Below, one piece after another: positions 1 through 64,000 of a stretch of DNA of 64,000 nt. Source of the DNA: an uncultured Clostridia bacterium (GTDB lineage Bacteria > Bacillota > Clostridia > Oscillospirales > Ruminococcaceae). Within the stretch, counting starts at the first letter, position 1. Every line of letters begins with the position of its first letter. Position numbers and translations under genes: made by a program. Under the pieces are notes generated by a model. It had not been told where the DNA came from. It did no database searches and saw only the letters and a program-made list of their open reading frames with translations. The DNA is taken from the NCBI GenBank assembly GCA_944382845.1, contig CALWNN010000082.1, positions 1 to 64,000 of the forward strand. Reading direction: 5' to 3'.

Positions 1-2
1 TC

Positions 3-128
3 TCAGGAAACGAATATCAGAAGCATTATTATTTGCCTATGGAAGTTGAGGTAAAAGAGAATGCTACTGAATACACTTTTATTAGAACTCATAAGCCCAT
101 TGATGATAGAATCGGAGACATTGCATAA
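3..128 (+). CDS. C-terminal end of an unrecognised protein (5' cut by window)
   Basis: An open frame runs from the window edge to TAA at 126-128 and gives about 41 residues ending in DRIGDIA. No family is recognisable from this tail. It is followed after about 28 bp by a dispersed repeat copy. Frame 3 is the only frame of the three forward frames without an early stop, which is the sole support for calling it coding. Confidence 0.5.
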   Translation, partial: SGNEYQKHYYLPMEVEVKENATEYTFIRTHKPIDDRIGDIA

Positions 129-155
129 CATAAGCTAATAGGCAAAAAATATTTA

Positions 156-330
156 TATAACCAAGTCGCCTATTGGAGGCAGGGGGCAATCAGTCTTTCA
201 GTGTGGGTGGTAATCCCCCACTTAAACCCTGAGGAGCAAACTCTAAACAATGATATATCATTGTTAATGACGAGTTGCTTTCTCGCAACGTAATTAAGCA
301 ACAGCTCTGAAAGAGATGTATAGCTCTTAA
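156..330 (+). repeat. dispersed modular repeat, copy 1
   Basis: This is one of four related intergenic copies in the window. It contains the shared modules ATAACCAAGTCGCC (start), a CAGTCTTTCAGTG block, CTGAGGAGCAAA, a GTTGC...GCAAC hairpin, the AATTAAGCA linker and one CAGCTCTGAAAGAGATG hairpin unit followed by a decayed second unit. The palindromic GAGTATTCGGCAG module present in copies 2 to 4 is missing here. It has no coding potential and no transposase. Confidence 0.75.
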
Positions 331-333
331 TAA

Positions 334-370
334 ACGGCAGGCAATGTAGAAAATCTACACTGCCTGCCGT
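334..370. terminator. strong hairpin, possible bidirectional terminator
   Basis: ACGGCAGGCA and TGCCTGCCGT flank an inner TGTAGA/TCTACA stem with one mismatch, giving about 16 paired bases around an AAA loop. No long T-run follows on either side, so termination is less certain than for the other terminators here. It lies between the dispersed repeat and the 3' side of the hydrolase gene. The stretch 371-548 shows nothing further that I can support. Confidence 0.4.
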
Positions 371-548
371 ATCTGTTATACCGATTGAATCATTGATAGT
401 AAATTCATCGAATCGAATATATCTGTTTTTATTTCAATCATCCCGGAATATCAAGTTATGGACAATCATCAGCAACAAGAATAGTATAAAATCGTAGTTA
501 AACTTTTTTCCTCCCAACTTGTATTACATTATCGACCATGCCACACTT

Positions 549-1082
549 TTAATTGTTTCTGTTTATAACCTTTATCTGCATACCCTCCATAACGTCAAGT
601 ACTTTCTTGTGAAGCTCCTTATCGTATGAATCTGTACAAGATGCGTCCACTATTATCTCACTTTCAGGAAGAGAAGCTTTTGCGATAACTGCATTTGAAA
701 CAACACAAATATTTGAAACCAGCCCCACCAGCTCTATGGACTGATAATCCTTGCCCTCAAGCCATTTCCCGAATTCTATTGACCCAAATGTCGGCTTTTC
801 AAACACCTTTTCAGCACAGCTTAAATACTTGCCTGTTTTACCGAAAAGTTCAAAACCTTCTTTTCCTTTTATGCAATGCGGTACCGGAAGATTTTTTCCC
901 TCCATGGTTTCAGGATAATTTTCATAATGTGTATCAAAGGTAAATATAATATCGTTCTTGTCTTTTAAATATTCCTCGATTTTTTCAGAAATTTTCTCGT
1001 CAAGTTTTTCAGCTCCTTCAAAGCCCAAAGCACCGTTTACAAAATCCTTCTGAAAATCAATTACTGCAAGAAGCTTTTTCAT
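549..1082 (-). CDS. isochorismatase/nicotinamidase-family cysteine hydrolase
   Basis: The 177-aa product is the usual size for this family. Asp9 in AVIDFQKDF, Lys96 in EKPTFGS and Cys126 in SNICVVSNA match the Asp-Lys-Cys catalytic triad, and D50/H52 (FDTHYENY) with His69 fit the metal site seen in nicotinamidases. A role in NAD salvage (nicotinamide to nicotinate) is the likeliest, but substrate cannot be fixed from sequence and other amidohydrolases share the fold. It is followed on the same strand by the lipoprotein gene's upstream neighbour with a 30-bp gap, so the two may be cotranscribed. Confidence 0.8.
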   Translation of the reverse strand: MKKLLAVIDFQKDFVNGALGFEGAEKLDEKISEKIEEYLKDKNDIIFTFDTHYENYPETMEGKNLPVPHCIKGKEGFELFGKTGKYLSCAEKVFEKPTFGSIEFGKWLEGKDYQSIELVGLVSNICVVSNAVIAKASLPESEIIVDASCTDSYDKELHKKVLDVMEGMQIKVINRNN

Positions 1083-1112
1083 GCTGTTTTCACTCCCATT
1101 TAAATTTTATTC

Positions 1113-2225
1113 CTACTCTTTTTCAGTTACATACTCCGTAGAAAGAGTCGTATCTATCCAATCAACAATATCCGCAAATGCCTCTCTGTCTACTGTTGAA
1201 TAAACCGCAACAACTTGATTTACCGAAACATCAAAAGCTGTTTCTACGCAATATCCGTCTGCGTAAATGATTATCTCATCGCTGTCATCACTGTCGCCGA
1301 AAATAATCCTTACAAAATCGCTTACAGGCTTGTCGTTTTTTTGTGTTTCAGTATGCTTAAATGAGTCGGTAAGGCTTGAAAGCTGTATATAATGATCATA
1401 GCTAAGTACATAACAACTTCCATTCCTATTATCAATGTTAACTTCAACAGTTGCATAATTGCCCTCGTAAACACGGTAATTATAATATTTATCAACAACT
1501 ATAAGATAATTTGAACCATTCAGATACGCATTATAGATATGTTCACAATCAAAATCATACTCGTCTTTTGAAAGCTCAGCAACACTGTCAAAGCTTGCTT
1601 GATAAATATAATTTCCGTCGGCAGTTTTCAGCGTGTACTTTGCAGTGTTTTTATTATCGCCTGACACATCCTCTGTCTGAATCTGAGTTCTTGAAAGAGT
1701 AATCTGATTTTCTTTAAAAACCCAGTCAAAGCTATCATCCTCAACAATTTCTATATTAAATTTTTCATCAATAGAAGCGTATGTTGTCTGATCTGCCGTT
1801 ACAAGTTCGAAAAGATCAGGTCTTATCTGGATAACAGAACTGTAGGAAGCTTCAAGCTTGATATTACCTTCGCTGTCAACAATCCCGTAAAGTCCGTTGT
1901 ACTGATAACGATAAAGCCGTCCAGAACTGAATGAAAGATCGCAGTAAAAGCCGTCTACAGGCTGTTCGTCACTGCTTACAGCAATATTGCACCTGTCCAT
2001 ATTCCAGAAGATCATACGGCTGAATATCGATATATCATCAGTGCTTTCAAGAAACTCAGGAAAGCTGTATTCAATGGGAGTTGAAACATAATTCAAGCGA
2101 TCATTTTCATCTAAACCGCTATCATGCTCTCCGCTGACGCTTTTACTGTCTCCATTTTTACATCCTGTCATTACAATAAGAAAAGCTACGCATAAAATAC
2201 ATAATATTTTTCTAAACAAATTCAT
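1113..2225 (-). CDS. WG-repeat-like lipoprotein
   Basis: Starting at the ATG at 2225 gives about 370 residues with a lipoprotein signal: positive MNLFRK, a hydrophobic stretch and lipobox VMTGC. A longer frame to 2306 adds an implausible N-terminus before the signal peptide, so the shorter start is chosen although AAAGGTG sits almost against the ATG. The middle contains NGLYGIVDSEGNIKLEASY, which resembles WG/KWG repeats of surface proteins. It should be anchored to the outer face of the membrane. The function is unknown. The C-terminal half has no recognisable domain. Confidence 0.6.
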   Translation of the reverse strand: MNLFRKILCILCVAFLIVMTGCKNGDSKSVSGEHDSGLDENDRLNYVSTPIEYSFPEFLESTDDISIFSRMIFWNMDRCNIAVSSDEQPVDGFYCDLSFSSGRLYRYQYNGLYGIVDSEGNIKLEASYSSVIQIRPDLFELVTADQTTYASIDEKFNIEIVEDDSFDWVFKENQITLSRTQIQTEDVSGDNKNTAKYTLKTADGNYIYQASFDSVAELSKDEYDFDCEHIYNAYLNGSNYLIVVDKYYNYRVYEGNYATVEVNIDNRNGSCYVLSYDHYIQLSSLTDSFKHTETQKNDKPVSDFVRIIFGDSDDSDEIIIYADGYCVETAFDVSVNQVVAVYSTVDREAFADIVDWIDTTLSTEYVTEKE

Positions 2226-2428
2226 CACCTTTATATTTTGTATATTTGATACCAAATATCTATATCTATACACACATATTGTAACATGAATTACGCCCTT
2301 TTGCAAGTAGCAATAAATCGTGATTTCAAATCGCTTCGGTTATTAATAAAATAATCATATATTTTGTGGTTTTCCTCTTATTCTTATTGTAATTCATACA
2401 ATATATATTTGTTTATAATGTTAATTCC

Positions 2429-2457
2429 TTGACAAATTTGTGATTTTAAATTAAAAT
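2429..2457 (+). promoter_or_regulatory. sigma-A-type promoter for acn-icd-rex
   Basis: TTGACA at 2429-2434 and TAAAAT at 2452-2457 are separated by 17 bp. The palindrome ACAAATTTGT (2432-2441) overlaps the -35 box and could be an operator. The predicted leader from about 2464 to 2565 contains a GTCAC...GTGAC hairpin (about 2499-2534) before the ribosome binding site. Confidence 0.65.
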
Positions 2458-2565
2458 ATAAAGTAGGCAAGTTATACCCTGTCTCTGAAATGAGGCTCGT
2501 CACATTTTCAAGGGTTATTTTTTATTTGAAAGTGACACATTCTAAACAAGAAAGGACAGTTGATA

Positions 2566-4506
2566 ATGGGAATGACTTTAACAGAAAAAATTCTGAAAGC
2601 TCACCTTGTTGACGGTGAATTTGTAAAAGGCAAGGAGATCGGCTTAAAGATCGATCAGACTCTTACACAGGACGCTACAGGAACTATGGCTTATCTTGAA
2701 TTTGAGGCTATGGGTGTTCCGAGAGTAAAGACTGAACGTTCAGTCGCTTACATCGACCACAACACTCTACAGTCGGGATTTGAAAATGCCGATGACCACA
2801 GATTTATAGGCAGCGTTGCTAAAAAGCACGGCATATATTTCTCAAGACCCGGCAACGGAATTTGTCATCAGGTTCATCTTGAACGTTTCGGAATTCCGGG
2901 AAAAACTCTTATCGGCTCTGACAGCCACACCCCTACAGGCGGCGGAATAGGAATGATCGCTATAGGTGCAGGAGGTCTTGATGTTGCTGTTGCTATGGGC
3001 GGCGGCGCATATTACATCACTTATCCAAAGATAGTTAAAGTCAATCTTACAGGAAAGCTCAGCCCTTGGGTAGCTGCAAAGGACGTAATTCTTGAAGTAT
3101 TGAGAAGAATGACTGTTAAAGGCGGCGTAGGCAAGGTAATAGAATACTGCGGCGAGGGCGTAAAGACACTTTCAGTTCCTGAAAGAGCAACTATTACAAA
3201 TATGGGTGCAGAGCTTGGCGCAACAACATCCATTTTCCCTTCAGACGAGATAACAAGACAGTTCCTCAAAGCTCAGGAAAGAGAAGAAGTATGGGTTCCT
3301 CTCAGCGCTGATGATGACGCTGTTTACGACGAAGAAATCGACATTGATCTCAGTTCCCTTGTGCCAATGGCTGCTTGTCCTCATTCTCCCGACAACATCA
3401 AATCAGCCGAGGAGCTTTCAGGAATGAAAATAGATCAGGTTTGTATCGGTTCATGCACAAACTCTTCACTTCTTGATATGATGAAGGTCGCTTACATCTT
3501 AAAAGGAAAGACTGTTCACCCCGATGTTTCACTTTCAATTGCTCCCGGTTCAAAGCAGGTTCTTAATATGCTTGCCAAAAACGGTGCACTTTCAATTATG
3601 ATAGATGCGGGAGCAAGGATTCTCGAATCCGCATGCGGTCCTTGTATCGGTATGGGTCAGTCACCTAACTCAAAGGGAATTTCGCTCAGAACATTTAACA
3701 GAAACTTTGAAGGTCGTTCGGGAACAAAGGACGGACAAATATATCTGGTTTCTCCTGAGGTTGCAGCCGCTTCCGCTATCGCAGGAGTATTTACAGACCC
3801 GAGAACTCTTGGGGAAATGCCTGAATTCAAGCTTCCTGAGGTATTTGAAATAAATGACAACATGATTGTTCCTCCTGTTGACGAAAAGGATATGGACAGC
3901 GTTGAGATATTAAGAGGTCCAAATATCAAGCCTTTCCCTGCAACATCCCCTCTTGATGAAACAATTGACGCAGGTGTTTCTCTCAAAGTCGGCGACAACA
4001 TCACAACTGACCACATTATGCCGGCCGGGGCAAAGATACTTCCTCTCCGTTCAAACATTCCGGAAATTTCCAAGCATTGCTTTGCGGTATGCGACGAGTC
4101 ATTCCCCGAAAGAGCGCTTTCGATGGGCAAGAGCATAATTGTCGGCGGTTCAAACTACGGTCAGGGTTCTTCAAGAGAACACGCTGCACTTGCTCCACTT
4201 TATCTCGGAGTCAAGGCTGTGCTTGTAAAGAGCTTTGCAAGAATCCATAGAGCTAACCTTATCAACGCTGGTATTCTTCCTCTTACATTTGTAAACGAGG
4301 CTGATTACGACAAGATATCTCAGGGTGACGAGCTTTGCCTCGAAAATGTAAGAGATGACATTGAGGCAGGAAAGACTGAGCTTACCATTAAGAACAAGAC
4401 AACGGGCGAGGATATTCCCGTACTTTGTGAGCTTACCGGCAGAACAAAGGACATTGTTCTTGCAGGCGGTCTGCTTGACTACACAAGAGAATCTCTCAGC
4501 AAATAA
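2566..4506 (+). CDS. acnA: aconitate hydratase (aconitase)
   Basis: This enzyme isomerises citrate to isocitrate through a 4Fe-4S cluster in the cytoplasm. The 646-aa protein is of the shorter aconitase type common in Clostridia. Cluster cysteines are visible in IGSCTNSS and SACGPCIGMGQ, and the C-terminal swivel domain has GGSNYGQGSSREHAAL. The start is the ATG at 2566 with AAAGGA nine bases upstream; a TTG at 2560 is less well placed. It is the first gene of a block with isocitrate dehydrogenase and Rex, so it supplies 2-oxoglutarate for glutamate synthesis rather than a full TCA cycle, as far as the window shows. Confidence 0.92.
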   Translation: MGMTLTEKILKAHLVDGEFVKGKEIGLKIDQTLTQDATGTMAYLEFEAMGVPRVKTERSVAYIDHNTLQSGFENADDHRFIGSVAKKHGIYFSRPGNGICHQVHLERFGIPGKTLIGSDSHTPTGGGIGMIAIGAGGLDVAVAMGGGAYYITYPKIVKVNLTGKLSPWVAAKDVILEVLRRMTVKGGVGKVIEYCGEGVKTLSVPERATITNMGAELGATTSIFPSDEITRQFLKAQEREEVWVPLSADDDAVYDEEIDIDLSSLVPMAACPHSPDNIKSAEELSGMKIDQVCIGSCTNSSLLDMMKVAYILKGKTVHPDVSLSIAPGSKQVLNMLAKNGALSIMIDAGARILESACGPCIGMGQSPNSKGISLRTFNRNFEGRSGTKDGQIYLVSPEVAAASAIAGVFTDPRTLGEMPEFKLPEVFEINDNMIVPPVDEKDMDSVEILRGPNIKPFPATSPLDETIDAGVSLKVGDNITTDHIMPAGAKILPLRSNIPEISKHCFAVCDESFPERALSMGKSIIVGGSNYGQGSSREHAALAPLYLGVKAVLVKSFARIHRANLINAGILPLTFVNEADYDKISQGDELCLENVRDDIEAGKTELTIKNKTTGEDIPVLCELTGRTKDIVLAGGLLDYTRESLSK

Positions 4507-4616
4507 TCAAAAGTAATACAACATAAATCCGATGTACATTTTATTAGGTCTGATTTTTATGTTGCTGTTTCTAAAGATATTTAACAGCTACAATAAAAAA
4601 AGAGTTATTTCAAAAT

Positions 4617-4718
4617 ATGCACATTAAAAACCAGCTTAAAGGACTTATAATAGTTTTTCTGCTGTTTTTCATTCCGGCAGTGTTATTATTTTTGTTTATA
4701 TACAACTTCACTATTTGA
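4617..4718 (+). CDS. candidate 33-aa single-pass membrane peptide
   Basis: ATG at 4617 opens a frame encoding MHIKNQLKG followed by about 20 strongly hydrophobic residues and the tail YNFTI, ending 16 bp before the isocitrate dehydrogenase start. A short basic head, one helix and a short tail fit a small membrane protein. The ribosome binding site is weak (AAAGAG some distance upstream), and no homologue is recalled, so this remains a candidate. It lies between two enzymes of the same pathway and downstream of an imperfect CAACATAAA...TTTATGTTG hairpin at about 4519-4566. Confidence 0.3.
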
Positions 4719-4734
4719 TTCGGAGGTACAAACC

Positions 4735-5946
4735 ATGGCTAAAATTCAGATGAAAACGCCCCTTGTTGAGATGGACGGAGATGAAATGACCAGAATCATC
4801 TGGCAGGAAATCAAGGATATACTTCTCACCCCTTACATTGATCTTAAAACAGAATACTACGACCTCGGTCTTGTTCACAGAAACGAAACTGACGATCAGG
4901 TAACTATTGACTCGGCAAACGCTACAAAAAAATACGGTGTTGCTGTAAAATGCGCAACTATTACTCCAAACGCTGCAAGAATGCCTGAGTACAACCTTAA
5001 AGAAATGTGGAAATCCCCTAACGGAACAATAAGAGCTATGCTTGACGGAACTGTTTTCAGAACTCCTATCCTCGTTAAGGGTATAACTCCTTATATTCCC
5101 ACATGGACAAAGCCTATTACCATCGCCCGTCACGCTTACGGAGATGTTTACAAGAATGTTGAAATGAAATGCCCTGAAGGCTCAAAGGCTGAACTTGTTC
5201 TTACAGATAAGGACGGAAACGTTTCAAAGGAAACCATTCACGAATTCAAAGGGTCTGCCGGAATAATCCAGGGACTTCACAACCGCGAGGACTCAATTGG
5301 TTCATTTGCAAGAGCCTGCTTTAATTTCGGACTTGACACAAAACAGGATGTATGGTTTGCAACAAAGGACACAATTTCTAAAAAGTACGACCACACATTC
5401 AAGGATATTTTCCAGGAAATATACGATAATGAATACAAGAAGAAATTTGAGGCTGCAGGAATTGAATACTTCTACACCCTTATTGACGACGCTGTCGCAA
5501 GAGTTATCCGCTCAAACGGCGGTTACATCTGGGCTTGCAAGAACTACGACGGAGATGTAATGAGCGACATGGTGGCTACCGCTTACGGTTCGCTTGCTAT
5601 GATGACTTCAGTACTTGTTTCTCCTGACGGAATTTACGAGTATGAAGCTGCCCATGGAACAGTTCAGCGTCACTACTACAAGCATTTAAAAGGTGAAGAG
5701 ACCTCCACAAACTCTGTTGCTACACTCTTTGCATGGACAGGGGCACTGAGAAAAAGAGGCGAGCTTGACCAACTTCCCGATCTTATGCACTTTGCAGATT
5801 GTCTTGAAAAAGCAACTATCAAAACCATTGAGGACGGAGTTATGACCGGCGACCTTTACCTTCTTTCTACTCTTGAAAACAAGACAAAGGTAAACACCGA
5901 GGACTTCCTAAAGGCTGTTGACGAAAGACTTAAAGAAATGCTTTGA
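4735..5946 (+). CDS. icd: NADP-dependent isocitrate dehydrogenase (eukaryote-like type)
   Basis: This converts isocitrate to 2-oxoglutarate and CO2 with NADP reduction. The 403-aa length and the N-terminal [15 protein letters not shown], central YKNYDGD-type segment ([14 protein letters not shown]) and [12 protein letters not shown] motif match the homodimeric IDH subfamily shared with eukaryotes, not the E. coli Icd type. GGAGG lies seven bases before the ATG. It follows aconitase by about 230 bp and precedes rex by 30 bp, so the three genes probably form one unit producing 2-oxoglutarate and NADPH. Confidence 0.93.
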
Positions 5947-5976
5947 TTTTTCATAGCAAAGGAGATATCATTTCAA

Positions 5977-6642
5977 ATGGCAAAGCATGGTTCTATATCA
6001 AATTCGGTTATAAAACGACTTCCAAGATACTACAGGTTTTTAGGCGAACTTTTAAAGGATAATATCGTTCGCATATCTTCAAGAGAGCTTTCACAGAAAA
6101 TGAAGCTTACCGCTTCTCAGATAAGGCAGGACTTAAACTGCTTTGGGGGATTTGGACAGCAAGGGTACGGCTACAATGTTGAAGAACTTCACAATGAGAT
6201 CGGTAAGATTTTAGGAGTTGACAAGCACTTCAAAACAATATTGATCGGCGCCGGAAATCTTGGAAGAGCAATTGCTACCCATATAAACTTTGAAACAAGA
6301 GGCTGTCATCTGATTGGAATATTTGATGTAAATCCGGCTCTTACGGGAGTTGAGGTTGCAGGAATAAGAATTTCCCACACAAGTGACATTACAAAATTTT
6401 GCAAGGAAAACCAACCTGTTATCGCTGTTTTATGTATTCCAAAGGCTAACACTCAGCGTATTGCGGATGAACTTGTAAAGCTTGGAGTAAAAGCTTTTTG
6501 GAATTTTAGTCATTACGATCTCAGCATCGATTACGAAAACATTGCCGTTGAAAATGTTCATCTTGGGGACAGTCTGTTGACCCTTGCCTACAACACAAAT
6601 GTTATTTGTGAAGAAAATGATACAGACAAAAATAAGGCTTGA
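5977..6642 (+). CDS. rex: redox-sensing transcriptional repressor Rex
   Basis: Rex senses the NADH/NAD+ ratio and represses fermentative and respiratory genes. The 221-aa product has an N-terminal winged helix (SRELSQKMKLTASQIRQDL, residues 35-53) and a Rossmann NADH site GAGNLG at 91-96, with the conserved NFSHYDLS-type region near the C-terminus. AAAGGAG precedes the ATG. Being placed directly behind icd suggests coupling of redox control to the 2-oxoglutarate branch. I did not find a convincing Rex operator (TTGTTAA-N4-TTAACAA type) upstream of acn. Confidence 0.93.
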   Translation: MAKHGSISNSVIKRLPRYYRFLGELLKDNIVRISSRELSQKMKLTASQIRQDLNCFGGFGQQGYGYNVEELHNEIGKILGVDKHFKTILIGAGNLGRAIATHINFETRGCHLIGIFDVNPALTGVEVAGIRISHTSDITKFCKENQPVIAVLCIPKANTQRIADELVKLGVKAFWNFSHYDLSIDYENIAVENVHLGDSLLTLAYNTNVICEENDTDKNKA

Positions 6643-6649
6643 ATAATTT

Positions 6650-6688
6650 TCACCTCTGGGTTTAAAATAACTGAGAGGTGATTTTTTT
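6650..6688 (+). terminator. intrinsic terminator after rex, overlapping the next RBS
   Basis: TCACCTCT (6650-6657) pairs with AGAGGTGA (6674-6681) and is followed by seven T. The 3' arm contains the purine-rich GAGAGGTGA that would be the ribosome binding site of the small ORF starting with TTG at 6687. Termination and translation of that ORF would therefore compete. Confidence 0.75.
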
Positions 6689-6854
6689 GGATAAGAAAGA
6701 CATTAAAAAAATTGATCTGCTTGATGATCACTGCCCTGCCATCTCTGCCGGTGACATGACAGGCCTTATTCCGGCAGGTATTACAGATGAGGAAGAGATT
6801 GATTCATACGAAGATATCTATCGTTTTCTTCCCCCCGGTACCAATGATAATTAA
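6687..6854 (+). CDS. 55-aa acidic protein, unknown
   Basis: A TTG start five bases after GAGAGGTGA opens a frame of 55 codons ending at TAA 6852-6854. The peptide is acidic and contains DDHCPAISAGDMTGLIPAG and a tail EDIYRFLPPGTNDN, with no membrane segment or signal. Codon use looks like the neighbours and the two terminators bracket it exactly, which argues that it is a real gene. The function is unknown. An ATG at the internal Met (DMTG) would leave too little to be meaningful. Confidence 0.55.
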   Translation: MDKKDIKKIDLLDDHCPAISAGDMTGLIPAGITDEEEIDSYEDIYRFLPPGTNDN

Positions 6855-6857
6855 TCA

Positions 6858-6892
6858 AAAAAGCAGTACCCATTTTAAGGATACTGCTTTAA
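6858..6892. terminator. bidirectional intrinsic terminator
   Basis: AAAGCAGTACC and GGATACTGCTTT form a near-perfect stem around ATTTTAA with A/T runs on both sides. It lies between the converging small ORF and amidase genes. Confidence 0.75.
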
Positions 6893-6909
6893 TGTTTAAC
6901 CTATAATAA

Positions 6910-7716
6910 TCAGTAAAGTACATTAAGCTCTTCCGCAGATTTGTAAATAGCTTGTGCAATAGCATCTGCATACTCGTAAAAATTCTTATCAAAAAGCTCA
7001 TTGTCAATTTCTTCAGTTATAAATCCCATTTCCACAAGACAGCTTGGCATTTCAGTCACACTGTTTACATAGTAGTTGGAGTATTGATCGCCGATATATC
7101 CATAACAAACGCCTCTGTTGTTTGAAACGCCGACTTCGGCAAAAGCATCCATTATGTTCTGCGCAAGAAGAGTGTCCTCGGCAGGTTCCTTATTGGACAC
7201 CCATATCTCAACACCGCTTCCGTCAAAGGCACTGTTTCTGTGAAGTGAAATAAAAAGATCTGCATTCGCTTCGTTTGCAATATCACATCTTTCCTGAAGT
7301 CCAATAAATGTGTCATCGTTTCTTGTAAGAATAACATCTATGCCCAGCTCCTCAAGTCTGTCGGCTACTTCAAGAGCCATTGCAAGATTATCGTCCTTTT
7401 CAAGCCTTGTTTCATAATAATCTGTACATCCGCCGTCCTCGCCACCATGCCCTGCATCAATAACAACAGTACAATTGAGAGTTCTGTCTACATCCTCTTC
7501 AACTTCCGGCTCGGAAGAATTATTTTTAAAACTTGAACCGATAATTTGTTTTTCAACATTTTTATTATTTGATTCACTGTCACCTGACGCCAAAAAAACT
7601 ATAAGAGAAATTACTCCTATAATAATTATTAAAAATATTGCCGCAGCAATAAATACTCTGTCCCATAATACTATGTATCCACGGTTTGAACCGCTGTTTT
7701 CACTGTTTCTGTTCAT
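6910..7716 (-). CDS. N-acetylmuramoyl-L-alanine amidase (Amidase_3), membrane anchored
   Basis: This zinc enzyme cleaves the amide between muramic acid and the peptide stem of peptidoglycan. The start at 7716 follows AGAGGAC and gives 268 residues; a longer frame to 7770 lacks a ribosome binding site. A hydrophobic helix at about residues 20-45 anchors it, followed by a Ser/Asn/Glu-rich linker. The catalytic domain shows VVIDAGHGGEDGG, a downstream Glu ligand region, ISLHRNS with the second His, and VEMGFI with the catalytic Glu. Related to CwlD/LytC-type enzymes; no SH3 or SPOR repeats are present, so its target site is unclear. Confidence 0.88.
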   Translation of the reverse strand: MNRNSENSGSNRGYIVLWDRVFIAAAIFLIIIIGVISLIVFLASGDSESNNKNVEKQIIGSSFKNNSSEPEVEEDVDRTLNCTVVIDAGHGGEDGGCTDYYETRLEKDDNLAMALEVADRLEELGIDVILTRNDDTFIGLQERCDIANEANADLFISLHRNSAFDGSGVEIWVSNKEPAEDTLLAQNIMDAFAEVGVSNNRGVCYGYIGDQYSNYYVNSVTEMPSCLVEMGFITEEIDNELFDKNFYEYADAIAQAIYKSAEELNVLY

Positions 7717-7850
7717 TTTACTGTCCTCTTTTGATATATCTTGCAAAATGATTTCAAATTGCAAACGCATTTGTTACAATCAATGTAATCATTATAACAC
7801 AAATATTACAAAATGGCAACAGAAAAATTATAAACTTTTTTTGCATTTGT

Positions 7851-8930
7851 TTAAGAGTTGAGAGTTCGTTCATCACAAAATTCACAGATAAGGTTATCAC
7901 CAACTCCCACAAATGAATGTGGAAGATAATGCTCACAGTTTGTTATACACTTTGAATTAGGACAGCTTACTTTATATTCCTTACCGAAAAGAAGCTTGGA
8001 CCGGTGAGTTGCATTAGTGATTATCGTAAGGATAAGAGCCATTCTGACATACATTCCGTACTGGGCCTGTTTAAAATACATTGCTCTCGGATCTTTGTCA
8101 ACTTCATTTGTAATTTCATCGACTCTTGGAAGAGGATGCATAACTATCATATCACGCTTTGCCTTAAGCATTTTAAAGCTGTCAAGAACATAAACGTCCT
8201 TTTGACGTTGATAATCCTGCTCTGACGCAAATCTTTCACGCTGTATTCTTGTCATATACAAAACATCGAGCTCACCAATCGCGTCCTCAAGATTTGAGAC
8301 TTCCTTATACTCCGAGCCGTTTACTGCAAGTACGTCTTTTATGTATGATGGAAGCTTCAGACTTTCTGTTGAAATGAAAACAAATTTATTATTCTTATAG
8401 CAGCTCATTGCCTTTACAAGCGAGTGAACAGTCCTTCCGTTTTTCAGATCGCCGCACAAACCGATCGTCAGGTTATCAAGTCTTCCCTTTTCCTCTCTCA
8501 GTGTAAGAAGGTCAGTTAAAGTCTGAGTAGGGTGAAGATGTCCGCCGTCGCCTGCATTTATTACCGGACAATCGGCAGTAAGCGCTGCAGCCTTAGCAGC
8601 GCCTGCTATAGGATGTCTAATAACAAGGACGTCCGCATAACTGCTTACTATTTTAGTCGTATCCTTAAGGCTTTCCCCCTTTGCCACAGAGGATGTAGAT
8701 GGATTGTCAAATCCGATTATCGAGCCGCCGAGACGAAGCATTGCGGTCTGGAATGACATCTGAGTTCTTGTTGATGGTTCATAAAATAGAGTTGCCATTA
8801 TCTTTCCGCTTAATTTTGAAGCATAGTCCTGAGGAGCACACCTTATTTTATGTCCAAGCTCGATTATCTCGTTCCAGAAGGAAACAGGATAGTCGTTCAG
8901 ATCAATAAGGTTCAAATGGTTTTCACTCAT
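7851..8930 (-). CDS. pyrB: aspartate carbamoyltransferase with fused PyrI-like zinc tail
   Basis: PyrB joins carbamoyl phosphate and aspartate in pyrimidine synthesis. From the ATG at 8930 (nine bases after AAAGGA) it has 359 residues. Carbamoyl phosphate motif STRT is at 53-56 and HPLPR at 265-269. The normal domain ends near residue 312; the last 45 residues carry C323-x4-C328 and C349-x2-C352, the spacing of the zinc domain of the regulatory chain PyrI, but the allosteric nucleotide-binding domain is absent. No pyrI or other pyr gene is in the window. The tail could help assembly or catalytic-chain contacts. Confidence 0.88.
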
Positions 8931-8981
8931 ATTGCACATTCCTTTCGAAGTGGTTTATTCAAAAGATGATTTACTATATCA

Positions 8982-9010
8982 AGTATAGCATCTTTTGCGA
9001 TTTTTTTCAA
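8982..9010 (-). promoter_or_regulatory. promoter of pyrB
   Basis: On the minus strand TTGAAA (9005-9010) and TATACT (8982-8987) are 17 bp apart. The promoter fills the gap between the upstream gene's stop at 9025 and pyrB. Confidence 0.65.
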
Positions 9011-9024
9011 CAGTATGCCACAGA

Positions 9025-10188
9025 TTATTTTACAAGTGAAAGCTTTCTTATATTTATATCTGTTGCAAAGTTCTCAAAGTTATATAACACAAGTATCTGG
9101 TCAAATTCCTCGGTATTTATTATATCTTCAATTTGTGAAACCGATATGCTTCTCAGATCAAGCATTGTAATTTTGCTGAAATGCTGAACAAGAAACGGTA
9201 CAAAGCAGTGCGCATAACTATCCTTTATTACAAGTAGATTGTTTTCTTCCGGATAATTGGTCTTGATAGTTACCTCAGGGTAAAGAGCACGGTTAAGAAA
9301 GTAGCTGTACTTATCGGATAAGTCAAGGAAATGACTGAAAAACATACTTTCAGACTTCATGGTATCGGTTCCCGTATAAATCTCAACGCTTTCCTCAGAA
9401 TATCCTCCCTTAACATGGATATTGTCAATCACATCTGCTCTGAATCCATCATAGAGAGTCTTTGAATAAAGAGTTCCGTAAAAACTGCTGTTGACGTGTT
9501 CTATGTCACAGTTACTGAACGGAACAGGGTTATATCCCATAAGCTTTATAGTTGCGTTGTATGCAATAAAAGCGCCATAGGTCGTCCAGTGGTGATCATT
9601 TCTATAGTAGATGTATTCATCTCTTGATGCTGAAAGTATTGAAAAAGGATTAAGGGCAATTATTCCGTTGTCAAGCTCATAGCTTATATTTTCAATTATA
9701 GTACGCTGATCAGCATTGGCGTAATATGACGGTATCTCGGAAGCATACACTCCGGCGGACGTGGGAGCTATCATAACATAAACAGGAACTGAAGTATTTT
9801 TTGCAAATTCGTTTAATGACAAAACATTTCTTTCAATATTATTTTCGTCAATATCAGTAACCGGCATCACAAACCTGTCCTCAAGAAAAAGCACTCCGTT
9901 TACAATATTCTTTCCGAAAAGTCTGTCAACATTTATTTTGACTGAAAAAAGGCTTGTCCTGAAAGCAAAATGATCCGAAACATAGGTTTCAGCTCCATTC
10001 ATAAAGCTTTCATCATAAACAGACTTAAAAGATAATTCAGGAAACTGAGAAAGTGTTCTGTTCTCAGCTTCTGAAAATTCGAATTTAGGCAGTATAACCG
10101 TAAGAACTGTAAAAAACAATACAGTAATAAAAAACACAGCTATTGAAATTATCTTAATAATCTTATCCATATGATATATGATTTTCAC
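9025..10188 (-). CDS. DHHW/AlgJ-like O-acetylation partner protein
   Basis: The 387-aa protein has one N-terminal membrane helix and an extracytoplasmic domain with PELSFKSVYDESFMNGAE near the start and NDHHWTTYGAF centrally, the signature of DHHW proteins related to AlgX/AlgJ (SGNH-hydrolase-like). Its stop-to-start distance to the MBOAT gene is three bases, so the pair is translationally linked. MBOAT plus DHHW pairs move acetyl groups across the membrane onto extracellular polysaccharides. The start is uncertain: GTG at 10188 directly follows AAGGG, while ATG at 10170 lies farther away. The glycan target is unknown. Confidence 0.75.
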   Translation of the reverse strand: MKIIYHMDKIIKIISIAVFFITVLFFTVLTVILPKFEFSEAENRTLSQFPELSFKSVYDESFMNGAETYVSDHFAFRTSLFSVKINVDRLFGKNIVNGVLFLEDRFVMPVTDIDENNIERNVLSLNEFAKNTSVPVYVMIAPTSAGVYASEIPSYYANADQRTIIENISYELDNGIIALNPFSILSASRDEYIYYRNDHHWTTYGAFIAYNATIKLMGYNPVPFSNCDIEHVNSSFYGTLYSKTLYDGFRADVIDNIHVKGGYSEESVEIYTGTDTMKSESMFFSHFLDLSDKYSYFLNRALYPEVTIKTNYPEENNLLVIKDSYAHCFVPFLVQHFSKITMLDLRSISVSQIEDIINTEEFDQILVLYNFENFATDINIRKLSLVK

Positions 10189-10191
10189 CCC

Positions 10192-11598
10192 TTAAAATCT
10201 GAAATATAAAAATGGATTATAACCGTCGCTTACAAGATAGGCAAGGCTTAAAAGCATAATTCCGAGAATGATAAAAGGTTTTGCAACAACTGTAAAATCT
10301 ATTTTTAGTTTACCGAAAAATTTCCCTGCCCATTTAACAAAACTGGTACTTCCGACTGCACAAACAACAAGAATAATTCCATAATTAACAACTGCATAAA
10401 GCGAGGTACTATCGGCGATAATGCCGTTAAGTCCAAGCATTGCCTTAAAATAATCAACAGAGTCCATCACAGTATTTGTTTCAAAAAGCACCCAGCCAAA
10501 AAGCACCAGAACAAAAGTAAGTATCTTAGCGGGAAACTTAGGTATCAGTGCTATATATTTTCCCGTTATAAATTTTTCTATTATAATAAGGATACCAAAA
10601 TACGCTCCCCAAAGAATAAAGTTTAAGCTTGCTCCATGCCACAGACCGGTAAGCGACCATGTTACCAATAGATTAAACGCTGTTCTTGCAGTGCCTTTTC
10701 TATTTCCTCCAAGAGGGATATAAAGATAGTCGCGGAACCACGAACTCAGCGTTATATGCCATCTTCTCCAAAAGTCGGTAATACTTATTGCTTCGTATGG
10801 GTAATTAAAGTTCTCCGGAAAATCAAAGCCGAGCATTTTTCCGAGACCTATTGCCATATCAGAATAGCCTGAAAAGTCAAAATATATCTGAAAAGCAAAA
10901 GCAATAATTCCAAGCCAAGCGGTAACAAGAGAAAGCTCGCTGTAATTCATTGCCTTCACTTCTTCCCACAAAAGCCCTACATTATTTGCAAGAAGGACTT
11001 TTTTCCCAAGACCATTTACAAATCTGCAAACTCCATCGGACATTCTGTCAAGTCCGATGCTTCTGTCTTTCAATTGACCTTCGATCTTATCGTATGTAAC
11101 GATAGGTCCTGCTACAATCTGAGGAAACATTGTTATATAAGCCATAAAGTCAACAATATTTTTCTGAACTTTTATTTTACCTCTGTAAAGGTCTATAGTA
11201 TAAGACATACTCTGGAAGGTATAAAATGAAATTCCAATAGGCAGAGGAAGTTTCGGATCTATAAAAACTGTACCGAATATTTCGTTAATACCTCCTATTA
11301 TAAAAGAGCTGTACTTGAAAACGCCAAGAAGAGCAAGATTCATGCACACGGAGATAACAAGGCAAGCTGTTCTTCTTCTAAAATCATTTTCATCAGATGA
11401 AGCTATAATTCTTCCTGCAATATAGTCTATAAAGGCTGAGGCTATCATAACAAAAACATAGCGCGGCTCGCCCCACGCATAAAAAATCAGTCCCGTTACA
11501 AGAAGGACAAAATTTTTAAGCTTTCTGGGTGAAATATAATAGACCCCCAAAACGGTGGGGAGATAAAAGCAAAAAAATGTCAGGCTTGAAAAAACCAT
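10192..11598 (-). CDS. MBOAT family O-acyltransferase (AlgI/DltB-like)
   Basis: The 468-aa polytopic protein begins MVFSSLTFFCFYLP and contains YFDFSGYSDMAIGLGKMLGFDFPENFNYPY, FWRRWHITLSSWFRDYLYIPLGG and LWHGASLNFILWG, all hallmark segments of AlgI-type membrane-bound O-acyltransferases; the His in LWHG is the catalytic one. It would pass an acetyl group through the membrane to the DHHW partner encoded immediately downstream. A DltB role is unlikely because no dlt genes accompany it. Confidence 0.85.
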   Translation of the reverse strand: MVFSSLTFFCFYLPTVLGVYYISPRKLKNFVLLVTGLIFYAWGEPRYVFVMIASAFIDYIAGRIIASSDENDFRRRTACLVISVCMNLALLGVFKYSSFIIGGINEIFGTVFIDPKLPLPIGISFYTFQSMSYTIDLYRGKIKVQKNIVDFMAYITMFPQIVAGPIVTYDKIEGQLKDRSIGLDRMSDGVCRFVNGLGKKVLLANNVGLLWEEVKAMNYSELSLVTAWLGIIAFAFQIYFDFSGYSDMAIGLGKMLGFDFPENFNYPYEAISITDFWRRWHITLSSWFRDYLYIPLGGNRKGTARTAFNLLVTWSLTGLWHGASLNFILWGAYFGILIIIEKFITGKYIALIPKFPAKILTFVLVLFGWVLFETNTVMDSVDYFKAMLGLNGIIADSTSLYAVVNYGIILVVCAVGSTSFVKWAGKFFGKLKIDFTVVAKPFIILGIMLLSLAYLVSDGYNPFLYFRF

Positions 11599-11606
11599 GC
11601 TTAAAG

Positions 11607-12200
11607 TTATCCTTTCTTTATATCAAGCTTTTCTACAAGCTCTTTATATTCATCCTTTGTCATAAGAGAATTTAAAACCTCAAGGAGGGCTTTTGCTGTA
11701 AGAAGCTTCGGAAGCGAAAGATGTTCTATTATCTTTTTTCTTGCATGGGAACTGTCCGAACTTCCGCTTAATCCATCCAAGTAAAAATCCTCATAGGTTA
11801 TTTTTTCACCTTTTTGAATTTCCGTTCCCATTACTCCTGCGTTTTCAAGAGCCTTTAAAATAATCTCTCTCTCCATTCCCTCAACTCCTATTAGACCTTC
11901 CTTTGAGGGCTTGTCCTTACGTTTTTCTTTACCGAGTATTTCAGGAATATATGCGTTATATATCTTACCTTTAGCGGCAATACTTTTTATCATTCCTCTT
12001 ATTTTAAATCCTGCCGCGTCAGAATCAGTAAGAACGATTATTCCTTGATTCTCAGCATAGAAGCGAATAAGGGACTGGAGCTCTTTATTCTTATATATTC
12101 CAAATCCGTTAGTAACAATTATAACTGCGTCAATAAGAGAAGAAAGCCTTATTTTATCGTACTTACCCTCAACTACAACTGCCTGCTCAAAATGTATCAA
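11607..12200 (-). CDS. rnmV: RNase M5-like TOPRIM protein
   Basis: The 197-aa protein starts with a TOPRIM fold: VVVEGKYDKIRL carries the catalytic Glu and LTDSDAAGFKIR the DxD-type metal site. The C-terminal part (KKIIEHLSLPKLLTAKALLEVLN) matches the domain that follows TOPRIM in RNase M5 relatives. RNase M5 matures 5S rRNA. In Bacillus rnmV neighbours rsmA, whereas here rsmA is some 18 kb away. The substrate of this divergent member is not certain, so the symbol is provisional. Confidence 0.65.
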   Translation of the reverse strand: MIHFEQAVVVEGKYDKIRLSSLIDAVIIVTNGFGIYKNKELQSLIRFYAENQGIIVLTDSDAAGFKIRGMIKSIAAKGKIYNAYIPEILGKEKRKDKPSKEGLIGVEGMEREIILKALENAGVMGTEIQKGEKITYEDFYLDGLSGSSDSSHARKKIIEHLSLPKLLTAKALLEVLNSLMTKDEYKELVEKLDIKKG

Positions 12201-12221
12201 TAAAATTCCTCCGCAAAATAT

Positions 12222-13265
12222 TTATGCAGTAAGCATTTGCGCCGCTGCATTTTCTAATATTAGTCTGTCGTCTGTACGCAAGGATTTTATCCGGATATCT
12301 GTAAGCGAAAGTATCTCAAGGCATTTTCTCACTTTTTTAACCGGGATATTAGAACTGTCACGAAATGCGTTATCGACAGCAAATTTCCTTGCTCCGTTTA
12401 TTTTAAAGTCCCTCATTACGTCAGCACTACCAAGTCCCTTTGACTTTGCGCACACAGCCCTGTAAATATCAGCGAAACTTAACGACAGCGCTCCTATTAT
12501 TGCATAACTATCAGACTGCATATCATAAAGCTCGGAAAGTATTTTAAACGTCAGATCGCCCTGCCCTCTTAATATTGCATTTGCAAGTCTGAATACATCA
12601 GCGTCAAGTTGTCTTGTACACAGAAGGTCGATAGTTTCAACAGTTATCTCTCCTCCGTTTACATAGGCACACAACTTAGAAATCTCATTATTTATCATAA
12701 CACTGTCCCGAAGGGTCTTTTCAGCAAGGTATTCAGCAGCTTTTCTTGAAATTGTGCATCCCTGCTTATTTACTCTTGAGGCAATTATTTTTCCCGTTTC
12801 TGCTATTGATTTAAGAGCAAAGTCGCAGCTTACCCCGTTTTTGTCGCAAAAGCTCCTTAGCTTTTCATTTTTATCAGAAAGGCTTTTTTTATTTTTATAA
12901 AGATCTACCCCTGTTGCGAAAAAAATTACTGTTGTTGTTTCCGGAAGAGAAGAAAGCACCTGTGTCAGAAACTTATAATCGTTTGCGTTCAGGCTTTCTG
13001 CATTCAAGTCGTTTACAGTTACAACAACACGGTCTGCAAACATAGGATAGACCTCGCAACTGTCTGAAAATACGCTAAGGTCAAAATTCTTTCCGTCAAA
13101 GCTTTGATAATTCATCGCCTGAGCCTCGGAAGGAACAAGCTTTTTCACAAGCTTTTTGGTGTAGGCTTCGATCTGAGCAACATCCTTTCCGAAAAAGTAG
13201 TATATGTTTGCGATCTCACCGTTTCGTATATCTCTTGCAAGCTCTGTATCAGAAACCGATGCCAT
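12222..13265 (-). CDS. holA: DNA polymerase III subunit delta
   Basis: Delta opens the sliding clamp as part of the clamp loader. The 347-aa length is typical, and the N-terminal IYYFFGKDVAQIEAYTKKL together with the central TVIFFATGVDLYKNKK and the helical C-terminal domain match the HolA family of Firmicutes. Its start overlaps the end of comEC by 17 bp, a common holA-comEC arrangement in Firmicutes, so translation is coupled. No Walker motif is expected or seen. Confidence 0.87.
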   Translation of the reverse strand: MASVSDTELARDIRNGEIANIYYFFGKDVAQIEAYTKKLVKKLVPSEAQAMNYQSFDGKNFDLSVFSDSCEVYPMFADRVVVTVNDLNAESLNANDYKFLTQVLSSLPETTTVIFFATGVDLYKNKKSLSDKNEKLRSFCDKNGVSCDFALKSIAETGKIIASRVNKQGCTISRKAAEYLAEKTLRDSVMINNEISKLCAYVNGGEITVETIDLLCTRQLDADVFRLANAILRGQGDLTFKILSELYDMQSDSYAIIGALSLSFADIYRAVCAKSKGLGSADVMRDFKINGARKFAVDNAFRDSSNIPVKKVRKCLEILSLTDIRIKSLRTDDRLILENAAAQMLTA

Positions 13266-15270
13266 AATTTATCCTCCTTACTCTCATATTATTGCTTTTT
13301 ACGGTTATTTCAGCGATACCGCCTATATTGCTGTCGGAAGAAACATCAAAGCTCGAATCGTCATATAAAATCACGCCGTCGTCAGTATCTATCATACAAT
13401 CATATTCCGAAGATACACTTGTTTCTTCCGAACAGTAAATCACAGCATTGTCATATGATATTTTTAACTCGTCATTGTCAAAAATAACTTCAAATCCAAG
13501 AACGTCAATATTGTTAACATTTGCTGCATTATAACAGTTATCGCTGTCAAAGTTGCAGAAGTTAAGTTTTTCATTATAAGCAGCTCTCACATTTTCAGCT
13601 TCCTTGAAGGTTATAACAGCGCTTACCTGAGTAATTCCCTTGCTTTGAAGAAGTCTTACGCAAGCGTCTGCCGCTTTTGCGTCTTTATCAATTATAACCG
13701 CTTTTCGATCAATATTCAAGACCATCACATAAGAATTTTTATAGCTTATAAAATATATTTGCGGCTTTTTAGATAAAACAGCTATATATACAGATAATAC
13801 CGCAAACAAAAGGGCTGTGCATATTGCCGTGGATCTGATAACGGCTGACGTTCTCTTTTTTGTAACAGAAACGATTATCACAATAATCAATGCCGTAAAA
13901 ACAGATATTTTTACAATATCATATCCCAATGGAATATAGCAGACAGCTGATCTTCCTATGTATTGCGAAACAACAATCACCGGTTTTATAACAAGCCCTG
14001 CCATTTTCAGAAGTCCTATGGCAACTGCTCCTGTGCATCCGGTTAAGGCTGCAAATACGGAAAGCACAAGACCCAAAGTGCATAACGGAACGAAGATCAT
14101 ATTCATCACAGGAGACACGATAGACATTTCGTTAAAGAACATTACACAAAAAGGAAGATTGCAAACCCATATAACACACATTGAAATAAACGTATTGAAG
14201 GTCTTTGCAAATTTTCCCTTGTAATTAATATAATTCACAAATAACGGTGCGACACAAGTTATTGCAAATGCTCCCGCAAGAGAAAGAAGAAATGAAGGAT
14301 TTCTTACCTGATACGGCGTGAACACCGTCATAATAACAGCGCAAAGTCCTATTGTTGTCAATGGGTCGGGATAGCGTTTTGCCGCCCTTGAAAGGTTAAT
14401 GATAGTTGTCATAACCGCCGCTCTTACCACTGATGGAGACATTCCCGCAAAAATAGTAAAAGCAATAACTATAGCCTCAAGGATAAACAATCTTTTTCTT
14501 CGACTCAGCCCTGACAGTTCCAGAATGAAACCGAAAATCAGTGTTATTATTACGAGATGTGTTCCCGACACCGAAAAGATATGACCTATTCCCATACGAA
14601 AAAGATTCGTTTTTACGGAATTGTCAAGATCGGAGGTATTCCCGCAGAGCATTGCACCGAGAAAGGCTCCCTCATTTCCTCCTACAGTTCTCAATATCCT
14701 TTCATAAGTATAGTCGCTGAAATTTCTGATAACTTTTACAAGGGAAAATCCACCCTTTTTAATCTCATATCCGTCAACAGCATTCCCGTTAAGAAATATT
14801 CCTTTTGTATAATTATAGTCTTTGCCGTCAAACTCAACATTATTTTGAATTGCCGAAAATTCCGCCATCAGGGTTATTTTGTCGCCGTACTCAATATTCT
14901 TATCAGCAAGAAAGAAAGTTACCCGGGCTTTAGTCCTGCCGTTAATCTTCCCCTTTGCAGTAACAGTCATAAGGTCGTTTGAAATATAACTTCCGTTTGT
15001 TATTTCACCTGAAAATTCAGCAGTTTTTCCGTCGTATTCCATAACCTGCATATAGTTTATGTACAAAAAACTGCCATAAACAGTAAAGGCAACTGCAGAA
15101 GGTATCAGGATAAGAAGCAGTATCTTCCTATGATTCTTAATTAGCAAAGCAACCCCGCAAAGAATTGCAAAAAATCCCACAAGGATAAAATTAAGCTTTA
15201 CAGATAAAAATGAGGCGCAAAACAAAGCTGCAAAAAATGAAATTTCCGCAAGTGCTGTTTTACGCCTCAT
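13249..15270 (-). CDS. comEC: ComEC/Rec2-family membrane channel with degenerate C-terminal domain
   Basis: The protein has two N-terminal hydrophobic segments, an OB-like domain (FSGEITNGSYISNDLMTVTA) and the competence core with FSVSGTHLVIITLIFG and SPSVVRAAVMTTI, followed by many helices. ComEC forms the channel for DNA uptake. In normal ComEC the C-terminus is a metallo-beta-lactamase domain with HxHxDH. Here the last roughly 160 residues keep a similar strand pattern but have no histidine at all; the usual THPHxDH place reads TFKEAEN. The nuclease-like function must be lost or supplied by another protein. Confidence 0.82.
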   Translation of the reverse strand: MRRKTALAEISFFAALFCASFLSVKLNFILVGFFAILCGVALLIKNHRKILLLILIPSAVAFTVYGSFLYINYMQVMEYDGKTAEFSGEITNGSYISNDLMTVTAKGKINGRTKARVTFFLADKNIEYGDKITLMAEFSAIQNNVEFDGKDYNYTKGIFLNGNAVDGYEIKKGGFSLVKVIRNFSDYTYERILRTVGGNEGAFLGAMLCGNTSDLDNSVKTNLFRMGIGHIFSVSGTHLVIITLIFGFILELSGLSRRKRLFILEAIVIAFTIFAGMSPSVVRAAVMTTIINLSRAAKRYPDPLTTIGLCAVIMTVFTPYQVRNPSFLLSLAGAFAITCVAPLFVNYINYKGKFAKTFNTFISMCVIWVCNLPFCVMFFNEMSIVSPVMNMIFVPLCTLGLVLSVFAALTGCTGAVAIGLLKMAGLVIKPVIVVSQYIGRSAVCYIPLGYDIVKISVFTALIIVIIVSVTKKRTSAVIRSTAICTALLFAVLSVYIAVLSKKPQIYFISYKNSYVMVLNIDRKAVIIDKDAKAADACVRLLQSKGITQVSAVITFKEAENVRAAYNEKLNFCNFDSDNCYNAANVNNIDVLGFEVIFDNDELKISYDNAVIYCSEETSVSSEYDCMIDTDDGVILYDDSSFDVSSDSNIGGIAEITVKSNNMRVRRINYGIGF

Positions 15271-15299
15271 AATATCATTCCTTATTTAAAATTTAGTCA

Positions 15300-15644
15300 T
15301 CAGCCGGCAGGCCACTGAAATTCTCTTCCTGCAAGAAGGTGGAAGTGAAGGTGGAACACTGTCTGACCTGCGCTTTCACCGCAGTTGTTTACAACTCTGA
15401 AGCCGTCCTTAAAGCTTTCGTTTTCCTTTGAAAGCTTTGAAATGACTTCAAAAATATGAGCTACTACCTTGGAATTTTCCTCATTTATTTCCTTGGCACA
15501 GCAGATATGCTCCTTAGGTATCAACAGGTAGTGAACAGGTGCGGCAGGAGCAATATCCTCGAAAACATAAACTGTTTCGTCCTCATAAATTTTCTTTGAA
15601 GGTATTTCGCCCTTTATAATTTTACAAAAAAGACAATCTTCCAT
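15300..15644 (-). CDS. HIT family nucleotide hydrolase (HinT-like)
   Basis: The 114-aa protein has CLFCKIIKGEIPSKKIYED at the start, the FEDIAPAAPVHYLLIPKEH segment and the histidine triad HLHFHLL near the end, so it is a complete HIT protein. Such proteins hydrolyse AMP-linked phosphoramidates. It lies 21 bp after alaS on the same strand; HinT enzymes act on aminoacyl-adenylates in other organisms, which makes the pairing with a synthetase sensible. Confidence 0.9.
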   Translation of the reverse strand: MEDCLFCKIIKGEIPSKKIYEDETVYVFEDIAPAAPVHYLLIPKEHICCAKEINEENSKVVAHIFEVISKLSKENESFKDGFRVVNNCGESAGQTVFHLHFHLLAGREFQWPAG

Positions 15645-15665
15645 TTAATACAACTCCTTTACAAA

Positions 15666-18311
15666 TTACTTTACAAACTGAGAAACTATATCGGCAGTCT
15701 TACTGAATGCTTCTTCAAGTTTATTGACATCGCCAATTCCGGCCATAGCAGAGTCGGGACGTCCGCCGCCTTTTCCTCCTGTTACAGCTGAAACTTCTTT
15801 AACTATCCTGCCTGCGTGTGCGCCCTTTGCTACAGCGTCTTTTCCGCAGGCTGCCATAAGCTGACCGGAAGTACCGTTTACATTGGCAAGAACAGCAATC
15901 ATATCAGGGTATGCTTCTCTGATCTTATCGCCCATTGCACGAAGCTCATCGGCGGCAGCTTCAAATTTTGCAGTTATGAGCTTAACGCCGTTTACCTCTG
16001 CGGCATTATTAACCATTACTTCAACTCTCATTTTAGAAATTTCCGCAAGAAGCTTTGAGTTTTCCTTTTGAAGAGCCTTGATTTCGCTCATTACTACTTC
16101 TGCTCTGTTTACAAGTTCTGAAGCGTTGGGAGCCTTAAGAGCGGCGGCAGCCTTATTCATTGCTGCAATATTTTCATTCATAAGTTCAAGAACCCCGGTT
16201 CCCGTTACAGCTTCGATACGTCTTACGCCTGCTGAAACGGAGTTTTCCGAAATAATCTTGAACATTGCTATCTTTGAAGTATTGTCAACATGAGTTCCTC
16301 CGCAGAATTCAACTGAAAAATCACCCTCGCTTACAACTCTTACGGTAGCGCCGTATTTTTCACCGAAAAGCGCCATTGCTCCAAGCTTTTTAGCTTCTTC
16401 AATAGGCATCTCAACCATTGTTACAGGAAGCGCTTCCATTATCTTCTTGTTGACAATCTTTTCAATCTGCGCAAGTTCGTCGGAAGTAACTGCAGCAAAA
16501 TGTGAAAAGTCAAAACGAAGTCTGTGTTCGTCAACAAGCTGACCGGCTTGATGAACGTGTTCTCCCAGAACTTCTCTTAATGCTGCCTGAAGAAGGTGAG
16601 CGCAGGAGTGGTTTCTCATAATTGCCGCTCTTCTTTCAGCATCGACTTTAAATATAGCCTTATCCCCTGCTTTAATTGTTCCGTTGACAACCACTGCCTT
16701 ATGAGCAGTTTTTCCTGCGACAGCCTTTTGGGTATCAAGAACCCTTACAGTTGCCGTTTCGGTAATAATTTCTCCTGTATCTCCTACCTGTCCGCCGCTT
16801 TCGGCATAGAAAGGAGTTTTATCGGATACGATGAAAATTTCACCTGTATTTATATCTGCGCTTTCAACAAGTTCGTCCCCTGCGGCGATATAATCGATAG
16901 TTCCCTTACATTCAAGAGTTTCATAGCCTACAAATTCAGTGTGATACTCTTTACCTATCTTATGGAATACAGTTTCGTCAGCACCCATATACTTTGAACC
17001 GCCTCTTGCTTTTCTTGCGGTTTCACGCTGGATATCCATTTGTTTCTTAAATTCCTCCTCATCGCAGGAAAGACCCTTTTCTTCAAGAATTTCTCTTGTA
17101 AGGTCAATAGGAAAGCCGTAGGTATCCGAAAGAACGAAACATTTATTTCCGTCAAGAACTTTTTCTCCGGACTTAATCATTTCATCTATATATCCATTTA
17201 AAATGTTCATTCCTCTGTCTATCGTTTCGTTGAAGTTCTTTTCCTCATTAGATATAAGCTTAACGATATATTCGTATTTTTCTTCAAGCTCGCTGTATTC
17301 GGATTTTGAATTTTCAATTACTGTTCCAACAAGGTCGGTAAGAAACATTTTATCTATTCCAAGAAGCTTTCCGTGTCTTATTGCACGTCTTATAAGGCGG
17401 CGCATAACGTATCCTCTGCCCTCGTTTGAAGGAAGGACGCCGTCGGAAGCAAGGAAAGTCACAGCTCTTATATGGTCTGTAATAACACGAATAGAAATAT
17501 CCTTTTTCTTATCTTTCCCGTATTCGCAGCCTGCAATACTACATACGTGATCTCTTATTGCTTTAATGGTATCAACGTCAAAAATAGACGTTACTCCCTG
17601 CATCATGGCAGCAAGTCTCTCAAGGCCCATACCTGTGTCAATGTTTTTCTGAGCAAGAGGAGTATACGTTCCGTCCTCGTGTCTGTCAAACTGAGTAAAT
17701 ACAAGATTCCAGAATTCCATATATCTGTCGCAGTCACATCCAACTGTACAATCAGGCTTTCCACAGCCATATTCTTCACCGCGGTCAAAGTAAATTTCAG
17801 AACAAGGGCCGCATGGTCCATCGATTCCTGCTTCCCAGAAATTATCTGCCTTGCCCATTCTGAAAATCCTGTCCATAGGAAGACCTATATCTTCATGCCA
17901 TATCTTTTCGGCCTCGTCGTCCTCTTCATAAACGGAAACATAAAGTCTGTCAACAGGAAGTTCAAGAACTTTAGTACAAAATTCCCATGCCCATTCAATA
18001 GCTTCTTTCTTAAAATATTCCCCAAAGGACCAGTTTCCCAACATTTCAAAGAATGTTCCGTGACGTGCAGTGATACCTACATTTTCAATATCGCCTGTTC
18101 TTATGCACTTCTGGCAGTCGGTCATTCTCACACAAGGCGGAACCTCCTGTCCGGTAAAATAAGGCTTTAAAGGCGCCATTCCAGCATTTATAAGCAGAAG
18201 GCTGTTATCGTTTTCCGGGATAAGAGGAAAGCTCTTCACTCTGAGATGTCCCTTACTCTCAAAGAATTTAAGATACATCTCTCTGAGCTCGTTAAGTCCT
18301 GTCCATTTCAT
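15666..18311 (-). CDS. alaS: alanyl-tRNA synthetase
   Basis: The 881-aa enzyme charges tRNA-Ala. The class II catalytic core is at the N-terminus (FESKGHLRVKSFPLIPENDNSLL), the editing domain has the zinc ligands in RNHSCAHLLQAAL and EFCGGTHVDN, and a C-Ala domain ends with GGKGGGRPDSAMAG. All parts are present. Expression is controlled by the T-box leader just upstream. The HIT gene follows directly. Confidence 0.96.
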   Translation of the reverse strand: MKWTGLNELREMYLKFFESKGHLRVKSFPLIPENDNSLLLINAGMAPLKPYFTGQEVPPCVRMTDCQKCIRTGDIENVGITARHGTFFEMLGNWSFGEYFKKEAIEWAWEFCTKVLELPVDRLYVSVYEEDDEAEKIWHEDIGLPMDRIFRMGKADNFWEAGIDGPCGPCSEIYFDRGEEYGCGKPDCTVGCDCDRYMEFWNLVFTQFDRHEDGTYTPLAQKNIDTGMGLERLAAMMQGVTSIFDVDTIKAIRDHVCSIAGCEYGKDKKKDISIRVITDHIRAVTFLASDGVLPSNEGRGYVMRRLIRRAIRHGKLLGIDKMFLTDLVGTVIENSKSEYSELEEKYEYIVKLISNEEKNFNETIDRGMNILNGYIDEMIKSGEKVLDGNKCFVLSDTYGFPIDLTREILEEKGLSCDEEEFKKQMDIQRETARKARGGSKYMGADETVFHKIGKEYHTEFVGYETLECKGTIDYIAAGDELVESADINTGEIFIVSDKTPFYAESGGQVGDTGEIITETATVRVLDTQKAVAGKTAHKAVVVNGTIKAGDKAIFKVDAERRAAIMRNHSCAHLLQAALREVLGEHVHQAGQLVDEHRLRFDFSHFAAVTSDELAQIEKIVNKKIMEALPVTMVEMPIEEAKKLGAMALFGEKYGATVRVVSEGDFSVEFCGGTHVDNTSKIAMFKIISENSVSAGVRRIEAVTGTGVLELMNENIAAMNKAAAALKAPNASELVNRAEVVMSEIKALQKENSKLLAEISKMRVEVMVNNAAEVNGVKLITAKFEAAADELRAMGDKIREAYPDMIAVLANVNGTSGQLMAACGKDAVAKGAHAGRIVKEVSAVTGGKGGGRPDSAMAGIGDVNKLEEAFSKTADIVSQFVK

Positions 18312-18349
18312 AAAAAATTCTCTCCTTAAATTTTATTTGCAATAATAAA

Positions 18350-18593
18350 ACGCAAAAAACTTCGCCCCATAAACTGGGACGAAGCATAAGTTCCGTGGTA
18401 CCACCCAAATTACCTGCTCATTAAAAAACAGGTCACTCGATATCTTTAACGCAGACATACGTTGCAGGTTATTCCCCCGCACGGCTCAGGAGCAGCCACC
18501 ATATTCCTTGCAGGAATTTTCACCGTCCATTCCCTCTCTTAACGCTCGAAAATTATGGATAAATCCGTCACAGCCATTAACTTATCATAAACA
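18350..18593 (-). promoter_or_regulatory. T-box riboswitch (alanine) of alaS
   Basis: The minus-strand leader contains the T-box core GGGTGGTACCACGG (core at 18395-18404), which pairs with the uncharged tRNA acceptor end, followed by a terminator. Upstream the Stem I region contains GGTGAAAATTCC and GGCTGCTCC, where a GCT alanine specifier codon is available. A GACCTG...CAGGT stem precedes the antiterminator. Uncharged tRNA-Ala should therefore switch alaS on. Confidence 0.88.
18354..18385 (-). terminator. T-box terminator hairpin
   Basis: CTTCGTCCCA and TGGGGCGAAG form the stem, with TTTTTTG after it on the minus strand. It competes with the T-box antiterminator. Confidence 0.85.
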
Positions 18594-18599
18594 CATATT

Positions 18600-18628
18600 A
18601 TTATAAATCCTCCATATTATTTTGTCAA
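18600..18628 (-). promoter_or_regulatory. promoter of the alaS T-box leader
   Basis: Minus-strand TTGACA (18623-18628) and TATAAT (18600-18605) are perfect consensus boxes at 17-bp spacing. Confidence 0.8.
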
Positions 18629-18710
18629 GAGATAACATATGAATTTTTTTAACGTTATCAAAGGCTAAAGTAAAAAAGCATAGATCAGAACATTGTTGTT
18701 TGATTTGCAT

Positions 18711-18739
18711 TTGACTGAAAGATAAAAAAGTATTATAAT
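18711..18739 (+). promoter_or_regulatory. promoter of thioesterase gene
   Basis: TTGACT (18711-18716) and TATAAT (18734-18739) are 17 bp apart, 24 bp before the start codon, with CGGAGGG between. Confidence 0.7.
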
Positions 18740-18762
18740 AAAGTTATTCGGAGGGATTATGC

Positions 18763-19194
18763 ATGAAAATTAAATTTACACCTTTTGTTAGAAAAGTAAA
18801 ATATTATGAAACAGACAAAATGGCGATTGTTCATCACTCAAATTACATCAGATGGTTTGAAGAAGCCAGAATAGATTTTCTTGAAAAGGCCGGGTTTCCA
18901 TTCGAAAAAATGGAAGCTGAAGGAATACTCATGCCTGTATTAGAGGCAAACTGCAAGTACAAGCATCCTTCAAGGTTTGGGGATACGGTTGAAATTTATA
19001 CAGAGATTACTGAGTTTAACGGCTGTCGATTGACTGTAAGATATAAAGTTATTAATGTCACCGCCGGCCGTCTTCTTTGTGCGGAAGGGTGTTCAAAACA
19101 TTGTATAACAGATACGAACATGAGGCCTATCCGGACTCAGCGTTCTCATCCGGAAATCTTTAAAGTATTCAGCGAAGCGGTTATATCGGAATAA
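18763..19194 (+). CDS. YbgC/FcbC-type hotdog acyl-CoA thioesterase
   Basis: The 143-aa protein has the hotdog signature YYETDKMAIVHHSNYIRWFEEAR, where Asp18 is the likely catalytic residue and HHSNY follows the usual place of GxxxH. Length matches single-domain 4-hydroxybenzoyl-CoA thioesterase relatives. It hydrolyses acyl-CoA thioesters; the natural acyl chain cannot be deduced. It is a single-gene unit with its own consensus promoter, divergent from alaS. Confidence 0.85.
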   Translation: MKIKFTPFVRKVKYYETDKMAIVHHSNYIRWFEEARIDFLEKAGFPFEKMEAEGILMPVLEANCKYKHPSRFGDTVEIYTEITEFNGCRLTVRYKVINVTAGRLLCAEGCSKHCITDTNMRPIRTQRSHPEIFKVFSEAVISE

Positions 19195-19522
19195 TATAAT
19201 GCCCGTTAGCGGAAGCAATGAGTTGTAACAAATACATCTCATTGCCGAACCTGTAAAGGCGGGTCAAGCGCATAGTACATTTAATCGAACAAATTCATAC
19301 TCCTCTAATAACAAGGAATAGAGACAGTATAACCCCTGTTTCAAAATAACTCCTACGTCATAGTCAAGAACGCAGTTATCAGCAATATAAGACATAAGTT
19401 AAAACATAATAAAGTCAACGAAACCTCTTTCGGACATAGTTATACGGAACATCATTGCAAGAAACCGGTATGGCTTTATGGCTTTAAATATTTTAAAAGC
19501 TTCAGTTAGCGCCTACCTTTTG
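19195..19522. other. non-coding gap of about 330 bp with inverted repeats
   Basis: No plausible gene is seen on either strand. GCAATGAG (19215-19222) pairs with CTCATTGC (19237-19244), enclosed by GCCCG near 19200 and CGGGT near 19260, a nested structure that could be RNA. The remainder looks like decayed sequence. A GCTTTAAATATTTTAAAAGC palindrome lies near 19482-19501, downstream of ahcY. Confidence 0.4.
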
Positions 19523-20761
19523 TTATGCGTTATAAAGATAGTCATATTGTTTTCCTGTGAGGCTGTCAATTTCAAAATTCCAATAGCTTAGTTTATATCT
19601 TGCCACTTCGTTATCAACCTCTTCAGGAACATCAATTATCATCTTATCGAATTTTCCGTTATTTTTGACGATATATGCCGCAGAAAGAGCTTGAATCGCA
19701 AAGGACATATCCATGATCTCAGCCGGATGTCCATCGCCCGCCGCAAGGTTTACAAGTCTGCCCTCGGCAATAACATATATCCAGTTTCCGTTTGAGAGTT
19801 TATATCCCTGAATATTGTTTCTTGCTTCTCTTGTTTCAACAGCTATTCTTTTAAGTCCTGCTACATCCACTTCAACATCAAAGTGACCTGCATTACAACA
19901 TATTGCTCCGTCCTTCATGTTCATAAACGACTTTTCGGTAATAACGTCGCAGCATCCTGTAACCGTTACAAAAAAATCTCCCACCTTTGCGGCTTCCTCC
20001 ATTTTCATTACAGTAAAACCGTCCATAACAGCTTCGATTGCCTTGATCGGGTCTATCTCGGTAACAATAACCTTTGCCCCAAGACCCTTGGCTCTCATTG
20101 CAACGCCTTTTCCGCACCAGCCGTATCCCGCAACAACAACATTTTTTCCTGCAACGATAAGATTAGTTGTGCGGTTTATTCCGTCCCAGACAGACTGACC
20201 TGTACCATAACGGTTATCAAAAAGATACTTACATCTTGCGTTATTTACAAGAACCATTGGAAATTTCAGCTTGTTTTCCTTATCAAGAGCAATAAGGCGG
20301 TGGATTCCCGTAGTAGTTTCCTCACAGCCTCCCATTACCTTTGAAATAAGTTCAGGGTGATAGGTATGAATATGGTTTACAAGGTCTCCGCCATCATCGA
20401 TAATTACGTCAGGGCCTATCTTGATTACCTCGTCAATGTGACGTGTATATTCTTCCTCAGTCGCTCCATGCCAGGCAAAAACGTTGAGTCCGTCATGAAC
20501 AAGCGCTGCGGCAACATCGTCCTGAGTTGAAAGAGGGTTGCTTCCTGTAACATACATTTCGGCTCCTCCTGCGGCAAGCACCTTGCAAAGATATGCGGTT
20601 TTTGCTTCAAGATGAACGGAAAGAGCAATCTTTTTTCCCTCAAAGGGTCTTTCCTTTGAAAATCTTTCTTCAAGGTGTCTTAAAAGACACATATTCTGTT
20701 TTACCCACTGGATTTTTGTTGCTCCACTTTCCCAAAGCTTTTCATCTCTTATTTCAGACAT
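19523..20761 (-). CDS. ahcY: adenosylhomocysteinase
   Basis: This enzyme splits S-adenosylhomocysteine reversibly to adenosine and homocysteine using bound NAD. The 412-aa protein has the Rossmann motif VVAGYGWCGKGVAMRAKGLG, the substrate region DDGGDLVNHIH and GHFDVEVD. It is the shorter bacterial/archaeal form without the extra insertion of many homologues. It lies 20 bp after mtaD, which deaminates S-adenosylhomocysteine and methylthioadenosine, so the pair handles methylation by-products. Confidence 0.92.
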   Translation of the reverse strand: MSEIRDEKLWESGATKIQWVKQNMCLLRHLEERFSKERPFEGKKIALSVHLEAKTAYLCKVLAAGGAEMYVTGSNPLSTQDDVAAALVHDGLNVFAWHGATEEEYTRHIDEVIKIGPDVIIDDGGDLVNHIHTYHPELISKVMGGCEETTTGIHRLIALDKENKLKFPMVLVNNARCKYLFDNRYGTGQSVWDGINRTTNLIVAGKNVVVAGYGWCGKGVAMRAKGLGAKVIVTEIDPIKAIEAVMDGFTVMKMEEAAKVGDFFVTVTGCCDVITEKSFMNMKDGAICCNAGHFDVEVDVAGLKRIAVETREARNNIQGYKLSNGNWIYVIAEGRLVNLAAGDGHPAEIMDMSFAIQALSAAYIVKNNGKFDKMIIDVPEEVDNEVARYKLSYWNFEIDSLTGKQYDYLYNA

Positions 20762-20781
20762 AATAACTTCCTTTCTTTTGA

Positions 20782-22071
20782 TTAATTTTTCCCGTGAATT
20801 TTTTCAGCAGTTTTTGCTGTATAATAATAAATCTTTTCAGTATCAAGAGTAGTAGGTTCACCCTTGTCAATTAAAATTTTTCCGTCAACAAGTACTGTTT
20901 CGATCTCAGTACCTCTTGCAGAATAGCAAAGAGCAGCCAGAAGGTCGGTTCTCGGGTAAAACTGAGGCTGATGAATGTCCATAACAAAAAGATCTGCTTT
21001 ATTTCCTATTTTTAATTCGCCGCAGTTTGCAACATCAAGCGCCTTAGCGCCATTTACTGTTGCACATTTATAGGTGTCGGAGGCACTGACAGCTACAGGA
21101 TCGTGATTTACACCCTTATGGATAAGGGCGTTAAAATTCATTTCACGGAACATATTCTGACCGTTGTTGCTACCGGGTCCGTCTGTTCCTATTGCAACAT
21201 TCACATTTTTGTCAAGCATTTTCTTGATTGGAGCAATTCCATTTGCAAGTTTTAAATTTGAAACAGGATTTGCTCCAACGTTTACGTTATATTTAGCAAA
21301 AATATCTATGTCGCTGTCGGTAAGCTGAACGCAGTGAGCGCATATTGTTTTGTTTTCAAAAACTCCAAGACTTTCAAGATATTCCGTAGGAGTTTTTCCG
21401 TACTTTTCAAGTGCTTCCTTATGCTCCACAGGAGATTCGTCAAGATGAATATGGATAGGAAGTCCCATTTTCTTTGCTTCTTCAGAAACGATTTTGAGAT
21501 ATTCTCCGTCGCAGGTATAGATTGCATGAGGTCCGAACATAAATGTTAAAAGAGGGTCATCCCTGAAGTTTTCCATTTCTTCTTTTGCGTCGCTAAGTCT
21601 TTTCATTCCGTATTCGGCTCTTCCTTCGCCTACTATTCCTTTTGATATAACAGCTCTCATTCCTGCGTCAGTCACAGCTCTTGGAACCACATTTTTTGTA
21701 ATATGCATATCAAGAAATGTCGTTGTTCCAGACTTCAGCATTTCAAGGCAGGAAAGCTGAGTTCCCCAGTAAATATCCTCGTCGTCAAGCATATCCTCCT
21801 TAGGAAGTATCTTTTTAAACAACCATTCTTCAAATATCACATCGTCTGCGCTGTTTCTGAAAACAGACATATAAGCATGGTTATGAGCATTTATAAGTCC
21901 TGTGCTTAGAAGTTTATTTTCCCCCTCAAAAACTCTGTCAGCCTTGAAGTTTTCAGGAGGAGTATCAATTCCCGAAATAATATCATCTGTAACGTAAACA
22001 TTTGTCTTCCTTACTTCGTATTTGCCGTGTTTAGGAATTATAGCCAGAATGTTCTTGAAATGATAATTCAA
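20782..22071 (-). CDS. mtaD: 5-methylthioadenosine/S-adenosylhomocysteine deaminase
   Basis: This amidohydrolase has zinc ligands in INAHNHAYMSVF, LPIHIHLDE and CAHCVQLTD, and the Asp in IGTDGPGSNNGQNM. The TTG at 22071 is chosen as start because AAAGGTG lies seven bases upstream; a GTG at 22098 has no ribosome binding site. The product is 429 aa. It converts S-adenosylhomocysteine to the inosyl form, or methylthioadenosine to methylthioinosine, and is cotranscribed with ahcY. Confidence 0.88.
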   Translation of the reverse strand: MNYHFKNILAIIPKHGKYEVRKTNVYVTDDIISGIDTPPENFKADRVFEGENKLLSTGLINAHNHAYMSVFRNSADDVIFEEWLFKKILPKEDMLDDEDIYWGTQLSCLEMLKSGTTTFLDMHITKNVVPRAVTDAGMRAVISKGIVGEGRAEYGMKRLSDAKEEMENFRDDPLLTFMFGPHAIYTCDGEYLKIVSEEAKKMGLPIHIHLDESPVEHKEALEKYGKTPTEYLESLGVFENKTICAHCVQLTDSDIDIFAKYNVNVGANPVSNLKLANGIAPIKKMLDKNVNVAIGTDGPGSNNGQNMFREMNFNALIHKGVNHDPVAVSASDTYKCATVNGAKALDVANCGELKIGNKADLFVMDIHQPQFYPRTDLLAALCYSARGTEIETVLVDGKILIDKGEPTTLDTEKIYYYTAKTAEKIHGKN

Positions 22072-22138
22072 AAAATCACACCTTTCACTGATATTCACCT
22101 ATTATCTTACCACAAAATCTGAAAAAAAGCAACAGAAA

Positions 22139-22172
22139 AAACCGCCGTCCGAAATTCGGACAACGGTTTTCC
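22139..22172 (-). terminator. terminator of the glycogen operon
   Basis: On the minus strand, AACCGTTGTCCGAA pairs with TTCGGACGGCGGTT with two internal mismatches and runs into TTTTTT. It lies just after the glgA stop. Confidence 0.7.
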
Positions 22173-22187
22173 CCCAACAAAAAATCT

Positions 22188-23603
22188 TTAGTGAATATCG
22201 GTATAGAGACCAATGTAAAGCTGAGCCGAGCGCTTCCAGCTGAAATCCTGGATAAATGCATTGCTTACAAGCTGAGCCCAACGAACTTGATCATCATAGA
22301 GATGTCTTGCTCTGGTGCAGGCGTCAAGCATATCATGAGCGTTATATGATTTGAATGTAAATCCGTTTCCGCCAAATTCTCCGGCGTCCTTGATACTGTC
22401 CTTGAGTCCGCCTGTTTCTCTGACGATTGGAATTGTTCCGTATCTTAAAGCAATCATCTGAGCAAGTCCGCAAGGTTCGCTCTGAGATGGCATAAGGAAC
22501 ATATCGGCGCCGGCATAAATTCTTCTTGAAAGGTCCGGAACAAAGCCTATCCTTAGTCCAACTCTATCAGGATAGCGGTATTTCATCTCAGAGAAAAAGT
22601 CCTCATATATCTTTTCGCCCGAACCTAAAATAGTAAATTTATAGCCAAGCCTTATAATATCTTCAAAAACGTATTTTACAAGGTCAAGACCTTTATGAGA
22701 AACAAATCTTGTTACAATTCCGATAACAGGCTCATTTCCAGGGGCAACCCCCATTTCCTCAAGAAGTTTCTGTTTGCATACAGCCTTTCCTGACTTGTCC
22801 TTTATCGAGAAGTTCTTTGGGATAGCCTTATCCGTTTCAGGATTATAGATATCCTGATCTATTCCGTTCAAGAATCCGCAAAGCTTATACTGTTTTTTAA
22901 CAAGTATCCTGTCAAGACCGTGTGAATACCATGGATCAAGAATCTCCTTTGCATAAGTAGGCGAAACGGTTGTTACCTTATCAGCAGTTTCAATAGCGCC
23001 CTTCATAAAGTTTACATCGCCGTCGTACTCAAGTATCTGTGAGTGATATGCCGGTATTCCCATAAGATCGTTTAAAAGCTCCATGCCGTATCTGCCCTGG
23101 TAAGCAATATTATGGATAGTAAACACTGTCTTTATGTCCTCGTAGCCGGGTTGGTAGCGATAGAAAATATCGTAGTAAACCGGCACTAAAGCTGTCTGCC
23201 AGTCATTACAGCTGAGAACGTGTGGTCTGAAGTCAATATAATGAAGCATTTCAAGAATAGCTCTTGAGAAGAAAATAAATCTTTCTGCGTCATCATAAAA
23301 TCCGTAAAGACCGTTTCTGTTAAAATAATATTCATTGTCAAGAAGGTAGTATGTTACTCCGTTTACAACACTTGTGAACACACCGCAGTACTGATTTCTC
23401 CATGCAACAGGCACAGTGAAATTTGTAAGGTAGTGACAGTTGTCCTTAAGCTCCTGCTTGATAGAGCCGTAGTATGGCATAACTACTCTGCATTCATGTC
23501 CGCCTTCTTCATTTATAGCTCTTGGAAGCGAGCCGGCAACGTCGGCAAGACCGCCTGACGCTGCAAACGGCAGAGCTTCACTTGAACAATACAAAATATT
23601 CAA
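22188..23603 (-). CDS. glgA: glycogen synthase (ADP-glucose)
   Basis: GlgA is a GT5 transferase that extends alpha-1,4-glucan from ADP-glucose. The N-terminal AASGGLADVAGSLPRA corresponds to the KTGGL-type ADP-glucose loop, and SQSEPCGLAQMIALRYG with RETGGLKDS is the C-terminal nucleotide-sugar site. It uses a TTG start eight bases after GGGAGG and has 471 aa, normal for the family. It is the last gene of glgB-glgC-glgD-glgA. Confidence 0.94.
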   Translation of the reverse strand: MNILYCSSEALPFAASGGLADVAGSLPRAINEEGGHECRVVMPYYGSIKQELKDNCHYLTNFTVPVAWRNQYCGVFTSVVNGVTYYLLDNEYYFNRNGLYGFYDDAERFIFFSRAILEMLHYIDFRPHVLSCNDWQTALVPVYYDIFYRYQPGYEDIKTVFTIHNIAYQGRYGMELLNDLMGIPAYHSQILEYDGDVNFMKGAIETADKVTTVSPTYAKEILDPWYSHGLDRILVKKQYKLCGFLNGIDQDIYNPETDKAIPKNFSIKDKSGKAVCKQKLLEEMGVAPGNEPVIGIVTRFVSHKGLDLVKYVFEDIIRLGYKFTILGSGEKIYEDFFSEMKYRYPDRVGLRIGFVPDLSRRIYAGADMFLMPSQSEPCGLAQMIALRYGTIPIVRETGGLKDSIKDAGEFGGNGFTFKSYNAHDMLDACTRARHLYDDQVRWAQLVSNAFIQDFSWKRSAQLYIGLYTDIH

Positions 23604-23631
23604 AACCTTATCCTCCCGTATGTTAATTGAA

Positions 23632-24759
23632 TTATACCGAAGCTCCCTTTCCGATAAACATCGGGTATAGAGCTGAACTTGTAAGAAGTCTGTTATCGCA
23701 GATATTTACATTCTTGTCAGTAATAATATTAGAGATCTCACAGTCCTTGCCGATAACGGTATCCTGCATAAGGATAGAGTTCTTCACCTTAGTTCCTTTT
23801 CCTACCTTTACGCCTCGGAAGAGTACACAATTCTCAACTTCACCCTCTATAACACAGCCATCAGCGATAAGCGAGCATGTTACGCTGCTTTCAAGACCGT
23901 ATTTTGAAGGAGCATTGTCGCGAACTTTTGTATAAATAGGTCTTTTAGGAACAAAGAGAGCCTTTGAGTTTTCGATATCAATAAGATCAAGATTTGCCTT
24001 GTAGTAGCTGTCAAGACTGAATATCTTGCGGTAGAAGTTATCATAGTTATAAGAAACTATCTTAAAATCCTTTACCTTCGCCTGCAAAACATCAGTTTCA
24101 AAGCTATAGAGACCTCTTGGGACAAAATTCTGGAGAAGATCGATAAGAAAGTCTTTTTTCATAACGAATATGTTAAGACTGATTGTACACTGACCGCTTA
24201 TAGGTCCTCTTACAATTACATCATGTATCCTGTTTTCTGTTCCAACAGCTACAACTGTGCTGCTAAGGGTTTCCTCTGAACTAAATATGCCTGATGTTGT
24301 CACAACGGTAATGTCTGCTCCGGAATCGATATGCTCAGTAACAATTGGTCTGAAGTCCATATTTGTTACAACATCACAGTCAGATAGAACAACATATTCG
24401 CACAATGAAGCTTTAATAAATCCCATAGCGCCATAAAGAGCTTCCAGTCTGCCTCTGTAAAGTCCTGTTTCAATGTGACCGAAAGGAGGAAGGATATGTA
24501 GTCCGCCCTTCTTTCTGGAAAGATCCCATTCTCTTGCCGATCCCAAGTGATCGAGAAGGGACTGGTAGTTTGATTTGGTAATAACACCGACCTCGCTCAT
24601 ACCGCTGTTTACCATATTTGAAAGCGGAAAGTCAATAAGTCTGTATCTTCCGCCGAAAAGTATCGAACCCATAGTTCTTGATTTAGTAAGTTCCGCCACA
24701 GTTCTGTCATGCATATTTGCAAATACAAGTCCGAGAACATTTGCCATATTGATTGCCAT
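23632..24759 (-). CDS. glgD: ADP-glucose pyrophosphorylase regulatory-like subunit GlgD
   Basis: GlgD resembles GlgC but the N-terminal GGxGxRL nucleotide loop is replaced (LVFANMHDRTVAEL), which makes it a non-catalytic or weakly catalytic partner. The rest keeps the nucleotidyltransferase fold (GGRYRLIDFPLSNMVNSGM) and the left-handed beta-helix (LIADGCVIEGEVENC). ATG at 24759 lies eight bases after GAAAGGGG. Ten-to-twenty-base spacing to glgC supports one heteromeric enzyme. Confidence 0.9.
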   Translation of the reverse strand: MAINMANVLGLVFANMHDRTVAELTKSRTMGSILFGGRYRLIDFPLSNMVNSGMSEVGVITKSNYQSLLDHLGSAREWDLSRKKGGLHILPPFGHIETGLYRGRLEALYGAMGFIKASLCEYVVLSDCDVVTNMDFRPIVTEHIDSGADITVVTTSGIFSSEETLSSTVVAVGTENRIHDVIVRGPISGQCTISLNIFVMKKDFLIDLLQNFVPRGLYSFETDVLQAKVKDFKIVSYNYDNFYRKIFSLDSYYKANLDLIDIENSKALFVPKRPIYTKVRDNAPSKYGLESSVTCSLIADGCVIEGEVENCVLFRGVKVGKGTKVKNSILMQDTVIGKDCEISNIITDKNVNICDNRLLTSSALYPMFIGKGASV

Positions 24760-24775
24760 TTTCAAGTCCCCTTTC

Positions 24776-25978
24776 CTACATATCTTCCGAAACGATATCT
24801 TTTGGCTTGATTACCGTTTCGGGTGAAATATTAAGTCCATGGCCTACTACGGCTACTCCCCACTCGTCACGGTTTTCAAAATCCTCAGGTCTTGCACCTA
24901 CTCGGCAGTTTTCCCCGATGACCGAGTTTTCTCCAATAATGGAATATTCAACTACAGCGCCTGCCTTTACAACAGAACCAGGCATAAGTATTGAATCTGT
25001 AACTTTAGCTCCGGTTTCAATTGTAACACCGTCTGAGATCATTGAAAAGTCTACAGTTCCGTCAATAACACAGCCTTCGGTTACCATAGAATTCTGTATT
25101 TTGGCATTCTTTCCGATAAGCTGAGGAGGCATTACAGGGTTTCTCGAATAGATCTTCCATGCAGGGTCATAAAGATCAATAGGAATATTAGGATTGATAA
25201 GATCCATATTGGCTTCCCAGAGGCTGTCAATAGTTCCTACGTCTTTCCAATAGCCATCAAAACGGTAAGCCACAAGCTTTTCACCTGCATTTTTCATATC
25301 AGGAATAATGTTCTTACCAAAGTCCTTGCTTGCATCCTTATCATTTTCATTAGCGATAAGATAAGCCTTGAGCTTTGACCATGTAAAAATGTAGATACCC
25401 ATTGAAGCAAGAGTCGAACGCGGATTCTTTGGCTTTTCCTCAAAATCAATGATGTTATCATCCTCGTCGGTTATCATAATACCAAATCTTGAAGCTTCGG
25501 CAAGAGGAACGTCAAGTACGGCAATTGTTGCGTCAGCCTGTTTTGCCTTATGATAGCTGAGCATTTTATTGTAGTCCATTTTGTAGATATGGTCGCCTGA
25601 AAGTATAATTACGTATTCAGGGTCATATCTGTCTACAAATTCGATATTCTGATAAATGGCGTTTGCGGTTCCCGAATACCAGTCTGCACCTGAAGCCTTC
25701 TGGTAAGGAGGAAGAACATGAACTCCTCCGTGGATTCTGTCAAGGTCCCAAGGCTGACCGTTTCCAATGTACTCGTTAAGAACAAGAGGCTGATACTGAG
25801 TAAGAACACCTACTGTATCGATACCTGAGTTTATGCAGTTTGAAAGGGGAAAGTCAATGATTCGATATTTAGCGCCATACGGCACTGCAGGTTTCGCAAC
25901 CTTCTGCGTCAATGCATACAAACGGCTTCCCTGACCGCCTGCAAGAAGCATTGCAACACATTCTTTCTTGTTGAACAT
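24776..25978 (-). CDS. glgC: glucose-1-phosphate adenylyltransferase
   Basis: GlgC makes ADP-glucose from ATP and glucose-1-phosphate. It has the catalytic loop [13 protein letters not shown], the FEEKPKNP motif and a C-terminal beta-helix ([15 protein letters not shown]). About 400 aa is the usual size. The ATG at 25978 follows GGTGG by nine bases; a GTG at 25987 is possible. It sits between glgB and glgD in one transcript. Confidence 0.94.
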
Positions 25979-25995
25979 AAAATTCACCCACCATT

Positions 25996-27966
25996 TTAAG
26001 ATTTTTTGTTGGTTTTCTTTGTTGTCTTATTTACCGTGGTTTTTTTCTCACCTGTCTTTTTAACAGCGGCACTCGCCTTTTTCTTCCTCTGCGGAGCTTT
26101 TTTAACTGTGAAATACATAACCGAAAACGGCGGTATCTCAATGGTAATCGACTGGTCATATCCGTGCATAGGCACATCCTCTGACTTCACCGTTCCGTTT
26201 ACGCAGGGACTGCCGTCGTCTGAAGAAGTGTTGAACGCCTCGGTATAGCTTCCTTTATATGGTACGCCAAAGCTGTAAACAGCTCTGCCGACAGGAACAA
26301 AATTACATACGACAATTATCTCATTGCCCTTAGTATCGATCCTTCTGAAAACTATGATGCTCTGCTTATAGTCGTCATTTGAGATCCAACTGAAGCCTTC
26401 CCATGAATAATCTATCTCCCAAAACTGAGAGTGTTCATTATAGAATCTATTGAGATTTTTGACGAATTTTTGATAGTTACGGTGTTCCTCGAACTGATCT
26501 ATCATAAACCATTCAAGCTCATTTTCATAGTCCCACTCTCTGAACTGTCCGAACTCGCTTCCCATAAACATAAGCTTCTTTCCCGGGTGTGCCATCATAT
26601 AGGCAAGGAAAGCCTTGGCCTGAGGAAACTTCTGATCAGGCATTCCCCACATCTTCTGGATAAGTGAGGCCTTACCGTGAACCACTTCGTCATGAGAGAT
26701 TGGAAGAATGAAATTTTCTGAAAACGCATAAAAGAATGAAAATGTAAGCATATTATGATTGAACGCTCTGTTTATGGGATCCATAGCCATATATCTGAGC
26801 ATATCGTTCATCCAGCCCATATTCCATTTGTAGTTGAAACCAAGTCCGCCGATATCAGCAGGCTTTGTCACCATTGGCCAAGCGGTGGATTCCTCAGCGA
26901 TCATCATTACGCCCGGGTACTTTCCGAAAACAACGGTATTTAACGTCTTGAAAAATTCAATTGCTTCAAGATTTTCATTCCCACCGTTTTTGTTTGGAGT
27001 CCACTGACCGTCCTGTCTGTCATAATCAAGATAAAGCATAGAAGCAACAGCGTCTACTCTCAGTCCGTCTATGTGGAATTTTTCTATCCAGTAAAGAGCG
27101 TTTGATACAAGGAAAGAAACAACCTGAGGTTTTCCGTAGTCAAACACTCTTGTTCCCCATGCAAGGTGATCTCTCTTTTTAGGATCCTCGTATTCGTAAC
27201 AGCAGGTACCATCGAACTCATAAAGTCCCGGAGCGTCTTTGGGAAAATGAGCCGGCACCCAGTCAAGAATAACCGCTATTCCGTTTCTATGAAATTTATC
27301 TATCATTTCCATGAAATCTCTCGGACTTCCGAAACGTGATGTCGGTGCGTAATAGCCTATACCCTGATATCCCCAGCTACCTTCAAATGGGTACTCCGCA
27401 AGAGGCATAAATTCTATATGAGTATATCCCATATCCTTTAAATACGGTATGACCTCGTCGGCAAACTGTAGATAGGTATAAAAGCTTCCGTCCTCGTTCT
27501 GCCTCCATGAGTTTAAGTGCACCTCATAAATATTAACAGGACTTTGATAAAATCCGTTTCTTGATTTTACCCATTCTCCGTCAGTCCAGTTGTAGCAATC
27601 AATATTGAAAACTCTTGTTCCTGTAGACGGGCTTCTTTCCATAAAACAGCCATAAGGGTCGGCTTTCATTCTTAAAACGCCGTCCGCACCTGTTATTGCA
27701 TATTTATAGGTCTCGTACTCCTTAATCCCGGGAACATATATCTCCCAACAGCCTGAATTCCCAATCTTGGTCATTTTATGAGATTTTTCATTCCAGTTAT
27801 TAAAATCTCCGACAAGAGCAACACCTTTTGCCTTTGGTGCCCAGACACGGAAAACGCATCCCTCTTCATCAAGATGTGAACCAAAAAAGCTATAGCTTTC
27901 AAAGTTTTTACCCTGCCCGAAAAGGTAAATAGGAATATCGCTTGTGTTAGCAATTTTTTCTACCAT
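25996..27966 (-). CDS. glgB: 1,4-alpha-glucan branching enzyme with Lys/Thr-rich tail
   Basis: GlgB cuts alpha-1,4 chains and makes alpha-1,6 branches. It has an N-terminal CBM48 ([20 protein letters not shown]), a GH13 barrel with nucleophile region [15 protein letters not shown], acid/base Glu in [10 protein letters not shown] and SHDEVVHGK, and the C-terminal beta domain. The ATG at 27966 is used because the upstream 32 codons to 28062 have no family match. After the normal end (SVMYFTVKK) there are about 34 extra residues almost entirely Lys, Thr, Ala and Asn, an unusual basic tail. First gene of the operon. Confidence 0.93.
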
Positions 27967-28104
27967 TATAACATATTCATTCCTTTCGCAGGTCGAAGGG
28001 CAAAGCATCTGTATAAATAAACTATGCCCGGAATTTTTCCACAAATAAATCCCTGCTGCCATAAAATATGCAGTGATCCGACCGGCTATAATATCCTATA
28101 TCTT

Positions 28105-28133
28105 ATTTTAACCTTTTTTGAATTGAATTTCAA
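28105..28133 (-). promoter_or_regulatory. promoter of the glg operon
   Basis: Minus-strand TTGAAA (28128-28133) and TAAAAT (28105-28110) have 17-bp spacing, leaving a leader of roughly 130 nt before glgB in which I see no strong terminator. Confidence 0.6.
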
Positions 28134-28248
28134 GTGGTTTTGTAGAATTTTTAGTATTCACACATATTAGTAGGGTTATGTTTGTTTATATTGCACAAAA
28201 TGTTTCAACTTTTAATGCTTAATGGTTTAATTTTTGTTAATAAACCAC

Positions 28249-30558
28249 TCAATTATTAACAAAAACGTCAAGAACGCAAACTGAAATGTCGTCACTTTTT
28301 ACATTTTCGCCACATTTTGATTTACCCTTTTCGGACATTGCCGCCACAAGTTCGGCTGCCTGAGCAGGATCAAAGTCATTATTTAAAAATTCTTCTGCTG
28401 CTTTTATAATTGTCTCTTCCGATACTCCGTCTGAAGCAATAATTATCCTGTCACCGTCAGCAAGCTTTATTTCACGGCAGGCAGGGAGAGTTTCTGCAAG
28501 TATGCCCAGAGGAAATGTTTTTTCCTCAACCTTTACAAGATCTCTTCCGCGGCTTATGTAGCTCGGAGCCGCTCCTGCTTTTACAAATCTTGCGGTTTTT
28601 CTGCAAAGATCAACGATAACAAGGTCTGCTGTTGCAAAGGATTCGTCCCATCCCTTAACCCTGAGAATGGAATTTATAAGTCTGAATGATGTTTCGGGAG
28701 AAATACCCGACGCTAAAAATCTCGAAACAAGAGATACCGCAAATGAAGAATCGAGTTTTGCGCGTTTTCCCGTACCCATGCCGTCAGACAGAATAACTGC
28801 GTATTCCGATCTGCTCAGCCAGATGCGTTCAAGAGTATCTCCGCTTAAAGATTCGTTTTTGGATGTAAGCTGAGCGATACCGCTTTTTATCTGGCAATCG
28901 GGGCGAGGACAGAACAAAAGCCTGTTCATGCCGTCTGTTGCGCTTACAACCGGCATATCCAGCTCACAATCGATAATGACCCCTATATCTACAGTCATTT
29001 TCACAAAGTCGGCATTTACCTGGGACGATGAAAATATTTCAACTCTCTTCATTGAGTTTTCATCATTGTAAACGCAAACCTTTACGCCGGCAATTCCTTG
29101 TTTTGACATATATCTTTTTACCCTTTCGGAAAGAGCGGCGTCTACCTCTGTGATTTTTTCGACTTTATAAGAAAGGTCTGAAAGAAGGTCTTCCATGGCA
29201 AGAAGCTGTTCAGAAAGAAGCTCTCTTAAATCAGTAATTTTTCTGTTTTCTGTTCTTTCGCACAAAACCGAGGAATATTCATTGTTAAAGGTTTCTAAGA
29301 GCTTTGTTCCGCAAATGCAGTCAGGAACAAGCATTAAAAGGGTTTGCGAGTCTATTCTTCCCTTTTGTTCTATCTCTTTTTCAAGCTGTATAAAGGAAAG
29401 CATGGTTTTGGGCTTGTGTTCTTTCCAGCAGTTTTCTTTCATTTTGCAGCTTGTGCAGACAGTGCATCTGACCCGTTGAGAAAGGGGAGCGACAGCTTTT
29501 TTCTTCTCAAGAGTATCTGAAATAGAAAGAAGTCTGCGCCTTACATCCTTTAAAGTTCCGGAAGTAAATTTAAGCCGCGATGACGCAGTCTGACCCACTA
29601 TATATACAGCTCTTGAATTTCCGCCTATATATTTAAATAGATTTCTTATTCTGTTTTCGGGAATTGCTGCAAAAACAACGGCTCCCACAGCAAAATTTAG
29701 AAGCATCGGAAAAGTGCTTCCGCTATAACCCACAGCCATAAGTCCGATAGCACAGGCGAAAACAAAAGCAAGTGCGGTAACTACGGCTCCTCCGGCAGAC
29801 AGGGCTCCGCAGAGAAGTCCGCTGACAGACAGAAGAAGTGTGTTATGTGCAAGCTCAGGGGAATATATAAGCACAGCGCAGGTTGTAAGAGCGCCGCACA
29901 CTGCGCCCCCTATATGGCTGTATTTTCTTGCTGAAAAAAGTATAGCAATTGTTCCGAAAACTATTCCTATATTGACATTAAATATTTCAACTGAGGAAAG
30001 AGTCGACGTCAATACAACATAAATTATCCCAACTGATGCGCCGTTTGTTCCGTTAAGATCAAGGATTCCGTCTGTGCCTGCCCGGTTTTTTGCATCAGAA
30101 ACAAAATATACAAGACAGCCGCACAGCACCGAAAACAGCAGTCTGTATCCAAAAAGCGCCGGATCAAAACCAGAAAAAGCAGATGTAATTACGGTTGATG
30201 CAAGCATTGCGCCGCTTGTTATAAAAGCCTTGTTAACAAGAATATTTTTTCTTGCGATATTAAAATGATCAACAACAAATTCGCCGGCAAATATGAATAC
30301 CATTGAAGAAAGCTGAAACAAGCCCTGCCTTAATTCACCAATTACTATGTATGTCACAGCAGCCGCCAGAAACGCAAAAATACCGCAGCTTCCCGAAACG
30401 GCGGCAACCACTGCATTCACCGGAGACAAATATCCCAGAATGGTGCTTCTTGTGGCTGCAACGCTTAATATCACTGTCAGAAAAATGGCTGCGGTCTGTC
30501 TTATGATGTTTTGCTCGGCAAGTTCAGTTGCCTTTATTTTTTCCTTTGCTTTTAACAT
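28249..30558 (-). CDS. spoIIE: stage II sporulation protein E (PP2C phosphatase)
   Basis: SpoIIE dephosphorylates SpoIIAA to activate sigma-F in the forespore and helps asymmetric division. The 769-aa protein has a long N-terminal membrane part (about residues 20-310, around ten helices), a central region with a cysteine cluster (VRCTVCTSCKMKENCW) and a PP2C domain with ILSDGMGTGKRA and IIASDGVSEE metal-site aspartates. It implies that the lineage has a sporulation programme. A palindrome TATCAGT-TT-ACTGATA lies upstream at 30584-30599. Confidence 0.92.
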   Translation of the reverse strand: MLKAKEKIKATELAEQNIIRQTAAIFLTVILSVAATRSTILGYLSPVNAVVAAVSGSCGIFAFLAAAVTYIVIGELRQGLFQLSSMVFIFAGEFVVDHFNIARKNILVNKAFITSGAMLASTVITSAFSGFDPALFGYRLLFSVLCGCLVYFVSDAKNRAGTDGILDLNGTNGASVGIIYVVLTSTLSSVEIFNVNIGIVFGTIAILFSARKYSHIGGAVCGALTTCAVLIYSPELAHNTLLLSVSGLLCGALSAGGAVVTALAFVFACAIGLMAVGYSGSTFPMLLNFAVGAVVFAAIPENRIRNLFKYIGGNSRAVYIVGQTASSRLKFTSGTLKDVRRRLLSISDTLEKKKAVAPLSQRVRCTVCTSCKMKENCWKEHKPKTMLSFIQLEKEIEQKGRIDSQTLLMLVPDCICGTKLLETFNNEYSSVLCERTENRKITDLRELLSEQLLAMEDLLSDLSYKVEKITEVDAALSERVKRYMSKQGIAGVKVCVYNDENSMKRVEIFSSSQVNADFVKMTVDIGVIIDCELDMPVVSATDGMNRLLFCPRPDCQIKSGIAQLTSKNESLSGDTLERIWLSRSEYAVILSDGMGTGKRAKLDSSFAVSLVSRFLASGISPETSFRLINSILRVKGWDESFATADLVIVDLCRKTARFVKAGAAPSYISRGRDLVKVEEKTFPLGILAETLPACREIKLADGDRIIIASDGVSEETIIKAAEEFLNNDFDPAQAAELVAAMSEKGKSKCGENVKSDDISVCVLDVFVNN

Positions 30559-30652
30559 ATTATCTCCGTCCTTTTATGTATTTATATCAGTAAACTGATA
30601 ATAACACACAAGAACACAGAAAAATGTCGGAATCACGTTATATTTTAATTTT

Positions 30653-31513
30653 TCAAAGCACAGATTTTAATTTACGGGCAAAAGCGACAAAATCCTCCAT
30701 GGAAAGTTGCTCAGGTCTTACAGACAAACTTAGTCCAAGACTGTCTATAACGCTGTTCACCTTGGATTTTTCAATGCCCATTGCGCACGAAACTGAGTTT
30801 GAAAGTGTCTTTCGCCGCTGTTCAAACGCAGCCCTTACAGTTTTAAAAAAGAATTTTTCATCAGTTACTCCCTCCGGAGTTTTTTCCCTTATGTCAAATC
30901 TTACAACACAGCTGTCTACGTTAGGGGGAGGCATAAAGCTTCCTCTTGAAACGTTGAAAAGCATTTGTGGAACGCTGAAATAATTCACGGCAACTGTTAC
31001 AGCTCCCATTTCCCTGCTTTGCATCGGCGAGCAAAGACGGACTCCGGCTTCCTTCTGAACCATGACCGTTATCGATTTTATCGGAAGTCTGTTTTCAAGA
31101 AGAGTCATTATCACGGGAGAAGTTATATAATAGGGCAGATTTGCACACACTGCGACCTCAAGCCCCTGAAATTCGTCTTTTATAAGCTTTTTAAGGTCGG
31201 TTTTCATAACATCGGCATTTATAATTTTTACATTTCGGTGTTCTGAAAGTGTTTCATCAAGAACGGGAATAAGCCTTTTGTCTATCTCGATGGCAACTAC
31301 CTTATCCGCTCTTTTTGCAAGCTCGTTAGTCAATACGCCGATACCGGTACCAATCTCAATTATGCCAAATCCTTTTTTGGCATTGCCCATTTCAGCAATT
31401 TTCGGACAGACTGACGGATTTACAAGAAAGTTCTGTCCAAGCTGCTTTGAAAATTTAAAATCGTGTCGTTCAAGTATATCCTTTATAACCCTTATATTCG
31501 AAAGATTATCCAT
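30653..31513 (-). CDS. rsmA: 16S rRNA dimethyladenosine transferase
   Basis: RsmA (KsgA) dimethylates two adjacent adenosines in helix 45 of 16S rRNA. The 286-aa enzyme shows QLGQNFLVNPSV, the SAM loop IEIGTGIGVLTNELA and the catalytic NLPYYITSP, with a normal C-terminal helical domain. AAAGGAG lies before the ATG. It is not adjacent to the RNase M5-like gene, unlike in Bacillus. Confidence 0.95.
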   Translation of the reverse strand: MDNLSNIRVIKDILERHDFKFSKQLGQNFLVNPSVCPKIAEMGNAKKGFGIIEIGTGIGVLTNELAKRADKVVAIEIDKRLIPVLDETLSEHRNVKIINADVMKTDLKKLIKDEFQGLEVAVCANLPYYITSPVIMTLLENRLPIKSITVMVQKEAGVRLCSPMQSREMGAVTVAVNYFSVPQMLFNVSRGSFMPPPNVDSCVVRFDIREKTPEGVTDEKFFFKTVRAAFEQRRKTLSNSVSCAMGIEKSKVNSVIDSLGLSLSVRPEQLSMEDFVAFARKLKSVL

Positions 31514-31603
31514 AATTCATCTCCTTTTAATTTAATTTTAACACTGCAAACTGTATATGTCAAGAAATCTTCAATTGAATATAAATTTTTTATCAGGAGA
31601 TAA

Positions 31604-31819
31604 TATAACCAAGTTGCCGACGTCCCCCTGCCGAGTATTCGGCAGATCAGCCTCCTATGGGATGATATGCCTCCTATAGGAGACAGGTTGCTTTTCGTCG
31701 CAACGTGATTAAGCACAGCTCTGAAAGAGATGTTTAGCTCTGAAAGAGATGTTTAGCTCTGAAAGAGATGTTTAGCTCTGAAAGAGATGTAATTATCAAT
31801 ACTTTGCTTCGATTTAAAA
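31604..31819 (+). repeat. dispersed modular repeat, copy 2
   Basis: The copy has TATAACCAAGTTGCCGACG, a palindromic CTGCCGAGTATTCGGCAG module, a GTTGCTTTTCGTCGCAAC hairpin, GTGATTAAGCACAG and then four tandem 19-bp units of AGCTCTGAAAGAGATGTTT (31713-31793). It ends with ATTATCAATACTTTGCTTCG and ATTTAAAA, shared with copy 3. It directly precedes the ribosome binding site of the 77-aa ORF. Confidence 0.85.
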
Positions 31820-31837
31820 TTGCAAAGGAGGTATTTC

Positions 31838-32071
31838 ATGCAGTCAAAAAAATATTCATGCGCAGAGGAAATTCCCGCAAGACTTCAAAAGGAGCTTTTT
31901 TCAGATCATCTTGCTTTACAGCGTTTTTCCGCACTGTCTTCTCCTCAAAAACAAAATGTTATCAACGCTGCAAATCACACTTGCAACCAGAATGAAATGA
32001 AATTCATACTATCTCATATGGAAAAACCGGAATCCACAAATCTAATAAATCACTGTCCGGAGATCAAGTAG
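31838..32071 (+). CDS. 77-aa hypothetical protein
   Basis: ATG at 31838 follows AAAGGAGG by seven bases. The peptide contains EEIPARLQKELFSDHLALQRFSALSS and NAANHTCNQNEMKFILSHM, a helical composition that faintly recalls the C-terminal helix region of YdeI/OmpD-associated proteins, but too weakly for an assignment. A longer reading from TTG at 31820 would place the ribosome binding site inside the gene. It lies between a repeat copy and the purE leader, and is the only gene of its unit. Confidence 0.6.
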   Translation: MQSKKYSCAEEIPARLQKELFSDHLALQRFSALSSPQKQNVINAANHTCNQNEMKFILSHMEKPESTNLINHCPEIK

Positions 32072-32126
32072 TCAAATTGTACAATTATTATTAACCGATT
32101 TGTTATAAATTTTATGCTTTTCAGTG

Positions 32127-32155
32127 TTGAAATTCATGTTAAATTGCTGTAAAAT
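32127..32155 (+). promoter_or_regulatory. promoter of the purine operon leader
   Basis: TTGAAA (32127-32132) and TAAAAT (32150-32155) are spaced 17 bp. Transcription should begin near 32162, about 255 nt before purE. Confidence 0.6.
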
Positions 32156-32161
32156 TAAATT

Positions 32162-32417
32162 GTAGTGTTTTGCATATTTAATATGTAAAAATAATCGGTT
32201 CGGGTGAGGTATGAGGGTCATGTTCAAAAGATCAGAAAAGATGAATTCTTCTTGTTCATATTTTTCACAGTCAGGTTTTTTCCCTTTTTCGGATATGACC
32301 TCTTGTTTGCTGCACTTAAATGGCATTTTCATACCTGAAAATCCTGCTGCAACGGTATAGTTGCAGCTTTTTTTATTTCCCGTCTGAAAATTCACTTTGA
32401 AAGGATGGTTATACAGC
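32162..32417 (+). ncRNA. structured leader RNA of purE operon (unidentified; 6S-like or attenuator)
   Basis: A long rod can be drawn by eye: CGGG/CCTG, AGGTATG (32207-32213)/CATACCT (32330-32336), GGTCAT (32216-32221)/ATGACC (32295-32300), ATCAGAAAAG (32231-32240)/TTTTTCGGAT (32285-32294) with one mismatch, and ATGAA/TTCAT. A 29-nt asymmetric segment lies on the 3' side between stems. An intrinsic terminator follows. The overall long-hairpin shape and size recall 6S RNA, but a metabolite-responsive attenuator is equally possible. It lacks the known purine riboswitch core. Confidence 0.45.
32346..32377 (+). terminator. intrinsic terminator in the purE leader
   Basis: GCTGCAAC (32346-32353) and GTTGCAGC (32360-32367) form a perfect stem with loop GGTATA, followed by seven T. 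It lies 40 bp before the purE start, so readthrough must be regulated or partial. Confidence 0.85.
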
Positions 32418-32912
32418 ATGAAAAAAGTAGCTGTTATTATGGGCTCGGACAGCGATATGCCTGTTGTTGCAAATGCGATAAAGGAGCTTAAAAATTATGG
32501 AGTTCCATATGAAGCTCACGTTATGAGTGCTCACAGAACACCTGCTCTTGCCGCCGAATTTGCATCAAGCGCAAAAGCAAACGGTTTTGGAGTTATTATC
32601 TGTGCTGCCGGTATGGCGGCTCACCTTGCAGGGGTAATTGCAGGACACACGACACTCCCGGTTATCGGTATTCCTATCAAATCAACATTTGAAGGACTTG
32701 ACGCACTTCTGGCTACAGTTCAGATGCCGTCTGGTATCCCGGTTGCGACCGTTGCGGTAAACGGTGCTAAAAACGCCGCTCTTCTTGCAATTGAAATGCT
32801 TGCTCTTTCAGACGACGGACTTGCCGCAAAGCTTGAAAAAGCAAAGACAGACATGATAGACGGCGTTATGAAAAAGGATACCAAGCTTCAGGAAGATCTT
32901 AAAAATATCTGA
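32418..32912 (+). CDS. purE: N5-carboxyaminoimidazole ribonucleotide mutase
   Basis: PurE produces CAIR in purine synthesis. The 164-aa protein has the class I motifs MGSDSDMPV, SAHRTP and AAGMAAHLAGVIA. ATG at 32418 follows GAAAGGA; an upstream in-frame ATG at 32397 would put the ribosome binding site inside the gene. No purK partner is in this operon. It is the first of nine purine genes on one strand. Confidence 0.95.
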   Translation: MKKVAVIMGSDSDMPVVANAIKELKNYGVPYEAHVMSAHRTPALAAEFASSAKANGFGVIICAAGMAAHLAGVIAGHTTLPVIGIPIKSTFEGLDALLATVQMPSGIPVATVAVNGAKNAALLAIEMLALSDDGLAAKLEKAKTDMIDGVMKKDTKLQEDLKNI

Positions 32913-32942
32913 AAAATATATTTTGATACGGAGGAATTTAAA

Positions 32943-33659
32943 ATGGAAAACATTGTGAAGGCTGAACAGCTTTATGAGGGAAAAGCAAAGAAGGTTTTTG
33001 CTACAAACAACCCTGACTACGTTATCGTTGACTACAAGGACGACGCTACTGCTTTTAACGGCGAAAAAAAGGGCACTATTGTCGGAAAAGGATCTATCAA
33101 CAACAGAATGACGAACTATATGTTCAAGCTCCTTGAAAAAGAGGGAGTTCCTACTCATTTTGTTGAAGAGATAAACGACAGGGAAACTATCGTTAAGAAA
33201 GTTGAAATTGTTCCTCTTGAAGTTATCGTAAGAAATGTTGCAGCAGGAAGCTTTTCAAAGAAGCTCGGCATTGCCGAGGGTACTCCTTTAAAACAGCCTA
33301 CTCTTGAATTCAGCTACAAGAACGACGACCTCGGCGACCCGTTTATAAACAGCTACTACGCTTTGGGTCTCGGACTTGCAACTCAGGAGGAAATTGACGT
33401 TATCACAAAGTACGCTTTTATGGTAAACGACTTTATGTTAAAATTCTTCAAAGGTCTTAACATTGACCTTATCGATTTCAAGATCGAATTCGGAAGATTC
33501 CACGGCAAAATCATTCTTGCCGATGAGATCTCACCGGATACCTGTCGTTTCTGGGATTCTACAACTCACGAAAAGCTTGACAAGGACAGATTCCGCAGAG
33601 ACATGGGCGGCGTTGAGGACGCATATCAGGAAATCATGAAGCGTCTTATGGGAGAATAA
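32943..33659 (+). CDS. purC: SAICAR synthetase
   Basis: PurC condenses CAIR with aspartate using ATP. The 238-aa protein has [12 protein letters not shown] at the start, [18 protein letters not shown], and [10 protein letters not shown] and [15 protein letters not shown], all diagnostic. GGAGG precedes the ATG. It follows purE by 30 bp and ends five bases before the PurF paralogue. Confidence 0.95.
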
Positions 33660-33664
33660 ACTAT

Positions 33665-35086
33665 ATGGGTGGATTCTTCGGTGCAGTTTCTTCAAACGAC
33701 TGCGTTCAGGACGTATTTTTCGGAACTGACTATCACTCGCATCTTGGCACGAGGCGCGGAGGCATGACAAGCTATTCACCGGAGCTTGGCTTTCAGCGCA
33801 ACATTCACAGCATAGAAAACTCACCATTCCGTACAAAGTTTGAAAAAGACGTTGAGAAAATGAGAGGAAACATCTGTATCGGCTGTATCAGCGACACAGA
33901 TCCTCAGCCTATTATGGTAAGATCCAAGCTCGGTCTTTTCGCAATCTGTTCTATCGGAATCATCACAAACGCCGATGAACTTACTGAAGAGCTTATTGAC
34001 AAAGGCTGTGCAAACTTTGAAACCATGAGCAGCGGAAATATCAATTCCGGAGGACTTATAGGCTCTCTCATTGCTCAGAAGGATTCCTTTGTAGAAGGAA
34101 TAAGATATGCTCAGCAAAAAATAAACGGCACAATGAGTCTTGTTATAATGACAAAGGACTGCATTATTGCCGCAAGGGATAAGGACGGCAGACTTCCTAT
34201 AATTATAGGAAAGCGTTCGGACGGGTTCTGCTTCTCTTTTGAGAGCTTTGCTTTTCAGAAGCTTGGCTATCAGACCTGCCACGAGCTTAAAGCCGGCGAA
34301 ATCACAAAGATCACAAAAGACGGGTACGAAATAATCTCAGAAGGAACGGATGAAATGAAGATCTGCACCTTCCTGTGGACTTATTACGGTTATCCGAATG
34401 CCTGCTACGAGGGCGTAAACGTTGAGGCTATGAGACTCAGAAACGGAGAAATAATGGCTGAAACGGACATTAAAAACGGCAGGTTGCCCGATGTAGACTA
34501 CGTTTGCGGAGTTCCCGATTCGGGGATTCCCCATGCTATTGGTTACGCAAACAAAAGCGGTATCCCTTTCGCAAGACCTTTTATTAAATACACTCCCACA
34601 TGGCCAAGAAGCTTTATGCCACAGAACCAGTCAATGAGAAACAAAGTTGCTAAGATGAAGCTTATCCCTGTTCACGAGCTTATCGAGGGAAAGAAGCTGC
34701 TCTTTGTTGACGACAGTATCGTAAGAGGCACTCAGATGAGGGAAACCGTTGAGTTTCTCTATGAAAACGGAGCGAAGGAAGTCCATATGCGATCGGCTTG
34801 TCCACCGATAATGTATGGCTGCAAATATCTTAATTTTTCAAGAAGCACATCGGAGCTTGAACTTATCGCAAGACAAATCATTGACGAAAAGGAAGGCGCC
34901 GAGGGGGGTAAATATATTGAAGAGTACAGCAATTCAAACACTGAGCGAGGCAGGATTCTGAGAGATGAAATTTGCCGCAGACTCAAGCTTACTTCTCTTG
35001 AATTTCAGTCATTCGAGGGAACTGTAAGGGCTGTTGGCATTGATAAGTGCCGGCTCTGCTCATATTGCTGGAACGGAAGGGAATGA
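33665..35086 (+). CDS. PurF paralogue lacking the glutaminase nucleophile
   Basis: This 473-aa protein aligns with amidophosphoribosyltransferase over its full length, but begins MGGFFGAVSSND where active PurF exposes a cysteine as residue 1, so glutamine hydrolysis should be impossible. The PRPP loop FVDDSIVRGTQ (about 347-357) is intact. Cysteines matching Fe-S ligands remain: ICTFLWTYY, SACPP and the C-terminal CRLC (462-465). It could use free ammonia, bind PRPP as a sensor, or act as partner of the normal PurF encoded eight bases downstream. Confidence 0.82.
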   Translation: MGGFFGAVSSNDCVQDVFFGTDYHSHLGTRRGGMTSYSPELGFQRNIHSIENSPFRTKFEKDVEKMRGNICIGCISDTDPQPIMVRSKLGLFAICSIGIITNADELTEELIDKGCANFETMSSGNINSGGLIGSLIAQKDSFVEGIRYAQQKINGTMSLVIMTKDCIIAARDKDGRLPIIIGKRSDGFCFSFESFAFQKLGYQTCHELKAGEITKITKDGYEIISEGTDEMKICTFLWTYYGYPNACYEGVNVEAMRLRNGEIMAETDIKNGRLPDVDYVCGVPDSGIPHAIGYANKSGIPFARPFIKYTPTWPRSFMPQNQSMRNKVAKMKLIPVHELIEGKKLLFVDDSIVRGTQMRETVEFLYENGAKEVHMRSACPPIMYGCKYLNFSRSTSELELIARQIIDEKEGAEGGKYIEEYSNSNTERGRILRDEICRRLKLTSLEFQSFEGTVRAVGIDKCRLCSYCWNGRE

Positions 35087-35093
35087 TTTTTAA

Positions 35094-36533
35094 TTGGTAA
35101 CAGGTCTCCACGAAGAATGCGGCGTATTCGGTATTTTCTCAAATGAAACAGCCGATGTGGCTTCTCAGGTCTATGTAGGGCTTTATGCTCTCCAGCACAG
35201 AGGTCAGGAAAGCTGCGGAATAGTAGTAAATGACGACGGACTTTTCAGGTACCACAAGGATCTGGGACTTGTTCACGAGGTGTTTAACAAGGACACTCTT
35301 GCCTCGCTTGGACAAGGAAATATCGCTATCGGTCACGTCAGATACTCAACTACCGGAAACAGCAACCGCTCAAACGCTCAGCCTCTTGTAGTAAGACACG
35401 TTAAGGGTCCAATGTCAATTGCACATAACGGAAACCTTGTAAATGCAAGAGAATTAAGAGAACAGTTTGAACTTGGCGGCGCAATCTTCCACAACACCAA
35501 CGACACAGAAGTTATTTCGTACACTATCACCAAAGAGAGACTTACCGCACCATCTATTGAAGTAGCTGTTGAAAGAGCTATGAATACCATCAGAGGAGCT
35601 TATTCAATTCTTGTAATGTCTCCTAAAAAGCTTATTGCGGCAAGAGATCCAAACGGATTTCGTCCTCTTTCTATCGGAAAGACAGACAACGGATATGTGG
35701 TTTCCTCCGAGACCTGCGCTTTTGACAGCATCGGAGCTAAATTCATAAGAGACATACTTCCCGGCGAGGTGGTTGTAATAAGCGAAAACGGAATAAAATC
35801 TATTACCACACACTGCAAAGCAAAGAGTACTATCTGCGTATTTGAATATATTTACTTTGCTAGACCAGACTCTGTCATTGAAGGCTCAAGCGTTCATATG
35901 GCAAGACTGAGAGCCGGAAAATATCTTTGGAGAGAGCATCCCGTTGAGGCGGACGTTGTTATCGGAGTTCCCGATTCGGGACTTGACGCCGCTTTGGGCT
36001 TTTCACAGGAAAGCGGTATCCCGTACGGAATAGGATTTATCAAAAACAGGTATATCGGCAGAACATTTATTCAGCCTACTCAGGCAGAAAGAACAAACTC
36101 GGTTAAAATCAAACTGAATGCAATTTCAAGCACTGTAAAAGGCAAAAGAGTCGTTATGATCGACGACAGTATCGTTAGAGGAACAACTTGTGCAAGGATA
36201 GTTAAACTTCTTCGTGACGCAGGAGCAAAGGAAGTTCATGTAAGAATTTCATGTCCTCCGTTTATTGCCCCATGCTATTTCGGAACCGATATCGATGCTA
36301 AGGACAAGCTTATCGCCTGCAGGATGTCTATCCCTGAAATATGCGAGTCCATAGGCGCTGACAGTCTGGGTTATCTGAGCGTTGAAAGCGTTAAAAAGCT
36401 TGCGGGAAATTCCGACTGCGATTTCTGCGTTGGCTGTTTTACCGAGAAATATCCTATTGAAGTACCCAAAGAAATGCCAAAGGATAAATTTGAAAGCAAA
36501 ATTTCTGACCGTTTGCAGATGACGGTCGACTAA
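35094..36533 (+). CDS. purF: amidophosphoribosyltransferase
   Basis: PurF makes phosphoribosylamine from PRPP and glutamine, the first committed step. A TTG at 35094 starts an eight-residue propeptide MVTGLHEE before catalytic Cys9 in CGVFGIF. LYALQHRGQES follows, and the PRPP motif VMIDDSIVRGTT is at about 355-366; FEYIYFARPDS and CDFCVGCF carry the expected cluster cysteines. 479 aa is normal. The upstream stop and this start are almost coupled to the defective paralogue. Confidence 0.94.
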   Translation: MVTGLHEECGVFGIFSNETADVASQVYVGLYALQHRGQESCGIVVNDDGLFRYHKDLGLVHEVFNKDTLASLGQGNIAIGHVRYSTTGNSNRSNAQPLVVRHVKGPMSIAHNGNLVNARELREQFELGGAIFHNTNDTEVISYTITKERLTAPSIEVAVERAMNTIRGAYSILVMSPKKLIAARDPNGFRPLSIGKTDNGYVVSSETCAFDSIGAKFIRDILPGEVVVISENGIKSITTHCKAKSTICVFEYIYFARPDSVIEGSSVHMARLRAGKYLWREHPVEADVVIGVPDSGLDAALGFSQESGIPYGIGFIKNRYIGRTFIQPTQAERTNSVKIKLNAISSTVKGKRVVMIDDSIVRGTTCARIVKLLRDAGAKEVHVRISCPPFIAPCYFGTDIDAKDKLIACRMSIPEICESIGADSLGYLSVESVKKLAGNSDCDFCVGCFTEKYPIEVPKEMPKDKFESKISDRLQMTVD

Positions 36534-36564
36534 GTTATAAAATTATAGAGAGGAAAAAATCATT

Positions 36565-37599
36565 ATGAAAAGTTTTTCTGAAAGCTACAAGGAAGCCGGC
36601 GTTGACGTAACCGCAGGCTATAAGGCTGTTGAACTTATGAAACAGCACGTTGCAAGAACGATGACTTCCGGTGTTCTCAGCGGAATAGGCGGATTCGGCG
36701 GACTTTTTGAGCTTGATATGACAGGGATCACAAAGCCTGTGCTTGTTTCCGGCACTGACGGCGTTGGAACAAAGCTCAAGATCGCTTTCCTTATGGACAA
36801 GCACGACACAGTCGGTATAGACTGTGTTGCTATGTGTGTAAACGACATTATCTGCTGCGGCGCTAAACCTCAGTTTTTCCTTGACTACATTGCCGTAGGA
36901 AAAAACTACCCTGAAAAGGTAGCTGAGATCGTAAAGGGCGTTGCAGAGGGTTGCGTGCAGGCAGGCTGCGCTCTTATCGGAGGAGAAACCGCTGAGATGC
37001 CGGGCTTTTATCCTGTTGACGAGTACGACCTTGCAGGTTTTTCAGTCGGCGTTGTTGACAAGGACAAGATCATAAACCCTGACTGTCAGAAGGCAGGAGA
37101 CATTCTTATTGCCATCAAATCAAGCGGCGTTCACTCAAACGGATTTTCACTTGTAAGAAAGGTGTTTACCGTAAGCGAAGCCAACCTTGCAAGACACAAT
37201 TCCGATCTCGGAACAACTCTCGGAAACGTTCTGCTTACGCCAACTAAAATTTACGTTAAAGCAGTTATGAAACTTCTTGAAGAAGTAAAGGTAAAATCTA
37301 TTTCCCACATCACAGGCGGAGGATTTTACGAAAACATTCCTCGTTCTCTTCCAAAGGGAATTTCAGCTAAGATTGAAAGAAGCGCAGTTCAGGTTCTTCC
37401 TATTTTCAAGCTTATTCAGGAAACAGGAAAGATTCCGGAAAGAGATATGTTCAATACCTTCAACATGGGTGTCGGAATGATCGTTTGCGTTGATAAGGCT
37501 GACGCTGACAAGGCAGTTGCGGCTATCAATTCAACAGGAGAAGAGGCTTACGTTTTGGGCGAGCTTGTTGAAAGCGACGAGGGAGTAATTATCTGCTGA
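36565..37599 (+). CDS. purM: phosphoribosylformylglycinamidine cyclo-ligase
   Basis: PurM closes the imidazole ring to AIR. The 344-aa protein has [51 protein letters not shown] and [11 protein letters not shown], matching the family end to end. It follows purF by 31 bp with GAGAGGA before the ATG. Confidence 0.96.
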
Positions 37600-37616
37600 T
37601 AAAAAAGGAGTAATCT

Positions 37617-38243
37617 ATGAAAAATATAGTTGTTCTTGTTTCAGGTGGAGGCACAAATCTTCAGGCTCTTATTGACGCTCAGAACAGCGGCGCTATAAAG
37701 GGAGGACACATCAGCTGCGTTATTTCCTCAAAGGAAGGCGCATATGCACTTGAAAGGGCTAAGAAGGCAGGAATACCGACTGTAGTTATCCCAAGAAAGA
37801 ATTATCCCGACAAGGTAAGCTACAGCATGGCTCTTCTTGAGGAACTTAAGAAACAACAGGCCGACCTAATTGTTCTTGCAGGATTTATGACTATCCTTGA
37901 CCGCTGTCTTACATCTGAGTATCCATTTAAGATAATCAACGTTCACCCCGCCCTTATCCCGGCATTCTGCGGAGACGGATTCTACGGCATAAAGGTTCAC
38001 GAAAAAGTGCTTGAATACGGAGTTAAGGTGTCGGGAGCTACAATTCACTTTGTAAATGAATTTACAGACGCAGGGGCTATAATCTTACAGGGAGTCGTTG
38101 AAATTAAAAACGACGATACTCCTGAAATTCTGCAAAAAAGAATTATGGAGCAGGTTGAATGGAAGCTGCTTCCCAAAGCGGTCTCGCTGTTTTGTCAAGA
38201 CAGAATAACCATAAAGGACGGAAAAGCTTACATAGACCTTTGA
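37617..38243 (+). CDS. purN: phosphoribosylglycinamide formyltransferase
   Basis: PurN adds the first formyl group using 10-formyl-THF. VLVSGGGTNLQALID is the phosphate loop, VLAGFMTIL and INVHPALIPAFCG contain the catalytic Asn-His region, and HFVNEFTDAGAIILQ the catalytic Asp. The 208-aa length is normal. Starts 17 bp after purM with AAAAGGAG. Confidence 0.94.
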   Translation: MKNIVVLVSGGGTNLQALIDAQNSGAIKGGHISCVISSKEGAYALERAKKAGIPTVVIPRKNYPDKVSYSMALLEELKKQQADLIVLAGFMTILDRCLTSEYPFKIINVHPALIPAFCGDGFYGIKVHEKVLEYGVKVSGATIHFVNEFTDAGAIILQGVVEIKNDDTPEILQKRIMEQVEWKLLPKAVSLFCQDRITIKDGKAYIDL

Positions 38244-38277
38244 GTTTATGACTTACTAAATATAATGGAGGTATATT

Positions 38278-38994
38278 ATGAAGACTATTGATATTGCTGA
38301 GGAACTTAAGTCTAACTCTTACCCCGGCAGAGGCATTATAATCGGAAAATCTGCTGACGGAAAGTATGCTGTTACCGCTTATTTCATTATGGGAAGAAGC
38401 GTAAACAGCAGAAACAGGGTTTTTGTTGAAACCTCTGACGGAATCAAAACAGAAGCCGCCGACCCTGAAAAGCTTACAGATCCACACCTTATAATCTACT
38501 CCCCTGTTCGTGTTCTCGGTAACAAGACAATTGTAACAAACGGCGATCAGACTGACACTATTTACGATCTTATGGACAGACAGATGACCTTTGAACAGTC
38601 TCTCAGAACAAGAGAATACGAGGACGACGCTCCTAACTACACTCCAAGAATTTCTGGAGTCATGCACCTTGAAAACGGAAATTACAATTATGCAATGTCT
38701 ATTCTCAAATCAGATGACGGAAACCCGGATTCGGTTCACAGATACACTTACGGATATTACAATCCTGTTGACGGCGAGGGTCATTTTATCCATACCTACA
38801 TGGGCGATGGAAATCCTCTTCCGAGCTTTGAGGGCGAACCTAAGAAAATCTCTATTCCTGACAGCTTGGAAGAATTCGCCGACACTCTCTGGACAAGCCT
38901 TAACGAAGAAAATAAGGTTTCTCTTTTCGTAAGATATATTGAAATCGATTCAGGAAAGGCAGTTTCTAAAATAATAAACAAGTACAGCAAGTAA
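38278..38994 (+). CDS. purO: PurO-type IMP cyclohydrolase
   Basis: The 238-aa protein has NSYPGRGIIIG at residues 12-22 and NSRNRVF, which match the IMP cyclohydrolase family first known from archaea (PurO) and unrelated to the cyclohydrolase half of PurH. It would close FAICAR to IMP. The next gene encodes a stand-alone AICAR transformylase, so the two genes replace bifunctional PurH. GGAGG precedes the ATG. Confidence 0.85.
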   Translation: MKTIDIAEELKSNSYPGRGIIIGKSADGKYAVTAYFIMGRSVNSRNRVFVETSDGIKTEAADPEKLTDPHLIIYSPVRVLGNKTIVTNGDQTDTIYDLMDRQMTFEQSLRTREYEDDAPNYTPRISGVMHLENGNYNYAMSILKSDDGNPDSVHRYTYGYYNPVDGEGHFIHTYMGDGNPLPSFEGEPKKISIPDSLEEFADTLWTSLNEENKVSLFVRYIEIDSGKAVSKIINKYSK

Positions 38995-39015
38995 TTATTT
39001 AAGGGGGATTATAAT

Positions 39016-40197
39016 ATGGCTAATGAAATGCTTTTAAAATACGGCTGCAACCCAAATCAGAAGCCGTCAAAAATATTTATGGCTGACGGAAGCGAGCTTC
39101 CTATTACCGTTTTAAACGGTAAACCGGGATACATCAATCTTCTTGACGCTTTTAACGGCTGGCAGCTTGTAAAGGAGCTTAAAAAGGCTACGGGAATGGT
39201 TGCCGCAACATCATTCAAGCACGTTTCTCCGGCGGGAGCCGCAGTTGGAAAGCCTCTTTCCGATACATTAAAGAAAATATATTTTGTTGACGATCTTGGA
39301 GAACTTTCGCCTTTGGCATGTGCTTACGCAAGAGCAAGGGGAGCCGACAGAATGTCCTCCTACGGTGATTTTATTGCTCTTTCAGACGAGTGCGATGTAT
39401 GCACCGCAAAAATGATACAAAGAGAGGTTTCAGACGGGATTATTGCTCCGTCATACTCTCCGGAAGCTCTTGAGATTTTAAAATCCAAGAGAAAAGGAAG
39501 TTACAACATTATTCAGATAGACCCCGACTACACTCCTGCTCCAATTGAAACAAAGCAGGTTTACGGCGTTACATTTGAACAAGGCAGAAACGAACTTGAC
39601 ATAAATGAAGAACTTCTCAATAATATCGTAACCGAAAACAAGACAATTCCGGACGACAAGAAGATCGACCTTATTATTTCCCTTATCACCCTTAAATACA
39701 CCCAGTCAAACAGCGTTTGCTATGTTAAGGACGGTCAGGCAATCGGCATTGGCGCAGGTCAACAGTCCAGAATACACTGCACAAGACTTGCCGGAAACAA
39801 GGCTGATATCTGGTGGCTTAGACAGGCTCCGCAGGTTCTTGATCTCCAGTTTGTTGACAACATCAGACGTCCTGACAGAGATAACACCATCGATGTTTAC
39901 ATTTCTGACGAGCATGATGATGTTCTGGCTGAAGGCGTATGGCAGAATTACTTCAAGGTAAAGCCACCCGTATTCACAAAAGAAGAACAGAAGGCATGGC
40001 TTGCTGAAAATACTGACGTTTGTCTTGGATCTGACGCATTCTTCCCCTTCGGAGACAATATCGAAAGAGCAAGAAAAAGCGGTGTTAAATACGTTGCTCA
40101 GCCGGGCGGTTCAATTCGTGACGACCATGTTATTGATACCTGCAACAAATACGATATGGCTATGGCGTTTACCGGTATCAGACTTTTCCACCACTGA
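39016..40197 (+). CDS. stand-alone AICAR transformylase (PurH C-domain type)
   Basis: The 393-aa protein corresponds to the transformylase part of PurH without the N-terminal cyclohydrolase. LKYGCNPNQKPSKIF opens it, and SFKHVSPAGAA provides the catalytic Lys68-His69; SNSVCYVKDGQAIGIGAGQQSRIHC and the ending GSIRDDHVIDTCNKY are family hallmarks. It formylates AICAR to FAICAR, which the preceding PurO-type enzyme then closes to IMP. Confidence 0.9.
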   Translation: MANEMLLKYGCNPNQKPSKIFMADGSELPITVLNGKPGYINLLDAFNGWQLVKELKKATGMVAATSFKHVSPAGAAVGKPLSDTLKKIYFVDDLGELSPLACAYARARGADRMSSYGDFIALSDECDVCTAKMIQREVSDGIIAPSYSPEALEILKSKRKGSYNIIQIDPDYTPAPIETKQVYGVTFEQGRNELDINEELLNNIVTENKTIPDDKKIDLIISLITLKYTQSNSVCYVKDGQAIGIGAGQQSRIHCTRLAGNKADIWWLRQAPQVLDLQFVDNIRRPDRDNTIDVYISDEHDDVLAEGVWQNYFKVKPPVFTKEEQKAWLAENTDVCLGSDAFFPFGDNIERARKSGVKYVAQPGGSIRDDHVIDTCNKYDMAMAFTGIRLFHH

Positions 40198-40225
40198 TTT
40201 TTAAATTTACTACGGAGGACTTGCT

Positions 40226-41584
40226 ATGAAAATTCTTGTAGTTGGCGGCGGCGGCCGTGAACACGCAATCATAATGAAACTTATGCAGTCTGAAAAGGCA
40301 CAAAAAATATACTGCGCTCCCGGAAACGGCGGAATTGCAGCAGAAGGAGCTGAGTGCTTTGACGTTTCAGCTACAGATATCGATGGAATTGTCTCACTTG
40401 CTAAGAAACTTTCCGTTGATATGGTCGTTGTAGCTCCCGACGACCCTCTTGTAATGGGAATGGTTGACGCTTTGCAGGCTGAGGGCTTTATGACATTCGG
40501 ACCTAAAAAGAATGCAGCAATAATCGAAGGCTCTAAAGTTTTCTCCAAAGAGCTTATGAAAAAATACAACATTCCGACTGCATTTTATGAAGTTTTTACC
40601 GAAGCTGACAAGGCTATCGAATATCTTAAAAAACAGAACTCCTACCCAGCTGTAATAAAAGCGGACGGACTTGCGCTCGGTAAGGGTGTAATAATAGCCG
40701 AGGATGAGGAGGCAGCAATTAAAGCTGTTCATGAAATGATTGACGACAAGAAGTTCGGCGAAAGCAGCGCAAGAATAGTTATTGAAGAATATCTGACAGG
40801 TCCTGAGGTCTCCGTTCTTTCCTTTACAGACGGGAAAACTGTTGTTCCTATGATCTCATCGATGGATCACAAACGTGCTTATGACGGGGACAAGGGACTT
40901 AACACCGGTGGCATGGGAACCGTTTCTCCCAACCCATATTACACTGAAGAAGTTGCTAAAGAATGCATGGAAAAAATATTTCTTCCCACCATCAACGCTA
41001 TGAATGCCGAGGGCAGAACATTTGAGGGCTGTCTTTACTTCGGACTTATGATAACTCCGAAAGGCCCTAAGGTTATCGAATACAACTGTCGTTTCGGAGA
41101 TCCTGAAACACAGGTAGTTCTCCCAATGCTTGACGGAGATCTTGTTGAAATATTTGAAGCAATCTACAACCACACACTTGCTGATGTAAAAATTTCATGG
41201 AAAGAGGGCGCCTGCGCCTGCGTTGTTATGGCAAGCGGAGGATATCCCGAAAAGTACGACAAGGGAATTGAAATTTACGGGCTTGATGAAAAGGGACAAG
41301 TGGAAGGCTGTGAAGTTTTTCATGCAGGAACAAAGCTGTCTGAAGGAAAATTCTTTACAAATGGTGGACGCGTTCTTGGAGTAACTGCAACAGGACTTTC
41401 TCTGAGAGGCGCAATAAATAGCGCTTATGAGGGAGTTTCAAAAATAACCTGGGACAAGGTTCACTACAGAAAGGACATCGGTCAGAAGGCTCTTGCCGCA
41501 ATTGAAAATGACCCTTTAAATCTTGATTACAAAGATGACCTTGAAGATTATCTCGAAGAAAACGGGGTTTACTTAAGGCAGTAA
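40226..41584 (+). CDS. purD: phosphoribosylamine-glycine ligase
   Basis: PurD joins phosphoribosylamine with glycine. It has MKILVVGGGGREHAI, the ATP-grasp segment PAVIKADGLALGKGVIIAE, GLNTGGMGTVSPNPYY and EYNCRFGDPETQVVLP. At 452 aa it is slightly longer than the common 420-430 aa. It is the last gene before a strong terminator; purB, purL and purK are not in this operon. Confidence 0.94.
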   Translation: MKILVVGGGGREHAIIMKLMQSEKAQKIYCAPGNGGIAAEGAECFDVSATDIDGIVSLAKKLSVDMVVVAPDDPLVMGMVDALQAEGFMTFGPKKNAAIIEGSKVFSKELMKKYNIPTAFYEVFTEADKAIEYLKKQNSYPAVIKADGLALGKGVIIAEDEEAAIKAVHEMIDDKKFGESSARIVIEEYLTGPEVSVLSFTDGKTVVPMISSMDHKRAYDGDKGLNTGGMGTVSPNPYYTEEVAKECMEKIFLPTINAMNAEGRTFEGCLYFGLMITPKGPKVIEYNCRFGDPETQVVLPMLDGDLVEIFEAIYNHTLADVKISWKEGACACVVMASGGYPEKYDKGIEIYGLDEKGQVEGCEVFHAGTKLSEGKFFTNGGRVLGVTATGLSLRGAINSAYEGVSKITWDKVHYRKDIGQKALAAIENDPLNLDYKDDLEDYLEENGVYLRQ

Positions 41585-41592
41585 AAAAATAT

Positions 41593-41635
41593 CCACCGTA
41601 GGAGTAAGACAAAATACTCCTGCGGTGGTTTTTTT
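41593..41635. terminator. bidirectional terminator after purD
   Basis: CCACCGTAGGAGTA pairs with TACTCCTGCGGTGG around AGACAAAA, one G-T pair, with T7 after and A-rich sequence before. It serves purD and the converging ABC ATPase gene. Confidence 0.88.
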
Positions 41636-42335
41636 ACCATTCAATAGAATCTATATCCACTGGATCTTTATTAATCTCAACAGAGCTTACCTTGCTGTTT
41701 TTGATAGTTATGATCCTGTCGGCGATAGGCGCAATAGCTGAATTATGGGTGATAACAATCACGGTTACTCCGAAGTGCTTACAGGTATCTGCGAGAAGCT
41801 TTAAAATGGTTTTGCCTGTGTTATAATCAAGAGCTCCGGTAGGTTCGTCACAAAGGAGAAGCTTTGGTTTTTTTGCAAGCGCTCTTGCAATTGAAACACG
41901 CTGCTGCTCTCCTCCCGAAAGCTGGCTTGGAAAATTATTAAGCCTTTCTTCAAGTCCCACACTTTTCAGCACCTCGTCAGGAGATGCGGCGTTTTTGCAT
42001 ATCTGTGTTGCAAGCTCAACATTTTCACGGACAGTAAGATTATTTATAAGATTGTAAAACTGAAAAACAAATCCGATATCATAGCGCCGGTAGGTTGTAA
42101 GCTGTTTTGAATTGAATTCTGCAATATTTTTTCCGTCAACAATTATTTCTCCTTCGTCGCAAGTATCCATTCCTCCAAGCATATTGAGCACTGTGGTCTT
42201 TCCTGCTCCGCTCGCTCCGATAATTACAGCAAACTCACCTTTTTCAATTTCAAAGTTAACGCCGTTTGAAGCGTTTATCGTCACTTCCCCCATTTTATAT
42301 CGTTTATAAACGTTTTTAAACTCAACAAATGCCAT
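41634..42335 (-). CDS. ABC transporter ATPase (MacB/LolD-like)
   Basis: The 233-aa ATPase has Walker [10 protein letters not shown], signature LSGGEQQR, Walker [13 protein letters not shown] and H-loop VITHN, of the class that pairs with FtsX-type permeases. The matching permease is encoded 1.4 kb upstream on the same strand, with ychF and a small membrane protein in between. It would drive mechanotransmission or export of a lipid, peptide or antibiotic; the substrate is not evident. Confidence 0.88.
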
Positions 42336-42358
42336 AGTATCTCCAATCGTTCAAAATG

Positions 42359-43453
42359 TTAAACGTTAAATCTGAACAGAACGATATCTCCATCCTGCAT
42401 AACATATTCCTTACCTTCAAGGCGGACAAGTCCCTTTTCTTTTGCAGCAGCCATACTTCCGCAAGTCATAAGGTCATCATAGGAAACTACTTCCGCTCTG
42501 ATAAAACCTTTTTCAAAGTCGGTGTGAATCTTTCCGGCAGCCTGAGGAGCTTTTGTTCCTTTTTTAATTGTCCATGCTCTTACTTCAGGCTGACCTGCCG
42601 TAAGAAATGAAATAAGTCCAAGAAGCGAATATCCCTCTTTGATTATTCTGTTAAGTCCGCTTATTTCAAGTCCGAGATCCGCAAGGAACATTTCCTTGTC
42701 CTCGTCGCTCATATCGGCTATTTCAGCTTCAATTTCGGCGCAGATAGGCAGAACGGCTGCCCCCTGTTCTGCTGCGATCTCACAAACCTTTTTATAATTT
42801 TCATTGGTATCGATATTATTTCTGAAGTCGTCCTCGCTCATATTTGCAGCATATATGACAGGCTTTAAAGAAAGAAGTGGAGTTTCCTTTAAGATTTCAA
42901 GCTGTTCCTCAGTCATAGGATAAGCTCTTGCGGCCTTGCCGTTTTCAAGATGTTCCTTTAGTCCCTCAAGGAAATCCACGGCGGCAGCCAAGGATTTATC
43001 ACCTTTCATAGCCTTTTTTGTTCTGTCAAGCTTTCTTTCAATAAGCTCAACATCTGAAAAGATAAGTTCAAGGTCAATCGTTTCAATGTCTCTTGCAGGG
43101 TCTATGCTTCCATCAACATGAACTATATTATCGTCCTCAAAGCACCTTACAACATGAACGATAGCGTCAACTTCTCTGATATTTGATAAAAACTTGTTTC
43201 CAAGTCCTTCTCCCTTTGAAGCTCCCTTTACAAGTCCGGCAATGTCAACAAATTCTAAGGTAGCCGGTGTAAACTTTACGGGATTATACATTTGCGCAAG
43301 CTTGTCAAGTCTTTCGTCCGGAACAGAAACAATTCCAACGTTTGGCTCGATGGTGCAGAACGGATAGTTAGCAGATTCAGCGCCTGCGTTCGTAAGAGCA
43401 TTAAAAAGCGTGCTTTTCCCCACGTTGGGTAATCCTACCATACCAAGTTTCAT
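42359..43453 (-). CDS. ychF: redox-regulated ATPase YchF
   Basis: YchF is an Obg-related P-loop protein that prefers ATP and binds ribosomes. The 364-aa product has GLPNVGKSTLFNAL at the start, DIAGLVKGASKGEGLGNKFL, a coiled-coil insertion and the C-terminal TGS domain. AAAGGAA precedes the ATG. Its position between the two ABC genes is unusual and suggests simple operon packing rather than shared function. Confidence 0.94.
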   Translation of the reverse strand: MKLGMVGLPNVGKSTLFNALTNAGAESANYPFCTIEPNVGIVSVPDERLDKLAQMYNPVKFTPATLEFVDIAGLVKGASKGEGLGNKFLSNIREVDAIVHVVRCFEDDNIVHVDGSIDPARDIETIDLELIFSDVELIERKLDRTKKAMKGDKSLAAAVDFLEGLKEHLENGKAARAYPMTEEQLEILKETPLLSLKPVIYAANMSEDDFRNNIDTNENYKKVCEIAAEQGAAVLPICAEIEAEIADMSDEDKEMFLADLGLEISGLNRIIKEGYSLLGLISFLTAGQPEVRAWTIKKGTKAPQAAGKIHTDFEKGFIRAEVVSYDDLMTCGSMAAAKEKGLVRLEGKEYVMQDGDIVLFRFNV

Positions 43454-43480
43454 TAAATTAACATTCCTTTCGGTTATTTA

Positions 43481-43705
43481 TTAAAATGAGTAAGTACCTG
43501 TTTCATCGTCAAGGTATTCATAGTCGTCATTGTCAATATCATCAAAATACTTGTCGATCTCCTTGGCATTCTTCTTAATATCCTCTAAGGTCTTTCTTAA
43601 ATGTTCAACTATGCTTCCTGTGAAAAATCCTGCTGCAAAAGAAACTAAGACTACAAGCACGAGAACAAACACTGACACGTTTGATGAATTATTATTGTTT
43701 TCCAT
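43481..43705 (-). CDS. small single-pass membrane protein, unknown
   Basis: The 74-aa protein has an Asn/Ser-rich N-terminus, one helix (about residues 9-31), a charged LRKTLEDIKKNAKEIDKYF helix and an acidic tail DDIDNDDYEYLDDETGTYSF. The layout is like YtxH-type small proteins, without a firm match. AAAAGGGG precedes the ATG. It sits between the permease and ychF. Confidence 0.65.
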   Translation of the reverse strand: MENNNNSSNVSVFVLVLVVLVSFAAGFFTGSIVEHLRKTLEDIKKNAKEIDKYFDDIDNDDYEYLDDETGTYSF

Positions 43706-43746
43706 AAAATTTACCCCTTTTCATTATTTACAAGGCAGTATGCCTA

Positions 43747-46524
43747 TTATTCAACTGATTTCAGAGATTCCACCATATCAATTCGTTTAAGTTTGAAATG
43801 GAGGATAATATTTACCAAAGCCGTAAAAGCCAGAGTAAGTATTGCAGATAAAACATATGCCCACCAGACAACTGTTCTACCGAACATTACAAGATCCACT
43901 TCGGCAGTCAGCACTACAAATCTGTGAAGTATAACACCTACTCCGAAACCAAACAAAATTCCAATGAACGCTGAAATAATATTTTCACGGTATATATAAG
44001 CGGATGTCTCGCTGTCATAAAAGCCAAGGACTTTTATTGTAGCGATCTCTCTTACACGTTCGGTTATGTTTATGTTCGCAAGGTTATACAGAACAACTAT
44101 TGCAAGTATTCCAGCACACACAACAAGCATCCAGACGATAGCGTCAAGGCTGTTAAGAGATTTGCGCATATTTTCTCCGTTATCAGCGTTATAGCTTATT
44201 CCAAGAACCTTCCCGGAGGATATTATTTCTTCCGAATAAGCATCGGTATCCGTTCCATCGGTACATTTAAAAAAGCTCACATTATAGACAGGCTTTTCAA
44301 CAAGTTTTTCGTAATAGCTCGATGTCATATACAGGTAATGAACAGCGTAATTTTCGGTTATTGCCAATATTTTTACATTGATCTTTCCAAGTTCGTCAAG
44401 ATCAACTTCTATTGTATCCCCTGCTTTGACGTCCAAAAGATTAGCGATCTTCTGAGTTATTACAGCCCCATTATCAGAAAGCTCAATGGCTTTTTTGCTG
44501 GTCGGATTTCTGAGATTTACATAATCTGAAATCTCATCTGATTTTTCAGGAACAACAAGATAAATTTCCTGACTGTCACCTTCAAGTGAAACTTTTCCTG
44601 CCCTCTGGAATACTTTCAGGCAGCTTTGTGTGTTTTTGTTATCAATAATCACCTGCTCGCAATCATCCACCGAATATTCAGCTGTATTAAGGGAAGCCAT
44701 TCCGTCGTAAATGAATATCTCGCCATACTGGAGGTCTAAGATAGATGTTATCGAATGACGGAGTCCCAGACCGGTTAGAATAAGGGCTGTACAACCGGCT
44801 ACTCCCACTACAGTCATTAAAAACCGTTTTTTGTATCTTAACAGGTTTCTTACAGTCACCTTTGCGAGAAAATCAAGCTTGTTCCATATAAACGGTATTT
44901 TTTCAAGAATAACTCTTTTTCCTGCCTTTGGAGATCTCGGACGCATAAGAGCTGCAGGCTGAGAAGAAAGCTCTCTGTAGCAGGAATAAATTACTGCAAA
45001 GCAGATGCAAGCCACAGAAACCGCCATACAACAAAGAACATAAATAGGCTTAAATGGTGTAACTATTTCCGGGATATTATACAGCATTTTATAGCAGTTA
45101 TAAATTATCCTCGGAAATATCTGAAGCCCTATAGTTGTACCGATAAAGCTTCCTGTAAGAGCCGCCAAAGAACCGTAAATCAGATATTTTGACGCGATTT
45201 TCGCAGATGAATAGCCAAGCGCTTTGTATGTGCCGATCTGGGTACGCTGTTCTTCTACCATTCTTGTCATGGTTGTTAAGCATACAAGAGCGGCGACTAT
45301 TATAAAGAACACAGGAAAGACCTTTGAAATAGAATCAATTTTTTCGCTGTCACCTGAAAACGAGCCGTAGTCGGAATTTGAAAATCTTGTATAGGTAAGC
45401 ACCGCTGGTTCGTCCATCAGGGCAATCTGTTCCTTTGAGTCGGCAATTTGCGCATTGATTTCAGAAAGCTGTTTTTCATATTCAGAAATTACATCTTCAT
45501 CGTTATTTGTTCTTGCATAAATAAGTGCGTCAAGCTGTTCAAGACGTGATTTTGCCTGACTAAGCTTTGCCTGTTCATAGCTGCCGCTCTCATCTGTAAT
45601 TTTGCTTTCATAATCGGCTATTTCAGCTTCCGTACTTGTTTTTAACTCATAAAGTTCGTCAACGTTAAGAGAAAGAATGTTTTCAAGCTCTGCCATTGAG
45701 TCCTCAGCCGATGACAACCTGTTTTCATAAAGGGTCATCATATCGTTAAAGCGCTGATTTATGCTTTCTTCAAAAACTTCTCCTACCGTTTCCTCAGCTT
45801 TTTCAACTTCATTCCGGTATTCATCGGAAAAAGGTTCATAGTCAAAGTCCTTTAAAGTCAGGAACATTTCACTGTAATAATCGCTGACAAATTCCTCCTC
45901 AAGAATATAAACAAAACCCTGTACAGTTCCGGTACCCACAAGTGTGTTGTCACGTTCAAAGCCTATATAAAGAGGCGAAAGCACAACCCCAACGATTTCA
46001 AATTCGTCTCTTGCAAGAGTGTCGGAAAGCTCTTCATCTTTATTTGCAGAAAAGATATCGAGAGTGTTTCCGATTTTGAAGGTATCGGAAGAAAGTCTTT
46101 TGTCAACAACACATTCTCCGGGATTTTCGGGAAGTCTTCCTTCAACAAGAACAAGATGATTTATGTTATTCACATTTTCCTCGTCAAGGGTATTATTATA
46201 GGACATCATTCTCAGAACTGAGTTTTTGCCCTCGTCGTTACAAAAAACATCTTTAGAGTATCCTGCCATTACTCCTTCAACAATATCAAGGCTTTTGACT
46301 GCGGCAATATCCTCAGCCTTAACGCCTATTGTTGAAGAAAGCTTCAGATCCATAAGATTATTTTCTTCAAAATAAAGTTCAGCCCCCTGCTTCATGTCTG
46401 GCATGGTAGCTTTTATTCCCGCAAAAAATCCGCAGCCAAGAGTAACTATTGTGAAAATTGACATAAAACGGCCGAAAGAATTTTTTATTTCACGAAATGT
46501 ATCCTTTAAAAAAGCTTTTTTCAT
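43747..46524 (-). CDS. FtsX-like ABC transporter permease with extracellular coiled coil
   Basis: The 925-aa protein has one N-terminal helix (about 19-40), a large outside domain with a Glu/Lys/Ala-rich coiled coil (about 255-390), three helices near 410-530, a further helix near 580 and a second outside domain, and three helices at the end. This is the duplicated FtsX/MacB-type layout. The motif IGTYKALGYSSAKIASKYL and its repeat IATIKVLGFYDSETSAYIYREN are the cytoplasmic coupling helices. Its ATPase is encoded after ychF. AAGGAGGG precedes the ATG. Confidence 0.85.
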   Translation of the reverse strand: MKKAFLKDTFREIKNSFGRFMSIFTIVTLGCGFFAGIKATMPDMKQGAELYFEENNLMDLKLSSTIGVKAEDIAAVKSLDIVEGVMAGYSKDVFCNDEGKNSVLRMMSYNNTLDEENVNNINHLVLVEGRLPENPGECVVDKRLSSDTFKIGNTLDIFSANKDEELSDTLARDEFEIVGVVLSPLYIGFERDNTLVGTGTVQGFVYILEEEFVSDYYSEMFLTLKDFDYEPFSDEYRNEVEKAEETVGEVFEESINQRFNDMMTLYENRLSSAEDSMAELENILSLNVDELYELKTSTEAEIADYESKITDESGSYEQAKLSQAKSRLEQLDALIYARTNNDEDVISEYEKQLSEINAQIADSKEQIALMDEPAVLTYTRFSNSDYGSFSGDSEKIDSISKVFPVFFIIVAALVCLTTMTRMVEEQRTQIGTYKALGYSSAKIASKYLIYGSLAALTGSFIGTTIGLQIFPRIIYNCYKMLYNIPEIVTPFKPIYVLCCMAVSVACICFAVIYSCYRELSSQPAALMRPRSPKAGKRVILEKIPFIWNKLDFLAKVTVRNLLRYKKRFLMTVVGVAGCTALILTGLGLRHSITSILDLQYGEIFIYDGMASLNTAEYSVDDCEQVIIDNKNTQSCLKVFQRAGKVSLEGDSQEIYLVVPEKSDEISDYVNLRNPTSKKAIELSDNGAVITQKIANLLDVKAGDTIEVDLDELGKINVKILAITENYAVHYLYMTSSYYEKLVEKPVYNVSFFKCTDGTDTDAYSEEIISSGKVLGISYNADNGENMRKSLNSLDAIVWMLVVCAGILAIVVLYNLANINITERVREIATIKVLGFYDSETSAYIYRENIISAFIGILFGFGVGVILHRFVVLTAEVDLVMFGRTVVWWAYVLSAILTLAFTALVNIILHFKLKRIDMVESLKSVE

Positions 46525-46539
46525 CGACCGCCCTCCTTT

Positions 46540-47538
46540 TTATCTTGCGTCTACAAATCCTACTTTTCTGTATGCTTTCGTTACAGTTTTCTGAGAGATT
46601 CTCAAAGCCTTTTCCGCACCCTTTGTATAGCATTCTTTCAGGTAAGCTTTATCGGCAATAAGTTTTGCAAATTCATCTCTTACAGGTTTAAGATGGTCTG
46701 CGACAGCCTCGCCTACTGCAAGTTTAAAATCGCCGTAGCCCTTTCCTGAAAATTCTTTTTCTATCTCTTCGTAGCTTTTGTTTGTTACTGCGGAATAAAT
46801 TGTCATAAGATTATTAATTCCATCCTTGCCCTCACGGTAGCACACTTCTGTTTCGCTGTCTGTCACAGCCCTCTTGAACTTTCTTACAATTGTATCCTTA
46901 TCGTCAAGAATAAGTATGCAGGCGTTTGGATTTTCGTCCGACTTGGACATTTTCTTTGCAGGATCCTGCAAAGACATTACCTTGGCGCCTACCTTGGGGA
47001 TATAAGCGTCGGGAATCGTGAAGAATTCTCCGTACTTCTGGTTAAAACGCTGAGCCACGTTTCTTGCAAGCTCAAGATGCTGCTTCTGGTCAACTCCCAC
47101 CGGAACAAGGTCTGCGTTATAAACAAGTATATCCGCAGCCATTAATACAGGATAGGTGAAAAGGCCTGCATTTACATCGTCAGGATGTCTTTGGGATTTA
47201 TCCTTGAACTGTGTCATTCTTGAAAGCTCACCGAACTGAGTTGAGCAGGCAAGTATCCAGTTAAGTTCAGCATGGGTCTTTACATGACTCTGGATAAACA
47301 TAATGGATTTTTCGGGATCTACTCCGCAAGCCATGAGAAGAGCATATGCTTCAAGTGTATGCTGTCTTAATTTTATGGGGTCCTGTCTGACTGTAATTGC
47401 ATGCATATCAACAATTGAGTAAATACAGTTATACTCATCCTGCAAAGGTCCCCAGTTTCTTATAGCTCCTATATAATTCCCGAGTGTAAAAGTTCCCGTG
47501 GGCTGAATACCACTGAAAATTAGTTTTTTATCAGACAT
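46540..47538 (-). CDS. trpS: tryptophanyl-tRNA synthetase
   Basis: This class I synthetase charges tRNA-Trp. The 332-aa protein has SGIQPTGTFTLGNYIGA (HIGH-like TLGN) and KKMSKSDEN (KMSKS). Length is normal. AAAGGAT precedes the ATG. The permease gene starts 16 bp after it, so the ABC genes and trpS are probably on one transcript. No T-box is visible directly before it. Confidence 0.95.
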   Translation of the reverse strand: MSDKKLIFSGIQPTGTFTLGNYIGAIRNWGPLQDEYNCIYSIVDMHAITVRQDPIKLRQHTLEAYALLMACGVDPEKSIMFIQSHVKTHAELNWILACSTQFGELSRMTQFKDKSQRHPDDVNAGLFTYPVLMAADILVYNADLVPVGVDQKQHLELARNVAQRFNQKYGEFFTIPDAYIPKVGAKVMSLQDPAKKMSKSDENPNACILILDDKDTIVRKFKRAVTDSETEVCYREGKDGINNLMTIYSAVTNKSYEEIEKEFSGKGYGDFKLAVGEAVADHLKPVRDEFAKLIADKAYLKECYTKGAEKALRISQKTVTKAYRKVGFVDAR

Positions 47539-47552
47539 AGTAAAGATCCTTT

Positions 47553-48095
47553 CTACATTTGATTATTAATGATATTATTGTTTTGACTTTCGTCTGTTTT
47601 GTCGGCAATCACCGTTTGTTCTTCCGAATCCGATATTTCCTGTTTTACGGACTCGGTTTTGCTTTGAGCTTTTAAGTTTATCCGTCTGCTGTCGGTAATG
47701 AATTTAACAGCCCCGATAATAAATATTATTGCCGCGACGCCGATAACGCTGAGCTCAATATCCGGGATTAAAGACGAACCGAAAAGCACCATAAAAAGTA
47801 TAATAGCAACGTCAAAATAAATAATGCAGACGTAAGTTCTTGCAGCAAGAAGAACAGGCTTTTTATCCCCTTTTTCGCTGTCAGAAACTATCCCGGTTCT
47901 TTCAGGATTAAAAACAAGTGCTGAAAAGAATAATACCGAAACAATTGAAAAAGCCATATTTACAACAAACACCCAGTCGCTTTTTCCGTTAAAACTCATA
48001 CTTACAGAAGCTATATCGCCTATAATACATGCGGCAAGTATAGCTGTTGAAACGGCATATAGAATTTTCTGACTAATCAAAAAAGGTACTTTCAT
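47553..48095 (-). CDS. four-helix membrane protein, unknown
   Basis: The 180-aa protein has four predicted helices (about 10-30, 40-62, 85-107, 112-135) and a soluble, Ser/Glu/Gln-rich tail of about 45 residues ending NNNIINNQM. No catalytic motif is visible. It lies 14 bp before trpS and 24 bp after the aminotransferase, so it is likely in the same operon. The function is unknown. Confidence 0.65.
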   Translation of the reverse strand: MKVPFLISQKILYAVSTAILAACIIGDIASVSMSFNGKSDWVFVVNMAFSIVSVLFFSALVFNPERTGIVSDSEKGDKKPVLLAARTYVCIIYFDVAIILFMVLFGSSLIPDIELSVIGVAAIIFIIGAVKFITDSRRINLKAQSKTESVKQEISDSEEQTVIADKTDESQNNNIINNQM

Positions 48096-48119
48096 AATTC
48101 ACTTCCTCAAATAACAGTT

Positions 48120-49316
48120 CTATTCTCCGAACATCTCCTTTGAAAGCTTTCCTAAAATTTCACATCCCTTGACAATCTGCTCGTCAGTAGGAGTTGAAAA
48201 GTTTATTCTGAAGCTTGTAGACAGTTCATTATCATCAACAAGAAATGCGTTTCCGGGAACAACTGCCACCTTATAATCAGCAACTGCCTTTTTGCAGAAT
48301 CCCATCATATCGCTTCCCTCCGGCAGTGTACACCAGATGAAAAGTCCGCCCTCCGGTCTTGTGAATTTTACCTTGGATGAAAAGTTCTCCTCAAGTCCCT
48401 TTATCATAAGATCGCACTTTCTCTTATAGATCTTTCTCAGGTCTGCAAAATGCTTATCCATATCACAGGTAGCAATAAATCTTTCTGCAACTACCTGAGC
48501 CCAGATATTCGTATGAACGTCCGATACCTGCTTACACACGATTATTTTTGAAATAATCTCCTTGGGAGCGGCAACATATCCCACTCTTATTCCGGGAGCA
48601 AGAATCTTTGAAAATGTTCTTGAATAAATAACTCTGCCGTCCGTGTCCATGGATTTAATTGAAGGAATCTCTTCCCCGGCAAATCTCAAATCTCCGTATG
48701 GGTCGTCCTCAAGAATAACAAAATCATACTTTCTTGCAAGCTCATAGACTGCCTTTCTCTTTTCAAGAGACATTGTAAGACCGGTAGGGTTCTGGAAGTT
48801 AGGGATAAGGTAAAGAAGCTTTACGCACTTCTGAGCTTTTATGGTTTCTTCAAGCTTTTCAAGATTAATGCCGTCGCTGTCAAGCTGAACGCCTACAAGA
48901 TTTACATTATACGACTTGAATGCATTAAGAGAGCCGATAAAACTTGGAGCCTCGCAAAGAAGAGTATCCCCCTCGTCGCAGAAAACCTTTGCGGAAAGCT
49001 CGTTTGCCTGCTGAGCTCCCGATGTGATTATAAGATCGTCAACCTCAGGATCAAAGCAACCCCTCTTTATAAGATCCTCCTTAAGAGCCTCTCTCAGCGG
49101 AGGATAGCCCTCTGTAATACTGTATTGAAGTGCAAGTATAGGATTTTCCTTTAAAATCTTTTCGGATATTTCCTCAACAGCCTTTACAGGGAAAGCGTCC
49201 GGTGCAGGGTTTCCCGCTGCAAATGGGATAACGGACGGGTCGGCGGTATATTTAAGGATTTCTCTTATAGCCGACGGTTTGAGTCCCAATACTTTTTTTG
49301 AAAAATTAAATTCCAT
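48120..49316 (-). CDS. PLP-dependent aminotransferase, class I/II (aminoadipate-like subgroup)
   Basis: The 398-aa protein has NPAPDAFPVKAVEEI near the start, ILEDDPYGDLRF and the PLP lysine in YSRTFSKILAPGIRVGYV. These are typical of the 2-aminoadipate/multi-substrate aminotransferase group. Substrate cannot be told from sequence. The promoter has TATAAT with an extended TGC near 49390 on the minus strand. It heads the transcript that includes the membrane protein and trpS. Confidence 0.87.
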   Translation of the reverse strand: MEFNFSKKVLGLKPSAIREILKYTADPSVIPFAAGNPAPDAFPVKAVEEISEKILKENPILALQYSITEGYPPLREALKEDLIKRGCFDPEVDDLIITSGAQQANELSAKVFCDEGDTLLCEAPSFIGSLNAFKSYNVNLVGVQLDSDGINLEKLEETIKAQKCVKLLYLIPNFQNPTGLTMSLEKRKAVYELARKYDFVILEDDPYGDLRFAGEEIPSIKSMDTDGRVIYSRTFSKILAPGIRVGYVAAPKEIISKIIVCKQVSDVHTNIWAQVVAERFIATCDMDKHFADLRKIYKRKCDLMIKGLEENFSSKVKFTRPEGGLFIWCTLPEGSDMMGFCKKAVADYKVAVVPGNAFLVDDNELSTSFRINFSTPTDEQIVKGCEILGKLSKEMFGE

Positions 49317-49512
49317 ATTTTATTCTGTCCTTTCAGAAAATATTAACACAATTCAAATACTAATCCTACTCTAAAACATTATTATAGCATACTTTCCCCA
49401 AAAATAAAAGTCTTTTCACAAATTTTTTCCGAAAAAAAACCAAAGATCATTATTTTTATCTTTTGTTTATCAAATAACTGTAATAGTCAAAGCTTAAATT
49501 TCATAATATTTT

Positions 49513-49843
49513 TATAATCAAGCCACCGATGTCCCCCTGCCGAGTATTCGGCAGGACTTGCTGAGTATTCGGCAGGACTTGCTGAGTATTCGGCAGGTCT
49601 GCCTCCTATAAGGCGGGGTTCCATTCAGTTTTTCAGTGGAGGTCTTAATTCCACACTGAAAAACTGAGGAGCAAAGCTCCCATCTGCATCTTGCTGCAGT
49701 CAGCGACGGTTGCTTTTCGTCGCAACGTGATTAAGCACAGTTCCGAAGGAGATGTTTAGCTCCGAAGGAGATATTTAGCTCCGAAGGAGATATTTAGCTC
49801 TGAAAGAGATGTCATTATCAACGTTTTGCTCCGATTTAAAAAC
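49513..49843 (+). repeat. dispersed modular repeat, copy 3 (longest)
   Basis: It has TATAATCAAGCCACCG, three tandem GAGTATTCGGCAGG palindromes, TCCATTCAGTTTTTCAGTGGA, CTGAGGAGCAAAG, GTTGCTTTTCGTCGCAAC, GTGATTAAGCACAG and four hairpin units. Of these units, three read CTCCGAAGGAG or TTCCGAAGGAG and one CTCTGAAAGAG, i.e. paired changes on both arms. It ends CGATTTAAAA and overlaps the apparent 5' end of the spoVB frame. Confidence 0.88.
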
Positions 49844-49880
49844 AAGCTTTAAAGGTCTGAAAGGCAGGGAGTTTTCAAAG

Positions 49881-51575
49881 TTGAAAAAACAAGGTTTTAT
49901 TTTAAGTTCAGGCATACTTATAGGAAGCGTTATAATCACCAAGATTCTGGGAATGATGTTTAAGATACCCTTGACAAACATATTGGGAGGAACGGGAACA
50001 GGATATTACTCTTGTGCTTATGCTGTATTCATGCCAATGTTTGCAGTATGCGTTTCGGGTATCCCGGCTTCAATGTCAAGAATCATTTCCGAATATTCCG
50101 CCTTAAAAAAATATGCATGCATACGGCGGACAAAACGTATCGCAATGCTGTTTTTTTCTTTTGCCGGCGCAATCTTCACATTGCTTACAGTACTTCTTGC
50201 CTACCCTATCTGCAAATTTATTATGAACGAGCCCGCTTCGCTGTGGTCTGTAATAGCTATTGCACCATGTATAATCATCGGAGCGGTCGCTTCCGTTGAA
50301 CGTGGATATTACGAAGGCTTACGAAACATGACTCCAACAGCTCTAAACGAAATTATGGAAGGAATATTCAAAATCGTTTTCGGGCTTTGGTTTGCTTACA
50401 AAGCGTTATCCATTGCAAATGAAAGCTTTGCCGAAACAGGAAAGGTTTTCGGAAAGATATGCCACAGCACAACCGAAGCTTCAAACGCATCTCTTCCCTA
50501 CGTTTCCGCAGGAGCTGTTCTCGGAGTAACTGTGGCAAACTGTGTTGCCTTGATAATTATTCTTATTGCAGACAGAATAAGAGGAGACGGGATAAGCCGT
50601 GAAATGATGAGAAGCGACGACAGCAACGAAAGAATGAGGCACCTACTCCTGAGGCTTGTCAGACTCTGCATACCCATCGCCATATCTTCTGTAATAACAA
50701 CTCTCACTTCAATGGTGGATCTTATCACAATCAATCGCTGTCTTGAAGTTGCAATAAAAACCGATAAGGATTATTTTCTCCGGAAGTTTTCAGGAGTGAT
50801 ACTTACAGGCACAAGTCTAAAGATGCTTCCCAATTTTATTTACGGGTCATATTCGGGACTCGCAATAACCGTTTTTTCCCTTGTTCCGTCACTTACAGCA
50901 ATGTTTTCAAAAAGCGCGGTTCCGCTTGTCTCGGAAAATTACGCAATTCAGGACAAAAAAGCGGTTTCAAAAAGCATAAACGCCGTACTATTTGCAACGT
51001 CTGTGATCATAATCCCTTCTGCCTTAGGAATTTTCATCTTTTCCGAGGAAATACTTACGCTTTTATTTTCAAGGCGACAACAGGAGATATTATGCTCATA
51101 TGAAATACTGAAGATAATGTGTCCGGGAATGGTTTTCTCAGGTCTGTCAGTACCTTTATTTTCAATTTTACAAGGAATAGGAAATGCAAATATTCCGGTT
51201 ATAATAATGCTGACCGGATGTGCTGTAAAAATGATTCTGAATGTTATTCTTGTAAGCATTCCCGAAATCAACATTCTCGGTGCGGGAATAGCTTCAACAG
51301 TATGTTATGGCATTATTTTTATCGCATCGCTTTATTTTGTTCTCAAACAAACAAAGGCAGAAATAAGTTTTGACAAGCTATTTTACAAACCGTTTTTTGC
51401 CGGAGTATTATGCTGCACAGTGGCTAAAGCTATATTTGATTTGATTGGAGCAAGGATAAATCTGGTAACTTCAATAGGGGTAAGCATAATTTCAGGTGGC
51501 ATTATATACATTTTTACACTGTATTTATTGAGCGTTTTAACCAAAAATGAGCTGAAAACTTTATTTTTAAAATAA
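49881..51575 (+). CDS. spoVB: SpoVB/MurJ-like flippase (MOP superfamily)
   Basis: The protein has about 14 helices and begins LKKQGFILSSGILIGSVIITKILGM, the standard start of SpoVB-type polysaccharide flippases, with PLTNILGGTGTGYYS and SRIISEYSA. Such proteins move lipid-linked cell wall or cortex precursors. The open frame reaches ATG 49809, but those 24 codons are the tail of a dispersed repeat; TTG at 49881 with AGGCAGGGAG upstream gives a normal 564-aa protein. Order spoVB-mazG-rqcP matches Bacillus yabM-yabN-yabO. Confidence 0.85.
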   Translation: MKKQGFILSSGILIGSVIITKILGMMFKIPLTNILGGTGTGYYSCAYAVFMPMFAVCVSGIPASMSRIISEYSALKKYACIRRTKRIAMLFFSFAGAIFTLLTVLLAYPICKFIMNEPASLWSVIAIAPCIIIGAVASVERGYYEGLRNMTPTALNEIMEGIFKIVFGLWFAYKALSIANESFAETGKVFGKICHSTTEASNASLPYVSAGAVLGVTVANCVALIIILIADRIRGDGISREMMRSDDSNERMRHLLLRLVRLCIPIAISSVITTLTSMVDLITINRCLEVAIKTDKDYFLRKFSGVILTGTSLKMLPNFIYGSYSGLAITVFSLVPSLTAMFSKSAVPLVSENYAIQDKKAVSKSINAVLFATSVIIIPSALGIFIFSEEILTLLFSRRQQEILCSYEILKIMCPGMVFSGLSVPLFSILQGIGNANIPVIIMLTGCAVKMILNVILVSIPEINILGAGIASTVCYGIIFIASLYFVLKQTKAEISFDKLFYKPFFAGVLCCTVAKAIFDLIGARINLVTSIGVSIISGGIIYIFTLYLLSVLTKNELKTLFLK

Positions 51576-51671
51576 ATTTTGCAAAAACCCTTGAAATTCA
51601 AAGCGATTTGAGTTATTATTAATGGGTAACGTTTTTAATTTGGAATATTGACATCTGAATCGGAGAAAAAA

Positions 51672-52466
51672 ATGGCTGATTTTAAATTCAAAGAAAAGTA
51701 CAATGTATATGATCTTACTGAAATTGTAAAGGCATTGAGAAGCGAAAACGGTTGCCCCTGGGACAAGGAGCAGACCCATGCTTCCATAAGAAATAATTTT
51801 CTTGAAGAAGTATACGAAGTAATGGAAGCCATTGATCTTGACAATGTGGAAATGATGAGAGAAGAGCTTGGCGATGTTCTTCTTCAGGTAGTTTTTCACA
51901 GTGTTATGGAAACCGAAAAAGGCTCCTTTGATCTTGACGATGTTGCGGACGAGGTATGCAAGAAGCTTATTGAGCGTCACCCTCATGTTTTTGGTACTGT
52001 AAAGGTAAATGGTACTGATGATGTCCTTACAAACTGGGAGAACATCAAGCAGAAATCAAAAGGACAGGAAAGTTATACAGATACATTAAACAGCGTACCA
52101 AAGGTTTTTCCTGCGCTTATGAGAGGGCAGAAGCTTTCTAAGAGAGCTGCAAGAGCCGGACTTGAGTTGATGAACATTGAGGAACTCACCGCAAGAATAG
52201 CAGATGAGGCCTCCGGACTGAAGTCGGCTTGTTTAAACGGAAATGGTTTTTCAGAGGAACAATTAGGAGCGTTACTGTTTGACTGCTGCGCTGCTGCAAG
52301 GCTTATGGGAATCGATGCTGAAGAAGCATTGCAAAGAGAAAACGAAAGGTTTATTGAAAAATTCAGCGCAGTTGAAGAATTAACAAGGCTTGACGGGATT
52401 GACATGAAATCTCTTAGCAAATACGACCTTAAGGAATACATTAAAAAGGTCGAAGAAAGCAAATAA
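51672..52466 (+). CDS. mazG: nucleoside triphosphate pyrophosphohydrolase MazG (YabN-like)
   Basis: MazG hydrolyses NTPs to NMP and pyrophosphate as a housecleaning enzyme. The 264-aa product has GCPWDKEQTHASIRNNFLEEVYEVMEAI and EELGDVLLQVVFH with the Mg-binding Glu/Asp residues, and a second MazG half. The ATG at 51672 lies six bases after GGAG. It follows the spoVB-like gene, as in Bacillus where the homologue is fused to a methylase; here the methylase part is absent. Confidence 0.92.
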   Translation: MADFKFKEKYNVYDLTEIVKALRSENGCPWDKEQTHASIRNNFLEEVYEVMEAIDLDNVEMMREELGDVLLQVVFHSVMETEKGSFDLDDVADEVCKKLIERHPHVFGTVKVNGTDDVLTNWENIKQKSKGQESYTDTLNSVPKVFPALMRGQKLSKRAARAGLELMNIEELTARIADEASGLKSACLNGNGFSEEQLGALLFDCCAAARLMGIDAEEALQRENERFIEKFSAVEELTRLDGIDMKSLSKYDLKEYIKKVEESK

Positions 52467-52489
52467 AATTTATTTTGGAGGTTAAAACA

Positions 52490-52768
52490 ATGACAAAGGC
52501 AGAACTCGTAAATCGCATTGCTGAAAAGGGAAAATATTCAAAGAAGGAAGCTGAAAAGGCTCTTTCAACAGTAACATCAGCTATTTCTGACGCACTTGTA
52601 AAAGGCGAAAAAGTAACTCTTATCGGGTTTGGTACTTTTGAAGTAAGAGACAGAGCAGCTAAGGAAGCAATCAACCCTGCCACAAAGGAAAAGATCATGG
52701 TTCCTGCAAAGAAGGTTCCTGCATTCAAGGCTGGCGCTGCACTTAAGTCAGCAGTTGACGCTAAGTAA
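52490..52768 (+). CDS. hup: HU-family DNA-binding protein
   Basis: The 92-aa protein (MTKAELVNRIAEKGKYSKKE) is a complete HU with the GFGTFEVRDRAAKEAINPATKE beta-arm, which bends DNA non-specifically as a dimer. Start ATG 52490 follows TTTGGAGG. It sits between mazG and the S4 gene and has its own downstream terminator. Confidence 0.95.
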   Translation: MTKAELVNRIAEKGKYSKKEAEKALSTVTSAISDALVKGEKVTLIGFGTFEVRDRAAKEAINPATKEKIMVPAKKVPAFKAGAALKSAVDAK

Positions 52769-52782
52769 TCTTAAATTGAATA

Positions 52783-52815
52783 TCGGACCTGATTGTCTTT
52801 TGGCAATTAGGTCTT
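52783..52815 (+). terminator. terminator after hup
   Basis: GACCTGATTG and CAATTAGGTC form a 10-bp stem (one G-T) around TCTTTTGG, then TTTTATTTT. Confidence 0.8.
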
Positions 52816-52932
52816 TTATTTTAGGAGGAATATATTTTACCCTATCCTCTTTATCTTACCTAATTATCATCCGATTGTATATCTCTAAATATCTTTTTAA
52901 CTATATTATTCATTATAATAGGAGGAATTATT

Positions 52933-53175
52933 TTGAGACTTGACAAATATCTTAAAGTCACAAGACTCATAAAAAGGCGCACTGTTGCAAATGAAGCCTG
53001 CGACGCAGGAAAAATTACCGTAAACGGAAAAACCGCAAGAGCTTCATATGATGTGAAAGTAGGAGACATTATTGAAATAAACATGGGAACAAAACCCCTA
53101 AAGGTAAAAGTCGCAAGCGTCACCGAGTATGCAAGAAAAGAAGACGCCGCTGACAACTACACTGTTATTGACTAA
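52933..53175 (+). CDS. rqcP: S4-domain RNA-binding protein RqcP (YabO/Hsp15-like)
   Basis: RqcP helps the ribosome quality control factor RqcH extend stalled peptides with alanine. The 80-aa S4 protein reads MRLDKYLKVTRLIKRRTVANEAC and VNGKTARASYDVKVGDIIEI, the typical small Hsp15/YabO form. A TTG start lies seven bases after AGGAGG. In Bacillus, yabO follows yabN directly; here hup stands between them. Confidence 0.9.
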   Translation: MRLDKYLKVTRLIKRRTVANEACDAGKITVNGKTARASYDVKVGDIIEINMGTKPLKVKVASVTEYARKEDAADNYTVID

Positions 53176-53177
53176 CT

Positions 53178-53300
53178 TTTATAACCAAGTCGCCGATTTC
53201 CCCTGCCGGGTATTCGGCAGGTCTGCCTTCTATAGGGGGCGGGTTCCATTTAGTCTTTCAGTGGGGGTATAATCCCTGAGGAGCAAAGTTCCTCGGCGAC
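53178..53300 (+). repeat. dispersed modular repeat, copy 4 (truncated)
   Basis: It has TTATAACCAAGTCGCCGA, CCTGCCGGGTATTCGGCAGG, TTCCATTTAGTCTTTCAGTGG and CCTGAGGAGCAAAG, then stops. The GTTGC/GCAAC and GAAAGAG hairpin units are missing. Its end lies at the left boundary of the accessory island, so the rest may have been removed by the insertion. Confidence 0.8.
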
Positions 53301-53304
53301 ATTT

Positions 53305-53336
53305 AAAGCTAATAAAAAACCGACTTCAGCTTTTGC
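53305..53336. repeat. left direct repeat of accessory island
   Basis: The segment beginning AAAGCTA and containing AAAAAACCGACTTCAGCT matches 59090-59120 at about 29 of 32 positions. At the right copy it forms the 5' arm of a complete terminator; here the matching 3' arm (GCCGGTTTTTT) is missing. This suggests a target duplication or attachment site. Confidence 0.6.
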
Positions 53337-53396
53337 TGAGTGTGTATAAGGCAGTATCCTAAGAAACACACAGAACCTGACATTGCAGGACGAAAA

Positions 53397-53430
53397 ACAA
53401 GAGTACGGATCGAAAGGTTCGTACTCTTGT
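53397..53430. terminator. hairpin upstream of tnpV remnant
   Basis: ACAAGAGTACG and CGTACTCTTGT form an 11-bp perfect stem enclosing GATCGAAAGGTT. A T-run is lacking in the plus direction, so the role could be termination or an element-end structure. Confidence 0.5.
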
Positions 53431-53522
53431 TCTATGTATGCCATTAAAACTGTAATCAGCGCATTTGTTTTTTCTAAAAATCTTCTGTAAAATGAAACAA
53501 TAAAATACAGGAGATTCCCACG

Positions 53523-53702
53523 ATGAAAAGAATTTATTAAGAAGCGGGTGGCACATATCAAAGACAGGGCGATTATGCACTTTCCGATCTGAAAATACCG
53601 ACCGAAAAAGAAGTTGAAATCGGAGTTTGGTGACAGCGGCATCGGCGGTATGTGAAGCGTCGCCACCGCATTCGGTATTGCAATCTGCTGACTGTTGGTA
53701 CA
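53523..53702 (+). pseudogene. tnpV-like transposon gene remnant
   Basis: After CAGGAG, ATG at 53523 gives MKRIY, a TAA, EAGGTYQRQGDYALSDLKIP, TEKEVEIGVW, a TGA, then QRHRRYVKRRHRIRYCNLL. The pieces match the start of transposon-encoded TnpV proteins (MKRIYEEAGGTY...GIWGQRHxxYLK). Two stops in one frame and loss of the 3' part show decay. The frame merges with the 3' end of the sirtuin gene on the opposite strand, marking a junction. Confidence 0.65.
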
Positions 53703-53703
53703 T

Positions 53704-54543
53704 TCATACCCCGCATACCTGCCGAAGATCGGACAACACATCGCTCAAAGGACCGTCCAATCCAAATGACCGCGCTTTGATGTCTTCGGTGATGTAGATT
53801 TCGCCCAGATTGATGGTCACATAGGCGGAATTGGGTTCCTGTGCCACCAGACGCATGAGCGGGGCCTTGATGAGTTGGTTGCGCCAGCCGACGCCCAGCT
53901 CCAGCACCACCAGTTTCTTGCCGTGGTACCGCTCTAAAAAGGCCTGATACCGTCCCTGGGCTGCGGTATCAGAGATAAAGTTGGGGCCTCCCTCCATATG
54001 GATTTCCATTGGACCGCCGCACTTGGGGCAGCGTGGAACGAGGTCCGATGGCACCTTCCCGCCCTGCTCTGCGGCGGCCATCTTTTCCGCCAATTCCAGT
54101 GTAGGATACAAGGTTTCATGGCAGGGGCGGGCGCACTGCATGGTCAGTCAGTTGCCCTCCACCTCATAGATTTTTTCCGGGGCGAAGCCGCTCATCTCAA
54201 AGTGGCACTCCCCGTTGGAGGTGATGATGAAATAGTCCTTGCTCCCCACGATGGCTCGTAGATCCTGCATGACCGGCGTTGGCTGATACAGACCGCAGTA
54301 GTGGTGGATCAGGCGGGACCAGAAGCCCCACTTCTCCTCCTCGGTCGGCCAGCGACCTGCCATGCCCTGCAAAATGCACCGTAAACCATATTTCCGCTTG
54401 AGATCGCCGAACAGCTCCTCGAAAGCCTGATTATCGGCAAAGAGATGCAGCCCTTCGGTGATGGACAGGCCGTTGCTGGCCCCGACCAGCAGAGCGTCAG
54501 CTTCCTGAATTGCGGTACAGATCTTCTGATAAGTTTCATTCAT
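53704..54543 (-). pseudogene. second sirtuin-like gene, interrupted by in-frame TGA
   Basis: Two stretches in the same frame (54543-54151 and 54147-53704) together give a SIR2 protein of about 279 aa. The TGA at 54148-54150 falls where relatives have a residue after EVEGN; TGG (Trp) to TGA is the simplest explanation. NAD-site GASNGLS, zinc pairs CARPC and CPKC are present, but the catalytic Gln/His position reads E (YEVEGN) and the TTNQD motif reads TSNGE, so it was probably a non-catalytic partner even when intact. It overlaps the active copy by 8 bp. Confidence 0.78.
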
Positions 54544-55438
54544 GGCTCATATGCTCCTCTCCTGCCGTCAGCTTCACGGCATCGCTCAGTACCGTGGCAA
54601 TGTCCTCCCGGATGGTCAGTCCCTTGTCAGCCAGCTGCTGAGGGAGGAGTGCGTCTTTGGGGTTGATAGTAATATAAAAAGCCTGTGGAAGCGTATAGGT
54701 CAGATTCCAGAAAGGCTCCTGAATAAACATTGGCGTCATGCGACCTACGCCCAGTTCAAGAAAAAGAATTTTACGGTTCTTGTTTGCCTGTAAAAATTCG
54801 TTGATCTTACGATATTCATCCTTGTACTTTTTGCCCTCCAGGAAAGTATACCCACGCACCCATGGCTCCAGCTCCGCGCCGCACTTAGGACAGCGGGGAA
54901 TCAATTCCGTAGGAATGCACAGATTTTCGTCAATGGCGTCGTTCATAGCATATATCATGTCACGGTTGTAGAATATCTCATCGTGACAGCGGCGGCTGCA
55001 CTGGAAGTAGCGGGAATCCCCCTGAATGGCGCTGAGCTTCTCTTCCGGCATCACTCTGGTAAACTGAAAATCCTGATTGGTTGTCATAATGTGATAGTTT
55101 TTGCCTCTTAGCAGATTCATCAGATCATAATAGGGCTGGCCTGTGGGACATTCGTATTCCATGTAGCACATGCGAGCCAGAAAGGCCCAACGAGCCTCAG
55201 ATGAAGGATAACGGTAGTAGAACCCGTTGAACGCCCCCACATAACCGTATTTTGCGCCAAATTCCCCCAGGTACTTCCGGAACATTGCATCGTTGCTGTA
55301 GAAAAAATCAAAACCACAGGCGGCTGACATTCCTGCCGCCGCTCCCACCAGTATTGCGTCAGATTGGGCAATTGCTTCCGCCAGCTTCTCTACATTCTGA
55401 AGATGGTTGTTATCCTTGAAATAAGTTTTACTTTCCAT
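54536..55438 (-). CDS. class-M-like sirtuin (SIR2 family, NAD-dependent)
   Basis: The 300-aa protein has LVGAAAGMSAACG for NAD binding, TTNQD (Asn121) and IQGD with Gln139 in place of the usual catalytic His, and zinc cysteines C147, C151, C183, C186. The Asn/Gln pair is what is known for SirTM enzymes, which ADP-ribosylate lipoylated carrier proteins. The macrodomain, lipoate ligase and GcvH-L genes that go with typical SirTM are absent. ATG 55438 lies 12 bases after GAAAGGA; the ATG at 55450 abuts it. The gene is GC-rich compared with the core genome. Confidence 0.82.
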   Translation of the reverse strand: MESKTYFKDNNHLQNVEKLAEAIAQSDAILVGAAAGMSAACGFDFFYSNDAMFRKYLGEFGAKYGYVGAFNGFYYRYPSSEARWAFLARMCYMEYECPTGQPYYDLMNLLRGKNYHIMTTNQDFQFTRVMPEEKLSAIQGDSRYFQCSRRCHDEIFYNRDMIYAMNDAIDENLCIPTELIPRCPKCGAELEPWVRGYTFLEGKKYKDEYRKINEFLQANKNRKILFLELGVGRMTPMFIQEPFWNLTYTLPQAFYITINPKDALLPQQLADKGLTIREDIATVLSDAVKLTAGEEHMSHE

Positions 55439-55443
55439 CAGTA

Positions 55444-55472
55444 TTGACATTCCTTTCAGTTGATGTTATTAT
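55444..55472 (+). promoter_or_regulatory. putative promoter of Rrf2-patatin unit
   Basis: TTGACA (55444-55449) and TATTAT (55467-55472) have 17-bp spacing. The -10 overlaps the left arm of the inverted repeat, so a bound regulator would block it. Confidence 0.45.
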
Positions 55473-55513
55473 TAAAATTACATAATGATATTATACCATG
55501 TAATTTTAATAAT
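55468..55513. promoter_or_regulatory. perfect 16-bp inverted repeat, putative operator
   Basis: ATTATTAAAATTACAT (55468-55483) and its exact reverse complement (55498-55513) are separated by 14 bp. The right arm lies in the spacer of the sirtuin promoter and the left arm overlaps the -10 of the Rrf2 promoter. Position and symmetry fit an autoregulated divergent operator for the Rrf2 protein. It could also fold as a cruciform. Confidence 0.65.
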
Positions 55514-55518
55514 TACAA
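55490..55518 (-). promoter_or_regulatory. promoter of the sirtuin pair
   Basis: Minus-strand TTGTAA (55513-55518) and TATAAT (55490-55495) have 17-bp spacing. Confidence 0.6.
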
Positions 55519-55549
55519 GTGGCTAAAGCAAATTTTTTTGAGGTGACCT

Positions 55550-56005
55550 ATGAAATATTCCACAAAATTAAGCGATACTCTCCACATTCTGGCATTTCTC
55601 AGTCTGGGAGCAGATGAGCGGCTGACCAGCGCCAGAATAGCAGAGAGCGTAAAAACCAACCCGGCATACATCAGACAGCTGATGGCGGCGTTAAAAAGTG
55701 CAGGCATTATTACAACCACACGGCGACAAGCCAATGCCGAACTGACTCGCTCTCCCGAGAAAATCACAATGCTGGATGTCTATCGAGCGGTGGAGGGTGA
55801 AAAGCCTCTGCTTCATCCGGACGTAGACACAAATCCCGAATGCGGCGTGGGGATACATATTCAGCTTGCCATCGCTGATTTTTATCGTGACGTCCAGCAG
55901 GTTGCAGAGCAGAAGATGTCCGAGATTACCCTGGCGGATATTCTGGAAAGTTATCACAAAAAAATTGAAGGACTGGATTTATATAAGGGAGCAGCATACA
56001 AATAA
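55550..56005 (+). CDS. Rrf2-family transcriptional regulator
   Basis: The 151-aa protein starts MKYSTKLSDTLHILAFLSLG and has the winged helix (TSARIAESVKTNPAYIRQLMAALKSAGI) and ITMLDVYRAVEGEKPLL of Rrf2 proteins. Fe-S members have three conserved cysteines; here only one is in the sensing loop (NPECGVG), so a single-thiol or non-redox signal is likely. GAGGTGA precedes the ATG. It is divergent from the sirtuins and heads the patatin unit with 22 bp to the next gene. Confidence 0.88.
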   Translation: MKYSTKLSDTLHILAFLSLGADERLTSARIAESVKTNPAYIRQLMAALKSAGIITTTRRQANAELTRSPEKITMLDVYRAVEGEKPLLHPDVDTNPECGVGIHIQLAIADFYRDVQQVAEQKMSEITLADILESYHKKIEGLDLYKGAAYK

Positions 56006-56027
56006 TAACGGATTGGAGATGGCACTT

Positions 56028-56894
56028 ATGAGCACACATAAAAAGATAGGACTGGTGGTTGAGGGCGGCGGAATGAAGTGCGCCTACAACGCAGCAATTC
56101 TGGACGCTTTTCTGGACGAGGGGATAACCTTTGACTATTGCATCGGCGTTTCCGCCGGTTCAGGAAATCTGGTCTCCTACCTGGCAGGACAGCGGGGACG
56201 AAATCTGCGCTTTTTTACCGAGCATATTCATGACCCGGAATACTTTGGACTGAAAAGCCTGCTGAAAACCGGCGACTTGTTTGGCATTCAACATATTTAT
56301 GGGGACCTGACACGTGCAAACGGGAAAGACCCGCTGGACTTCCAAGCATTTATGAAAAATCCTACTGAATACGAGGCGGTGGTCACCAATGCCCTGACGG
56401 GTCGGCCTGAATACTTTGGTAAGGTCGCCATGAAGCAGGATGACTACCGACTGATCATGGCCTCCAGCGCTATCCCGGTTGTCTGTCATCCGGTGGAGCT
56501 GAATGGAGTCCCCTATTTTGACGGCGGACTCACCGACGCTATCCCCGTCCGCCGGGCATTAGAAAAGGGATGTGACCGACTGGTGGTCATCCTTTCCAAA
56601 AATCGGAACTATGTGAAGAAGCCTCAGGGAATGCGCCCTTTATATCGGCTGTCTTGTCGCAAATACCCTAAAATTGTGAATGCAATTGAACACCGACATA
56701 TTGCGTACAACGATAACTTTAAGGAAGTTTTTGCACTGGAACAAGCGGGAATCGCCTTTGTTCTTGCCCCCAGCCACCCCTTCCATGTGAGCACCTACTC
56801 CATGAAAGAAGATGATGAACGAAAGCTGTACGCACTGGGTATGCGGGATTTTGCCGATCAAAAAGAAAACCTGCGGAAATTTTTATTTGCTTGA
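56028..56894 (+). CDS. patatin-like phospholipase
   Basis: The 288-aa protein has the oxyanion loop VVEGGGMKCAYNAAIL, nucleophile Ser in CIGVSAGSGN and the catalytic Asp in YFDGGLTDAIPV, so the Ser-Asp dyad is complete. Family members hydrolyse acyl esters of membrane lipids. It resembles the compact bacterial YjjU-like group. The ATG at 56028 lies nine bases after GGAG; an ATG nine bases earlier abuts it. No signal peptide is seen, so it acts in the cytoplasm or at the inner membrane face. Confidence 0.88.
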   Translation: MSTHKKIGLVVEGGGMKCAYNAAILDAFLDEGITFDYCIGVSAGSGNLVSYLAGQRGRNLRFFTEHIHDPEYFGLKSLLKTGDLFGIQHIYGDLTRANGKDPLDFQAFMKNPTEYEAVVTNALTGRPEYFGKVAMKQDDYRLIMASSAIPVVCHPVELNGVPYFDGGLTDAIPVRRALEKGCDRLVVILSKNRNYVKKPQGMRPLYRLSCRKYPKIVNAIEHRHIAYNDNFKEVFALEQAGIAFVLAPSHPFHVSTYSMKEDDERKLYALGMRDFADQKENLRKFLFA

Positions 56895-56900
56895 TGGCAC

Positions 56901-57089
56901 ATGAAAGCAGAAAAAGTACGGACGGTCCCGACATGGGCGTATTTACTCGTGGAACAGGCTCATGCTCTTGGCATTCCTGCTTTTATGAAAGAATACCTTG
57001 TTCCCATCGTGGGCAAGGCAAACATGATACAGGAGTTCCCGGAAGCGTTCAACCGGGTGTTGGAGGTACATAGAAAATGGCACAAGTAG
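56901..57089 (+). CDS. 62-aa helical protein coupled to radical SAM gene
   Basis: ATG lies six bases after the patatin stop; the frame ends 13 bp inside the radical SAM gene. The sequence (VPTWAYLLVEQAHALGIPAF; RVLEVHRKWHK) is amphipathic with no cysteines. Codon use matches the GC-rich block, and the overlap with the next start suggests coupled translation. The function is unknown; it might be a remnant of a longer gene. Confidence 0.5.
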   Translation: MKAEKVRTVPTWAYLLVEQAHALGIPAFMKEYLVPIVGKANMIQEFPEAFNRVLEVHRKWHK

Positions 57090-58033
57090 AAATGAACGGA
57101 ATTCTTATCGGAGAAGTTGAGACAAAGAACATCATGACAAAATCCAGCCTGCCGGTAGGCGGTTATTCGGTCAATCCTTATGTGGGCTGCACCCACGCCT
57201 GCAAATACTGCTATGCGTCCTTTATGAAGCGGTTTACCGGACACACGGAGGAATGGGGCACATTCCTTGATGTGAAGCACTGGCCGGAGATTAAAAACCC
57301 GAAGAAATATGCCGGACAGCGCATCGTGATCGGTTCCGTGACGGACGGTTACCTACCGCAGGAAGATCAGTTCGGCAATACCAGAAAGCTGTTGGAGCAG
57401 CTCAGAGGCAGCGGCGCAGATATTTTGATCTGTACCAAATCCGACCTTGTGGTGCGTGACATTGATCTTCTGAAAGAGCTTGGACAGGTTACGGTATCGT
57501 GGTCTATCAATACGCTTGATGAGGGTTTCAAGAATGATATGGACAGCGCCGTAAGCATCAAGCGGCGGCTTGCTGCCATGAAGCAGGTTTACGATGCAGG
57601 CATCCGCACCGTCTGTTTTGTTGCGCCGGTTTTTCCGGACATTACGGATTTTGAGGCAATCTTTGAACGGGTAAAGGATCAGTGCGACCTGTTCTGGCTG
57701 GAAAACCTGAACCTGCGCGGCGGCTTCAAAAAGACGATCATGGATTATATATCAGAGAAGCATCCCGACCTTGTGCCGTTATATAACGAAATCTATAACA
57801 AGCACGACCGCAGCTATTTCAAAGTTCTGGAAGAAAAAGCCGAAGAAATGGCAAAGAAATATGACTGTCCCTTTGTTGATAATGAAATGCCCTACGGCAG
57901 AGTGCCTCAGGGACATCCGATCATCGTAGATTATTTCTATCATGAAGAAGTCCGGGGAACAGAGAATACAGGAAGGCGGAACGTCAGCGCAGGCAAGCAC
58001 AAAAAACTTATTAGGAAAACCCAAACCCCTTAA
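57077..58033 (+). CDS. radical SAM protein (mobile pair protein B-like)
   Basis: The 318-aa protein has the cluster motif C38-x3-C42-x2-C45 (YVGCTHACKYCYASF) and a TIM-barrel of the SplB-related group (GSVTDGYLPQE; TVSWSINTLDEGFKNDM). It resembles the family named radical SAM mobile pair protein B, known from mobile elements; its reaction is unknown. GGAGGT lies before the ATG. The usual partner protein A was not seen in the window. Its C-terminus is basic (AGKHKKLIRKTQTP). Confidence 0.8.
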   Translation: MAQVEMNGILIGEVETKNIMTKSSLPVGGYSVNPYVGCTHACKYCYASFMKRFTGHTEEWGTFLDVKHWPEIKNPKKYAGQRIVIGSVTDGYLPQEDQFGNTRKLLEQLRGSGADILICTKSDLVVRDIDLLKELGQVTVSWSINTLDEGFKNDMDSAVSIKRRLAAMKQVYDAGIRTVCFVAPVFPDITDFEAIFERVKDQCDLFWLENLNLRGGFKKTIMDYISEKHPDLVPLYNEIYNKHDRSYFKVLEEKAEEMAKKYDCPFVDNEMPYGRVPQGHPIIVDYFYHEEVRGTENTGRRNVSAGKHKKLIRKTQTP

Positions 58034-58147
58034 AAGAAATCGGCAATACTACCGCGGAAAGAGAGCATGGAAAAGCCGTACCCGGAAATTTTCCAAGTAC
58101 GGCGATACATATTTAACTGTTTGATAAATCAGGATTTGTCAATTCGC

Positions 58148-58961
58148 TTAGTAAAAATGCTCATATTCGTAGGTTTTCATGATATTTTCTTTAAAATACC
58201 TATCTGCTCTTTGAGCAAATATTTTAGGCGTTGATATTTCACAGTTCAATCCCACACTGTCCCAAGTTGCAGCCCATAACATATATGGTTCAAGGGGCAA
58301 TATGCTTTTGACTTTAATTTCCCCTCCATCTCGAACCAGCAGACCATCTTCTGCAATTTTTTTCATATCAAAATACAAACGTGCTCCTACAGTATATTCT
58401 GTATTTTTATCCATCTGAATTTGCCCTTTTTGCTTTGAATTGACCACTACTTCCCCAGTAGTTCCACTACCAAACAATATATAATCTCTCAATTCAATAG
58501 GGTCTCCCAAAAGCGCTCCTATGGGTTCGTTCTCTTTACATATATTTTGGCTGTTTTGTAGGTTCCAACTTTTCAAACAACCATCTTTTTTTATTTGCTC
58601 ATAATTTTCTTTTGTAGTGCTGTGAATTAAAACTTCGTTTTCATACTCTCTCAAAAATGGTTCATTGAAAGAATGCCCCTTATATTTATTTAATGCTTGA
58701 ACATAATCTTCTTCAGAAACAGCAAGAATAATATTTTTTTCCAATTGAACTGTAGTATCCGACAAAATCACATAAAGCCATTTGCCAATGCACAACATAT
58801 TTCTTGCTGACTTTCAACGTATATGCACATCCATTTTTGCTTCCGCATCGCATTTTATATGATTCGTCATTTAAAACAAAAACAATCCACGAATCATCAT
58901 ACTTTGTATTTGTAATTGGGTTAACATCAGTTTCTATGAACTCATCACATCTAAAAATCAT
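58148..58961 (-). pseudogene. frameshifted protein with faint ADP-ribosyltransferase-like features
   Basis: Translation starts at ATG 58961 (AGAGGA seven bases before) and is good up to GCAYTLK; dropping one A in the run near 58838-58840 continues in the frame KSARNMLCIGKWLYVI down to 58148, for about 270 aa. The C-terminal part has IHSTTKENYEQIKKDG, YILFGSGTTGE and GARLYFDMKKIAEDGLLVRD, reminiscent of KptA/ART folds, but not enough for a firm call. It is AT-rich, unlike the neighbouring island genes. TTGTGT-N17-TATAAT lies upstream (about 59020 on the minus strand). Confidence 0.5.
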
Positions 58962-59089
58962 TATTGTTTCCTCTTGCTATTATGATGGCAAATCCTAATT
59001 TTCGGTCTGTCCGATTTTCTACATTATAGCACACTGCCCCCGAAAACACAATACCATTTCAGCAATCCGATACGGAGGTTATTTTCGCT

Positions 59090-59120
59090 AAAGCTACAAA
59101 AAACCGGCTTCAGCTTTTGC
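59090..59120. repeat. right direct repeat of accessory island
   Basis: It matches 53305-53336 (AAAGCTA then AAAAAACCGGCTTCAGCT). Beyond it the terminator stem is completed, so this side looks like the original junction. Confidence 0.6.
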
Positions 59121-59136
59121 CTCCGCCGGTTTTTTA
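59098..59136. terminator. terminator at right island edge
   Basis: AAAACCGGC pairs with GCCGGTTTT around TTCAGCTTTTGCCTCC, with A-run and T-run on either side. It probably serves the minus-strand membrane protein gene. Confidence 0.75.
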
Positions 59137-59169
59137 GTTATAATTTTTACAGAATCTTAAAGAGCCCTT

Positions 59170-59733
59170 TTAAACCTCATCTCTTCCTTTATACATTATT
59201 TTTTCCGATACGTCAAGATTATTATATCCTACTTTATAGCATATCATGCAGGTAAACAAAATTGATATCTGCATAACATACATTAGTACTATCGCCCATA
59301 TATTATACATCTGAGGATTTCCTATATGGCCATGGATAGGTATATCAACTATCGGCACAAAATATGTATTGAACAAAAAGAAAATAGGGCAAATATTTCT
59401 CGGAATTATTTCTAAATAAGCCATAAGTGAAACTGTTGCTGTAATAATTCCGGGTATCATAAGTACAAGTCCCATAAATAACCCGAAATTTTTAGTGTCG
59501 GGCTTATTGTGATACTTAACTTCATCTCTTACCTTTCCGCTGAATTTAAGTATATAATCTGCCAGAAGTCCGCAGACAACTCCCGTTGTGCAAAGTCCTG
59601 TAAGAAAACTTACTACCACTCCCTTTCCGTAAATAAACATATACGGCATAAGAATCATGGCACAGCATAGATCTGCTATAAGAAGTCTTACAAATCCTCC
59701 TGTTATTTTCATAAGTTTATCATGTCTGTTCAT
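59170..59733 (-). CDS. four-helix membrane protein, unknown
   Basis: The 187-aa protein has helices at about 14-34, 39-60, 83-105 and 148-170. It has no catalytic motif that I recognise; GKVRDEVKYHNKPDTKNFG forms a basic cytoplasmic loop. GAAAGGAGAA precedes the ATG. It has core-genome base composition, which marks the end of the island. Confidence 0.65.
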   Translation of the reverse strand: MNRHDKLMKITGGFVRLLIADLCCAMILMPYMFIYGKGVVVSFLTGLCTTGVVCGLLADYILKFSGKVRDEVKYHNKPDTKNFGLFMGLVLMIPGIITATVSLMAYLEIIPRNICPIFFLFNTYFVPIVDIPIHGHIGNPQMYNIWAIVLMYVMQISILFTCMICYKVGYNNLDVSEKIMYKGRDEV

Positions 59734-59857
59734 CTGAGTTCTCCTTTCATGTAAAATATATTATACTACATTTTAATTTATTTTACAACACTATTTCAGG
59801 TTTTTATATGAATATCTTTTTTTATACCGGCAATAATAAAACAAAAGGAGTAGTGTC

Positions 59858-60022
59858 ATGGATAATTTTAACGACGGAACGAAAATCTACATTCCAAAAA
59901 TCACAAAAGAAGTTCCCGATATAAAGGCATATGAACATAGCCTTTCAGATTCGACAGACGGGACAAAAGTTTTTCGGGAAAGAAAAACAGATGACAACAA
60001 CAGCAAACAGGTATTGCGGTAA
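59858..60022 (+). CDS. 54-aa hypothetical protein
   Basis: AAAAGGAG lies seven bases before ATG 59858. The peptide (MDNFNDGTKIYIPKI; TDGTKVFRERKTDDNN) is polar with no membrane segment. It ends 55 bp before the SDR gene. No homologue is recalled; the strong ribosome binding site is the main support. Confidence 0.5.
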   Translation: MDNFNDGTKIYIPKITKEVPDIKAYEHSLSDSTDGTKVFRERKTDDNNSKQVLR

Positions 60023-60077
60023 ATCAAAATTCATGATATAATAATCATCATGATTATTTTCAGAAAGGAATGACGTT

Positions 60078-60791
60078 ATGAAAACTGCTGTTGTTACCGG
60101 TGGGACAAGAGGTATCGGAAAAGCAATTTCTCTTATGCTTTTAAACAACGGATACAAAGTCTATTCTCTTTACAGAAGCGACACAACCACAGCAAAAAAA
60201 TTTTCTGCCGAAACCGCAAACGAGCTTCTTACAGTTTTAAAATGCGACATTTCAGATCCGCGTCAGATTAAGGATTTTTTCACAAGTCTTGACGGATGCG
60301 AAGTTCTTGTAAACAACGCAGGCATCTCAGATATTGATCTTTACACCGATCTTTCAGATGAAAGAATTATGGAAATTCTCAAAGTTGACCTTTTAGGAGC
60401 AATGCTTTGCTCTAAATCCGCCATACCGTTTATGGTGAGAAAAAAAACAGGCAGTATAATTAACATTTCTTCAATGTGGGGAGAAACAGGAGCCTCATGT
60501 GAAGCTGTCTATTCCGCATGCAAAGCAGGAGTAATTGGCTTTACAAAAGCTCTTGCAAAAGAGCTTGGTCCCAGTAGCATACGGGTAAACTGCGTTTCCC
60601 CGGGACTTATCGCAACGGATATGAATTCTTCCCTTTCAAATGAAACGGTTGACGGGATAGTTTCAGAAACTCCCCTTGAAAGAATAGGCTCTCCGACAGA
60701 CGTTGCTAACGCTGTTGAATTTCTTGTCTCTGATAAAGCTTCTTTCATTACCGGCGAAGTAATCAGAGTAAACGGCGGCTTGCTGATATGA
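60078..60791 (+). CDS. SDR-family oxidoreductase (FabG-like)
   Basis: The 237-aa protein has the NADP site TGGTRGIG (residues 7-14), NNAG (79-82) and the Ser-Tyr145-x3-Lys149 catalytic set (SSMWGETGAS; YSACK). It is a complete classical SDR, related to 3-oxoacyl-ACP reductases, but it stands alone without fatty acid genes, so its substrate is unknown. GAAAGGA precedes the ATG. Confidence 0.87.
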   Translation: MKTAVVTGGTRGIGKAISLMLLNNGYKVYSLYRSDTTTAKKFSAETANELLTVLKCDISDPRQIKDFFTSLDGCEVLVNNAGISDIDLYTDLSDERIMEILKVDLLGAMLCSKSAIPFMVRKKTGSIINISSMWGETGASCEAVYSACKAGVIGFTKALAKELGPSSIRVNCVSPGLIATDMNSSLSNETVDGIVSETPLERIGSPTDVANAVEFLVSDKASFITGEVIRVNGGLLI

Positions 60792-60872
60792 TCAATTAAA
60801 GATTTTTGTAATACTTATCATACTCTCGAAACCGTTTGAAAATTAATCAATTGTAAAAAATGAACACTCTTA

Positions 60873-60900
60873 TTGACATCTTATTTTTTTGTGGTATATT
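60873..60900 (+). promoter_or_regulatory. promoter of GH26 gene
   Basis: TTGACA (60873-60878) and TATATT (60895-60900) have 16-bp spacing, about 64 bp before the start. Confidence 0.55.
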
Positions 60901-60963
60901 TATATTTAAAGAAGCAATACAAAGCTTTTTTCTGACATTATACATAATAAAGGAGAATATCAT

Positions 60964-62625
60964 ATGCGTTTTAAAAGAATAATCTCGGGAGCCGCCGCAT
61001 TGATTATGTGCATATCTGTTGCGGGATGTTCAAACAGCGACAACCAAAGCAGCAGTTCGGACGGCAGTTCATCGAGTCAGGATTATTCTCAGGTGAAAGT
61101 AAACAATCCCGAGGTTGAATCTATAGGCGACCTTGATTACAGCGATTACATAATCGAAACAAACGCCGACCCGGATTTTGAAGTTGTTACCGAAGCCGAG
61201 GACGCTGTTCTGTCCGGAAATGCAAATGTTTTTGATGTAAAGGCTTACGGCGAATTTTCCGGAAGCGGCTTTGTAGGCGGATTAACAGACGAAAATTCAA
61301 AGATTGAATTTGAAATTGAGATTCCGGGCGATGGAAGCTACGACATAAAAGTTGTGTCTGCTTCTGATTTTTCAGGAATTACGGGAAAGGTTCTTGTTGA
61401 TGGATCTGTAGCATCAACATTTTCCACCGAAACTGAATTTTCTGAGAATATTGCTGAAAAGGTAAGTCTCACTGCCGGAAAGCACACTATCGGAATTATA
61501 AAGGATTCAGGTGCTATTATCGTTGACAAAATAACTATTTCTGCATCGGAGCCAATTGATATGTCTATTTATGATGTTTCTTATGAGCTTTCAAATCCAA
61601 ACGCCAACGACACTACTCAAAGGCTTTATAACTTTTTGGTAGATATTTACGGTAAATACATTCTCACAGGAAACTATGCCGACGAAACTACCGGTGGCGG
61701 AATTGATTCAATAGAATTTAAAGAAATATACAAAAATCTCAACGATTACCCTGCAATTATGGGACTTGACTTTATGAATCTCTCCCCAAGCGGAATAGCC
61801 CATGGTACAAGCTCGGACGCTGTTTTAAAGGCAATTGAATGGGACGAAAAAGGTGGAATTGTAACTTTCTGCTGGCACTGGTTTGCTCCCGAAAAGTATC
61901 TTGAAGCAAATGACAAGCCGTGGTGGAGAGGCTACAGCGCTGACGCTGTCAGTCTTGATCTTGAAGCAATTATGAATGGCGAGGACGAAGAAGGATACGA
62001 GCTTTTACTAAGTGATATTGACGCAATCGCCGAATATCTGAAAGAACTTCAGAGCTATGACATACCGATTCTCTGGCGTCCTCTTCACGAGGCAGGCGGT
62101 GACCCAAAGTGGAACAATCCATGGTTCTGGTGGGGTTCAGGCGGAAGCGATTCATACGTCAAACTATGGCAGCTTATGTATGACAGACTTACAAACTATC
62201 ATAATTTAAACAATCTTATCTGGGTATGGAACGGTCAGAATGTAAACTGGTATCCGGGCGACGAATATGTTGACATTATCGGATATGACTACTATGCTGA
62301 AGAGCATGATTATTCATCACAGAAATCCACATTTGATTACATAAGATCTTCAACTGACACAACAAAGATAATCACTCTTTCTGAAAACGGAGTTATCCCC
62401 GACCCTGACGCTTGTTTCTCAGACGGAACAAGATGGAGTTGGTTCTGCACATGGACAGGAGAATTTACTGTTAAAGACTATCAACTTTCAGGTCAGTACA
62501 CTGAGCTTGATATGTGGAAAAAGGTTTACACTCACGAAAGAGTTCTGACTCTATCAGAGCTTCCGGACTGGAAGGCATATCCTCTCGACCCCGAAAAATT
62601 CCGTGAAGAAAACGGTCTTAACTAA
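60964..62625 (+). CDS. GH26 beta-mannanase lipoprotein with CBM35-like module
   Basis: The 553-aa protein has a lipoprotein signal (lipobox SVAGC, Cys22), a Ser-rich linker, a CBM35-like beta-sandwich (about 75-195: EAEDAVLSGNANVF; VDKITIS) and a GH26 barrel. Acid/base Glu376 is in WRPLHEAGG and nucleophile Glu474 in TLSENG; FCWHWFAP is also characteristic. It should cut beta-1,4-mannans on the cell surface. AAAGGAG precedes the ATG. It is a single-gene unit between its own promoter and terminator. Confidence 0.9.
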   Translation: MRFKRIISGAAALIMCISVAGCSNSDNQSSSSDGSSSSQDYSQVKVNNPEVESIGDLDYSDYIIETNADPDFEVVTEAEDAVLSGNANVFDVKAYGEFSGSGFVGGLTDENSKIEFEIEIPGDGSYDIKVVSASDFSGITGKVLVDGSVASTFSTETEFSENIAEKVSLTAGKHTIGIIKDSGAIIVDKITISASEPIDMSIYDVSYELSNPNANDTTQRLYNFLVDIYGKYILTGNYADETTGGGIDSIEFKEIYKNLNDYPAIMGLDFMNLSPSGIAHGTSSDAVLKAIEWDEKGGIVTFCWHWFAPEKYLEANDKPWWRGYSADAVSLDLEAIMNGEDEEGYELLLSDIDAIAEYLKELQSYDIPILWRPLHEAGGDPKWNNPWFWWGSGGSDSYVKLWQLMYDRLTNYHNLNNLIWVWNGQNVNWYPGDEYVDIIGYDYYAEEHDYSSQKSTFDYIRSSTDTTKIITLSENGVIPDPDACFSDGTRWSWFCTWTGEFTVKDYQLSGQYTELDMWKKVYTHERVLTLSELPDWKAYPLDPEKFREENGLN

Positions 62626-62630
62626 AAAAC

Positions 62631-62664
62631 AAACAGGCTGGTTTAAACAATCAGCCTGTTTTTT
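62631..62664 (+). terminator. terminator after GH26 gene
   Basis: AAACAGGCTG and CAGCCTGTTT form a 10-bp stem around GTTTAAACAAT, followed by T's. Confidence 0.85.
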
Positions 62665-62676
62665 GATATAAAATAG

Positions 62677-62705
62677 TTGACAAATCAGATAGATTATGAT
62701 ATAAT
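62677..62705 (+). promoter_or_regulatory. promoter of tRNA-Leu
   Basis: TTGACA (62677-62682) and TATAAT (62700-62705) are perfect consensus at 17-bp spacing. Confidence 0.75.
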
Positions 62706-62723
62706 ATTTTGGTGGTTAAATAA

Positions 62724-62810
62724 GCCGGTGTGATGGAATTGGCAGACGTGACGGACTCAAAATCCGTTGGTAGCGATACCGTGTCGGTTCGACCCCGACC
62801 ACCGGTACCA
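62724..62810 (+). tRNA. tRNA-Leu (anticodon CAA)
   Basis: The 87-nt sequence has acceptor GCCGGTG/CACCGGT, an anticodon stem ACGGA/TCCGT with loop CTCAAAA (anticodon CAA), a long variable arm typical of leucine tRNAs, the T loop GGTTCGACCCC and an encoded CCA. Its 3' end is followed at once by integrase remnants, which fits use as an attachment site. Confidence 0.95.
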
Positions 62811-63060
62811 GAAGTTAATGGCTCGCAAGCTCAGTTATATCAAGGGTTTGCGGGCTTTTCCTTTTTTGCCCTGTCCTTCGCAAGTTGCGGAGGACTTTCC
62901 TTTTTTGAAATATTCCTCCTGTTTTTGGGCTGTTTAATGACCTTGTTTGCCGATACCTTTCTTTCATTTCGCAGCTGTAGTAGTCCTGTATATGCTTCGA
63001 CGTCAAATCACATAAAGCAAGCCCCGGAAAGAACTCGTCAAAGTACACGACAATATTGCT
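62811..63060 (-). pseudogene. tyrosine integrase remnant
   Basis: Minus-strand reading gives YFDEFFPGLALCDLTSKHIQ and DYYSCEMKERYRQ, which match the end of the SAM-like core-binding domain of Tn916/phage-type integrases. The catalytic domain is absent and the following KQPK-type sequence is unrelated or frameshifted. It lies right after tRNA-Leu with a GCTCGCAAG...GGGTTTGCGGGC hairpin between, a common integrase-att layout. It is the leftover of an element excised or deleted at the tRNA. Confidence 0.6.
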
Positions 63061-63090
63061 CTTGATACAGGTTGTCGCTGAAATACTTAC

Positions 63091-63283
63091 TATCTTGAAT
63101 TGTTGTCAATTCAAGATTTCCGTCAGAACATTGTACCTCTGTAATGTCGGTAAGAAGTTTCTTTAACGGTTTGTCTGCACTGAAATCACGCTTGATCAGA
63201 TTTTCTTTTCCCTGTATTTCCGTTTCAGCTTTTGTTATTCCATGGAGTCTGCGGAGTTTATGAATAAGCCCGGATTTGCTAAT
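63091..63283 (-). pseudogene. IS3-family transposase (OrfB) fragment
   Basis: In the frame of about 63283-63091 the sequence reads SGLIHKLRRLHGITKAETE, IQGKENLIKRDFSADKP and LTDITEVQCSDG, which is the segment around the first catalytic Asp (LTDITE) of IS3 OrfB proteins. Both ends are cut: upstream into the anti-sigma factor gene and downstream into the integrase remnant. Confidence 0.65.
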
Positions 63284-64000
63284 TTTGACCTTGACCCTTA
63301 CCTTGACTATTTCCCTGCCCATGACCTTGACTGTTTCCTTGACCATGACCTTGACCTTGCCCTTGAGTCTGATTTTGACCTTGGTTCTGTTCTTGCCCGT
63401 ACATGTTGCCTGTTCCGTTTCCGATGTGCTCATCCTCATTGTCATCTTCTGAATCTGCAGCGGAACTGCTGTCATCTGATAAACTGTCGATCAGCTCTCG
63501 TATTTGACGCATGGTCATATCTTGCACCTTTTGGACGGTAATTGTAGGATCAAGCGACCGAAGTTCTAAATATGCCCTGTATTTTCCGTATGAAAGACCA
63601 ATATTGTGAGCTTCGCTTACTTCATCCGAATTTGCATAATAGCAGTATGTGTTTGCTTCTCCGGCTGTGCATGACTCTATTTCCGAAAGCACTCTGTCAG
63701 ATTGCTTATCATCCGATCCGACAACGCAAATCGTCATGACCTCATCGTTTGACAATAACTCGCTTACATTTTCATTCGTCAGTATTCGGTTGACGGCTTC
63801 GGCGCAATCGAGATATTTTATGTCAAGCGAAGCTGCTAATTCCTGCCCGTCGCTATTGTAGCTGCTAACGGAAATGATTTTATCAAAACGATTAACACCT
63901 AATTCTATAGATGGATTTACGTCAATGCTGATTTCAACCGTGGGAATAAAATAAAGCAGGCATCCGCCCAGTATTATAAGCAAAAAACACGCCGCAGCCA
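63279..64000 (-). CDS. RsgI-like anti-sigma factor, partial and 3' truncated
   Basis: The frame is open to the window edge; the visible part has a helix (about FLLIILGGCLLYFIP) and VEISIDVNPSIELGVNRFDKI, the signature of RsgI-type anti-sigma-I factors after their membrane helix. An alpha-helical domain follows, then a Ser/Asp/Glu linker and a Gly-Gln-Asn repeat tail (63279-63400). The stop codon arises exactly where the IS3 fragment begins, so the native C-terminus, perhaps with a sensing domain, has been lost. The N-terminal cytoplasmic domain lies outside the window. Confidence 0.7.
   Translation of the reverse strand, partial: AAACFLLIILGGCLLYFIPTVEISIDVNPSIELGVNRFDKIISVSSYNSDGQELAASLDIKYLDCAEAVNRILTNENVSELLSNDEVMTICVVGSDDKQSDRVLSEIESCTAGEANTYCYYANSDEVSEAHNIGLSYGKYRAYLELRSLDPTITVQKVQDMTMRQIRELIDSLSDDSSSAADSEDDNEDEHIGNGTGNMYGQEQNQGQNQTQGQGQGHGQGNSQGHGQGNSQGKGQGQN

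Follow-up and report, generated by a model that had tools for sequence, protein, structure and literature searches.

A macrodomain-less pair of unlike sirtuins under predicted Rrf2 control in gut Clostridia

Introduction

Class M sirtuins (SirTM) are defined by a QG motif in place of the catalytic HG motif and by the linkage of the writer sirtuin to a macrodomain (PMC4518038). They occur with a Zn-macrodomain in an extended or a lone operon, and their operons respond to oxidative stress (PMC4518038, PMC11490716); GcvH-L is reported to be the only SirTM target known (PMC11490716). Sirtuins can also work as unlike paralogues, as exemplified by FAM118A and FAM118B, a pair of the SIR2_2 subfamily that acts together (PMC12700824). 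In the SifR/YwnA/HypR branch of Rrf2 repressors, SifR and HypR bind the operator TGTAA-N9-TTACA, and SifR neighbours catechol and iron genes (PMC9218516).

The locus considered here lies in a window of 64,000 nucleotides, the whole stretch of a contig of an uncultured Clostridia bacterium that was analysed. A sequence-only reading had proposed a new module of two class-M-like sirtuins, a divergent Rrf2 regulator, a patatin, a 62-aa protein and a radical SAM protein. The sirtuin pair, the divergent Rrf2 gene, the patatin and the radical SAM gene are indeed present, but the second sirtuin carries an in-frame TGA and the 62-aa ORF is the remnant of a larger protein. In the cassette family to which the locus belongs, the sirtuins have no macrodomain as a neighbour, and the second sirtuin has an altered active site in which the change is strictly conserved. 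The cassette thereby offers a direct route to the role of SirTM-type ADP-ribosylation outside the lipoyl operon, and it lets one ask whether bacterial sirtuins work as unlike pairs.

The sirtuin pair

The first sirtuin, SirA (54536..55450, minus strand), is intact with 304 aa, matches the solved SirTM structure 5a3a with E 1.6e-47 and keeps the equivalents of Asn118, Asp120, Gln137 and Arg192. Among SirA proteins the Gln137 that stands for the catalytic His is found in 67/67 sequences, as is Asn118, and Arg192 in 66/67. With its class M catalytic residues retained, SirA is predicted from its sequence to be of the ADP-ribosylating type. It differs from class M in the pyrophosphate motif, which reads GVGx[MLI]TP instead of GVGx[NT]TP: M, L or I occupies the [NT] place in all 67 sequences, while the T and P are retained in every one. 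The zinc cysteines are lost in two lactobacilli SirA.

The second sirtuin, SirC (53704..54543, minus strand), sets the cassette further apart from SirTM systems, as a partner sirtuin that is regularly present and has Glu in place of Gln137 is not a feature of those. In the window its frame is interrupted by a TGA at codon 132 (54148-54150), which leaves SirC either split into two pieces or a pseudogene, though the TGA might stem from an error of assembly. Intact copies are present in relatives, for example in Flavonifractor sp. An82, and one intact relative matches 5a3a with E 6e-40. The Glu replaces the class M Gln137 in 79/79 SirC sequences, and the Arg192 equivalent is not kept in 76/79 (A, E, G, gap, V or I); the other three have one P and two residues whose letters were not printed. 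Between SirA and SirC there are three near-complete residue switches, all close to the NAD site. Two class-M-like sirtuins, as originally proposed, is thus an apt description of the sequence relationship and not of the active site, as SirC is devoid of the class M hallmark residues. Likewise, the cassette shares with FAM118A/FAM118B the presence of two unlike sirtuin paralogues, but the pairing of SirA and SirC is known from genes alone.

It could be imagined that SirC with its conserved Glu is a sirtuin-fold enzyme of novel chemistry that serves as ADP-ribosyl hydrolase (eraser) or as a dedicated reader of the modification made by SirA, taking the place of the Zn-macrodomain. This is improbable; if true, writer and eraser would be made from one fold.

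Among 391 class-level genomes SirC is detected at E 1e-60 in only two, the window's own among them, and the patatin at E 1e-80 likewise in only two including the window's own. The order sample also has sirtuins of low identity that stand alone and might be hidden SirC. In the 16 genomes chosen to examine this, a search with SirC reached 38% identity at best, compared to at least 54% in the 76 loci, and the idea was rejected for them; as lactobacilli SirC go down to 35%, a very distant SirC is nevertheless conceivable.

Conservation of the gene neighbourhood

The comparison set consists of 76 fetched loci, which are related to each other, and this inflates all counts and p-values given here. 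SirA adjoins SirC in 70/76 loci, and in four of the six loci without SirA beside SirC the contig ends no more than 324 bp away. A divergent Rrf2 gene is found in 55 of the 63 loci that are testable, i.e., with SirA present and at least 700 bp upstream. The remaining eight are script calls and include one locus with neither Rrf2 nor operator (L098), one in which an extended ORF call caused the script to miss the Rrf2 (L076) and one with a co-linear Rrf2 (L100). All SirA fall into a single clade and all SirC into another, both with members from Clostridia and from Bacilli (support 97/94 and 100/100, respectively). The linkage of Rrf2, SirA and SirC exceeds chance, and the earlier expectation of non-random neighbours holds, as the three genes recur in many gut Clostridia.

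The macrodomain that adjoins class M sirtuins is missing from nearly all of these loci: in the available flanks, many of them short, a search with one query (blastp, E 1e-6) found it in 1/76 only and the other 75 were devoid of it. Elsewhere in the genome a full-length match to the SirTM-type macrodomain exists in G000, G174 and G327, whereas the match in G329 and G194 is only partial. A lipoyl carrier such as the GcvH-L of extended SirTM operons is also not clearly found: a scan of the locus ORFs for the lipoyl-carrier motif alone gave 18 matches, 13 at Rrf2 positions, four in flavin-reductase motif context and the last in a 187-aa ORF of L075 without assignment.

Rrf2 regulator and operator

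The divergent regulator (55550..56005, plus strand) is an Rrf2 protein (PF02082, E 4e-28) for which YwnA, 1xd7, is the closest solved structure by sequence (E 5.5e-21). Like the SifR/YwnA/HypR branch it has one conserved cysteine, in the window codon 98 (55841-55843), which is invariant in 57/57 Rrf2 proteins, no further column having 30% or more Cys. The 99 bp between SirA and Rrf2 contain two operator-like sites of the form GTWA-N9-TWAC, a SirA-proximal one at 55465..55481 and an Rrf2-proximal one at 55500..55516, the latter of which with its flanking bases constitutes a full TGTAA-N9-TTACA at 55499-55517. A search of intergenic regions for perfect inverted repeats gave few repeats, and an aligned motif was used instead. 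It occurs in all 56 regions between SirA and Rrf2, the window's own and those of 55 loci, with at least two sites in 48 of them and 104 sites in total; shuffled sequences had 0.9 sites on average and never more than 4. In held-out regions, which are unlike the eight relatives used for the motif alignment and unlike one another, it is found in 30/30 (shuffle mean 0.56, maximum 4). Moreover, 902,195 bp of sequence contain 128 strict sites, of which 123 fall within 400 bp of the start of a SirA, SirC, Rrf2 or patatin gene. The motif agrees with the operator bound by SifR and HypR and is a predicted operator on this ground. The genes nearby differ, sirtuins and a patatin here as opposed to the catechol and iron genes of SifR, and sensing by the cassette Rrf2 is a prediction; regulator and operator nevertheless name a testable inducer.

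Patatin, radical SAM proteins and mobile context

Behind Rrf2 follows a patatin-like lipase (56028..56894, plus strand; the start may be 56019) with matches to PF01734 and DUF6363 and with GxSxG and DGG motifs, which we take to be those of patatin-like lipases. It stands directly behind the divergent Rrf2 in 17/54 loci and is absent there in 37/54; in three further loci it adjoins the sirtuins in a different gene order. The operator is also found in the Rrf2-patatin units of L093, L100 and G156 and upstream of the patatin in L096. In one order genome with the patatin alone (G132) the scanned stretch contained no operator. In the order sample the patatin and the SirC cassette co-occur with p 9.8e-6, or 7.6e-8 if a fragmented copy is counted, kinship being ignored in both values. 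The linkage of the patatin to the cassette exceeds chance.

The 62-aa ORF (56901..57089, plus strand) was considered as a new small protein and rejected, as it corresponds to the C-terminus of protein A of the radical SAM mobile pair (positions 167-220 of 220 of TIGR04471). Only 54 profile positions are left and some 170 N-terminal residues are missing, including the radical SAM cysteines. Protein B of the pair (57077..58033, plus strand) is intact and scores 600 bits with TIGR04470, for which the cut-off is 410. The window thus contains one intact and one truncated partner, and these are closest to pairs that are not beside SirA/SirC. Protein B is found in 29/335 order genomes, and although it is over-represented among the five recognised SirC genomes (5/5 against 24/330, p 3.5e-6), 24 of the 29 are outside this set. 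By sequence, the radical SAM pair is of separate origin in the window and not a core part; its inclusion in the module, together with that of the 62-aa protein, had to be given up. In another genome (G072) protein B is closely clustered with a pair of macrodomain and SirTM genes.

The segment with the cassette looks acquired because GC content jumps in 54001-58000 relative to the rest of the window: it is 49% in the cassette segment and 40% in the window, and the two 2-kb bins concerned have 0.496 and 0.491, with the remaining 30 at or below 0.447. At its edge lies a degraded transposon protein gene (53541..53759, plus strand), a TnpV remnant recognised by two weak collinear PF14198 matches that cover profile positions 1-26 (E 0.0011) and 28-63 (E 0.006) as adjacent pieces in one frame, searched apart and both below the curated cut-off. 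No near-identical DNA was found in plasmids and phages for the window segment. In the same genus the genes flanking the insertion site were recovered, but on separate contigs or reordered. The cassette flanks are variable among loci. Genes that recur nearby encode ArsR-like, AraC, CGGC and DUF3786 proteins and flavin reductases.

What does the cassette do?

The reading we hold to be probable, on the basis of gene content and motifs, is that the cassette is a macrodomain-less two-sirtuin ADP-ribosylation unit induced by electrophile or thiol stress, with the patatin as an optional member of the regulon. Reduced Rrf2 would keep both promoters closed, and reaction of a quinone-like electrophile with its single cysteine would release it. 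SirA would then use NAD+ to mono-ADP-ribosylate a target, which is unlikely to be a lipoyl carrier encoded in the same operon. SirC would work alongside SirA, be it as its partner, as a regulator or through a second activity, and the patatin may remodel or clear acyl lipids in the same response. A redox-triggered function had been among the alternatives originally offered; the operator and the single-cysteine regulator speak for it, and the oxidative stress theme would be shared with SirTM systems.

Alternatively, only Rrf2, SirA and SirC might be one unit, with patatin and radical SAM proteins as fellow travellers on a metal/redox resistance island without shared function. The absence of the patatin from most loci, the separate derivation of the radical SAM pair and the variable flanks are in line with this, but the patatin is tied to the sirtuins in several arrangements, shares the operator in the loci named above and co-occurs with the cassette in the order sample, making such an explanation unlikely. 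For the local copy, as distinct from the family, it is somewhat easier to imagine, if still doubtful, that it is an inert relic from which nothing is expressed to effect. The copy looks partly decayed, with a stop in SirC that probably disables the local SirA/SirC pair, a truncated protein A and a broken TnpV; against a relic stand the open frames of SirA, Rrf2, patatin and protein B as well as dN/dS ratios relative to G174 of 0.061 for the patatin, 0.052 for protein B and 0.109 for SirC, ratios that are rough because dS is high (1.7, 2.7 and 0.8, respectively) and, for SirA and Rrf2, undefined.

Sirtuins and patatins occur as effectors in defence. Antiphage sirtuins are documented (PMC12700824), and the sequence-only reading had raised the idea of an anti-phage system, in which SirC or SirA would be the NADase sensor or effector and the patatin a membrane-attacking effector. 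A location on mobile DNA would suit such a role: besides the TnpV remnant, a relaxase is close to the cassette in G174 and the cassette is plasmid-borne in Bacilli. However, PADLOC, applied to the window proteins, 31 SirC and four ordinary SirTM proteins, recognised no described defence set. The window proteins had no convincing match: SirA and the SirC fragments matched nothing, and the patatin matched a generic phospholipase effector with E 2.1e-4. The 31 SirC and four SirTM proteins yielded a single weak ThsA match (E 0.0096). Furthermore, no SirC was found in viral contigs, SirA matches one 'phage' record of 5.5 kb with 34%, the regulator belongs to an electrophile-sensing kind and the recurrent neighbours also stand against defence. 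An anti-phage role is therefore very unlikely, and the cassette looks more like a stress response than virus defence.

The Rrf2 control proposed for the stress-response unit may be a Clostridial feature, since in two Bacilli plasmids the scanned stretch upstream of SirA contained no operator and no Rrf2 was among the listed genes. On these plasmids SirA, SirC and an HD gene are accompanied by nicotinate phosphoribosyltransferase and a nicotinamidase-like hydrolase, NAD-metabolism genes that fit with consumption of NAD+.

A conserved sirtuin pair beside a divergent Rrf2 regulator

The segment at 53.5-58.1 kb is distinct in base composition within the window, the 2-kb bins covering 54001-58000 having GC fractions of 0.496 and 0.491 and the remaining 30 bins at most 0.447. 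At its start lies a degraded TnpV gene (53541-53759), two pieces of which align in collinear order with PF14198 (E 0.0011 and 0.006). The minus strand carries the SirTM-type sirtuin SirA (54536-55450, 304 aa, intact) and downstream of it a second sirtuin, SirC (53704-54543), with an in-frame TGA at codon 132; the plus strand carries an Rrf2 regulator (55550-56005), a patatin with DUF6363 ending at 56894, a 62-aa ORF (56901-57089) and, at 57077-58033, a radical SAM protein. The sequence-only reading had joined these six genes into one candidate module at 53704..58033. A conserved cassette is indeed present, but its borders were misplaced, as neither the 62-aa ORF nor the radical SAM end belongs to it in this window. 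Its core is Rrf2, SirA and SirC, with the patatin as a probable, optional member of the regulon.

A SirA search of 394 order genomes revealed tandem sirtuins in five (the window's own genome, G174, G329, G194 and G327), which sort into three kinds, named SirA, SirB and SirC. Relatives were then fetched from named genomes with an alignment of four SirC proteins, and the best 80 of 101 confirmed loci were taken. Four of them (L130-L133), matching at 35-38%, are ordinary SirTMs, in three cases adjoined by a macrodomain, and were set aside, leaving 76 loci at 54% or above. Record titles point mainly to gut Oscillospiraceae and Lachnospiraceae as their hosts, among them Flavonifractor, Gemmiger, Faecalibacterium and Blautia. 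SirA adjoins SirC in 70 of the 76; among the other six, four have a contig end within 324 bp and two (L126 and L127) genuinely lack SirA. SirB is found in 18 of the 70. A macrodomain match occurs in the flanks of a single locus of the 76 (7-kb flanks were sought, many being shorter). Close SirC proteins were absent from 16 genomes of the order sample with lone or low-scoring sirtuins when searched with SirC, the best identity being 38%, though SirC of lactobacilli is itself as low as 35%.

Of the 63 loci in which SirA is present and 700 bp or more of upstream sequence is available, 55 have a divergent Rrf2 gene. The eight counted without it include L085, with 842 bp available. The Rrf2 of L076 was overlooked owing to an extended ORF call, that of L100 is co-linear with the sirtuins rather than divergent, that of L069 lies 4 kb away, and none was found anywhere in the loci L073, L075, L083 and L098. 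As further neighbours, an HD-type protein occurs in 17 of the 76 Clostridial loci, in 13 directly after SirC, and other recurring families are ArsR-like (24), AraC (24), DUF3786-type (22) and CGGC (11).

A predicted operator shared by the sirtuins and the patatin

The palindrome GTWA-N9-TWAC was suggested by inverted repeats and by aligning nine intergenic regions. Every one of the 56 SirA/Rrf2 regions tested, 55 from the loci and one from the window, contains it, and 48 have at least two sites; the total is 104 sites, whereas base-shuffled regions gave 0.9 on average and never more than 4. In a held-out set of 30 regions dissimilar to the eight aligned relatives and to each other, all 30 contain a site and 24 at least two (shuffled mean 0.56, maximum 4). 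Of 128 strict sites in 902,195 bp of loci, 123 are no farther than 400 bp from the start of a SirA, SirC, Rrf2 or patatin gene. The operator is kept at SirA genes without an adjacent Rrf2 (L069, L073, L075, L083) and also occurs at the Rrf2-patatin units of L093, L100 and genome G156 and at the patatin of L096. In L083, two strict operators 34 bp apart (4547-4597) lie remote from the sirtuins upstream of another gene, which we take to be flavoprotein-like.

One study describes TGTAA-N9-TTACA as bound by SifR and HypR, SifR as a single-cysteine quinone sensor, and YwnA as grouped with SifR (PMC9218516). This full form stands in the window at 55499-55517. The solved structure nearest in sequence to the cassette Rrf2 is that of YwnA (1xd7, E 5.5e-21), and one cysteine is invariant in 57 of 57 Rrf2 proteins. 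The regulator resembles SifR in both its single invariant cysteine and its matching predicted operator.

Among 54 loci in which 1 kb or more can be read past the divergent Rrf2, 17 have the patatin as the next gene (14 of 55 by a stricter rule). In three further loci its placement differs, the order being Rrf2-patatin-SirA-SirC in L100 and SirA-SirC-patatin in L096, and L093 has a separate Rrf2-patatin run, continued by the radical SAM pair, after SirA-SirC. A close patatin (at least 74% identity, next best 47%) occurs in five of the 394 order genomes; it is intact in three of the five SirC genomes and fragmented in G327, versus two of the remaining 389 genomes (p 9.8e-6, falling to 7.6e-8 when the G327 fragments are included, genomes being treated as unrelated). 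Of these two, G132 has the patatin alone, and in G156 the sirtuin side is not visible because the sequence stops 215 bp past Rrf2.

Two unlike sirtuins

Active-site residues are numbered as in SpySirTM (PMC4518038), transferred by alignment to the solved SirTM structure 5a3a, whose chain numbers are ten higher; counts cover proteins of more than 200 aa from unbroken ORFs and the window SirC with X at its stop. SirA has Asn118, Asp120 and Gln137 in 67 of 67 proteins each and Arg192 in 66, and SirB has all four in 16 of 16. SirC keeps Asn118 (79 of 79) and its four zinc cysteines (77 to 79 of 79), carries glutamate at 137 in 79 of 79 and at 120 in 75, lacks Arg192 in at least 77, and mostly reads GIGWRNQ at the GVGx[NT]TP place. 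Near-complete switches between SirC and the other sirtuins are confined to three alignment columns, which coincide with or adjoin the Asn118, Gln137 and GVGx[NT]TP positions. A tree of 101 proteins groups SirA (support 97/94), SirB, SirC and ordinary SirTMs (100/100 each) into one clade apiece; the SirA and SirC clades each span Clostridia and Bacilli, and L114 has its SirA on a long branch. That the glutamate at position 137 is so strictly kept argues for some function of SirC rather than for decay. A parallel to the genetic pairing of SirA and SirC is FAM118A and FAM118B, unlike sirtuins of which each is described as strengthening the other (PMC12700824).

The best mechanism for the cassette would be electrophile-induced ADP-ribosylation without a neighbouring macrodomain, of which we infer the steps from inducer to target. 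For the role in defence that had been considered, nothing was found in support. Within the accessible literature on SirTM, Rrf2 and sirtuin with patatin, which mostly leaves out subscription journals, no description of the SirA-SirC pair and no paper on sirtuin, patatin and Rrf2 together was found; what is accessible on Rrf2, sirtuin and macrodomain concerns the S. aureus SirTM operon.

Other sirtuin contexts

An ordinary macrodomain-SirTM pair is encoded on another contig of the window's genome (C79; locus L053, 6058-7645), so that two SirTM-type systems coexist there; no operator was found in the scanned stretch upstream of that pair. In a Veillonellaceae MAG (L133), a GTAA-N9-TTAC site at 6939-6955 lies between a macrodomain-SirTM pair and a divergent Rrf2 (34% identity), and because of this arrangement Rrf2 control may predate the SirA-SirC cassette.

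On one plasmid each of Paenibacillus and Mesobacillus, SirA-SirC is followed by HD, nicotinate phosphoribosyltransferase and an isochorismatase-family hydrolase (L199, 1680-6226; L200, 7977-13027). The hydrolase is nicotinamidase-like (3o90, E 4e-30; 41 bits versus a curated nicotinamidase cut-off of 174), and predicted NAD salvage is thus joined to the sirtuin pair on these plasmids; the scanned stretches upstream of their SirA contain no operator. On Lactiplantibacillus and Levilactobacillus plasmids, SirA is followed by SirC fused to an extra domain (L201, 8010-10182; L202, 7992-10182), which is Cupin_5 in the one tested (L201), and SirA of two aligned lactobacilli plasmids has lost the zinc cysteines.

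The radical SAM end and the segment borders

The 62-aa protein, proposed as a module member, represents the C-terminal end of protein A of the radical SAM mobile pair (pairA, TIGR04471), about 170 residues of which are missing, and the radical SAM protein behind it is protein B of that pair (pairB, TIGR04470, 600 bits). The pair occurs in the flanks of 24 of the 76 loci, and pairB in all five SirC genomes and in 24 further genomes, together 29 of 335 in the order (p 3.5e-6, this sample not being matched one by one with the 394 genomes). The window fragments are nearest to the pairs of L219 and L220 (pairB 94 and 91%, pairA remnant 72 and 79%), which are not beside SirA/SirC, and lower in identity to sirtuin-adjoining pairs (pairB 78-82%, pairA 48-62%); pairA of four other pairs away from SirA/SirC (59-62%) is no better than that of sirtuin-adjoining pairs. 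The junction after the patatin is therefore best read, from these identities, as a probable later recombination.

In L219 a macrodomain-SirTM pair, preceded by an ACGX-family radical SAM/SPASM protein and a nitroreductase-like protein (below cut-off), lies about 5 kb from the radical SAM pair. In genome G072, pairB, macrodomain and SirTM form one tight run (L218, 6655-9162), and no pairA match was found within this 14-kb locus.

Adjoining the segment is a roughly 100-bp dispersed repeat (53179-53276): a 901-bp query gave at least 48 own-genome matches, nearly all to that stretch (40 of 180 candidates scored), and none of this type when four further members of the genus were searched. On the other side, two overlapping minus-strand ORFs of 216 and 82 aa (58148-58961, GC 0.334), with weak matches only (PTS_2-RNA, E 0.087; CpXC, E 0.011), are perhaps one broken gene. 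Elsewhere in the window, 18372-18580 holds a minus-strand T-box leader (Rfam RF00230, 104 bits).
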